NCBI GenBank assembly: GCA_016932115.1
Contig: JAFGDM010000078.1
Coordinates: forward strand, 1 to 37,180
Reading direction: 5' to 3'
Origin: Deltaproteobacteria bacterium
GTDB lineage: Bacteria; Desulfobacterota; DSM-4660; Desulfatiglandales; HGW-15
Length of the DNA: 37,180 bases
Below, one piece after another: positions 1-37,180 of this stretch. Below the pieces are notes generated by a model. That model saw nothing but the letters and a program-made list of their open reading frames with translations, was not told the DNA's origin and did not search any database. Each line of letters starts with the position of its first letter. Position 1 is the stretch's first letter. The translations under genes and the position numbers were made by a program.

Positions 1-2
1 AT

Positions 3-131
3 CGACAGCCGCCTGAAAGCGTGGAGAACAAATTTATCCCGTCAAGAGACCTTGACAAGGGGTGTTCACTTGAAATAGAGGAAATTCTGGGCGAGAGCTT
101 TTTTGACAACCTGATGGAGGAGAAGTCATAG
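3..131 (+). CDS. C-terminal fragment of an unknown protein
   Basis: An open frame enters from the left edge and stops at TAG 129-131, giving the last 42 residues of a protein. The tail is hydrophilic and acidic (it ends LMEEKS) with no motif that I recognise. It lies about 110 nt upstream of the PocR-domain gene on the same strand, so the two could be co-transcribed. The start and the rest of the gene lie outside the window, and no function can be given. The frame has no clear codon-level proof beyond being open to the edge. Confidence 0.45.
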   Translation, partial: RQPPESVENKFIPSRDLDKGCSLEIEEILGESFFDNLMEEKS

Positions 132-240
132 CGAGAGGCAAAGGCCATTTTGCGAGGCGGAACCTGAAAGCCGAACCATGGGCCTTAAGACTATCGGGGT
201 GTTTGGGTGGCTCAATTCGATAGATCTCAAAGGAGGAAGC

Positions 241-756
241 ATGAAACTGACTGATGCGTTGCCGCTGGAAACCTGGAAGGAACTCGAAGATGAAATCTTT
301 GCCCGCTCCGGCCTGGAAGCCAGCGTGTTTGACATCAACGGGATCCGGATCACAGATAACCGGCACCGCCTCAACCCGCTCTGCACGCTCATCAAGGCCG
401 ACGACCGCGGCCAGAGCTTTATCTGCGCCGTAGCTCATATGAACCTTGCCAACAAGGCCCGCAAAGCCAAAAAAGTTGTGATCGACGAGTGCGATGCGGG
501 CTTGTCCAAGGTAGTCGCACCGATCTTTTACAAAGAAGAGTTTCTCGGCGCGGCCGGCGGCTGCGGCCTGTTGCTGGAAGACGGAGAGGTGGACGCTTTC
601 ATGCTCAACAAGACTCTCGATCTGCCTGAAGAAAAGACCGAGGCCCTTTCCAAGAGCATCGGCAGGATAAGTAAAACTCGGATGGAAGAACTAGCCGATT
701 TTATCACCGACTGGCTTGTAACACACATCCCGGTCCCCGGATTTCCCCGCCGATAG
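241..756 (+). CDS. Stand-alone PocR-type ligand-binding sensor protein
   Basis: A 171-residue soluble protein that looks like a single PocR sensory domain (the small-molecule-binding module of the propanediol regulator PocR, usually fused to kinases or AraC regulators). Visible signs are the spaced cysteines in CTLIKA (about residue 43) and FICAVAH (about 61), then DECDAGL followed by a VAPI strand and a glycine-rich LGAAGGCG stretch, which is the order of the PocR core. The usual CHAGL is CDAGL here. The ATG at 241 is chosen because AAAGGAGG lies 5-10 nt upstream; a longer frame from 178 has no such site. No output domain is present, so it would have to act through a partner. The ligand is unknown. 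Confidence 0.7.
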   Translation: MKLTDALPLETWKELEDEIFARSGLEASVFDINGIRITDNRHRLNPLCTLIKADDRGQSFICAVAHMNLANKARKAKKVVIDECDAGLSKVVAPIFYKEEFLGAAGGCGLLLEDGEVDAFMLNKTLDLPEEKTEALSKSIGRISKTRMEELADFITDWLVTHIPVPGFPRR

Positions 757-824
757 GGTTTTTCTTTGAGACGCAGCCCAATAAGGTTGGCATGGGAATC
801 CTGCAATTCAAGATTTTTCGGGAA

Positions 825-2165
825 TCACTCCAGCCGGGCAAACAATTTGTCCGTCACGAGTTCGGCCGATTTGCCGGGGGTGTTTATCATCACGACAAAC
901 CGGTGAATTAGGCCGCTTCGGTTTTCTGTGTATCCGGCTCTGGTGCTGACGTCCCGGAGGGTACCTGTTTTGTAGTATCGGAGACCTTGATTGCGCAGGA
1001 GAAACCGGTGTGGTGAGAAAACCTCAAGAACCCTTAGCATGTCCCTCGCGCTGATTTGATTATCACGGGAAATTCCAGATCCTTCGCTTATACGGATTTT
1101 TGTGAGGCCGAGAATGTCTCGGGCATAAGCCCGGGCGGTTCGAACCCCTTTTTCCATCGTGCCGGGAGTACCGAAAGCTTTGACACCTGAGGTAATAAGG
1201 ATCTGGTTGGTGGCAAAATTGTTGGAATGGTCCAGCAGCTTCGCAATGATGTCGCGCAGTGTGAAGATGGAGTGATGGCGGTATACCAGCCGGTCTGTGG
1301 CGGGCTGCACCGTTCCGAGGCGCACTTCTCCGTTGACCTCCACACCTGCCTGCCTCAGAAAGTACTGAAAGAGGCCGCCCGCATATAGAGTTACAAGGTT
1401 TTCATCATGGGAAAGCACAATGCGACCCCGGTTCAAACCTGAGCGACGGACCCGCTCAAGAGCAATGGGTAATAAGGGGGTCTCCGGTTCAGCACTGACA
1501 AAAACATTATTTTTCTTCTTGAAAAAAACCGTGTTGAAGTTGACGCAGAGTGCGCCGTTAGGCGCATCATAGGGTCTGCTGGAGGATGAAACCCCTGGGA
1601 TCTCCAGAGACTGAGCAAAATAGGAGTCATCAAGCACAATATCCTTTACCCTCCCCGATATTGTTGCAAGCCTTGAGGCTATCTCTCCCACCGTCTCGGA
1701 TATGAGCAAAGGATCGCCGTAGCCTTTAATGATTAGGTTACTCCCCTTGTCCAAGTAAAAATCGGTGGCAAAACGGTAATCAAAACCGAGGTGGTGAATG
1801 GCCACCAGTGAAGTGAAAATTTTTAGAATTGATGCCGGGACAAGGGGCCGTTCGGCATTTTTTTCCAGCAGCACTCTGCCGGTGGAATCGGCCACCATAA
1901 CGGCGTCTTTCGGCCCGATGAAAGCTTCCAACTCCTTTAGCGATCTGCCTAGCACCCCTCCGGCAATGTTTCCGCCGACAAATCCTGCACCCGATCGGGT
2001 ACCTTCAATCTTTTCTTTCTCTACTTCTGTAGCCAGGCCCACTTCGACTGCGTGAGCCTTGCACACCCGCTGACTTATATAAAACCGGCCCGAGGTGCTT
2101 GATACAAAGCCTTGGATAGGCAAAGAAACAACAATGAAAAAGATAACTTTAGTGAAAAATTTCAC
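825..2165 (-). CDS. dacB: D-alanyl-D-alanine carboxypeptidase/endopeptidase, PBP4 (S13) family
   Basis: Periplasmic low-molecular-weight penicillin-binding protein that trims or cleaves peptidoglycan peptide cross-links. The 446-residue product starts with a hydrophobic signal sequence (about residues 5-20). It then carries the three penicilloyl-serine motifs: SxxK as SILK (S112, K115), SxN as SNN in DHSNNFATN, and KTG at 399-401. Length and the wide spacing between SxxK and SxN fit the S13/DacB family rather than DacA. The start is GTG at 2165 with a modest AGGAT site upstream. Residues 35-80, between signal and domain, look like a low-complexity linker. It converges with the PocR gene and is transcribed alone. 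Confidence 0.9.
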   Translation of the reverse strand: MKFFTKVIFFIVVSLPIQGFVSSTSGRFYISQRVCKAHAVEVGLATEVEKEKIEGTRSGAGFVGGNIAGGVLGRSLKELEAFIGPKDAVMVADSTGRVLLEKNAERPLVPASILKIFTSLVAIHHLGFDYRFATDFYLDKGSNLIIKGYGDPLLISETVGEIASRLATISGRVKDIVLDDSYFAQSLEIPGVSSSSRPYDAPNGALCVNFNTVFFKKKNNVFVSAEPETPLLPIALERVRRSGLNRGRIVLSHDENLVTLYAGGLFQYFLRQAGVEVNGEVRLGTVQPATDRLVYRHHSIFTLRDIIAKLLDHSNNFATNQILITSGVKAFGTPGTMEKGVRTARAYARDILGLTKIRISEGSGISRDNQISARDMLRVLEVFSPHRFLLRNQGLRYYKTGTLRDVSTRAGYTENRSGLIHRFVVMINTPGKSAELVTDKLFARLE

Positions 2166-2599
2166 AGTGAGATCCTATTCAGTTCCAAACTATAAGTTGC
2201 CTGTCACCACATAAAATTTTACCGCTCTAAAAATGCTACGTCAAATCCGAATGCCAAGACGGCAAAGCGTTTATAAAAGTGCACAATAAGTGGGTACCAA
2301 TTGTCCAAGATGTGGTAAAGTAATTCACATATCCGATGGCAAAGGTGTTCACAGGATTGTATTTCAAGTCCTTTTATGTGATCTAAAACTTTGAAATTAC
2401 TTAAATAATATTGCATGATTGATACAGCACGGTCTTTGCAATTGTTGACGATCATGCCTTAACCTGTTTTCTTCAACCTCTTACAAGGGCGACAAAAAAA
2501 GCATGGAAAAGCCGGTAACCAAAAACATAGGCTTGGTTTCAAAGGGTTTCCCATTCAGGCAAGCCGGACGACCATCTTTTTTTGGGTCTTGAGCGAACC
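2166..2599. other. 434-nt intergenic region, AT-rich
   Basis: The region separates the divergent dacB and sensor-kinase genes. A 78-codon minus-strand frame (2219-2455) has an AGGTTAAGG upstream of its ATG, but its composition (many Cys, His, Leu, Tyr) and lack of any motif make it doubtful. GGCTTG and CAAGCC form a 6-bp inverted repeat about 24 nt apart near 2532-2566. I see no convincing promoter, RNA gene or mobile element. Confidence 0.4.
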
Positions 2600-4216
2600 A
2601 TGTCCTCGGCACAAATTCTCATTTTCGATTCCCCCGAATCCGCCCATCGCTTAAAAGCGATCCTAGACACCCGCGATTGGGAAATCCACACGCCCCAAAC
2701 CATCAAGGAAGCTTTGGAGCTTCTTAATACCTGCGACATCGATGTGGCACTCATCAACACAGAGTTGAAAGATACCGATGCATTTGCCGGTCTTGGTGAA
2801 CTGATTCGGCAGTGTCCGGACTTAAGGGTGATGGTGGTAGCTGAGTATTCGTCCCTTGATCGGGCCGTCGAGGCATTGAGACGGGGCGCCCACGGTTACG
2901 TGATTAAACCCTTTGCACGAGATGCTTTGTCAAAAAGCATTGAAGACGCCGTGGCGCAAAAGAGGTTGATAGTCAGCGAGCGCAAAAGGGCCGAATCGGA
3001 GCTGATGGAATTTAAGGATGAGCTTGACCGCTTGGTGCTTAAAAAAAGTTCTCACCTTATTGAGGTCAACGCGAAACTGCGAGAGGACCTGGAATCGCTT
3101 ATAACCGAAGGAGGCACCTTGCGTGCTCTCTTCGAAACATCCCAAGAGCCTATTTTTCTAAAAGATTTGAACCTTAAGTATATGATGGTCAATCCGGCCA
3201 TGGAACGTCTTCTCGAAACTAGTGAGCAAAATTGCGTGGGGAAAACCGACGGGGAACTTTTCGGGGAGGAAATCGGAAACTCGATCAGAAAATATGACAC
3301 CCGTGTTCTCCAAGGTGAAATCATTGAAAAAGAGCAAATCATTTTTATCAAAGGAGTCCCCACTACCCTACATTTCATGAAGGTCCCTTTGCGAGAAGGC
3401 TCTGGAGAGATAACAGGTCTCTGGGGAACAGTGCGTGATGTGACTGAGACAAAACGTGTGGAACAGTGGACTCATACAACCCAGCGGATGGAATCGGTCG
3501 CCACATTGGCAGCAGGAATCGCTCACAACTTCAACAATCTGCTAACAGGCATTCTTGGGACCGTGTCCTTGCTGCTAATGGATATAAACCCTGACGACGC
3601 AAAATACCGGAAACTAAAGAAAGTGGAAGAGTATGTCCGCAATGGGGTAGACCTTACCCGCCAGCTTCTAGGCTTTGCTAGAGGGGGTAAATACGAGGTG
3701 AAAATCCTTGATTTGAATGAGATTGCGGAGAAAACCACAGCCGTTTTTGCACAGTCACAAAAGCTGATTACGATTCACAAGAAAATGGAACCTAACCTAT
3801 ATCTTATCAAAGGGGACCAGAACCAGATCGAGCAGGTCTTGCTGAATCTCTACCTTAACGCAGGGCATGCAATGCCCGGAGGGGGAGATCTTTACATCGA
3901 TACAGAGAATGTTTTCCTTGATGAGGCTTACGTTCGACATTACACGGTTAAACCCGGACGGTATGTTCAGGTGAGAGTAAGGGATACGGGTTTAGGTATG
4001 AAACCTGAGACAATGGAACGTATTTTTGAGCCCTTTTTTACCACAAAGGAGGTAGGGGAAGGAAAAGGATTGGGGCTCGCCGCTGTTTACGGCATTGTGA
4101 AAAACCACGGAGGCTTTATCCAGGCCTTGAGCGAGAAAGGCTTAGGCACAACATTTGAGATCCTTTTCCCCGCCCTGGAAGAAGAAAAAGAAAAGGGAAA
4201 AAACGCCCTACCCTAA
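2600..4216 (+). CDS. PAS sensor histidine kinase with degenerate N-terminal receiver
   Basis: A 538-residue cytoplasmic kinase. Order: receiver-like domain (1-122), helical linker (122-165), PAS (about 168-290), HisKA with AAGIAHNFNNLL (His309), and a complete HATPase domain (N box NLYLNAGHAM, DTGLGM, FEPFFTTK, GKGLGL). The receiver keeps D10 and K103 (VIKPF), but the phosphoacceptor position is N53 (DVALINTEL), the second acidic residue is S11, and the switch Thr is A81. It therefore probably cannot be phosphorylated and may act as a protein-interaction domain. The kinase motif has N instead of the usual D after the histidine. ATG 2600 is preferred over the TTG at 2582, which lacks a ribosome site. 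It is followed by a kinase-like protein that has an intact receiver. Confidence 0.88.
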   Translation: MSSAQILIFDSPESAHRLKAILDTRDWEIHTPQTIKEALELLNTCDIDVALINTELKDTDAFAGLGELIRQCPDLRVMVVAEYSSLDRAVEALRRGAHGYVIKPFARDALSKSIEDAVAQKRLIVSERKRAESELMEFKDELDRLVLKKSSHLIEVNAKLREDLESLITEGGTLRALFETSQEPIFLKDLNLKYMMVNPAMERLLETSEQNCVGKTDGELFGEEIGNSIRKYDTRVLQGEIIEKEQIIFIKGVPTTLHFMKVPLREGSGEITGLWGTVRDVTETKRVEQWTHTTQRMESVATLAAGIAHNFNNLLTGILGTVSLLLMDINPDDAKYRKLKKVEEYVRNGVDLTRQLLGFARGGKYEVKILDLNEIAEKTTAVFAQSQKLITIHKKMEPNLYLIKGDQNQIEQVLLNLYLNAGHAMPGGGDLYIDTENVFLDEAYVRHYTVKPGRYVQVRVRDTGLGMKPETMERIFEPFFTTKEVGEGKGLGLAAVYGIVKNHGGFIQALSEKGLGTTFEILFPALEEEKEKGKNALP

Positions 4217-4235
4217 AATCATTATATTATAAATA

Positions 4236-4265
4236 TTGACATATAAATATAGTATAAAATAAAAT
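4236..4265 (+). promoter_or_regulatory. Sigma70-type promoter before the kinase-like gene
   Basis: TTGACA (4236-4241, perfect -35) and TAAAAT (4260-4265, 5 of 6) are 18 nt apart in a very AT-rich intergenic stretch. The next gene starts at 4343, giving a leader of about 70 nt. A gene-specific promoter here would uncouple this gene from the upstream kinase. Confidence 0.5.
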
Positions 4266-4342
4266 ACTTAATTATATTTGGATTTGATATGTGCCGATCT
4301 CGAAAACCCTCTACACTGCCGTGGATGAAAGGGATATGACCT

Positions 4343-5611
4343 TTGAAAAGAAGGGTAGACAAGGAGGAACAGAGAATCTCCAACGCTGGAATGGATTTGG
4401 ATCCACGTAATCATTCGAGCATTGAGCGTAAACCTGTTGCTCCTCTATTATTTGAAAAAGCACGGATATGGGAATCTGCAGACTACAAAAGCGGGAACGG
4501 GGAAGCCTTGGCCGAACGGGCCAGCAAAATGCAAGCATTAGGGAACTTGGCCTGTGGCATCGCCCATGACTTTAACAATATCCTTACGCCTATCCTGCTC
4601 CGAACAGAAATGGCCATGGCCCAATTGGAACAAGACAGTCCCGTACAATACCACTTGGAACAAATCCTCACCTGCGGCCGGAGGGCAAGGGATCTTGTTC
4701 AACAAATCGCTACTTTCAGCCATCCAAAGGACGAAGACCGCGGCCCTTTGCAGCTCTCCCTTGTTGTAAAAGAGATCCTGAAGTTTTTGCGGTCTTCCAT
4801 GCCCGCAACCGTCGAGATCCGGCAGGATATTCGGGGGAACGGCTTTGTTCTCGCCGATCTGAGTCAGATTCATATGCTCCTGATGGAGCTTTGTGTTTGG
4901 CCCGGACAACCCATATCCGGAAGAAAGGGTTTACTGCAAGTGGAGCTCAGTGACATTGAACTTAACATTAAAGAACCTGCACCTCTTTCTTCTTTACCCA
5001 AGGGCGGCTATGTGAAGCTCAGTGTGAAGCGGGAAATACAGGATTTCCCGAAGAAGACAAGGGAGAAAACGGAAGGAGATCCGGATCTGTGTTTGATCGG
5101 CAGGGTTGTCGAGTTGCATGGCGGTAAGCTTGTGGTGGACAAGAAAATAAGTGGAAACACCGACTTTCACGTCTTCTTTCCCAGGATGAAAAGCAAGGCA
5201 CCCGCAAAAGGGACGGAAACCACATTGCTTTCCCGAGGATCGGAAAAGATCCTTCTTGTGGACGATGAGCAAGTCGTTGTGGAGGCTTTTAAACAGGTGC
5301 TCACCCATCTCGGGTACACAGTGGTTTCCACAACAAACAGTGCAGAAGCTTTAAAGATTTTTTGCAATGCACCGGACATGTTCGATGTCTTGATCACCGA
5401 TCAGACCATGCCGGTCTTAACCGGCCTCGAACTGGCCGCCGAAGTGAGACGGATCCGCCCTGAAATCCCCATTATTTTATGTTCCGGGTTTGGCGAAATC
5501 ATCCAAGGGGAAAACAATAAAAAGGCCGATTTAGGAACGCTTTTACGAAAACCATTCACAGCACATGACATTGCCCGTAGGGTCCGGGAGGTGCTAAACG
5601 GCAACGGGTGA
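4343..5611 (+). CDS. Kinase-like DHp protein lacking ATP-binding motifs, with C-terminal receiver
   Basis: A 422-residue protein built like a PAS-less hybrid kinase: HisKA/DHp with CGIAHDFNNIL (His75, Asp76), a HATPase-shaped region (about 155-290) and a receiver (about 305-422). The receiver looks functional (LLVDDE, LITDQTMP, CSGFG, LLRKPF). The ATPase region has lost every catalytic box: the N-box Asn residues are E182 and W186, the DxGxG aspartate is R230, and GxGLGL is replaced by GDPDLCL before the retained HGG. It probably cannot bind ATP normally and may be phosphorylated in trans or act as a phosphotransfer or docking protein. Start is TTG 4343 with GAAAGGG 9-15 nt upstream; the next in-frame ATG (4391) is poorly placed. 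There is no frameshift, so it is not simply decayed. Confidence 0.85.
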   Translation: MKRRVDKEEQRISNAGMDLDPRNHSSIERKPVAPLLFEKARIWESADYKSGNGEALAERASKMQALGNLACGIAHDFNNILTPILLRTEMAMAQLEQDSPVQYHLEQILTCGRRARDLVQQIATFSHPKDEDRGPLQLSLVVKEILKFLRSSMPATVEIRQDIRGNGFVLADLSQIHMLLMELCVWPGQPISGRKGLLQVELSDIELNIKEPAPLSSLPKGGYVKLSVKREIQDFPKKTREKTEGDPDLCLIGRVVELHGGKLVVDKKISGNTDFHVFFPRMKSKAPAKGTETTLLSRGSEKILLVDDEQVVVEAFKQVLTHLGYTVVSTTNSAEALKIFCNAPDMFDVLITDQTMPVLTGLELAAEVRRIRPEIPIILCSGFGEIIQGENNKKADLGTLLRKPFTAHDIARRVREVLNGNG

Positions 5612-5674
5612 AAGATTTATCTTCCAATTATTCCTGTGGACCTTCAGAAAATGATTTTGCCAAGGCCGGAGGGA

Positions 5675-5690
5675 GGAACCCGCCGGTTCC
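5675..5690. terminator. Hairpin between convergent genes
   Basis: GGAACC and GGTTCC flank a CGCC loop, forming a 6-bp stem between the convergent kinase-like and FlgM-like genes. There is no T tract on either strand, so it may be a Rho-assisted stop or chance. Confidence 0.3.
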
Positions 5691-5715
5691 AATGGAGAAA
5701 AAAAGGATGCCGGAT

Positions 5716-6375
5716 CTAGATTAAGTCCTCTATAAAAGCTTCGACCACTTTGTCAGCCACCCCCTCGTAATTTATCCTGTAGGTTCCTGATTTGATTTTT
5801 TCTCTCATAAGCGCGACTTTTTCGCTTCTCACATGAGCAAAAGATGCCAGGAATTCTCTTACGACCTTCATTTCTTTTGCAGACCGTGACATTTTCCGTC
5901 TCCTACCTGTCTCTTCACAGATCACGAACTTTTCTTTGTTTTTTATCGCCTGATAGTCCTTTCTAGAAACGATGTTTACCGCGCTTTTTATGGTGACGGC
6001 TTTGAGCTTACGGGTTAGAAAATTAGAATTCTCAATCGACAAGGAGTGGAGGGCTTCTCCTTGCTCATCGATGACCTTAAAAAGAAGGCCTTCGCTTTTG
6101 TCGGGAGAAACGGCAAGGTTTTTACTATAGATTTTCTGAGACCCGGTGAGCAAGTCCTTTCCCGCTTCGTTAACCGAACCTTCCCGGATGATTTTATCGA
6201 GCACTCTAGCAGCCACCTTTTCTGTGAACGCTTCGCGACCGGCATCACCCGATATATCGCTCCGATACCCTTGCCGGTCAAGCGATTCGGCAGTTGGGTA
6301 CACCGCTTTACTTAGCCTGAGCCGGTCTCCGTAAACTTTCAAAACATTTTTCACTTGATAGGACGCAATAACCAT
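5716..6375 (-). CDS. flgM: FlgM-like anti-sigma-28 factor with long N-terminal extension
   Basis: A 219-residue protein whose last 37 residues match the FlgM sigma-28-binding tail: RSEKVALMREKI, then SGTYRINYEGVADKVVEAFI. FlgM holds FliA inactive until the hook-basal body is complete. Ordinary FlgM is about 100 residues; here about 180 residues precede the tail. Their start, MVIASYQVKNVLKVYG, resembles what I recall from deltaproteobacterial FlgM-like proteins, with a basic segment (GRRRKMSR) just before the tail. ATG 6375 has GAGGT 7-11 nt upstream; the longer frame from 6468 would run through the promoter. A FliA-like promoter lies immediately upstream, fitting sigma-28 feedback control. 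The likely partner is FliA (14745-15500). Confidence 0.75.
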   Translation of the reverse strand: MVIASYQVKNVLKVYGDRLRLSKAVYPTAESLDRQGYRSDISGDAGREAFTEKVAARVLDKIIREGSVNEAGKDLLTGSQKIYSKNLAVSPDKSEGLLFKVIDEQGEALHSLSIENSNFLTRKLKAVTIKSAVNIVSRKDYQAIKNKEKFVICEETGRRRKMSRSAKEMKVVREFLASFAHVRSEKVALMREKIKSGTYRINYEGVADKVVEAFIEDLI

Positions 6376-6393
6376 TTGTTTACCTCGGCATAT

Positions 6394-6421
6394 ATATCGG
6401 CACAAAAGTTTAGGAACTTTA
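6394..6421 (-). promoter_or_regulatory. FliA (sigma-28)-like promoter of the FlgM-like gene
   Basis: On the minus strand, TAAAGTT (-35, TAAA at 6418-6421) and GCCGATAT (-10, 6394-6401) are separated by 16 nt counted from TAAA. The enterobacterial consensus is TAAA-N15-GCCGATAA, so this is one nt wider with 7 of 8 matches in the -10. The ATG is only 18 nt downstream of the -10 element. Confidence 0.6.
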
Positions 6422-6450
6422 AAAAAAAGATTCCGAAACAATTTAGCTGT

Positions 6451-6700
6451 TTGAAAAATCGCAAGCATCAGGCATGGGGGTCTCTCTTAAAACTGAAAAA
6501 CGAAGAGTATTCAAGGTGGAGCATGAAAATACCAGGGGTAGCAAAGGCGGGCGGCGAGGCTTTACGGGAACTTCGAGGATTGACCTCTTTCGGCGATACC
6601 CCGGATGACCTCCGCCCGCCTCACCCGTTGCCTGAAGCATAACATAGCGATGTGGCTTCTTCGTTTTGCAGTTTTAAGAGAGACCCCCATGCTCGGGGCC
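6451..6700 (+). repeat. Dispersed inverted-end repeat, copy A
   Basis: Copy A begins TTGAAAAATCGCAAGCATCA at 6451 and matches the right-edge copy (37134 onward) and the minus-strand copy B (11767 downward). The A/B match runs through CTTCGAGGATTGAC at 6580-6593 and more weakly to about 6640. A 34-nt inverted repeat (6472-6505 and 6659-6692, one mismatch) makes a long stem around about 150 nt. A minus-strand frame across it (6443-6640) shares SILEV and RRPP runs with a frame in copy B. No transposase is present. It looks like a MITE-type or other non-autonomous repeat; edges are approximate. Confidence 0.7.
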
Positions 6701-6721
6701 GCCGGCTTCAGCATTTCTTGC

Positions 6722-6749
6722 TAAAGGTTTCTCAGAAGCAGACCGATAA
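6722..6749 (+). promoter_or_regulatory. FliA (sigma-28)-like promoter toward the HD-GYP gene
   Basis: TAAA (6722-6725) and ACCGATAA (6742-6749, 7 of 8 to GCCGATAA) are 16 nt apart, the same unusual spacing as the FlgM-like gene's promoter. The downstream gene starts 230 nt later at 6980. A TCCGGG/CCCGGA hairpin (6844-6863) lies in the predicted leader. Confidence 0.45.
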
Positions 6750-6979
6750 GATTTTAGCATGGTTATAACATCATGTTCGGAAAATTACCCATATTCGCCT
6801 AAGGATCAAACTTACCGAAACAGGCAATCACTTCCGACGTGTATCCGGGCCTCCTGCCCCGGACCGGGAAAAACCAAATCCTTCCGAACCAAAATTTTCG
6901 AGGGTTTGAGGGAATTGAGAAATTCAGGCTGAATGAATCATGAAACGCTTTTATTGAAACGACATGCTAAGAAGGACAG

Positions 6980-8548
6980 ATGGAGAAACACATGGAACAA
7001 AAACTGAAGATTTTGGTCGTTGACGATGAAGAACCCATCCGGATGGTAATGAAGGAATTCCTTGAGCATGGCTCTCGCTACGAGGTTTTTACCGCCCACG
7101 ATGGATTCCAGGCTCTTCAAATTATCGCGAGGGAAAGAATCGATTGCTGTTTTACAGACATTTCCATGCCCCTGATGGACGGCCTGGAGTTGACTGGAAA
7201 GATTCAAGCGCTCGATAATACGATTCCAGTGGTGGTGATGACAGGCTATCCTTCTACCGATACGGCAATTACGACGCTTAAGAACGGAGTTGTTGATTTC
7301 CTGGTCAAACCTTTGAAAATGGACCAAATTGAAGCAGTCATTAAAAGATCAATTCGGGAGAGGGAGCTTTTTGTTGAGAATCTCCTGCTCAAAGAGGAGT
7401 TGAAGGGAAAGGAAAAAATCATCAGATTGAATCGGGACCTCAACGAGAAGATTAAGGAGCTTAAAACGGTAAACATCATTCTGCAGAGGCTGGATCGCCC
7501 CGCAGGGGGCAGAGAGCTTTTTGAGACCTTGGTCAAACTTTGCGGAGAAGTCACTTCATGTGATGAGGCCCATCTGTATCTTTTAAATCAGAACACGGAA
7601 GATCCGGCGGCAATCTCTTCTTTTTACGGCCAGGCGGGGGTCGCAAGTCGGGAAAGCCCCTTTGATCAAAAAGAGATCCTTACCCAAATTGCAAAGGACG
7701 GCATTCCAATCCTTATGAAAGGGAAGGATGGGAGGGGAACCCTCATTGCAGCGCCTCTCAAGATCCGCTCCAGCATTTTCGGAGCCCTAGTTCTAAATAC
7801 GATGAATGGTATGAAGGATCTAAAAGAAAGAGATTTATATTATGTTGATTTTCTCCTCGAAAAGGCTTCGACTTCCATTGAGAATTTTGCTCTTTATGAG
7901 AACCTGCACGAAAGTCTTTTTTCGACACTCTATGCTTTTGTGGAAACCCTTGAAGCCAGGGACGCTTACACAAAGCAACATTCCTCTCGCGTGACGGAGT
8001 ACGCAGAAACCGTTGCCAGGTTTATGGGGTGTTCGGATGAAGAGCTTGAAACCCTTCATGTGGCGGGCTACCTTCACGATATCGGAAAAATCGGCATTCC
8101 GGACTGCATTTTACTGAAACCGGGAAGACTCACGGAAGATGAATTTGAGTTCATCAAAAAGCACCCCGTGATCGGCAGTAATATTGTAGGGCATTTCAGC
8201 ATGTGGGCCAAGGAGAAGGAGGTGATCAAGCATCACCATGAAAGATGGGATGGCCATGGGTATCCCGACGGTTTGTGCAAAGAGGAGATTCCTTATTTAG
8301 CAAGGATTGTCTCAATTGCAGATTCCTATGATGCTCTTACCTCTGATCGATCATACCGGAAAAAAATGACGGGGGTGAAAGCTTTATCCATTATCAGAGA
8401 AAATGCCGGGGGACAATTCGATCCTGAAATCACAGCCGCATTTCTGCATCTTTTTGGCCTTGCCGGCACCGTCCAGGAAAAGACTCCCCATACTGAAGGG
8501 ACATTCTGCGGGGAGGTCTTGACAGATTCCGCTCAAACGCGCTCATAG
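6980..8548 (+). CDS. Response regulator with REC, GAF and HD-GYP domains (c-di-GMP phosphodiesterase)
   Basis: A 522-residue cytoplasmic protein predicted to hydrolyse cyclic di-GMP when its receiver is phosphorylated. Order: REC (about 8-125; VVDDEE, CCFTDISMP, VMTGYP, LVKPL), a coiled linker (about 130-165), a GAF-like domain (about 170-310) and HD-GYP (about 320-490). HD-GYP signatures are complete: HDIGK (366-370), KHHHERWDGHGYPDG (GYP at 427-429) and SIADSYDALTSDRSYR. Low c-di-GMP favours swimming, which fits the neighbouring FlgM-like, FlhG and FliA genes. ATG 6980 follows AAGAAGG; a second in-frame ATG four codons later is also possible. The GAF ligand is unknown. Confidence 0.92.
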   Translation: MEKHMEQKLKILVVDDEEPIRMVMKEFLEHGSRYEVFTAHDGFQALQIIARERIDCCFTDISMPLMDGLELTGKIQALDNTIPVVVMTGYPSTDTAITTLKNGVVDFLVKPLKMDQIEAVIKRSIRERELFVENLLLKEELKGKEKIIRLNRDLNEKIKELKTVNIILQRLDRPAGGRELFETLVKLCGEVTSCDEAHLYLLNQNTEDPAAISSFYGQAGVASRESPFDQKEILTQIAKDGIPILMKGKDGRGTLIAAPLKIRSSIFGALVLNTMNGMKDLKERDLYYVDFLLEKASTSIENFALYENLHESLFSTLYAFVETLEARDAYTKQHSSRVTEYAETVARFMGCSDEELETLHVAGYLHDIGKIGIPDCILLKPGRLTEDEFEFIKKHPVIGSNIVGHFSMWAKEKEVIKHHHERWDGHGYPDGLCKEEIPYLARIVSIADSYDALTSDRSYRKKMTGVKALSIIRENAGGQFDPEITAAFLHLFGLAGTVQEKTPHTEGTFCGEVLTDSAQTRS

Positions 8549-8560
8549 AAGATTTTCAGG

Positions 8561-8584
8561 GCGGGGAAAAAAACCATTCCCCGC
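8561..8584. terminator. Strong hairpin between convergent genes
   Basis: GCGGGGAA (8561-8568) and TTCCCCGC (8577-8584) form a perfect 8-bp GC-rich stem around an A-rich 8-nt loop. It lies between the 3' ends of the HD-GYP gene and the minus-strand hybrid kinase, so it could stop transcription from both sides, although neither side has a T tract. Confidence 0.5.
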
Positions 8585-8599
8585 AGGCAAGGTACGGAA

Positions 8600-11260
8600 T
8601 CAAGACGGGCAGGGACAACCAGGATCGGTAGGATTACTATCGAGAATACCACGCACTTTTTTGGAAAGATCCGTGAGACCAAAAGGCTTCTGAATGAAAT
8701 CGTTACACCCTTTCCTCAAAATTTCCATTGCTTCGCCTTCTACACTATAACCGCTCGACAGCAAGGCTTTCACATCTGGATCTATCATCTTGAGCTTCTC
8801 ATAGAGCAATCCGCCCCCCATATCGGGCATCACCATATCCAGGATCGCCAAATCAATGCAGGTTTTGTTTTTAGAAAACAGCTCGATGGCCTCTTCACTG
8901 CTTTTTGTGGCAATCACGCGGTATCCTAGTTTTTCCAGCATCATTTGCGCCACCTTCAAAACACTTTCTTCATCATCCACTAGGAGAAGCGTTTCCGCTC
9001 CTCTGATCGGTTTGGCCGGGGCATGAGCCCTATAGCCTTCTCGGCTTTGAGAGAGTGGAAGATAAATAGAGAAGCAAGCGCCTGCTCCCTCCTTAGAGCT
9101 CGCATCAATATAACCGTTATGACACTTGACAATGCCGTATACGGACGCCAGACCCAGACCCGTGCCACGCCCCGGAGGCTTGGTTGTAAAAAAAGGATCG
9201 AAAATGCGGCTTATGGTTTTTTGGTCCATACCGCTTCCCGTATCCCTCACTTCGATCAATGCATAGTTGCCCGGCTCCATCTTGAAAGGTTTACCCCAAA
9301 GAGCCTGTTCCGTAACGTTCCGTGTAGTTACAAAGAGATTGCCTCCTTTGGGCATAGCATCGGCGGCGTTAATGAAAATATTCATGAGGACTTCTTCGAT
9401 CTGCGCGCGGTCCGCCATGATGTGTATTAAATCCGGAGACAAGTCGAGGTGAATCATGATCTCCTTCTTGGTTAACCCTAAGGTTTGCGAGGTCTCCTCG
9501 GTTAGGCGGTTGATATCTACAGGTCGGAATTCATGTTTTCCCCCGCGGGCGTAACCCAGAAGCTGACGGGTGAGTTTAGATCCGCTTTCAATCAGCTTTT
9601 CTACGAGATTAAGCCGATCGGCATGCGGGTTTTTCGGCTCCATGTCGAGAAGCATCAGAGAAACATTGCCCTGAATGGCCATTAGGAGGTTGTTGAAGTT
9701 GTGTGCGATACCGCCGGCTAGTGTTCCGATAGCTTCCATTTTTTGTGCGTGCATGAGTTGAGCTTCCAGCTTTTTCTGGAGTGTCACGTCCTTAAAAAGA
9801 TGGAGAAAGGCGGGAGCACTTTCCCAAATGACAGGCACTACATTCACCTCAAGCCAAATTTCTTCTCCCCTTTTGTTCATGAGCCGCAGGGTCGTGTTCT
9901 GCTCTGTTTTAGGAACTTTGTGTTCGTGGAACGCTTGAATGATAGAGATGTCTTCAGGGTGGAAGAGTTCCGTCAATCCCATTGCCGTGAGTTCCTCAGC
10001 GGAATATCCTGAAATCTCCAAAGCCTTTGGATTTGGGAACTTGATGACGTCGTCCTGCTCGATGAATATCCCTTCGCTTGCATTATCCACCAAGAGACGG
10101 TACCTCTCTTCGGATTTCCTCAGCGCTTCCTCGGCCTGCCGACGTTCCGTGATATCATGTACAATGACAGTGGCACCACATGGCATGCCGTTTTCGTATT
10201 TGTATCGTGTGTAAAGAACAACCCAGAACTCTCTTTCGTTTTTCCCTTTGATCCTGTATTCCACGGCTTCGGGGACTTTTTCGCCTGCAAAAACTTTGCT
10301 CAATCTTTCGATAAACCGTTCGCGACTTTCTTCTGATAAGATGTCCAGGGGGCTCAGGGATAGCAATTCTTCTCTCGTGTAGCCCGTGTATTCACACATG
10401 ACTTCATTGACGGTGATGAATTTACGCCTTAGAAAATCGACTTCAAAAATGCCTGCCGGAGCATGTCTGACAAGATGACGAAATTTGTTTTCACTTTCTT
10501 CGAGAGCTATGTCGTTCTTTTTCTTTTCGCTGATATCCCGCACGACGCCACAAAACCCTGTGGGGTTGCCTTCCGGGTTTCTCATGAGAGATGCTGATAT
10601 GGAGAAGAAACATGTTCCGCCGTCTTTCCGGATGATTTCATAATCAGTCGCCTCTGCGGAACGACCTGTCAGGTAAACCTGGTTGAAGATGCGGTACATT
10701 CTCTCCGCCGTTTCCGGCTTGGTGTACTGCCTATTGCTCATGCCCAGGAGTTCTTCTCTTGAATACCCGGTTATTCTGCACAGAGAATCATTGCAAAAAG
10801 TCATGTTTCCTGCAATATCCACCTCAAAATAGCCTTCATCAATGTTCTGCAGGATGTTTCGATAGTTTTCCTTCTTCTCTTCGATGGCTCGATCTATCTC
10901 TTGCATATGAGAAATGTCGGTGAGGCAAACGATGATATTGCTCCTTTTCGGGAGAAAAGTGATTTTGATGAGCACATGTTTGACCTCTCCTGTTCGACAG
11001 ATGAGTTGGCCCTCACAGGATCGAACGGTTTGGCACAAATTCGGGGTCTCCGGCAGGAAAGTGGGACAACGTTCTGCGGCATTCACAAAATAATCCCACA
11101 GGATTTTCCCCCTTAGCTCTTCTTGGGAATATCCTGTAAGTTCTATTGCCTCATCGTTCATCATTGCTATTTCTGAGGCCCGTTCCAAAACGATGATGGC
11201 TGCCCCCACGTGATCAAAGAGGCTGCGATAGATGCCTTCGGTTTCTGAGAAATCATGCAT
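8600..11260 (-). CDS. Multi-PAS hybrid histidine kinase with C-terminal receiver
   Basis: An 886-residue soluble hybrid kinase. Four PAS repeats occupy about 5-500, each ending in a DIT/DIS-type motif (CLTDISH, GVVRDISEKK, VIVHDITERR, HLFKDVTLQK). Then come HisKA with AGGIAHNFNNLL, a full HATPase domain (NIFINAADAMP, DTGSGM, FDPFFTTKP, GTGLGLASVYGIVK) and a receiver (LLVDDEE, AILDMVMPD, LSSGYS, IQKPF). It has no membrane segment, so the signal is cytoplasmic (redox, gas or small ligand cannot be told apart). The histidine is followed by N, as in the 2600-4216 kinase; the shared LTRQLLG(F/Y)ARGGK run marks them as paralogs. ATG 11260 is preferred over TTG 11278; neither has a strong ribosome site. 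Confidence 0.9.
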   Translation of the reverse strand: MHDFSETEGIYRSLFDHVGAAIIVLERASEIAMMNDEAIELTGYSQEELRGKILWDYFVNAAERCPTFLPETPNLCQTVRSCEGQLICRTGEVKHVLIKITFLPKRSNIIVCLTDISHMQEIDRAIEEKKENYRNILQNIDEGYFEVDIAGNMTFCNDSLCRITGYSREELLGMSNRQYTKPETAERMYRIFNQVYLTGRSAEATDYEIIRKDGGTCFFSISASLMRNPEGNPTGFCGVVRDISEKKKNDIALEESENKFRHLVRHAPAGIFEVDFLRRKFITVNEVMCEYTGYTREELLSLSPLDILSEESRERFIERLSKVFAGEKVPEAVEYRIKGKNEREFWVVLYTRYKYENGMPCGATVIVHDITERRQAEEALRKSEERYRLLVDNASEGIFIEQDDVIKFPNPKALEISGYSAEELTAMGLTELFHPEDISIIQAFHEHKVPKTEQNTTLRLMNKRGEEIWLEVNVVPVIWESAPAFLHLFKDVTLQKKLEAQLMHAQKMEAIGTLAGGIAHNFNNLLMAIQGNVSLMLLDMEPKNPHADRLNLVEKLIESGSKLTRQLLGYARGGKHEFRPVDINRLTEETSQTLGLTKKEIMIHLDLSPDLIHIMADRAQIEEVLMNIFINAADAMPKGGNLFVTTRNVTEQALWGKPFKMEPGNYALIEVRDTGSGMDQKTISRIFDPFFTTKPPGRGTGLGLASVYGIVKCHNGYIDASSKEGAGACFSIYLPLSQSREGYRAHAPAKPIRGAETLLLVDDEESVLKVAQMMLEKLGYRVIATKSSEEAIELFSKNKTCIDLAILDMVMPDMGGGLLYEKLKMIDPDVKALLSSGYSVEGEAMEILRKGCNDFIQKPFGLTDLSKKVRGILDSNPTDPGCPCPS

Positions 11261-12106
11261 AGTGAGCGCTTCGGTCAAAGCTGTTTGATAAAAGATTAAG
11301 CCTTAAAGATCATTGCTTTTCGTCACCCGGCCTTCCGGCCTGAGAACCGCCGTTGAAACTTAGGCTCCGGCGGGATTTCAGCATATTGAAAAAATACACA
11401 AGCATGAGGCATGGGGCTATCAGGCTTGAATTTCACAAAGCTTGAATCTCGCATGACTGGACAATTTTGCAAGTATCATGCCGCAATTGTGTTTTTCCTT
11501 CATTTACATAGTGGTCTTAAAATGGTACCACTTGCATTCCCTTTTAGAACGCTGCCGAACCCGCACCACCCCCTGTTCAGCTTTGGGCGACAGGTGCCCC
11601 GGAGCTCGTCCGTGTAAGGGCTACAGGGAGTCAATCCTCGAAGTCCATGTGAAATCTCGACGGCCGCCTTCGTTACCCCCCCGGTATTTTTATGCTCTCC
11701 CCCCTATTCTTTTCGTTTTGCAATATTGAAAGAGACCCCGGCGCCTGATGCTTACGTTTTTTCAAAAACTTGAAACGGTAGCACGAAGTTTTAACAACGA
11801 TAAAAACAAGAATGTCAAAAAGCTGACGTTTCTTGATGAAAATCCGGTCACCTGCGCCGGCTCAGATGCTTCTCGGCCTGCAGTGTTGACAGCCTCATCT
11901 GCGGTGGGCCATAATGCATCACTTCAGGTGATGGTTGATTTTAGGATCTCCAATAGAAATCCGGGCTCACCCCCAGTGGTGCCGGGTTCAAAGCCGTAAT
12001 TCACGGCACAGAAAAAACTCTTCATCTGGAGGATGATTTTACATTTTATTTTGCTGTTTATAAGAGGGGTAACCTTTAAAATGTCTCAGAATCGGAAGGG
12101 CGGAGT
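11261..12106. other. 846-nt intergenic region containing repeat copy B
   Basis: Most of 11386-11767 is dispersed-repeat copy B. The remainder has two simple hairpins (CATCAC/GTGATG near 11917-11935; GTGCCG/CGGCAC near 11980-12010) and no convincing gene. The frames at 11411-11999 look like readings of the repeat and its flank rather than genes. No clear promoter for the downstream sigma54 activator was found. Confidence 0.5.
11386..11767 (-). repeat. Dispersed inverted-end repeat, copy B
   Basis: The ends are imperfect inverted repeats of about 30 nt: left TTGAAAAAATACACAAGCAT (11386 onward) and, on the minus strand, TTGAAAAAACGTAAGCATCA (11767 downward). The segment about 11767 to 11625 read on the minus strand matches copy A for about 145 nt, including GCATRAAAATACC and CTTCGAGGATTGAC. 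The part about 11417-11600 is unique to this copy. There is no transposase gene. Boundaries are approximate and no target-site duplication was identified. Confidence 0.65.
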
Positions 12107-13489
12107 ATGGCAAGCATCCTGGTGATTGATGACGATCGTGAGCATTTGAGTGCCGTCGCAGATATCTTGACAAAGACCGGTTATGAGGTGAAAGCCACAG
12201 ACGATGGAGAAACGGGGCTCAAGGAGATTGAAGAGAATGATTATGATCTCATTCTTACGGATCTGATGATGCCGAAGGTAGACGGCCTCGACATCCTAAG
12301 ACAGGCGATCGCAGTTTCTCCGAAGAGCAAATGTATCATTCTAACAGGTTACGGTACGATCAGGGGGTCTGTGGAAGCCATGAAGAAGGGGGCTTTCGAC
12401 TATATCACCAAGCCTATGACTTCTAACGAACTGCTTCCGACTGTCGAAAAAGCCTTACAGTTCAAACACCTCGAAGAAGAAAACCTGAGACTTAAAAGAG
12501 AGCTTAGGAAGAGGTACCGGGAGAGCTACATCATCGGGACTAGCGAAGGGATGAAGAGACTCTACCACTTTATAGAGAAGGTGGCGGACACCGATTGTAC
12601 GGTCCTCATCACCGGAGGGAGCGGCACAGGCAAGGAACTCATTGCCCGTGCCATTCATTATGACAGCCATCGCAGGGATAAACCGATGGTGACCATCAAT
12701 TGCGGCGCTATCCCCACGGAACTTCTCGAAAGTGAGCTCTTCGGCCATGAAAAAGGAGCTTTCACAGGCGCTCACAAAAGAAGGATCGGACGCTTTGAGA
12801 TGGCTGACGGAGGCACAATTTTTCTGGATGAAGTGGGAGAAATGAGTCCTGCTCTCCAGGTCAAGTTGCTGCGAGTTCTCCAGGAACAAACTTTCGAAAG
12901 GGTCGGCGGAACCCATACCATCCACGTAGATGTTAGAATCATCGCTGCAACCAATAAGAACCTTTCCCAGGCTATAAATAATGAAAAATTTCGGGAAGAT
13001 CTCTACTACCGCTTGAACGTGATTCCGATAAAAGTGCCGTCCCTGAAGCAAAGAAAGGAGGATATTCCCCTGCTAATTACTTTTTTTCTAAACAAGTTTC
13101 AAAGGGGAAAAGAAAAGAGGGACCTTGGTTTTTCTCCGCAAGCCTTAGAGGCCTTGTTGGAATACGACTGGCCCGGGAATGTAAGGGAACTTGAGAATTT
13201 TATAAAGCGAATGATCATTCTCTGCGACAACGACGTGATCGAGCTTTCAGACCTCCCCGAACACCTCCAATATCGTTCTTCGACAATCCGTGAACCCGAT
13301 GTAGAAACGCCCGAACAGGGAAGAACCTTGAATGACGCTGTGCGGGACTATGAGAAAAGGCTGATCCTGGAAGCGTTGGAGAAAAGCCGGGGGGTCAAGG
13401 CCAAGGCCGCAAAACTACTGAACATAAAAAGAACAACCCTCATAGAGAAAATGAAAAAGCAGAATCTCACCGGTAATGTTTCGGGGTAG
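12107..13489 (+). CDS. NtrC-family sigma54-dependent response regulator (FlrC-like)
   Basis: A 460-residue transcription activator that remodels sigma54 RNA polymerase. Order: receiver (about 3-120; IDDD, phosphoacceptor D52 in ILTDLMMP, T80, K102), AAA+ domain (about 140-375; Walker A GGSGTGKE at 170-177, GAFTGA sigma54-contact loop at 217-222, Walker B IFLDE near 238-242), and a Fis-type HTH at the C terminus (KAKAAKLLNIKRTTLIEKMKK). All key residues are intact. The ATG follows GGAAGGGCGGAG. The HTH sequence and position resemble FlrC/FleR-type flagellar regulators, and a perfect sigma54 promoter precedes flhG just downstream. The cognate kinase could be either complete kinase in this block. 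FlrC is a best guess; other NtrC subfamilies are possible. Confidence 0.9.
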   Translation: MASILVIDDDREHLSAVADILTKTGYEVKATDDGETGLKEIEENDYDLILTDLMMPKVDGLDILRQAIAVSPKSKCIILTGYGTIRGSVEAMKKGAFDYITKPMTSNELLPTVEKALQFKHLEEENLRLKRELRKRYRESYIIGTSEGMKRLYHFIEKVADTDCTVLITGGSGTGKELIARAIHYDSHRRDKPMVTINCGAIPTELLESELFGHEKGAFTGAHKRRIGRFEMADGGTIFLDEVGEMSPALQVKLLRVLQEQTFERVGGTHTIHVDVRIIAATNKNLSQAINNEKFREDLYYRLNVIPIKVPSLKQRKEDIPLLITFFLNKFQRGKEKRDLGFSPQALEALLEYDWPGNVRELENFIKRMIILCDNDVIELSDLPEHLQYRSSTIREPDVETPEQGRTLNDAVRDYEKRLILEALEKSRGVKAKAAKLLNIKRTTLIEKMKKQNLTGNVSG

Positions 13490-13848
13490 ATTCCGTAGTA
13501 CCGGGCATTTTTCACCTAACGAAGAGGGACAGGAAATAAGCTTCTCGATTCATATGTCAAATTTATGACGATACCCATGCAGACTCTTCTCTTCATCCTT
13601 ATCTTTCCACCACTCAGTGATGATCGCCGACTTCATAGGTAAGAGACCATGATAAGAGACAGCAGACGAAACATCCCCCACAGATTAAGATAAAAAATCA
13701 AGATCCTTATAAATAGCGTCCCCCCTTGCCGTGTGCCTTGGGCCATGAACCTCTTTTTTGCCATTTGCGCCACAGTGATTCAATCCGTTCTGAACAGCCC
13801 TAACTTTTTTCATCCTGATCGTTCGCTGAAATAGAGTACTCTTCTGTC
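13490..13848. other. Intergenic region upstream of flhG
   Basis: About 360 nt between the sigma54 activator and the flhG promoter. It should hold the activator's upstream binding sites if the promoter is real, but I could not identify a clear dyad. No gene, RNA or repeat was recognised; the 63-codon minus-strand frame at 13685-13876 runs across the promoter and is rejected. Confidence 0.4.
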
Positions 13849-13864
13849 TGGCACAGGAATTGCT
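13849..13864 (+). promoter_or_regulatory. Sigma54 (-24/-12) promoter of flhG-fliA
   Basis: TGGCAC-AGGAA-TTGCT is an exact match to the sigma54 consensus TGGCAC-N5-TTGCW, with GG and GC separated by the required 10 nt. The expected start site is near 13875, only about 2 nt before the ATG at 13877, so the transcript would be nearly leaderless. An NtrC-family activator gene lies just upstream. Confidence 0.7.
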
Positions 13865-13876
13865 ATTTGAGAACAC

Positions 13877-14764
13877 ATGAAGTTGATCCGGACAACAGGG
13901 CAGAATAAAAAAAACGGCAAAGTCTTCGAAAGAGAGTCGGGACCTCGTGTCATAGCTGTGACGAGCGGGAAAGGAGGAGTGGGCAAAACCAATGTGGTCG
14001 TTAATCTCGCGATTGCGTGCCAGCGGATGGGAATGAGGGTTTTAGTCTTGGATGGAGACCTAGGGCTGGCAAATCTCGACATTGTCCTAGGGATCAATCC
14101 CATCCACACCATCGCTGAGACCATCCGAGGAGAAATGGAACTCTCAAAGGTGATAGTCCGAGGACCTGAAGGTGTGGCCCTAATCCCGGCTTCTCTAGGA
14201 GTTCAAGAACTCACCCATCTCAGTGAGGGACAAAAACTCAACCTCATAAATGAATTCGATACGCTCAATGAACAGTTCGATCTTCTACTCGTCGACACCG
14301 GGGCGGGAATTTCCTCCAATGTGATCTTCTTCAATCTTGCGGCTAACGAACGGCTCATTGTGGTTTCTCCGGATCCTTCCTCAATCACGGGTGCTTATGC
14401 GCTTATGAAGGTGCTTTTCCTTCATCATGGGATCAAGGAATTCCTTCTTCTCTCAAACATGGTAAGAGACAAGAACGAAGGGAAGATGGTCTACGAAAAT
14501 CTCAGCCGGGTGCTGGCAACCATGATGGGAGGAGTCAGCATCGAATACACCGGTTGCGTTCCCTGGGATAGGCTGCTTCAAAAAGGAGTGGGCCGAAGAA
14601 AGCCTGTCGTATACTGTTATCCGGCAAGCCCTTCCGGCCGCGCGTTCACAGCTCTTGCGGAGTTTCTCCTGAGTCGCAGGGATGAAAAACTCATGGACGG
14701 CAACATCAAATTCTTTCTGAAAAGATTTATGAACGGGGCAGGGCATGAAAGCAGAACTCATTAA
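13877..14764 (+). CDS. flhG: FlhG (FleN) MinD-like ATPase, flagellar number regulator
   Basis: A 295-residue ParA/MinD ATPase. It has the deviant Walker A loop SGKGGVGKT (30-38), the switch I/A' strand VLDGDLGLANLD (about 56-67) and LLVDTGAGI as Walker B. FlhG limits flagellar number and placement together with FlhF and, in polar flagellates, restrains the sigma54 master activator. The N terminus (about 22 residues before the ATPase core) is short and basic, and lacks the clear DQAxxLR FlhF-activation motif I would look for. The partner gene flhF is not in this window. The ATG 13877 has no ribosome site and sits at a sigma54 start site; TTG 13883 is the only nearby alternative. It overlaps fliA by 20 nt, indicating coupling. 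Confidence 0.88.
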   Translation: MKLIRTTGQNKKNGKVFERESGPRVIAVTSGKGGVGKTNVVVNLAIACQRMGMRVLVLDGDLGLANLDIVLGINPIHTIAETIRGEMELSKVIVRGPEGVALIPASLGVQELTHLSEGQKLNLINEFDTLNEQFDLLLVDTGAGISSNVIFFNLAANERLIVVSPDPSSITGAYALMKVLFLHHGIKEFLLLSNMVRDKNEGKMVYENLSRVLATMMGGVSIEYTGCVPWDRLLQKGVGRRKPVVYCYPASPSGRAFTALAEFLLSRRDEKLMDGNIKFFLKRFMNGAGHESRTH

Positions 14765-15500
14765 ATCCCGGCAAGACCCGTATCCGCCGGAAGAACCCCT
14801 AAACAACAAAATGAGAGAGGAACAAATGCTCCAGCATGCGCCTCTCATCCATTATATAGCCAATCGATTGGCGAAAAAACTGCCGCCATTGGTGTCAAAA
14901 GAAGAATTGGTAAGCGCCGGGGTCATAGGTTTGATGGATGCAGCCGACAAGTTCGATACGAGTCTGAGCATTAACTTCAAGACCTATGCGGAGCATCGCA
15001 TTCGGGGTGCCATGCTCGACGAGCTCAGGAAAACGGACTGGTTTCCGAGATCATTGAGAAAAAATATTCGGCGAGTGGAAAAGGCGGTTCTGGCGCTTGA
15101 GAAGCGGCTTGGAAGAAAACCTGAAGATCAAGAGATCGCTGAGGAATTAGGCCTAGACCTTGAAGAATATTTCAGAATCATCCATCGGAATGCAAGTGTT
15201 GGGTTTCTCAATATCGATGAACTCATTAGCGATGGGGACCTCAAGCATGTTTGCCGAGACTCTGAAACTCATTCATTCCCGGATGACCTCAAGGTTGAGG
15301 AGATGAAAAAGGTTGTGGCCGATGCCCTCAAGGGCCTTCCAGACATTGAGCAAAAGGTTCTATCTCTTTACTACTATGACGAACTGACCCTCAAGGAGAT
15401 CGGAGAGATTCTCCATCTTAGTGAGTCAAGGATCTCACAGGTGCGCAGCAAGGGGATTTTGCGATTGAAAAAAAAACTTCAATGTTATCATGAGAGCTGA
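14745..15500 (+). CDS. fliA: RNA polymerase sigma factor FliA (sigma-28)
   Basis: A 251-residue flagellar sigma factor that directs transcription of late flagellar and chemotaxis genes. Region 2 reads APLIHYIANRLA, then LVSAGVIGLMDAADKFD and FKTYAEHRIRGAMLDELR, with DWFPRS following, all typical of FliA. Region 3 contains LGRKPEDQEIAEELGL, and region 4 ends LTLKEIGEILHLSESRISQVRSK. Start ATG 14745, inside the end of flhG, has GGGGCAGGG upstream; length matches the family. It shares the sigma54 promoter with flhG, and its probable anti-sigma partner is the FlgM-like protein at 5716-6375. The two FliA-like promoters nearby suggest a feedback loop. Confidence 0.95.
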   Translation: MKAELIKSRQDPYPPEEPLNNKMREEQMLQHAPLIHYIANRLAKKLPPLVSKEELVSAGVIGLMDAADKFDTSLSINFKTYAEHRIRGAMLDELRKTDWFPRSLRKNIRRVEKAVLALEKRLGRKPEDQEIAEELGLDLEEYFRIIHRNASVGFLNIDELISDGDLKHVCRDSETHSFPDDLKVEEMKKVVADALKGLPDIEQKVLSLYYYDELTLKEIGEILHLSESRISQVRSKGILRLKKKLQCYHES

Positions 15501-15708
15501 AACACCGGCTTTGTAATTCCATTATCTCTTATCGTTTTGATAAACTCGTGCCCCCCCGGAGTCCTCCCGACAAAAAGGTAAAACGCTACGATGCTTTGAA
15601 ATGCAAAATGTCCGATCCGAATCGACTGGAACCTGTGCAAATAAGAGTTATTATAAGTCTACACGACCTTGACCATAGCCATAGATCGGATAGGAAGGAA
15701 TCATCACA

Positions 15709-16875
15709 TTGGGTTTTATCCTTTTTATCTCCACTTTCACAGCTCTTTACGGCACGATCCATTTCTACGCTTTTATGAAAGCGAAAAAGGCTTTCTCCGT
15801 GGGGCCAGTCCCCGGTTTACTGCTCGTTTTTTTTATGCTTGTGATGGTTTTTTCACCCATTATCGTTCGTCTTTCAGAAAGCTCGGGATATGATCAGTTT
15901 GCAAAAGCAACGGCCCACATCGGATATTCATGGATGGGGTTCCTCTTTCTCTTCGTGTGCGCTTGCCTTTTTATTGACGCTTTCGCTCTCGTAGTTCACC
16001 TTGTACGCATTGTCTTCAATAAAAACCTCTCCGCTCTTGTTATATCCAGCCGCCCGGCTTTTGTCGCAGCTCTCAGCGTTGCGGTACTTACAGGCGCCTA
16101 TGGTTTTTTTGAAGCCCTCGAAATCAAAACGGAGCACATTACGATTGCTACGCCCAAATTTCCTCCTATGCGGCGGCCCTTGCGAATCGTCCAGATCTCC
16201 GATGTGCATCTCGGTGTTATCGTCCGTGAATTTAGGCTTGGGAAAATTCTATCGAAAGTCAAAGCCGCTTCCCCGGATCTTCTCGTTTCAACAGGAGACC
16301 TGGTGGACGGGCAGACCGACAACATGACAGGAGCCATGGAAATGCTCCGTGAGATCCAGCCTCAGTATGGAAAATTTGCTGTTATGGGCAACCATGAATT
16401 CTACGCAGGGGCAGACCTATCGATGAATTTTATGACCGACGCCGGTTTCACCGTGCTTCGAGGGGAAGGAAGAGTAATTGGAAACCTTATTAATGTTGCC
16501 GGCTTGGACGATCCGGCAGGTAGCGGGTCCGGCCTTTCAAATAAAGATCATGAAAGAGGCCTCCTCTTTAAGCTTCAGCAAGACAAATTCACGGTGCTCC
16601 TCAAACATCGGCCCGTTGTGGAAAAGGATGCTTTGGGGCTCTTCGATCTTCAGCTTTCAGGTCATGCCCACAAAGGCCAAATTTTCCCTTTCACCATTCT
16701 TGTGAGGCTCTTCTTCCCAATGATTTCAGGTCTTTACGACCTTCCCTCAGGATCCTTTCTTTACGTAAACCGAGGAAGCGGCACATGGGGACCTCCGATT
16801 CGTGTTATGTGTTCCCCTGAGGTGACTGTTATCGATATTGTGCCCAAGAGAACACATTCGGCATTGTCACGGTAG
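15709..16875 (+). CDS. Membrane-anchored calcineurin-type metallophosphoesterase
   Basis: A 388-residue protein with about four N-terminal membrane helices (about 1-20, 36-56, 74-98, 116-136) followed by a phosphoesterase domain (about 155-380). The five metal-ligand motifs are all visible: DVHLG, GDLVDG, GNHEFY, LKHRP and SGHAHKGQ. It belongs to the YkuE/YaeI group, some of which act on lipid substrates such as UDP-diacylglucosamine, but the substrate here is not known. The start is TTG 15709 with AGGAAGGA 6-13 nt upstream; no ATG serves as well. It is likely monocistronic, with fliA ending about 200 nt upstream; that gap holds no gene. Confidence 0.85.
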   Translation: MGFILFISTFTALYGTIHFYAFMKAKKAFSVGPVPGLLLVFFMLVMVFSPIIVRLSESSGYDQFAKATAHIGYSWMGFLFLFVCACLFIDAFALVVHLVRIVFNKNLSALVISSRPAFVAALSVAVLTGAYGFFEALEIKTEHITIATPKFPPMRRPLRIVQISDVHLGVIVREFRLGKILSKVKAASPDLLVSTGDLVDGQTDNMTGAMEMLREIQPQYGKFAVMGNHEFYAGADLSMNFMTDAGFTVLRGEGRVIGNLINVAGLDDPAGSGSGLSNKDHERGLLFKLQQDKFTVLLKHRPVVEKDALGLFDLQLSGHAHKGQIFPFTILVRLFFPMISGLYDLPSGSFLYVNRGSGTWGPPIRVMCSPEVTVIDIVPKRTHSALSR

Positions 16876-16907
16876 ATGGACTTTTTACGAAACCGTCAAT
16901 CTTTTCT

Positions 16908-16936
16908 TTGACCGAGTGGCTTATCTCTGCTATGAA
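16908..16936 (+). promoter_or_regulatory. Sigma70-type promoter before the single-domain receiver gene
   Basis: TTGACC (16908-16913) and TATGAA (16931-16936) are 17 nt apart. A perfect 12-bp palindrome, CTCCGATCGGAG (16950-16961), follows at about the expected transcript start, so it is a possible operator. The gene starts at 17006. Confidence 0.45.
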
Positions 16937-17005
16937 TGCTATAAAATGGCTCCGATCGGAGTGGTTGTAAGACGTTCATATTCCAGACAGGAGGTGTTTC
17001 AAGCC

Positions 17006-17497
17006 ATGACTGAGTCCCCTTTGAAAGGCAAGACCGTCCTCGTAGTGGATGATGAGCTTGACGTCCTTGACACTGTTGCTGAAGAACTGGACATGTGCAT
17101 GGTCGACAAGGCCCAGGATTACAACACAGCGTTGCAGTATCTGGCAAGTTACACCTACGATATTGTCATTTTGGATATCATGGGAGTAAACGGTTTTGAA
17201 CTGCTCCAGAACTCCGTGGATCGCGGATTCCCTACCGTCATGCTCACTGCACACGCCTTGACCCAGGATGCGCTAAAAAAGTCTATTAAGCTGGGAGCTG
17301 TTTCCTTTCTGCCTAAGGACAAAATGTCGGAGCTTCGATCCTTTCTGGAGGATGTCGTTCTAGGCGAAGGCAAACCGGTATGGTTGAAGTTCTTCGAAAA
17401 ACTCGGGGCTTACTTTAACAAACACTTCGGCCCGGACTGGGTTGAAAAAGACGAGTTTTTCAAGGAGTTTCAGGAAGAAGTTCTCAAGCAGAAGTGA
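17006..17497 (+). CDS. Single-domain response regulator with C-terminal tail
   Basis: A 163-residue protein with one receiver (about 8-120): VVDDE, phosphoacceptor Asp in VILDIMGVNGF, Thr in VMLTAHA and Lys in LPKDK. A C-terminal extension of about 40 residues is aromatic and charged (WLKFFEKLGAYFNKHFGPDW, then acidic KDEFFKEFQEEV). No DNA-binding or enzymatic output is present, so it would act by protein contact. The proline usually found after the phosphosite region is missing (DIMGVNGF). ATG 17006 follows AGGAGG with a slightly long spacer; the longer frame from 16838 overlaps the previous gene and runs through the promoter. No kinase gene is adjacent. Confidence 0.85.
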   Translation: MTESPLKGKTVLVVDDELDVLDTVAEELDMCMVDKAQDYNTALQYLASYTYDIVILDIMGVNGFELLQNSVDRGFPTVMLTAHALTQDALKKSIKLGAVSFLPKDKMSELRSFLEDVVLGEGKPVWLKFFEKLGAYFNKHFGPDWVEKDEFFKEFQEEVLKQK

Positions 17498-17521
17498 CAT
17501 TCCCCAAGTGAATCCTAAAAA

Positions 17522-17549
17522 AGTCCATGGGAAAGGGACTATTCGTTTT
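17522..17549 (+). terminator. Possible intrinsic terminator after the receiver gene
   Basis: AGTCC (17522-17526) and GGACT (17536-17540) form a 5-bp stem with a 9-nt loop, followed four nt later by TTTTT (17545-17549). The stem is weak, but the position just after the stop is right. Confidence 0.35.
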
Positions 17550-17661
17550 TGCCCTAAATGCGAATGCTTGCCCCGTGGTCCTTCCGTTGAATTGCATATA
17601 CATTCTTAGTCTTTTGTGGTAGATTTTTTTTGCTTTTTTCTTCGGATAAAGAGTGTTGGCC

Positions 17662-18309
17662 ATGACTCACGACTATCACCTAGCCAGAGAAAAAATGGTC
17701 AAAAATCAACTCCTTCCTCGCGGGATTTCCGATCCGAAGGTTCTGGAAATTATGTCGCAGATCCACAGGCACCTGTTCGTAGAAGAAGCCCTCATAAGTG
17801 AGGCGTACAATGACCATCCCCTGCCCATCGGGAATAAACAGACCATTTCTCAACCCTATATCGTGGCCCTTATGACTGAGGCTCTGGAACTGAAAGGAAC
17901 AGAGAAGGTTCTGGAGATCGGAACCGGAAGCGGGTATCAGACGGCTATCCTTGCAAATCTCTCAAAGGCCGTCTATACAGTGGAGCGGATCGAACCTCTT
18001 TTGGTGAAAAGCAGACAGCTCCTCGGGAAACTGGGCTATGCCAATATTTACTTCAAACTTTCTGATGGAACCATCGGATGGAAGGAGTTTGCTCCCTACG
18101 ACGCCATCATGGTTACTGCGGGTGCGCCTACCATACCCCAACCCCTGCTCGATCAACTGGCCGACCACGGTAAGATGGTTATTCCTATTGGAGACCGTTC
18201 CAGTCAGGACTTAATCCTGGTGAAGAAAAATCAAGGCAGATTCCTGGAAAAAAATCTCGGTGGGTGCAGGTTTGTAGATCTTATCGGAAATCACGGGTGG
18301 AAGGACTGA
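17662..18309 (+). CDS. pcm: Protein-L-isoaspartate O-methyltransferase
   Basis: A 215-residue SAM-dependent methyltransferase that starts repair of isoaspartyl residues in ageing proteins. Family signs: MVKNQL and a HLFVEE segment at the N terminus, the substrate/SAM loop LPIGNKQTISQPYIVALM, motif I VLEIGTGSGYQTAIL, TVERIEPL, and the later YDAIMVTAGAPTIPQPLLDQL and GKMVIPIGD blocks. Length is normal. ATG 17662 is chosen; a GTG three codons earlier (17653) is possible and neither has a strong ribosome site. It ends 7 nt before recG, so the two are probably one operon. Confidence 0.95.
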   Translation: MTHDYHLAREKMVKNQLLPRGISDPKVLEIMSQIHRHLFVEEALISEAYNDHPLPIGNKQTISQPYIVALMTEALELKGTEKVLEIGTGSGYQTAILANLSKAVYTVERIEPLLVKSRQLLGKLGYANIYFKLSDGTIGWKEFAPYDAIMVTAGAPTIPQPLLDQLADHGKMVIPIGDRSSQDLILVKKNQGRFLEKNLGGCRFVDLIGNHGWKD

Positions 18310-18316
18310 AAGAGCT

Positions 18317-20428
18317 TTGCGTCCGCACAAAAACCTTTATCTCAAGCAAATCCAGTCGCTTTCCCTCCCCCTCTCCTGTCTGAAAGGCATAGGCCCAAAA
18401 AGGACTGCCCAATTCAACCGCAAGGGCATTCACACAATCCTCGATCTGCTTTTCTTCACACCTCTACGCTACCAGGACCGAACCACCATACTCCCCATAA
18501 AAGAATGTAGAGAAGGGGTTCATTCTCTTGTTCAAGGTAGAGTCGTCATGGGTGGAGAAGAGCAGCTTTCCCTCGGCACGACAAGAGTGTTTAAAATCCT
18601 GGTGCGGGATATTTCAGGAGGGCTTGAACTTCTTTGGTTTCATTACCGGAAACCCCATCTCATGCGATACATATCCCCCGGCACGGAACTCTTCGCATAC
18701 GGCTCCGTGAGAATGAATCGCGGACGCCCACAGATCATCCAACCGGAGGTGTGGACTCGGGACGATAAAAATATAGACCTTGCTTTCTACCCTGTTTACT
18801 CATCCCTTTACGGGGTATCACCCACACTGCTGCGCGCCGCGATTAAGACAGCCCTGGAGGAATACCTGGAGCGCATTTCCGATCCTCTGCCTTCAAATAT
18901 CACGGAGGGGCTTGGTCTGCCTCGTCTTACCGAAGCCTTGAATTATGTGCACTTCCCTCCATTGGAATCCTCGTTAGCCGATCTCAATCAACGCCGGACT
19001 TTGTACCACCGAAGACTTCTCTTTGACCGCATCTTCCTGGTGATGCTTGCCATTGCGTCCAGAAGAAAAAGCGCTCAGAAACAAAAAGGCTTAACGTGGA
19101 CATGCCCTTTGAAATTGACGGAGGACCTTTCAAGGTTCTTTCCCTTTACGCTTACCCTAGATCAGGAAAAAGCCTTCCGAGACATCATTCATGATCTGGC
19201 GTCCGGAAAACCGATGAACCGCCTCCTTCTTGGGGATGTGGGATGCGGCAAGACAGCAGTGGCCGCCTTGGCCGCATACGCGGGAATCACAAACAATGCC
19301 CTGATAGCGGTGATGGCGCCCACTCAGGTCCTTGCAGGCCAGCACGTGAATTATTTCAGCTCTTTACCCAAGGAAATGGGTTTCCGGCCTCTGCTCCTGA
19401 CAGGCGCCCTCAAAAAGGCTCAAAAGCAAGGTGTTTATGACAAAATACGGAGCGGGTCCTGCAATCTTGTAATTGGAACCCAATCCCTTATCCAACATGA
19501 TCTTCGCCTGCCCGGTCTCGGCCTTGTCGTTATTGACGAGCAGCAACGTTTCGGTGTAAGGGAACGAGCGCTCATCGACCGGAAAGGTAAAAATCCGCAT
19601 CAACTGGTTATGACCGCCACGCCCATTCCTAGGACCCTGGCCATGACCCTATATGGAGATTTGGACATATCCATTATCAACGGATACCCTGAGGGCCGCA
19701 AAAAGGTGGTCACACGCATGGTCAGGGAAACAGAAAAAAGAAAAGTCCTGGATTTCCTACGAACGCGTCTTGCTATGGGCCAGCAAGCCTTCGTTATCTG
19801 CCCGGTCATCGAGGAATCCGAAGACAGGGATCTCAAAAGCGCCTTGGAAACGGCTGTAAAGTTAAAGAAAATTCTTTCCCCACTTTTTGCCGTGGGATTG
19901 ATGCACGGCCGTATGCCCGCAAGTGAGAAAGATGCCGTGATGAACGATTTTCGCCGCGGCAAAATCCATGTGCTTGTCGGGACAACTGTGGTGGAAGTTG
20001 GCGTCCACGTCCCGGCTGCTACGGTAATGATCATCGAACATCCCGAGCGTTTCGGCCTGGCCCAACTTCATCAGCTTAGAGGAAGGGTGGGCAGAGGCTC
20101 GGAGAGAGGAGTCTGTCTGCTCATTATTCCGAAAGATCTGTCGGAAAAATCCCTCTCCAGGCTACGAATCATGACGGAGACACAAAACGGCTTTGAAATC
20201 GCGCAAAAAGATCTCGAGGAGCGAGGTCACGGCGAATTTATCGGCATGAGGCAAGCCGGTCTTGGAGATCTGGATCTCTCTGAAATGATCAAGGAGCACG
20301 ATCTGGTTCTTCGGGCGAAGGAAATGGCCGATGCATTGCTGGATTCTGACCCGGAACTCGCCGACCCTAGCCATCTGGATCTAAAAAACTTTGTAGAGTC
20401 CATACTCACAAAACCCATAGATCTTTAA
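18317..20428 (+). CDS. recG: ATP-dependent DNA helicase RecG
   Basis: A 703-residue branched-DNA helicase that remodels stalled forks and Holliday junctions. The N-terminal wedge/OB part includes LKGIGPKRTAQF and LLFFTPLRYQDR. The helicase core follows: LTLDQEKAF, Walker A LLGDVGCGKTAVA, MAPTQVLAGQH, DEAD-type box DEQQRFG, MTATPIPRTLAMT, then the second RecA domain ending QLHQLRGRVGRG and the RecG-specific DLEERGHGEFIGMRQAG. The start is TTG 18317 with GGAAGGACTGAAAGAG just upstream; the length is at the short end of the family because the N-terminal extension of some RecG proteins is absent. Expressed with pcm. Confidence 0.97.
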   Translation: MRPHKNLYLKQIQSLSLPLSCLKGIGPKRTAQFNRKGIHTILDLLFFTPLRYQDRTTILPIKECREGVHSLVQGRVVMGGEEQLSLGTTRVFKILVRDISGGLELLWFHYRKPHLMRYISPGTELFAYGSVRMNRGRPQIIQPEVWTRDDKNIDLAFYPVYSSLYGVSPTLLRAAIKTALEEYLERISDPLPSNITEGLGLPRLTEALNYVHFPPLESSLADLNQRRTLYHRRLLFDRIFLVMLAIASRRKSAQKQKGLTWTCPLKLTEDLSRFFPFTLTLDQEKAFRDIIHDLASGKPMNRLLLGDVGCGKTAVAALAAYAGITNNALIAVMAPTQVLAGQHVNYFSSLPKEMGFRPLLLTGALKKAQKQGVYDKIRSGSCNLVIGTQSLIQHDLRLPGLGLVVIDEQQRFGVRERALIDRKGKNPHQLVMTATPIPRTLAMTLYGDLDISIINGYPEGRKKVVTRMVRETEKRKVLDFLRTRLAMGQQAFVICPVIEESEDRDLKSALETAVKLKKILSPLFAVGLMHGRMPASEKDAVMNDFRRGKIHVLVGTTVVEVGVHVPAATVMIIEHPERFGLAQLHQLRGRVGRGSERGVCLLIIPKDLSEKSLSRLRIMTETQNGFEIAQKDLEERGHGEFIGMRQAGLGDLDLSEMIKEHDLVLRAKEMADALLDSDPELADPSHLDLKNFVESILTKPIDL

Positions 20429-20460
20429 TCCTGACCCACTTTTTTTACCATTTTTATTAT

Positions 20461-20489
20461 TTGACTCATTGGCGCCTTTGCTTTATAAA
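20461..20489 (+). promoter_or_regulatory. Sigma70-type promoter of the aminotransferase gene run
   Basis: TTGACT (20461-20466) and TATAAA (20484-20489) are exactly 17 nt apart, each 5 of 6 to consensus. The expected transcript start near 20496 gives a leader of about 200 nt before the aminotransferase ATG. A weak AAACC/GGTTT stem with a following T run (about 20590-20618) lies in this leader. Confidence 0.6.
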
Positions 20490-20499
20490 AAAGGTTTTG

Positions 20500-20697
20500 A
20501 TGTCTTCAGGACAAGTCGGGGTACAGAGGGCACAATGGAAACCTCATTTGCAAGTTGAAATGAACCAAATCCCGCTTGAGAAAATGCACAAACCTTTTAC
20601 GGGTTCGGTGGTTTTTTTCTTGGGTCGTCATTTATGGATCGTTCCACGAAACCTCGCTTTACAATATTCTTTCCATGATCGAGAGGAGCGGCAATGA
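20500..20697 (+). CDS. Possible 65-residue leader ORF coupled to the aminotransferase
   Basis: An open frame from ATG 20500 ends at TGA 20695-20697, overlapping the aminotransferase start as ATGA. AAAAAAGG lies a few nt before its ATG, but that site would fall at or before the predicted transcript start, which argues against translation from this promoter. The sequence ([14 protein letters not shown]...) shows no run of any one amino acid, so it is not an obvious attenuation peptide, and I recognise no domain. It may be chance. Confidence 0.25.
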
Positions 20698-21863
20698 AGC
20701 AGGAATTCAGAAGAATGGAGCGACTGCCTCCTTATATGTTCAAGGTGGTCGACAAACTCAAGATCGACCTCAGGCACCAAGGGGTGGACATCATTGATCT
20801 GGGTATGGGGAACCCGGATATCCCAACGCCCAAACATATCGTGGACAAACTGATCGAAGCGGCGCAAAAACCTCAAAACTACCGTTATTCGGCTTCGGCC
20901 GGCATCAACAAGCTAAGGCTTGCAATTTCCGACTGGTACAAGAGGCGGTGGAATGTGGATATCGATCCCGATGAAGAAGCCATCGCCACCATCGGAGCTA
21001 AGGAGGGACTCTCTCATTTCGTGCTTGCTACGGTAAGCCCGGGTGATGTGGTCTTTTCCCCGAATCCGACCTATCCCATTCATCCTTACTCGGTCATTAT
21101 CGCCGGCGGAGATTTGCGCAGCATTCCCATTGCGCCGGACAGGGATTTCTTCGAAGACCTGCTCACCGCCACAAAGCAGACCTGGCCTGCTCCCAAAATG
21201 CTGATCATCTCCTTTCCTCACAACCCCACCACAGCGGTTGTGGACAGGGTTTTCTTTGAGAAGATCGTGGAATTCTGCCGTGACCACAACATGATCGTGA
21301 TCCATGATTTTGCTTATGCAGACCTTGTTTTTGACGGATATACCCCGACCAGTTTTCTCCAGATCCCGGGAGCGAAAGAAATCGGAGTGGAGTTCTTCAC
21401 CCTTTCAAAAAGCTATTCCATGCCGGGGTGGCGCGTCGGTTTCTGCGTAGGCAACCCGCAACTTATATCCGCTCTAAGAAGGATTAAGAGTTACCTGGAC
21501 TACGGCATGTTTCAGCCCATTCAAATCGCTGCTATCATTGCCCTCAACGGCCCTTCCGATTGCGTGCAAGAGATCATCGATATCTATCGAGAACGCCGCG
21601 ATGCCCTGGTTGAAGGGTTGAACCGTGCAGGTTGGCCTATTGATAAACCGAGAGGCACGATGTTCGTATGGGCAAAGATCCCGGAACCCTACCTTAAAAT
21701 GGGGTCCATAGAATTTGCTAAGATGCTTATGATAAAAGCCAAGGTAGCTGTATCCCCGGGCATCGGCTTCGGCCAGTACGGAGATGACCATGTCCGCTTT
21801 GCCCTAATAGAAAATCCTCATCGCATAGGGCAGGCGATTCGAGGAATAAAACAGATCCTATAG
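20694..21863 (+). CDS. Class I/II PLP aminotransferase, AlaC-like
   Basis: A 389-residue fold-type I aminotransferase. The PLP lysine is K239 in [17 protein letters not shown]; other family residues are N177 (PHNPT), D205 (VIHDFAYAD), and the substrate Arg near the C terminus in [10 protein letters not shown]. The overall sequence (MERLPPYMF at the start, [14 protein letters not shown]) resembles AlaC-type glutamate-pyruvate transaminases and related LL-diaminopimelate aminotransferases. The position before homoserine dehydrogenase suggests amino-acid synthesis from aspartate or pyruvate; the exact substrate cannot be fixed from sequence. ATG 20694 has GAGGAG upstream. Confidence 0.9.
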
Positions 21864-21985
21864 GTGCACGGCTCAAGGCGCAAGGAAAGACCGATCGCCG
21901 AAGAAGAACATTTTTCGCCCTGCACTCCTGCTCGCTTGGTGGACATATGTTGGAAAAGTCATTTCTTCCTCTTTAAGGAAAATTT

Positions 21986-23293
21986 ATGGATCAAGTGAAC
22001 GTCGGCGTTATAGGCTTTGGAACCGTGGGCTCAGGCACTGTGGAAATCCTGTTAAAAAACCGTGACATCATCTCCGATCGGGTCGGTTCCGAAATCATCG
22101 TCAAGAAAATTGCTGATTTGGATATTGTAAGAGACAGGGGTATCGCTCTTGCTTCCGACGTTCTTACAACGGACCCTTCGGAGATCATCCGGGATCCAAG
22201 TATTGACATTGTAGTGGAACTCATCGGAGGTCTCACCGCTGCCAAGGATTTCATTCTGAAAGCCATGCAAGCTGGAAAACATGTGGTCACGGCAAACAAG
22301 GCATTGCTTGCGGAATGCGGCGAGGAGATTTATAGCGCCGCCGGAAAGTACGGGGTAAGCCTTGCTTATGAGGCTAGCGTCGGTGGAGGGATCCCGGTTA
22401 TTCGTGCCCTGAGAGAAGGTCTCTCAGCAAATCGCATCCACACGATCATGGGCATCCTCAACGGAACTTCCAATTACATTCTTACGGAGATGTCCAAAAA
22501 CGCGCTTCCATATAAGAAGGCGGTTGAAGAGGCAATCCGGTTTGGGTACGCAGAAGATCCTCCTACCCTTGACGTTAACGGAACGGATGCGGCACATAAA
22601 CTGGCTATTCTGGTCTCCATACTCTTCGGCGTGCCTGTCCCATTCCGAAGTATTTACCGGGAAGGAATTGAGTGCCTGACCCCCGATGATATCCGCTTTG
22701 CCTCTGAGTTTGGATATTGCATTAAGCTACTCGCTATTTTCAGAAATTTGGGTGATGCAATTGAGGCGAGAGTGCATCCGGCCATGGTGCCTCTTGACCA
22801 CATTATGGCCAATGTGAATGGCGTTTACAACGCCATCTATCTTGAAGGCGATTTTGTGGGGCCGAATCTCTATTATGGTTACGGCGCAGGCAAGAAGCCT
22901 ACAGGGAGCTCCGTCGTTGCAGATCTCATGCATCTGTCAAGACAAATTCGATGTGGGGTTTCAACCCTCATCCCTCCCCTTGGTTATTCCCGCCCAGGCC
23001 TCATGAACATCGCTGTTCAACCGATCGAAGAACTTCAAACCTCCTATTACTTTAGGTTTTCCGCTAAAGACACCCCCGGTGTACTCTCAAAGATCTCCGG
23101 TATCCTTGGGGAAAACGGCATCAGTATTTACTCGGTAATCCAGAAGGGAAGAGACATGGTAGGCTCTGTTCCTGTGGTTATGTTGACCCACGAAGCCAAG
23201 GAAAGCAGCGTGATAAAAGCTCTGGCACATATGAAGCATCTCGAAGTGCTCACGGATAAAACCATAACCATCAGGGTGGAGGGAAGCAAATAA
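21986..23293 (+). CDS. hom: Homoserine dehydrogenase with ACT domain
   Basis: A 435-residue NAD(P)-dependent enzyme making homoserine from aspartate semialdehyde, on the way to threonine and methionine. The Rossmann loop is GFGTVGSG (10-17); the catalytic region includes VTANKALLA, YEASVGGGIPVI, ILNGTSNYILTEM and GYAEDPPTLDVNGTDAAHKLAIL. A C-terminal ACT domain (about 355-430; FRFSAKDTPGVLSKISGIL) suggests feedback control by threonine. The start has TAAGGA upstream. It is about 120 nt after the aminotransferase and 43 nt before the putative homoserine kinase. Confidence 0.97.
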   Translation: MDQVNVGVIGFGTVGSGTVEILLKNRDIISDRVGSEIIVKKIADLDIVRDRGIALASDVLTTDPSEIIRDPSIDIVVELIGGLTAAKDFILKAMQAGKHVVTANKALLAECGEEIYSAAGKYGVSLAYEASVGGGIPVIRALREGLSANRIHTIMGILNGTSNYILTEMSKNALPYKKAVEEAIRFGYAEDPPTLDVNGTDAAHKLAILVSILFGVPVPFRSIYREGIECLTPDDIRFASEFGYCIKLLAIFRNLGDAIEARVHPAMVPLDHIMANVNGVYNAIYLEGDFVGPNLYYGYGAGKKPTGSSVVADLMHLSRQIRCGVSTLIPPLGYSRPGLMNIAVQPIEELQTSYYFRFSAKDTPGVLSKISGILGENGISIYSVIQKGRDMVGSVPVVMLTHEAKESSVIKALAHMKHLEVLTDKTITIRVEGSK

Positions 23294-23336
23294 GAAATCC
23301 CAATTAAAAATTTAAACTGCCCAAGAAATAACTGAT

Positions 23337-24566
23337 ATGACCAGGACAAAATACATAGTCCTCATCGGCGACGGCATGGCTGACTATCCTCTGGATCAGC
23401 TAGGCGGAAGAACTCCTTTGGAGGCGGCACCGACGCCTCAAATGGACCGTATCGCCGCCTGTCGGATCGGCCTTGTCAGGACGATTCCTCCAGGCATGGA
23501 ACCTGGAAGCGACGTGGCCAATCTCTCTCTTCTCGGATACGACCCCCTTGTTTATCACACCCGCCGTGCTCCCTTTGAAGCAGCCAGCATGGGTGTTAAA
23601 TTGGCCTCAGACGATGTCGCTTTTCGTATGAACCTGGTCACCTTGGAACACCGATCCGATCATGAAATCATCATGATAAGCCATAGTTCCGGTGACATCT
23701 CCGCTCAAGAGGCAGCCCAAATCGTTCAGCACCTCAAAGACCATCTAAGATACCCCGGGATCGCTTTACACAGAGGCGTGGGCTACCGTCATCTTCTGGT
23801 TTGGGAAAAAGGCCCGGAGAAGGTCCTCACAATTCCCCCTCATGATGTGCTGGGCCGCAACATGGCTCCCTATCTGAACGATTGCGATCAAAATCCTATT
23901 CCGGAGTTGATACGGATCTCCTGGCCCCTTCTTGGTAATCACCCGGTCAATCAGCGCCGTAGGGAAAGCGGTTTTCGGGAAGCAAACTCCATTTGGCTCT
24001 GGGGCCAGGGTAAAGCACCAAGGATCCCACAGTTTATTGAGAAATACAGTCTTTCGGGAAGAGTGATTTCCGCAGTTGATCTCATTAGAGGCATTGGGAT
24101 TTACGCCGGTTTCAAACCTATCTATGTCGAAGGGGCCACAGGGTACCTGGATACCAACTACCGAGGAAAGGCGGAAGCCGCCGTTGAAGGGCTCAAAGAC
24201 ACCGACTTTCTTTTTCTGCACGTGGAGGCTCCTGATGAGGCCGGCCATGCCGGAAGCTGGGAGGAAAAAATTGAAGCCATACACCGCTTTGACCAAAAAG
24301 TCGTGGGTACAGTTCTTGACGGTCTAAAGCAGTTTGAAGACTACCGCGTCATGGTTGCAAGCGACCATTTGACGCCAATCGTCAAAAGGACGCACACTGC
24401 GGATCTGACACCTTTCGCCTGGGCCTCAAAACAAGAACTGGAGAACAACCCGAAGGGTCCGCCATTTACGGAAGCCTCAGCTTTTAAAAGCGGCTTAATC
24501 GTCGACCCGGGTTACAAACTGATGGACCATTTCATTCTTGGTGCACTAAAAGGGTCCCTGTCTTGA
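23337..24566 (+). CDS. Phosphoglycerate-mutase-like protein, putative ThrB2-type homoserine kinase
   Basis: A 409-residue member of the alkaline phosphatase superfamily of the ApgM type. Visible ligands: GDGMAD at the N terminus, the nucleophile region GSDVANLSLLGYDP, HVEAPDEAGH and SDHLTP near the C terminus. By sequence alone it could be a cofactor-independent phosphoglycerate mutase. However, a subfamily annotated as proposed homoserine kinase (TIGR02535) has the same start (short IGDGMAD...LGGRTPLEAA pattern) and is found beside threonine genes in organisms without ThrB. Its place 43 nt after hom favours that reading. No thrC or ordinary thrB is in this window. No strong ribosome site precedes the ATG, so coupling to hom is possible. 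Confidence 0.75.
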   Translation: MTRTKYIVLIGDGMADYPLDQLGGRTPLEAAPTPQMDRIAACRIGLVRTIPPGMEPGSDVANLSLLGYDPLVYHTRRAPFEAASMGVKLASDDVAFRMNLVTLEHRSDHEIIMISHSSGDISAQEAAQIVQHLKDHLRYPGIALHRGVGYRHLLVWEKGPEKVLTIPPHDVLGRNMAPYLNDCDQNPIPELIRISWPLLGNHPVNQRRRESGFREANSIWLWGQGKAPRIPQFIEKYSLSGRVISAVDLIRGIGIYAGFKPIYVEGATGYLDTNYRGKAEAAVEGLKDTDFLFLHVEAPDEAGHAGSWEEKIEAIHRFDQKVVGTVLDGLKQFEDYRVMVASDHLTPIVKRTHTADLTPFAWASKQELENNPKGPPFTEASAFKSGLIVDPGYKLMDHFILGALKGSLS

Positions 24567-24577
24567 CACAAGGACCC
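24552..24577 (+). terminator. Hairpin at the end of the ThrB2-type gene
   Basis: GGGTCC (24552-24557) and GGACCC (24572-24577) form a 6-bp stem that spans the stop codon of the preceding gene, followed by CCCTTTC and a weak T-rich stretch. It could attenuate read-through toward adk. Confidence 0.4.
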
Positions 24578-24686
24578 CCTTTCAATAGATTGTTTATCGT
24601 CGGTTTTCGTTTGCGAACGGTGAGAAAGACAGCTAAGGCTCTGGATTAAAACCGCACAAAAGAAGCTTGAACAAGGAGACGCTGAA

Positions 24687-25367
24687 ATGAATATTTTGTT
24701 TTTCGGTCCCAACGGAAGCGGGAAAGGCACGCAGGGTGCGATGGTCAAAGAGAAATTCAATATTCCTCATATTGAAACAGGGGTTATTTTCAGAGACAAC
24801 ATTTCTAGAGGCACGACGCTCGGCAAGGAAGCAAAGGGATACATCGACCGTGGGGAGCTTGTCCCGGACAGGATTACCATCCCCATGATCCTCGACCGTC
24901 TCAAAGAAGATGATTGCACAAAGGGGTGGCTTCTTGACGGCTTTCCAAGAAACCTCACCCAAGCCGAGGCCCTGGACAAGGCCCTTAAGCAGGAAGGGAT
25001 CGGGTTAGATATCGTCATCGAAATCGTTCTGGACAGACAGATTGCCAAAAACCGCATCATGGGCAGACGTCTCTGTGTGAATGATAACAATCACCCCAAC
25101 AACATTTACATCGAAGCCATCAGGCCCAACGGAGACAAGTGCCGGGTTTGCGGGGGTGACCTCAAGACCCGTTCGGATGACCAGGACGAAGGGGCAATCG
25201 ATAAGAGACATAATATTTATTACGATGACAAGACCGGGACCGTGGCTGCCATCAACTATTTTAAGAATGTGTCAGGCAGGAGCAACGGCTTCCCGAGGAT
25301 AATCGAACTGGACGGGAAACCGGGAGTCAAAGAGGTCGCTGCCGACCTTCAGGCAAGGCTTACCTAA
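24687..25367 (+). CDS. adk: Adenylate kinase with Desulfovibrio-type metal-binding LID
   Basis: A 226-residue enzyme converting ATP and AMP to two ADP. The P-loop is GPNGSGKGTQ (7-16), with the AMP-binding GVIFRDN and GFPRNL segments following. The LID carries C130, H136, C152 and C155, spaced Cys-X5-His-X15-Cys-X2-Cys. That is the metal site described for Desulfovibrio gigas adenylate kinase (zinc, and also cobalt or iron). Most bacterial enzymes have four Cys, or no metal. ATG 24687 follows AAGGAGA. It is the fourth gene of the plus-strand run, 120 nt after the ThrB2-type gene. Confidence 0.95.
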   Translation: MNILFFGPNGSGKGTQGAMVKEKFNIPHIETGVIFRDNISRGTTLGKEAKGYIDRGELVPDRITIPMILDRLKEDDCTKGWLLDGFPRNLTQAEALDKALKQEGIGLDIVIEIVLDRQIAKNRIMGRRLCVNDNNHPNNIYIEAIRPNGDKCRVCGGDLKTRSDDQDEGAIDKRHNIYYDDKTGTVAAINYFKNVSGRSNGFPRIIELDGKPGVKEVAADLQARLT

Positions 25368-25382
25368 AAAGGCTTACCTAAA
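25355..25382 (+). repeat. Perfect 14-bp tandem duplication at the adk-peptidase junction
   Basis: AAGGCTTACCTAAA occurs twice head to tail (25355-25368, 25369-25382). The first copy encodes the last residues and stop of adk; the second fills the intergenic gap and supplies an AAAAGG-like ribosome site directly before the ATG of the M24 peptidase at 25383. Confidence 0.95.
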
Positions 25383-26627
25383 ATGGATCATGACTCCTGG
25401 ATAAAAAACCATTTTGAATCTTACAGCAAGTCTCACGGCTTCATATTTACTCCCAAGGAGGAAATCCAAAATCGACTCTCCAGGCTGAGAGAGCAAATGA
25501 ACAGGAAAGGTATTGAGTCACTGCTTGTGGCACAAAAGATGGACTTCTTCTACCTATCAGGCACTACTCAAGACGGCCTTCTTTTTTTGCCTCTCGAAGG
25601 GGATCCTCTTGTTCTGGTTAAAAGGGAAATTGGGCGGGCTAGGGTAGAATCCCCTCTTCCAGTGGTCAGAAGCCTGCCCTTCCTCAGCCGTCTTCCAGAA
25701 CTCATCCGGGAACACTCAGACAAGATTCCGGAAATTATGGGCCTGGAAATGGACGTGCTCCCCGTCAAAAACTATTTCCGCTTGATCTCTCTTTTTCCGG
25801 AAATTCGATTCGTGGATGCGTCTGAAATCATCAAGCGCGTGCGCGCTGTTAAATCACCCTTTGAAATCACACTGATGCGGAAAGCAGGGCAAATCGGACA
25901 ACAGGTTTATGGCCGGGGAAGAGAGTTCCTCAAAGAAGGCATGACGGAGATCGCATTTGCGGGTCTCCTCGAGTCGGAAGCCAAATCCTTCGGTCATGAA
26001 GGGCTTCTTCGGGTCCGTTCCTATAACTACGAAGCCTACACATGGCACGTCCTAAGCGGGGTCACCGGCGGTATCGTAAGTCAATCCGATTCGCCAATGG
26101 GGGGTTTAGGCCTTTCCCCCGCCTTTCCTGTCGGCGCAAGCGAAAAGGTCATGAAAGCCCATGAGCCGATCCTCGTTGATTTCGGTATCTGCTACCATGG
26201 GTATCAGGTGGACGAAACCCGCATGTTTTCCATCGGCAAGCTCCCGAAAAAATTCACGGACGCTTATAAAGCCTGTAAGGAAATTCACGACGCCGTGCTT
26301 GCTGAAAGTCGCCCCGGCGTTGATTGCGAGCAAATTTTTTTGAGCACCATCAAGCTTGCGGAAAACCTGGGTTACAGCGAAAACTTTCTTGGTCCGCCCG
26401 GCCTTCAGACACATTTCATCGCCCACGGAATCGGCCTCGAACTCAATGAATTTCCTTTCTTGGCCCGGGGCCAGGCATATCCTCTCGAACAAGGTATGAC
26501 CTTTGCCCTGGAACCAAAAATCGTCTTCCCGGGCGAGGGCTCGGTGGGTCTTGAAAACACCGTGGTCGTAGCCGGACAAGGGTGTGAAATTCTCACGCCC
26601 TTGGAGCAGGAAATCTTTGAAGTGTAA
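25383..26627 (+). CDS. M24 (Xaa-Pro aminopeptidase/creatinase-like) metallopeptidase
   Basis: A 414-residue soluble protein with a creatinase N-terminal domain (about 25-150) and a pita-bread catalytic domain (about 160-410). The five metal ligands are in place: Asp in LVDFGICYHGYQVDETR (two Asp), His in HFIAHGIGLE, Glu in FALEPKI and Glu in VGLENTVVV. Such enzymes remove an N-terminal residue before proline, although some M24B proteins act on other substrates. ATG 25383 lies right after a 14-bp tandem duplication that carries its ribosome site. It is part of the plus-strand gene run with adk. Confidence 0.9.
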   Translation: MDHDSWIKNHFESYSKSHGFIFTPKEEIQNRLSRLREQMNRKGIESLLVAQKMDFFYLSGTTQDGLLFLPLEGDPLVLVKREIGRARVESPLPVVRSLPFLSRLPELIREHSDKIPEIMGLEMDVLPVKNYFRLISLFPEIRFVDASEIIKRVRAVKSPFEITLMRKAGQIGQQVYGRGREFLKEGMTEIAFAGLLESEAKSFGHEGLLRVRSYNYEAYTWHVLSGVTGGIVSQSDSPMGGLGLSPAFPVGASEKVMKAHEPILVDFGICYHGYQVDETRMFSIGKLPKKFTDAYKACKEIHDAVLAESRPGVDCEQIFLSTIKLAENLGYSENFLGPPGLQTHFIAHGIGLELNEFPFLARGQAYPLEQGMTFALEPKIVFPGEGSVGLENTVVVAGQGCEILTPLEQEIFEV

Positions 26628-26668
26628 TATCCAACCCGTCTTAGCAAATGTTTTTTCGGAGGTAAAAC

Positions 26669-26824
26669 ATGCGGTTAATTACGATTGCGTTGCTTTGCGC
26701 CGCTGCATTGGCTTACCTGATCATCAGAAGGAAAAAACCCGATACGCCACCCCGGGACACATACGTTTGTAAAATCTGTAACGAAAGGGAGTGCATCTGT
26801 CACAAGGAAGAGAAAACACCATGA
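26669..26824 (+). CDS. Small membrane-anchored protein with Cys/His cluster
   Basis: A 51-residue protein too short for standard ORF cutoffs. It has one N-terminal membrane helix (about 2-19, RLITIALLCAAALAYLII), a basic stop-transfer RRKK, then a cluster C34, C37, C42, C44, H45 (CKICNERECICH), which looks like a metal or disulfide site. CGGAGG precedes the ATG by 6 nt. Its TGA overlaps the DUF362 gene's ATG (ATGA at 26821-26824), so the two are translationally coupled. With N-in orientation impossible to fix, the Cys cluster may be on either face. I do not recognise a named family. Confidence 0.75.
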   Translation: MRLITIALLCAAALAYLIIRRKKPDTPPRDTYVCKICNERECICHKEEKTP

Positions 26825-28134
26825 CCCATCCAAATCCTGTCATCTCTTTTAAGCGCTACGAAAGCTCGCCGGATTCTCTAAGGGAATTGATCCGACTTTG
26901 CGGCGGCTTTGACCGTTTGAGGCCTTCATACCGGGCCTTTATAAAGCCCAATCTTGTGGCCTTCGATGATCGTTATCCTATGCCTCTCTATGGCGTTTTT
27001 TCGACCACACGATTGGTCCATGATATGGTTTTCCTTCTGAAGGAGTTCGGAATTAACCATATCTCCATAGGAGAAGGTTCTTTTCGAGGCAAGGATTTCG
27101 CCGTTTCCACCATGGGAATATTCAAAGCTCTCGGCTATCCTAGGCTGGAAAAGCGTTACGGCGTCAAGCTCGTGGATTTGTTGGAGGGACCTTTTCAGGC
27201 CGTAGACTTCGGAGAATTCAGACTCGAGGTCGCTCAGCCGATCTTGGAAACTGACTTCCTGATCAACATGCCCGTCCTCAAAACGCACAATCAAGCCGTT
27301 CTTTCCCTGGGATTCAAAAACCTTAAGGGATGCCTTTCTGTAAAATCGCGTAAATTTTGTCACGGTCGCAGCGGTTCACTTCACCACCACCTTTCTCTCC
27401 TTGTCGAGAAAATAACACCGGCCCTTACGATTCTTGACGGGATTTACGGCCTTGAAAAAGGTCCCTTCTATCTTGGACGAGCCGTGGCAATGCAGGCGAT
27501 GGCCGCTTCCAAGGACCCCCTAGCCCTGGATTTAGCCGGTGCAGCGCTTGCCGGAATAGACCCTGCCAACGTACCTCACATCCGAGAATATGCGCACCGG
27601 CACAGACGTTCCCTTGATTTGAACCGTTATGTCACGCAGGGAACACCCCTTCAGGAACTTCAGCAAACCCTCAAGTGGGACAACCACTGGAATGAGCAAA
27701 ACACCGGTCCCAAAGCCTGGGAGAAATTGGGGATTCGAGGGGTTTTTCTTCCCAAATACGATGAAACCGTTTGTACAGGCTGCTCCGGGCTCTACGGCAC
27801 CATCTTGACCATGATCATGGCCTCCTATACAGCCCCTCTAAATGACATCGAGATTCTCACCGGAAAAAGGATGAAGCCTTCAGGAAAGGCCAACAAGACA
27901 ATGCTTCTCGGAAACTGCATGATCAAAGAAAACCGGAAAGACCCTGCAGTCAAAGACACCGTCATCGTAAAAGGCTGCCCTCCTTCCCTCCGATCGGTCC
28001 TCGACGGTTTGGAGCGCTGCGGCATCCATATTCGTGAAGATATCTATGCCGCCTTTCGCCAAACCCTGGTTGATCGCTATAAGGGCAAGGAAGGCTTTGA
28101 TGAAAGCTTCTACTACATCGGGGCGTCTTCTTAG
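26821..28134 (+). CDS. DUF362 domain protein
   Basis: A 437-residue protein with a DUF362 fold (often beside ferredoxin domains). Family signs: AFIKPNLVAFDD near residue 40, ISIGEGSFRG (about 90), DFLINMPVLKTHNQAVLSLGFKNLKGC (about 145-170), and ILDGIYGLEKGP plus MAASKDPLALDL. A C-terminal part contains CTGCSGLYG and later Cys residues (GNCMI, GCPPS), but no full ferredoxin motif. Many relatives are called iron-sulfur proteins, without a known reaction. ATG 26821 overlaps the stop of the small membrane protein, which suggests partnership. A longer frame from GTG 26791 lies inside that small gene and is rejected. Confidence 0.8.
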   Translation: MTHPNPVISFKRYESSPDSLRELIRLCGGFDRLRPSYRAFIKPNLVAFDDRYPMPLYGVFSTTRLVHDMVFLLKEFGINHISIGEGSFRGKDFAVSTMGIFKALGYPRLEKRYGVKLVDLLEGPFQAVDFGEFRLEVAQPILETDFLINMPVLKTHNQAVLSLGFKNLKGCLSVKSRKFCHGRSGSLHHHLSLLVEKITPALTILDGIYGLEKGPFYLGRAVAMQAMAASKDPLALDLAGAALAGIDPANVPHIREYAHRHRRSLDLNRYVTQGTPLQELQQTLKWDNHWNEQNTGPKAWEKLGIRGVFLPKYDETVCTGCSGLYGTILTMIMASYTAPLNDIEILTGKRMKPSGKANKTMLLGNCMIKENRKDPAVKDTVIVKGCPPSLRSVLDGLERCGIHIREDIYAAFRQTLVDRYKGKEGFDESFYYIGASS

Positions 28135-28168
28135 CCCAAAGCACTAAAATGTTCTCTTTTTTTATATC

Positions 28169-28197
28169 TTGCTTTTTGTCGAAAAGCTTTCGATAAT
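28169..28197 (+). promoter_or_regulatory. Candidate promoter of the nicotinamidase-like gene
   Basis: GATAAT (28192-28197, 5 of 6) lies 17 nt after a poor TTGCTT -35. A TCGAAA/TTTCGA inverted repeat (28179-28193) overlaps the -10, and a perfect CCGCCAT/ATGGCGG hairpin (28199-28220) lies in the leader. The gene starts at 28295 after a strong AAGGGAGGAG site. Confidence 0.4.
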
Positions 28198-28294
28198 ACC
28201 GCCATCAAAGACTATGGCGGCTTGCTTAATTCGCCAAAGGATAAGGAAAAGGGCAAGAGAAAATCTTTATGGAATCATCAAAGGGAGGAGTGCT

Positions 28295-29017
28295 ATGAAA
28301 AGTCTGGGAATGAAGTGGGTGATAGGCACATTATTTTTGACAATGCTCCTGGGAGGTACGGCAATGGGCAAAGATGTAGGAGGAATTGGGGTCATTGTCG
28401 TTGATGTGCAGGGGGATTTCACACACTACAAAAACGGATCCCTGGCTGTGGTAGGAACGGATGCGGCCTATGTCAAAATGGTGGATGAAACCACCAAAAA
28501 ATTAAAGGCGGCAAATTATCCCATCTATGCAACACAGGACTGGCATCCCGCGGACCATGCCTCTTTCTTCACCAACCATCAAGGCAAGAAACCGTATGAC
28601 ATGATCAAGCTCCACGGCAAGGATCAGGTCTTGTGGCCGCCACATTGTGTTCAGAATACCGCCGGAGCCGAGATTTTACTGGACAGGGCCATCTTCACAG
28701 CCGTTGTACAAAAGGGGACGGACACAAAGTACGACAGTTATTCCGGGTTTCAGGATGACGGCGGCAAAAAAACAGTTATGGACGAAACCCTGAAGAAAGA
28801 CGGTATCACCAAACTTATTGTTTATGGAATCGCCACCGACTACTGCGTCCATGCCACTGCAGTGGACGGAGCGGCTGCAGGATACAAGGTGATTATGATA
28901 AACAGCTTAAGCCGTGGCGTGGCGCCGGATACCTCCAAGAAGGCCATTGAGGATATGGAAGCAAAGGGCGTTCTTGTGCTCGAAGATCTCGATATGGAAA
29001 AAGTCCTGGCATTTTAG
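28295..29017 (+). CDS. Exported isochorismatase-family hydrolase (nicotinamidase-like)
   Basis: A 240-residue cysteine hydrolase of the PncA type. Residues 1-24 form a signal peptide (MKSLGMKW, a hydrophobic core, then GTAMG). The mature part has the acid of the triad in VDVQGDFTH, metal ligands in QDWHPADHASF, a WPPHC segment, and the nucleophile Cys in YGIATDYCVHATAVDGA. This pattern fits nicotinamidase, which makes nicotinic acid for NAD salvage, but a periplasmic location is unusual. ATG 28295 has an excellent ribosome site; the upstream frame from 28169 would remove the signal from the N terminus. It is probably transcribed alone. Another amide substrate is possible. Confidence 0.85.
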   Translation: MKSLGMKWVIGTLFLTMLLGGTAMGKDVGGIGVIVVDVQGDFTHYKNGSLAVVGTDAAYVKMVDETTKKLKAANYPIYATQDWHPADHASFFTNHQGKKPYDMIKLHGKDQVLWPPHCVQNTAGAEILLDRAIFTAVVQKGTDTKYDSYSGFQDDGGKKTVMDETLKKDGITKLIVYGIATDYCVHATAVDGAAAGYKVIMINSLSRGVAPDTSKKAIEDMEAKGVLVLEDLDMEKVLAF

Positions 29018-29093
29018 CTCCTTGAAAAGGCCGGGCAAGCAGAACAGGGCGGCGCGGCATAGCGGACCGTCGGCCGGACTGAGACTCGGAGAT

Positions 29094-30203
29094 CTACTGA
29101 TTTTGATCTGCCGAATTTGTCATGGCAAAGAGCCCTCCTTGAATTTCCTCCGGCCGGCCCTGTGAATCAGGCTTCTCGAAGGCCGCACTCATGATTCCGC
29201 TTTTCATGAAATAGCGGTCAAAAAGCCGGTTGAATTCCGTCCAGTTGCCCTCTTGCCTGTCTCTCTCCATGAATCGCTTGAGGCCGTTCATTTTGGCGTC
29301 AAGGTCGTCGATCAGGTTTAAGGCAAAAGCCTCCAAAAACTTTGGCCTCTTCGGCGACCCAAAGGCGAATTCGCCGTGGTGACTAAGAATCAGGTGTTTG
29401 ATTCGAAGACTGATCTCTTCCGGAAAACCTTCCAGCAAAGCTAGTTTCTCATCCACCATGGAGACACCCAAGCTAAGATGACCGATCAGCCTTCCCGCAT
29501 CGGTGTAATCGATGAATCCGCCGAAACGCAGTTCCTTAACCTTTCCGATATCATGAAGAAAGGCCCCTGCAAGCAGCAAATCCCTGTCGAGATCAGGGTA
29601 CTGTTGTGACACCGTCCGGGCCATGCGGCAAACCGACAGGGTATGTTCAAGCAGACCGCCGATGTAGCTGTGATGAAAGTTTTTTGCAGCAGGCGCCTTC
29701 TTAAAAAGAGCCGTAAACTTACGGTCTGTGAGGAATTGATCCACAAGAGCCTTGATCCGGGGGTGCTCGATTCCTCTCAAGATTTCCCTCAACTGAGCCA
29801 TCATCCCCGATGCATCCTGTTTTGCCGTTTCGAGAAACAGGTCGGGTTCTTCAATATCAGCGACGGTTTTGAGTTTGGACAATATCAGTTGTAGCTGTCC
29901 CCGATAGGAACCGGCATATCCCTCGATTTCAAGGATGTCGCCTTCATTGAAAAGGCGCGATACATCTTCCGCTCTCTCCCAAACCTTCGCCTCCAACTCC
30001 CCTGTTCGGTCGGCAAGGGTGATACTTAAGAAGAAATCGCCTTTTTTGGTGGCTCCCAGTCTTTTTGCTTTAACAAGGTAGAGGCTGCTTACCTGATCAT
30101 CTTCCTTAATGTCGCTGATCCAAACGTGATTTAGAGGCCTTCTCTCTATGGTCAAAGACTTCTGCTCCTTTTGTCGAATTTTCCTCTTTTGCCTATCATA
30201 CAT
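29094..30203 (-). CDS. YhaM-like 3'-5' exonuclease with OB and HD domains
   Basis: A 369-residue protein with an OB-fold nucleic-acid-binding domain (about 30-115; SLYLVKAKRLG, FFLSITLADRTGELEAKVW) and an HD phosphohydrolase domain (about 185-310; NFHHSYIGGLLEHTLSV, AFLHDIGKVKEL, LILSHHGE). That combination is typical of YhaM/CBF1, a 3'-5' exonuclease on single-stranded RNA and DNA, so a role in RNA decay is likely. The metal-binding His and Asp are intact. ATG 30203 follows GGGGAGA. The N terminus is very basic. The class II aldolase lies 60 nt upstream on the same strand, so they may be co-transcribed. Confidence 0.8.
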   Translation of the reverse strand: MYDRQKRKIRQKEQKSLTIERRPLNHVWISDIKEDDQVSSLYLVKAKRLGATKKGDFFLSITLADRTGELEAKVWERAEDVSRLFNEGDILEIEGYAGSYRGQLQLILSKLKTVADIEEPDLFLETAKQDASGMMAQLREILRGIEHPRIKALVDQFLTDRKFTALFKKAPAAKNFHHSYIGGLLEHTLSVCRMARTVSQQYPDLDRDLLLAGAFLHDIGKVKELRFGGFIDYTDAGRLIGHLSLGVSMVDEKLALLEGFPEEISLRIKHLILSHHGEFAFGSPKRPKFLEAFALNLIDDLDAKMNGLKRFMERDRQEGNWTEFNRLFDRYFMKSGIMSAAFEKPDSQGRPEEIQGGLFAMTNSADQNQ

Positions 30204-30266
30204 TCTCCCCGTGAGCCGACTGCTGAATCATTTCCTCCTCAAACGAAACCTCGAAACCCTTCCTTT

Positions 30267-31550
30267 TCAATCATCAAAATTACCTTTCGGCCCCTCTGCC
30301 ACCTTTATTTTGGATGCATTTTGCTTAATCAGTTCCTCAGTCCACTTGCCCGGATCTTCGATCCGCGCCGTCTTGGATCCGAGGTCATAAGAACCCGCCT
30401 TCAAAATTGCGTCGACGGCAATGGGCGCAGTATCAGCCGCATTAAAAACGTTGGTAAGCAACTCGAAAACAAAATTTTCCACCCCTTTGCACATCCGGTC
30501 TCTGATCTCACGGGGTAACGACAAAAGCTTGTTCTCAAAAGGCAGGTTTAGCTTCTTGTAATCTCCCGCCTTAAGATTTCTGGATTTTCCGTAGCTCACT
30601 ATCTCATCCCAAAGTTCATCGGTGACGCCCTGACCGGAAACCTTTACAAAATCGCCCTTTTCATCCAGAAACGCGTTGCCGTACTCATTTACCTTGACGC
30701 CCCAGGTTATCATTTGAAGGGCGGTGGCTACATTGGCCTTTGTAGTGTGTGTTTCCTGTGCGATTCTCCGCAGCCGCTCGGAGCTATTGCCCGAGGTGCC
30801 GTGCTGCGCACCTGAAACCCTGTATTTGGCAAGAGCGTTGTGAATGTCTCTGGTCAAATCCACCTGGATGCCCGCATCGCTCGCTTCAATTCCGTGGGTT
30901 GTACCGTTGTTCAATGCGATCCAATCAGGAAAAATATCGTGGGCATTGAGGCCTTGAATCAAGAATAACGCTTCCTCAACCGTGGATAGGCCTTGCTTCC
31001 CCTTGATCTCTCCCACCTCCGTTTCATAGCCGCACCATTTAGGGAAAAAGGGATTGATGGCAATATTAGCAAGCAGGTTCTCATCGTCCGGAAGGTGTGA
31101 TGCGTCAATTGCAATGGATGTGATCCCTGCATCAATCATGGTAGGAATCTCGATCTTAGCCTCTTCAAGGTCCTTTCCCCCCTTGATTCCATAGTGGTCG
31201 GCATGGACCGCGACAGGAACAGTTATCGCCAGTTCGTTGCACACACTATCAACCAGTCTGGCAATGTTCCAGTAATTGACCGCGCAATAGGCGTTCTTGC
31301 CCCCTTCGGACTTGGCGATTTCAATCATGATGGCCGCATTGGCCCTCTGGGCTGCCATTAGGGCGCCGCGTATAACGAATTCGTTTCTGCCATTGGCGGC
31401 GATGGTCATAGCATTGCCTTTGCCGAGCATCGCTCGATCAATCACCTTCCCGCTCACAAGCAATGCCCGGGAGTTAGGAAAAAGCTTAACGATATTCGGC
31501 GGACGACCGAACTCCAGAGCCTTTTCAAAATCTGATTTTGCCGATGACAT
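30267..31550 (-). CDS. Class II fructose-bisphosphate aldolase-like protein
   Basis: A 427-residue zinc-dependent aldolase. Motifs: AVHADH (zinc His residues), SIAIDASHLP, ETEVGEIKGKQGLS and NNGTTHGIEAS (phosphate and metal binding). It is much longer than typical class II aldolases (about 285-360), with an added C-terminal part (about 330-427) that I cannot assign. Usual roles are glycolysis and gluconeogenesis; specificity (fructose or tagatose bisphosphate) is not decidable here. ATG 31550 is chosen for the AAAGGAGAG upstream; an in-frame extension to 31601 has no ribosome site. A near-consensus sigma70 promoter lies 76-104 nt upstream. Confidence 0.82.
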   Translation of the reverse strand: MSSAKSDFEKALEFGRPPNIVKLFPNSRALLVSGKVIDRAMLGKGNAMTIAANGRNEFVIRGALMAAQRANAAIMIEIAKSEGGKNAYCAVNYWNIARLVDSVCNELAITVPVAVHADHYGIKGGKDLEEAKIEIPTMIDAGITSIAIDASHLPDDENLLANIAINPFFPKWCGYETEVGEIKGKQGLSTVEEALFLIQGLNAHDIFPDWIALNNGTTHGIEASDAGIQVDLTRDIHNALAKYRVSGAQHGTSGNSSERLRRIAQETHTTKANVATALQMITWGVKVNEYGNAFLDEKGDFVKVSGQGVTDELWDEIVSYGKSRNLKAGDYKKLNLPFENKLLSLPREIRDRMCKGVENFVFELLTNVFNAADTAPIAVDAILKAGSYDLGSKTARIEDPGKWTEELIKQNASKIKVAEGPKGNFDD

Positions 31551-31625
31551 ACCTTCTCTCCTTTCCAAAATCTGCGGCAAGAGCGTACTCATTCCTTCCA
31601 AGAAATCCGGAAACTTTTCGAAAAC

Positions 31626-31654
31626 ATCATATCAACCCCAAAACATCTCGTCAA
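31626..31654 (-). promoter_or_regulatory. Sigma70-type promoter of the aldolase gene
   Basis: On the minus strand, TTGACG (31649-31654, 5 of 6) and TATGAT (31626-31631, 5 of 6) are exactly 17 nt apart. The leader to ATG 31550 is about 70 nt. Confidence 0.65.
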
Positions 31655-31789
31655 CGCCCTGGCTAACGAACAAAAATACTTGACAGGAGGCTTTTCCATC
31701 TGCCATTTCTCCATGCACAGTTGACGGCTTGCCGAGGTGTCTTTCTGCGAGCCCTAAGCAGTTGCAATTATTGAAAAAGGGTGGGCTCT

Positions 31790-32257
31790 GTGAACGATTC
31801 TAACATTCCTCCTTGTTATATTTTTATAGATAGAGAGGGCCGGTGGTTCCACAAGGGTGCGGAAATGATTCGCCGGGATATCATTGGTTTTTTTTATGAC
31901 CACATGGTCTTAGATGGATCAGGCCGATATGCGATCCGCTTGGGAAAAGAAAGCTGCATTCTCGAGGTGGAAGATACGGCTTTTGTGGTTCGTAGGGTCG
32001 GTTTCCAGGAAGCAGAAGGCATTGAAGAATTCCGACTCTTTTTGAGCGATGGCACCTATGAACCTCTTCTCCCCGAAAGCCTCTTTGTGGGTGGAAATAA
32101 CGTGCTTTACTGCAAGGTAAAGAACTGCAAATTCCCTGCCCGCTTCCATCGCCCTGCCTATTACCAGCTTGCAGAGTTCGTGCAAGAGAAAAACGGCGAG
32201 TTTTATCTTCCGCTCAACGGCAAGATGTATCTTATTCCTAACCGGGAGAGCGCCTAA
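31790..32257 (+). CDS. DUF1285-like conserved protein
   Basis: A 155-residue soluble protein. The pattern FIDREGRWFHKGAEM, then IIGFFYDHMVLDGSGRYAIR and ILEVEDTAFVV, resembles the DUF1285 layout as I recall it (a G-x-W-F-x-x-G strand, a short helix, then a V-E-D-x-P/A-F-V strand). A C-terminal half with CKVKNCKFPARFHRPAYYQLAEF is not part of that pattern. The function is unknown. GTG 31790 is preferred because AAAAAGGGTGG lies 7 nt upstream; GTG 31781 overlaps that site. It is divergent from the aldolase and converges with the PpiD-like gene, so it is monocistronic. Confidence 0.6.
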   Translation: MNDSNIPPCYIFIDREGRWFHKGAEMIRRDIIGFFYDHMVLDGSGRYAIRLGKESCILEVEDTAFVVRRVGFQEAEGIEEFRLFLSDGTYEPLLPESLFVGGNNVLYCKVKNCKFPARFHRPAYYQLAEFVQEKNGEFYLPLNGKMYLIPNRESA

Positions 32258-32278
32258 TTCATCGTGCGCATCTTAGGC

Positions 32279-34180
32279 TCATCCCCGGTCAAGGGGTTTC
32301 AAAATCTCGATTTTTGCAATTTTCCGCAGGTTATCGATCCAATTCCTGAACAGATTCTGCTCCTTCATGCGTTTAACCATGTCCTCGTATTGCTTCTTCT
32401 CTTCTTCATACTTGGTCCGGTTAATGCCTTCTTCCCCTTCCCAACGAATCACAAACACCCCTTTTTCGTTCTCGAAAACCTCTTCAGGATATCGTTTCTC
32501 CCCATTCATACTAAAGACGATCTCGTGTAATTGCGGTGAATACCCAATTTCTTTAACCGTTTCCTGACGGCTGAAGAAGTCCGTGGTTTGTATTTTGACC
32601 TTCCTTTCTTCAGCAAGCTTCGACCACTCTTTGCCCTCTTTCAATTTTTGAAGGTAGGCTTCAGCCTCAGCCTTAGCTTTACCGCGTGCTAGGTGATCCC
32701 TGTAATCGCTCATCACCCTATCCTTCACCTCGGCAAGAGAAGGCAGGCTCGAAGGCTGTCTTTCCGTCACCTGGAAGATGTAAAACTTCCCTCCCTGTTC
32801 CATAACCTCGCTCGTCTCATTCTTCTCAAGAGCAAAAAGCGCCTGGCGCAGCCTCTCATCCCCTCCCACAGACGGAACAGATTCTGTAAGAGCAAACAAA
32901 CCCGTCTCCTCGGCTTTCATTTCCTGTTCTGCAGCATAGGCTTTCAAATCGACCTGATAGGGCATTTGATCCACCATTGTAAGGGCCTTTTCATAGGCAA
33001 GGTCCGAAGCCGCCGTCCTGGTCAGTTTGGCTAGGATCTGTTCCCTCACCTCCTCCAGGCTCTTGGTCCTTGCCTCCTTAACGTCCTCCACCTTGATGAT
33101 GTGATACCCAAAAGGCGTCCTTACCAGATCACTGATTTCACCCTTCTGCAACCTAAATGCCGCCTCTTCAAAAGGTTTGACCATCTGGTTTTCCGAAAAG
33201 TATCCCAGGTCTCCTCCGTCTTTTGCGGCAGGGTCTTCGGAGTATTTTTTTGCAAGTTCGGAAAAATCTTGACCTTCTCTAGCCTTCTCCAAAACCACCA
33301 GCGCCTTCTGCTTGATTTTTTTCTCCTCTTCTTCGGTGGCACTCTCAGTCACCTTGAAAAGGATATGTCTTGCCTTAACCTGCTTTTTTTCTTTGAAGGA
33401 ACTCGGATGGTCTTCGTAATGCTCCCGGATCTCCTTGTCACTTACTGTCAGGGCCGATTTGAAATCTTCGGGGTCAAAGGCTATAAAAGCCGCTCCGATC
33501 TTTTCCGGAGTCCGGTATCGTTCTTTATTTTCCTCAAAAAAGGTTTCGAGACCACCCTCAGCTATTTCCACGCTGTCTTTGAAGCGCTCCGGTTCAAATT
33601 GCACAAAGCTTACCTTAACCCTCTGATTGGCAAAGGTATAGAGGCCCAGGATCTCCTGTTCCGTCGCGGGCGAAAAGGTCGTCAGGAATTGCTGTACCTT
33701 TTCCTGTAGAATTTCCTGAGCAAGCACTTCTTCAAAATCCTCAGGCGCCATTCGGCTGTTAAGCAGTACCGACCGGTATCGAGATTCGTCGAAGTGCCCT
33801 CTGAATTGAAAGGCCGGATAGGATAAGACCCTCTGCTGAATCTCCTTTTTCGTAACGTCCAGACCGATTTTTTTCGCCTCCTGACTGACCAGCTTTTGGG
33901 TGACCAAACTTTCCATCGCCCTATTCCGGATATCGAAAACCTTCAAAAGGTTTTCATTCCACATCCCCCTGTATTCTCTCTGAAGCGCTTCAAGAAGATT
34001 CCTATAGGCTTTCTCGTATTCTGCAGCCGTGATGATATCCCCATTGACGCTGGCGATTTTGCTACCCTCACGTTCTCTGAAGGAATATCCGAAATAAAAA
34101 ACAAAGACTATGGCTATGATCGCAATGAGAACCTTGATCAGCCATGATTTAGCATGCTTTCTCATTAAGCTGAGCAACAT
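32279..34180 (-). CDS. ppiD: PpiD/SurA-like membrane-anchored peptidyl-prolyl isomerase
   Basis: A 633-residue periplasmic folding factor. A short cytoplasmic N terminus (MLLSLMRKHAKSW) leads to one membrane helix (about 14-34, LIKVLIAIIAIVFVFYFGY), then a SurA-like N-terminal chaperone region (about 40-190) with VNGDIITAAEYEKAY. A parvulin PpiC domain follows at about 255-365 (KARHILFKV, FSELAKKYSEDPAAKDGGDLG, MVKPFEEAAF, TPFGYHIIKV), and a second SurA-type region at the C terminus. PpiD helps newly exported outer-membrane proteins fold. ATG 34180 has AAGGGGGTG upstream; eight more codons upstream are unlikely. A hairpin lies in the leader. Some members have degenerate isomerase sites; the PpiC core motifs here look complete. 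Confidence 0.9.
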   Translation of the reverse strand: MLLSLMRKHAKSWLIKVLIAIIAIVFVFYFGYSFREREGSKIASVNGDIITAAEYEKAYRNLLEALQREYRGMWNENLLKVFDIRNRAMESLVTQKLVSQEAKKIGLDVTKKEIQQRVLSYPAFQFRGHFDESRYRSVLLNSRMAPEDFEEVLAQEILQEKVQQFLTTFSPATEQEILGLYTFANQRVKVSFVQFEPERFKDSVEIAEGGLETFFEENKERYRTPEKIGAAFIAFDPEDFKSALTVSDKEIREHYEDHPSSFKEKKQVKARHILFKVTESATEEEEKKIKQKALVVLEKAREGQDFSELAKKYSEDPAAKDGGDLGYFSENQMVKPFEEAAFRLQKGEISDLVRTPFGYHIIKVEDVKEARTKSLEEVREQILAKLTRTAASDLAYEKALTMVDQMPYQVDLKAYAAEQEMKAEETGLFALTESVPSVGGDERLRQALFALEKNETSEVMEQGGKFYIFQVTERQPSSLPSLAEVKDRVMSDYRDHLARGKAKAEAEAYLQKLKEGKEWSKLAEERKVKIQTTDFFSRQETVKEIGYSPQLHEIVFSMNGEKRYPEEVFENEKGVFVIRWEGEEGINRTKYEEEKKQYEDMVKRMKEQNLFRNWIDNLRKIAKIEILKPLDRG

Positions 34181-34211
34181 GAAACACACCCCCTTACACT
34201 TCAAACATAAA

Positions 34212-34235
34212 ATCCTCCCTTAGGCTCGGGAGGAT
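34212..34235 (-). terminator. Hairpin with T tract in the ppiD leader
   Basis: ATCCTCCC and GGGAGGAT pair perfectly (8 bp) around an 8-nt loop. Read on the minus strand it is followed by TTTATGTTT, like a short intrinsic terminator. It lies 32 nt upstream of the ppiD ATG, so it may be an attenuator or a stop for upstream transcription. Confidence 0.5.
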
Positions 34236-34703
34236 GAAGCTTCATGAATTTTAGCATTTGCTGCTGAGAGATAGCGATTGCCTATTAGAGTTAGCATTTA
34301 ATGGTATCGTTGTCCAGATGAAATCACACACTTCGCTTTACTTTGTCCTCCTTTTCTTCCCCTTGCATTATTCTAATACTCCATCACTTTCGTGTTTTCT
34401 TCAACATAAAATTCGCTATAGGCATGATGAGTAAAGTTAATAAAGATGACCAAGTTAAAATGAATCAGCATCTTTCAATGATCCACATTCTGCTCGGAAA
34501 TTTGGATGCCTGGCTTTTTGGAACAAATCAAGGAGTCGATCTGACTCACCTAGTCACTCATAGGGCGAACTGTAGGAGAACAGAATCGAATGATCAAGGG
34601 AGTGCTTGACCCTGAGCCTTTATCCAAGGTATTAACCTGATGCGGATTATTTTTCCTCAAGTCTTAACTTCACCGATTCAAACAGGTTTGGAGGCATGTT
34701 CCT
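34236..34703. other. 468-nt intergenic region between ppiD and the NamZ gene
   Basis: It separates divergent genes. A candidate plus-strand promoter is TTGACC (34606-34611) with TATTAA (34630-34635), an 18-nt spacer, leaving a leader of about 60 nt to 34704. TTAGCATTT occurs twice (34251-34259 and near 34294). A plus-strand frame from ATG 34424 to 34609 has no clear ribosome site and no recognisable motif, so I do not call it. No repeat or RNA gene was recognised. Confidence 0.4.
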
Positions 34704-35867
34704 ATGGCAGTGGTTTCCACCGGTCTGGATGTTCTTAAAGATGAAGCCTGGAGGGATCTCAAAGGACTTCGATTGGGCCTTCTTTCCAATCAGGCTTCCT
34801 TGAGCCGACAACTCCAATCCACTCAGGCTGTTTTATCCAAGCTTCTTCCCGGACAACTTAAAGCCCTGTTTGGGCCTCAGCATGGTTATGGTGGTGAAGA
34901 TCAAGATAACATGGTGGAAACCGATCATTCCTTTTATGCTCACGCAAATGTTCCCGTCTTCAGTCTCTATTCGGAATTCAGGGAACCCTTGCCGCACATG
35001 CTGGATCTCATCGACGCGTTGATCATTGATTTGCAGGACACTGGGACAAGGGTCTATACCTTTGCTTCAACCATGCTTGCCTGCCTTCGGGTCGCATCCC
35101 GTTACGGTAAAAGGGTGGTCATCCTAGACCGTCCCAATCCGCTGGGTGGTGAAATCGTAGAAGGCAACCTCCTCAAGCCCGAGCTTTATTCCTTTGTCGG
35201 GTGCTATGCTCTCCCTATGCGCCACGGTCTCACCATGGGAGAAATGGCGCGACTTTTCAATCATGTTTTCAGCTTGGGATGTGACCTACATGTAGTCCCT
35301 ATGAGGGGCTGGCGTCGTACCATGATCTGGAGGGAAACCGGCCTCAGGTGGGTGATGCCCTCTCCCAATATGCCGGTACCTGAAACAGCTCAGGTTTATC
35401 CGGGACAGGTTCTATGGGAAGGAACCAACGTCTCCGAAGGAAGAGGGACATGCCGGCCCTTTGAGATATTCGGAGCTCCATTTCTGGATTTACACAGCAT
35501 TATCAAAGGAGTCGGAGATAAGGAACAAAGAGGCTTCGCGCTGCAGCAGGTGTCATTTCGACCCACGTTTCACAAGTGGCAGGGCAAAATCTGCAAAGGA
35601 TTCATGCTCCACATTACCTCTCCAAAGAAGTGCCGCCCTTATTCCCTCTCCCTTGCCCTTCTCAGAGAGATCCTATACCGTCACAGGCCTGACTTTACAT
35701 GGAAGAACCCTCCCTACGAGTATGAATATCAGAGGTTGCCGATTGATTTGATCCTGGGTGATTCAACTCTTCGGCAAAGGCTTGAAGACGGGATAAGCAT
35801 TGAGGGGATATGGGACGACGAGCTGAAAAGCTATAAGGAATGGAGAGCGCCTTACCTGCTGTACTAG
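34704..35867 (+). CDS. DUF1343 (NamZ-like exo-beta-N-acetylmuramidase) protein
   Basis: A 387-residue member of the family whose characterised member NamZ releases N-acetylmuramic acid from peptidoglycan fragments. Family blocks are all visible: GLLSNQASL, LFGPQHGYGG, DLQDTGTRVYTF, ILDRPNPLGG, MRHGLTMGEMARL, WVMPSPNMP, and LWEGTNVSEGRGTCRPFE. No signal peptide or membrane helix is seen at the N terminus (MAVVSTGLDVLKDEAW), so the protein may act in the cytoplasm on recycled muropeptides or leave by another route. GGAGG precedes the ATG with a long 12-nt spacer. It is monocistronic. Confidence 0.85.
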   Translation: MAVVSTGLDVLKDEAWRDLKGLRLGLLSNQASLSRQLQSTQAVLSKLLPGQLKALFGPQHGYGGEDQDNMVETDHSFYAHANVPVFSLYSEFREPLPHMLDLIDALIIDLQDTGTRVYTFASTMLACLRVASRYGKRVVILDRPNPLGGEIVEGNLLKPELYSFVGCYALPMRHGLTMGEMARLFNHVFSLGCDLHVVPMRGWRRTMIWRETGLRWVMPSPNMPVPETAQVYPGQVLWEGTNVSEGRGTCRPFEIFGAPFLDLHSIIKGVGDKEQRGFALQQVSFRPTFHKWQGKICKGFMLHITSPKKCRPYSLSLALLREILYRHRPDFTWKNPPYEYEYQRLPIDLILGDSTLRQRLEDGISIEGIWDDELKSYKEWRAPYLLY

Positions 35868-35876
35868 CCCTCTTTC

Positions 35877-36089
35877 TCACGCAGTTTCTCCTCCCATAGA
35901 CTTCAGCAACTGCTCCGCTATTTTCATATACTCGGGACCTAATTTCTTGGTGATCCAATCTTTTGCACTTAGAGAACGCACTGTCATCGACAGAATAGTT
36001 CTGAGTAACTCCCTTTCTTTCTGGTTGATCATCAACAGTGCGCCCGTCTTGTCAGCCAGGCCTATCAGGATATCGTCATTTTTATCCAT
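35877..36089 (-). CDS. Small conserved-looking hypothetical protein, partner of the HTH protein
   Basis: A 70-residue soluble protein (MDKNDDILIGLADKTGALLM...), predicted mostly helical and charged, ending KSMGGETA. No domain is recognised. It begins 9 nt after the stop of the HTH gene upstream on the same strand (TAG, then CAGGCTAAG, then ATG), so it is almost certainly in the same mRNA. The ribosome site is weak. Its stop is only 9 nt from the 3' end of the convergent NamZ gene. It may be the functional partner (for example an antitoxin-like or accessory factor), but there is no direct evidence. Confidence 0.55.
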   Translation of the reverse strand: MDKNDDILIGLADKTGALLMINQKERELLRTILSMTVRSLSAKDWITKKLGPEYMKIAEQLLKSMGGETA

Positions 36090-36098
36090 CTTAGCCTG

Positions 36099-36272
36099 CT
36101 ATGGCTTTTTCTGTCCGGCGCCGATCCATTTGTCAATAGCCTCCTTGTCAAAACGCCAGACCCTTCCAATCCTGATCGCAGGAATCTTTCCTTCAGCGGC
36201 ATACTTACATATGGTAATTTCATGTAGCTTTAGATATTTTGCGAGTTCCTTGGTCGTCATAATCTGTGGCAT
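36099..36272 (-). CDS. Excisionase-type helix-turn-helix protein
   Basis: A 57-residue DNA-binding protein of the MerR/excisionase (HTH_17) type: IMTTKELAKYLKLHEITICKYAAEGKIPAIRIGRVWRFDKEAIDKWI has the expected TxxELAxxL, VxxxT(I)xxYxxxGxIPA(I/V)xIGRxWRF(D/K) pattern. ATG 36272 follows GAGGAG. It is too short for ordinary ORF cutoffs. Such proteins act as excisionases, plasmid or phage regulators, or small transcription factors; no integrase or att-like repeat is near, so a local regulatory role is as likely. A strong sigma70 promoter and a perfect AT palindrome lie upstream. Confidence 0.8.
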   Translation of the reverse strand: MPQIMTTKELAKYLKLHEITICKYAAEGKIPAIRIGRVWRFDKEAIDKWIGAGQKKP

Positions 36273-36328
36273 AATGAACTCCTCAGAATATTTTCTCGTT
36301 CCGGTATTTCCTATTTGTTACCTTAAAC

Positions 36329-36363
36329 ACTATATATATAGTCCCTAATCCCGATAAAGTCAA
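36329..36363 (-). promoter_or_regulatory. Sigma70 promoter with overlapping palindromic operator
   Basis: On the minus strand, TTGACT (36358-36363) and TATATA (36335-36340) are 17 nt apart. The -10 is inside a perfect 14-bp palindrome, ACTATATATATAGT (36329-36342), which would suit binding of a repressor, possibly the HTH protein itself. Confidence 0.65.
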
Positions 36364-36467
36364 CATAAAACTGTTAACAGCAATTAAAAATATCTTATCT
36401 TTACGTATTTAGTTTTTATTGCTTTTTGTGAAGCTTTATTCTTAAAAATTAAGTATAAGTGGAAGCT

Positions 36468-37097
36468 ATGAAATTCAAAATCCTCATTGCATCACTCATC
36501 CTTTTGATCCTTCAGGCAACCATTTTATCTTTTCCGGCCTCCTCCTTTGTTTTAATCAGCTTTGTCCACGATGGGGACACGGTGGTTTTAACAACAGGAG
36601 AACAGATCCGATACGGAGGTGTTGACGCTCCTGAAATGGGACGAAAAGGGCTGAAAGGTGACTTCATGGCCCTTGAGTCAAGGAATTATAATCTATATTT
36701 GGTCCAAAATGCTTGGGTCCGTTTGGAATTCGACAAGGAACAGAAGGATCGCCACGGCCGCACGCTGGCTTATGTCTTCTTGGAAAAAGGAGAGATGGTG
36801 AACCGCTTGCTGGTCAGAAAGGGCCTGGCCTTTGTCTTTGCCAAAAAACCCAACATGAAATATTTTACTCTGCTCCTCGATGCTCAGAGACAAGCCATGA
36901 AAGAAAAAATCGGAATCTGGAGCAAGGCGCTGGAAAAACCGGAGCTTTATTACTTAGGAAACCGGCAGTCTTACCGTTTTCACAGACCTGACTGCCCTCT
37001 GGGAAAAAAAATATCAAGTGCCAATGTCACCAGGTTCGACACATGGCAAAAAGCTTACTGGGAAGGATTCAGCCCTTGCCGTCAGTGCAAACCCTAG
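36468..37097 (+). CDS. Exported thermonuclease (SNase) with C-terminal Cys/His domain
   Basis: A 209-residue protein. Residues 1-25 form a signal peptide or anchor (hydrophobic ILIASLILLILQATILSF). The SNase fold (about 28-155) has Asp residues in HDGDTV, R48 (IRYGGVDAPEMG), E70 and R98 (DRHGRTLAYVFL), corresponding to the R35, E43 and R87 of staphylococcal nuclease; E70 is the least certain. The tail (about 160-209), YYLGNRQSYRFHRPDCP...FDTWQKAYWEGFSPCRQCKP, resembles Ada-type Zn-binding ends, with H172, C176, C204 and C207 as candidate ligands. ATG 36468 follows GGAAG; GTG 36459 is a less likely start. It probably degrades extracellular or periplasmic nucleic acid. Confidence 0.85.
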   Translation: MKFKILIASLILLILQATILSFPASSFVLISFVHDGDTVVLTTGEQIRYGGVDAPEMGRKGLKGDFMALESRNYNLYLVQNAWVRLEFDKEQKDRHGRTLAYVFLEKGEMVNRLLVRKGLAFVFAKKPNMKYFTLLLDAQRQAMKEKIGIWSKALEKPELYYLGNRQSYRFHRPDCPLGKKISSANVTRFDTWQKAYWEGFSPCRQCKP

Positions 37098-37133
37098 CCA
37101 AACATATTTGAAATTTCGTAACACTTTGGCTTT

Positions 37134-37180
37134 TTGAAAACACCTTAAGCACCAAGCATGGGGGTCCCTCTCAAAACTGC
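37134..37180 (+). repeat. Dispersed inverted-end repeat, copy C (cut by window edge)
   Basis: The last 47 nt, TTGAAAACACCTTAAGCACC then AAGCATGGGGGTCCCTCTCA, closely match the left end of copy A (6451 onward) in order, including GCATGGGGGTC and AAAACTG. It continues out of the window. It lies 37 nt after the SNase stop, in plus orientation. Confidence 0.6.

Follow-up and report, generated by a model that had tools for sequence, protein, structure and literature searches.

The gene at positions 4343..5611 on the plus strand of the window, that is, of the whole 37,180-nucleotide stretch of deltaproteobacterial DNA analysed here, encodes a protein that, as judged from its sequence, is composed of a HisKA domain, a degenerate HATPase, and a receiver, is sensorless and presumably soluble, and is best read as a pseudokinase of the RetS/ChpT/PhyT-like class. 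We tentatively propose, with somewhat less than even confidence, that this protein serves a motility and c-di-GMP signalling cluster as a His-Asp phosphotransfer adaptor that does not depend on ATP. The reading frame had been described as uninterrupted, and it is indeed open throughout, yielding from a TTG start a pseudo-hybrid histidine kinase of 422 amino acids, which open reading frame and domain calls divide into a low-confidence N-terminus (residues 1–52), a HisKA/DHp segment (53–127), a degenerate HATPase-like region (approximately 134–284), and a receiver (302–418). Pfam recognizes HisKA at residues 66–127 (E = 3.4e-7) and a single receiver, Response_reg, at residues 303–414 (E = 1.3e-20); it detects no sensor domain, and no HATPase_c match is returned even when positions 4748–5233 are scanned separately at E ≤ 10. 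The AlphaFold2 model of the protein has a mean pLDDT of 78 overall.

The preliminary description had reported the simultaneous loss of the N, D, and G2 boxes (E182, W186, R230, and GDPDLCL), and alignment against 51–55 relatives bears this out. The N box (4886..4900, plus strand) is destroyed by the changes N182>E and N186>W, the G1 box (5030..5053, plus strand) by D230>R, T231>E, G232>I, and G234>D, and the G2 box (5075..5095, plus strand) reads GDPDLCL instead of G(T)GxGL, with the changes G247>P and G248>D. Alignment with the intact hybrid kinases of the order also shows that the F-box/ATP-lid segment, comprising 11 residues (xRIF(D/E)PYFTT), has been deleted in frame after residue 237, a loss additional to those listed in the first reading. 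Among 133 full-length kinase cores, drawn from all the loci fetched and including some loci represented by overlapping copies, N186, D230, and G248 are missing in this protein alone, while N182 is kept by all but one of the sampled relatives; the comparison uses these four columns of the profile alignment, in which the G1 glycines and the first G2 glycine are misregistered. A sequencing error or frameshift as the origin of the lost boxes was considered and rejected, because the core residues on either side keep their register and the deleted stretch preserves the frame. Taken against the features expected of a functional hybrid kinase, the protein has the phospho-accepting histidine as well as the paired aspartates, phospho-accepting aspartate, and lysine of the receiver, and it lacks the N, G1, F, and G2 boxes; it is accordingly classed here as a protein predicted to be without a plausible ATP site.

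The sites of phosphate chemistry itself are preserved, as had been claimed for His75/Asp76 and for the receiver. The HDxxN motif (4565..4579, plus strand; H75, D76, F77, N78, and N79) is intact, with H75 as the phospho-acceptor and with D76 and N79 retained in the alignment; in HisKA proteins, the acidic residue of this motif is required for kinase activity and the asparagine for phosphatase activity (PMC3510030). The receiver (5246..5596, plus strand) is likewise complete, with D307, D308, the phospho-acceptor D353, S381, and K403 all in place. Its fourth strand reads ILCSGF and resembles the FxSGY motif described for CckA-type intermediary (relay) receivers (PMC9981736), a resemblance that the ordinary relatives of the protein also carry. 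Since the ATP site is predicted to be absent while His75 and the receiver are intact, any phosphate on this protein would have to come in trans, and to that extent the phosphorylation in trans that was suggested earlier is upheld.

The loss of the ATP site could mark either a protein that has been put to a new use or a gene on its way to extinction, namely a truncated hybrid kinase that is becoming a pseudogene and is currently functionless. We assessed decay by per-domain branch lengths and by counts of conserved positions, defined as those conserved at ≥90% in 51 relatives. The protein has the longest terminal branch among all relatives in each of its three domains, with the ATPase region being the most extreme, and this, together with the loss of the sensor and the empty ortholog searches in the family, order, class, and phylum sample, speaks for decay. 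Against it, the gene has neither a stop nor a frameshift, the deletion is in frame, and the losses are concentrated where ATP would bind: the protein keeps 35 of the 38 conserved positions of the receiver (92%, equal to the lowest relatives), 20 of the 25 in the DHp, and only 15 of the 38 in the ATPase region, whereas the 51 relatives keep at least 82% in every one of these regions. The losses in the ATPase region fall mainly at ATP-site positions, and the structural residues G196, G221, V228, L249, G261, F275, and P280 remain. In the AlphaFold2 model, this region adopts a kinase-like alpha/beta fold, with most of the core at a pLDDT of 80–94 and values of about 60 near the lost lid, and a fold search of the PDB with the model retrieves structures of ShkA, CckA, ZraS, LvrB, and RetS, those of CckA and ShkA ranking near the top; the whole-chain TM-scores are low, probably because the domain orientations differ. 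An odd base composition was also considered and rejected, the codon-position GC of the gene being normal and similar to that of the neighboring genes. In a rough neutral simulation limited to point mutations, an ATPase region free of stops is obtained with p~0.09 after 50 missense changes and 0.03 after 80. With the frame open, the fold modelled, and the receiver largely kept, the evidence runs contrary to decay, which we regard as improbable, and we infer that the ATPase loss represents repurposing.

The origin of the gene does not appear to be local. No ortholog emerged when the 17 genomes of the family, the 85 of the order, and a sample of 395 genomes from the phylum were searched at the protein level; a search of the class with the ATPase region by itself (the same 85 genomes) returned intact kinases and no ortholog; and a pattern-based scan of the genome contigs matched unrelated receivers only. 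The genus of the host consists of a single genome. The best relatives are ordinary hybrid kinases with approximately 36–46% identity, in which the diagnostic boxes are intact wherever the sequence was checked, and as these nearest homologs belong to another clade, the gene does not appear to descend from the local hybrid kinase.

Two kinases with intact ATPase regions lie nearby and are possible partners. The upstream kinase (2582..4216, plus strand) combines an N-terminal receiver, a PAS domain, HisKA, and an intact HATPase; its N-terminal receiver is a pseudo-receiver, with asparagine at the phospho-Asp position (INTEL), and the protein ends before any C-terminal receiver. The second is a multi-PAS hybrid kinase (8600..11278, minus strand) with intact boxes. 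In both, the motif around the catalytic histidine is HNFNN rather than H(D/E)FNN (3524–3538 and 9691–9703, respectively). Asparagine next to this histidine occurs in 7 of the 133 sampled domains, a figure that includes some double counting, and in several HisKA kinases autokinase activity depends on an acidic residue at this place, whereas phosphatase activity does not (PMC3510030), so that the substitution might weaken the autokinase activity of both flanking kinases.

These observations bring in a further mechanism, in which the upstream kinase and the pseudokinase form a heterodimer, the ATPase of the former phosphorylates His75 of the latter, and the phosphate then moves to D353 or to a regulator. 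The defects of the two are complementary, such that a heterodimer could form one working kinase: the upstream kinase has an ATPase but carries asparagine after the histidine and a dead receiver, and the pseudokinase lacks the ATPase and retains the HD pair together with a live receiver. The dependence of autokinase activity on the acidic residue and the adjacency of the two genes on the same strand point in the same direction. However, kinases with asparagine after the histidine are also found in other genomes (L075, L079, and L082), with no known partner of this kind, and a third such kinase is encoded in the host's own genome (L006, HNFRN), which suggests that the asparagine may be tolerated, and the two proteins share just 23% identity across the core, which makes heterodimers uncertain. 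We consider this mechanism quite unlikely. The transcription of the two genes may be linked or separate. A promoter of its own had been assigned to the pseudokinase gene, and a promoter-like TTGACA-18-TAAAAT element with 11 of 12 consensus matches is indeed present at 4236..4265 (plus strand), 77 bases ahead of the TTG start; it is plausible but falls short of proof, being a consensus match of a quality reached by 1.3% of sequences of the same composition. No terminator was seen between the upstream kinase gene and this element, and cotranscription of the two genes is possible.

Downstream, the cluster takes on a flagellar character. A FlgM-like gene (5716..6468, minus strand) encodes 250 amino acids, longer than a typical FlgM, with a weak N-terminal match to the DVU0524 family, both NCBIfam matches being barely under their cut-offs. 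It is followed by an HD-GYP response regulator (6980..8548, plus strand), a predicted c-di-GMP phosphodiesterase and possible output partner, whose orthologs occur in ten genomes of the order at 57–59% identity. The ortholog loci lie beside a small response regulator and mostly with flaG, fliS, and fliD, which makes the HD-GYP protein probably a flagellar regulator, although here it stands apart from those genes. An alternative output is offered by an NtrC-type sigma-54 regulator (12107..13489, plus strand) located just upstream of the MinD/FlhG-like and FliA-like sigma-factor genes that also belong to the cluster. Near the start of the window, positions 178–756 encode a PocR sensory domain (PF10114) that stands alone in a protein of 192 amino acids.

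The case for a relay comes from what the genome lacks and from how a related locus is built. No match to the Hpt domain (PF01627) was found in the 95%-complete host genome (G000), although this genome encodes several hybrid kinases, and the positive controls of the search were detected; Hpt domains are present in 15 of the 17 genomes of the family set, with 1–11 in each. The 5% of the host genome that the assembly lacks might still contain an Hpt. In G006, which belongs to the same family, genes for a REC-PAS-kinase-REC protein, an Hpt of 115 aa, and an HD-GYP regulator 57% identical to ours stand side by side, FlgM lying approximately 12 kb from them, and the upstream kinase of our window aligns with the G006 kinase end to end at 35%, stopping before the C-terminal receiver. 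Both the missing Hpt and the layout of the G006 locus are the grounds on which we favour the relay role. In the relay, one of the neighboring kinases with an intact ATPase (2582–4216 or 8600–11278) would phosphorylate Asp353 of the pseudokinase, the phosphate would then pass from Asp353 to His75 on the dimeric DHp, and His75 would finally hand it on to the receiver domain of the HD-GYP regulator (6980–8548), with one chain substituting for the C-terminal receiver and the Hpt of the comparable G006 locus. Every one of these steps, with its direction and partners, is one that we infer. The preliminary description had the phosphate going to the protein's own receiver or to the NtrC-type regulator; on the strength of the G006 locus, the HD-GYP receiver is preferred instead. 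A more specific form of the proposal, namely that one soluble chain has fused an intermediary receiver to a kinase-derived His phosphotransferase, replaces a C-terminal receiver plus Hpt, and is possibly paired with the neighboring kinase of complementary defect, we consider unlikely. Degenerate kinases that work as phosphotransferases, ChpT (PMC3433190) and PhyT (PMC5898713), provide precedents for the relay. Against it, an Hpt lies directly beside the HD-GYP gene in one relative only (G006); in G073 a related Hpt is found approximately 6 kb from the HD-GYP gene, and tblastn detects none at the remaining HD-GYP ortholog loci, so that most orthologous loci are without one. That the searches yielded no ortholog sharing the lost boxes, and that the nearest homologs are ordinary kinases of another clade, also counts against it.

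The main rival to the relay is a RetS-like attenuator, in which the receiver drains phosphate from a neighboring kinase, the DHp, through N79, is a transmitter phosphatase on the receiver of the partner, possibly with a block by heterodimer formation, and no phosphate is relayed onward. RetS of Pseudomonas aeruginosa takes up phosphate from its partner kinase and dephosphorylates the receiver of that partner, and all three mechanisms have been demonstrated for it (PMC5992135). The likeness is considerable, for RetS has the same domain core in the same order (HisKA, a HATPase without G boxes, and a C-terminal receiver), cannot autophosphorylate, and belongs to a motility-governing network (PMC5992135); the H+4 residue, on which HisKA phosphatase activity depends (PMC3510030), is kept in both proteins, and structures of the RetS kinase region are among the fold matches. 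RetS, however, has a periplasmic/membrane sensor and two receivers, whereas the protein described here is short and sensorless with one receiver, its F-box/lid is deleted, and it is set in a flagellar-regulator cluster; nor does an attenuator explain the lack of a detectable Hpt in the genome. We hold this mechanism to be rather unlikely, and prefer the relay. Few hybrid kinases are known in which the ATP site is erased and the His and Asp sites are intact, RetS being the main studied case, and a short, sensorless form in a genome without a detectable Hpt would offer a simple system in which onward relay, phosphate drain, and heterodimer phosphorylation can be set against one another, and which also bears on how a kinase becomes a phosphotransferase.

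That degenerate kinases serve as phosphotransferases or attenuators is already known from ChpT, PhyT, RetS, DivL, and ChrS; what sets this protein apart is a sensorless architecture, a single receiver, a deleted lid, a flagellar-regulator setting, and a genome with no detectable Hpt. DivL carries a tyrosine at the phospho-site, and to our knowledge neither DivL nor ChrS has a receiver. The two resemble our protein as kinase-derived regulators independent of their own catalysis, although DivL senses a response regulator (PMC4211667) and the evolved pseudokinase ChrS arose through a frameshift in the laboratory (PMC9491836). The dimeric histidine phosphotransferases ChpT and Spo0B combine a DHp histidine with a kinase-like fold incapable of using ATP, as is predicted here, and in ChpT the ATP lid is replaced, whereas in our protein it is deleted (PMC3433190); they are without a receiver, while our protein joins DHp and receiver and has CckA-like hybrid kinases as its nearest relatives. 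PhyT (formerly PhyP) of Sphingomonas melonis shares the degenerate ATPase and conserved histidine, and phosphate transfer between two receivers has been shown for it, but it is membrane-bound, with an HRxxN-type DHp and no receiver described (PMC5898713). The core of CckA has the same DHp-CA-receiver order and a similar receiver motif, and among solved structures it is the closest to the DHp in sequence (5idj); CckA differs in being ATP-binding and bifunctional, and our protein scores 128 and 127 bits with the NCBIfam CckA models NF046026 and NF046020, far under the cut-off of 1000 bits for a CckA equivalog.
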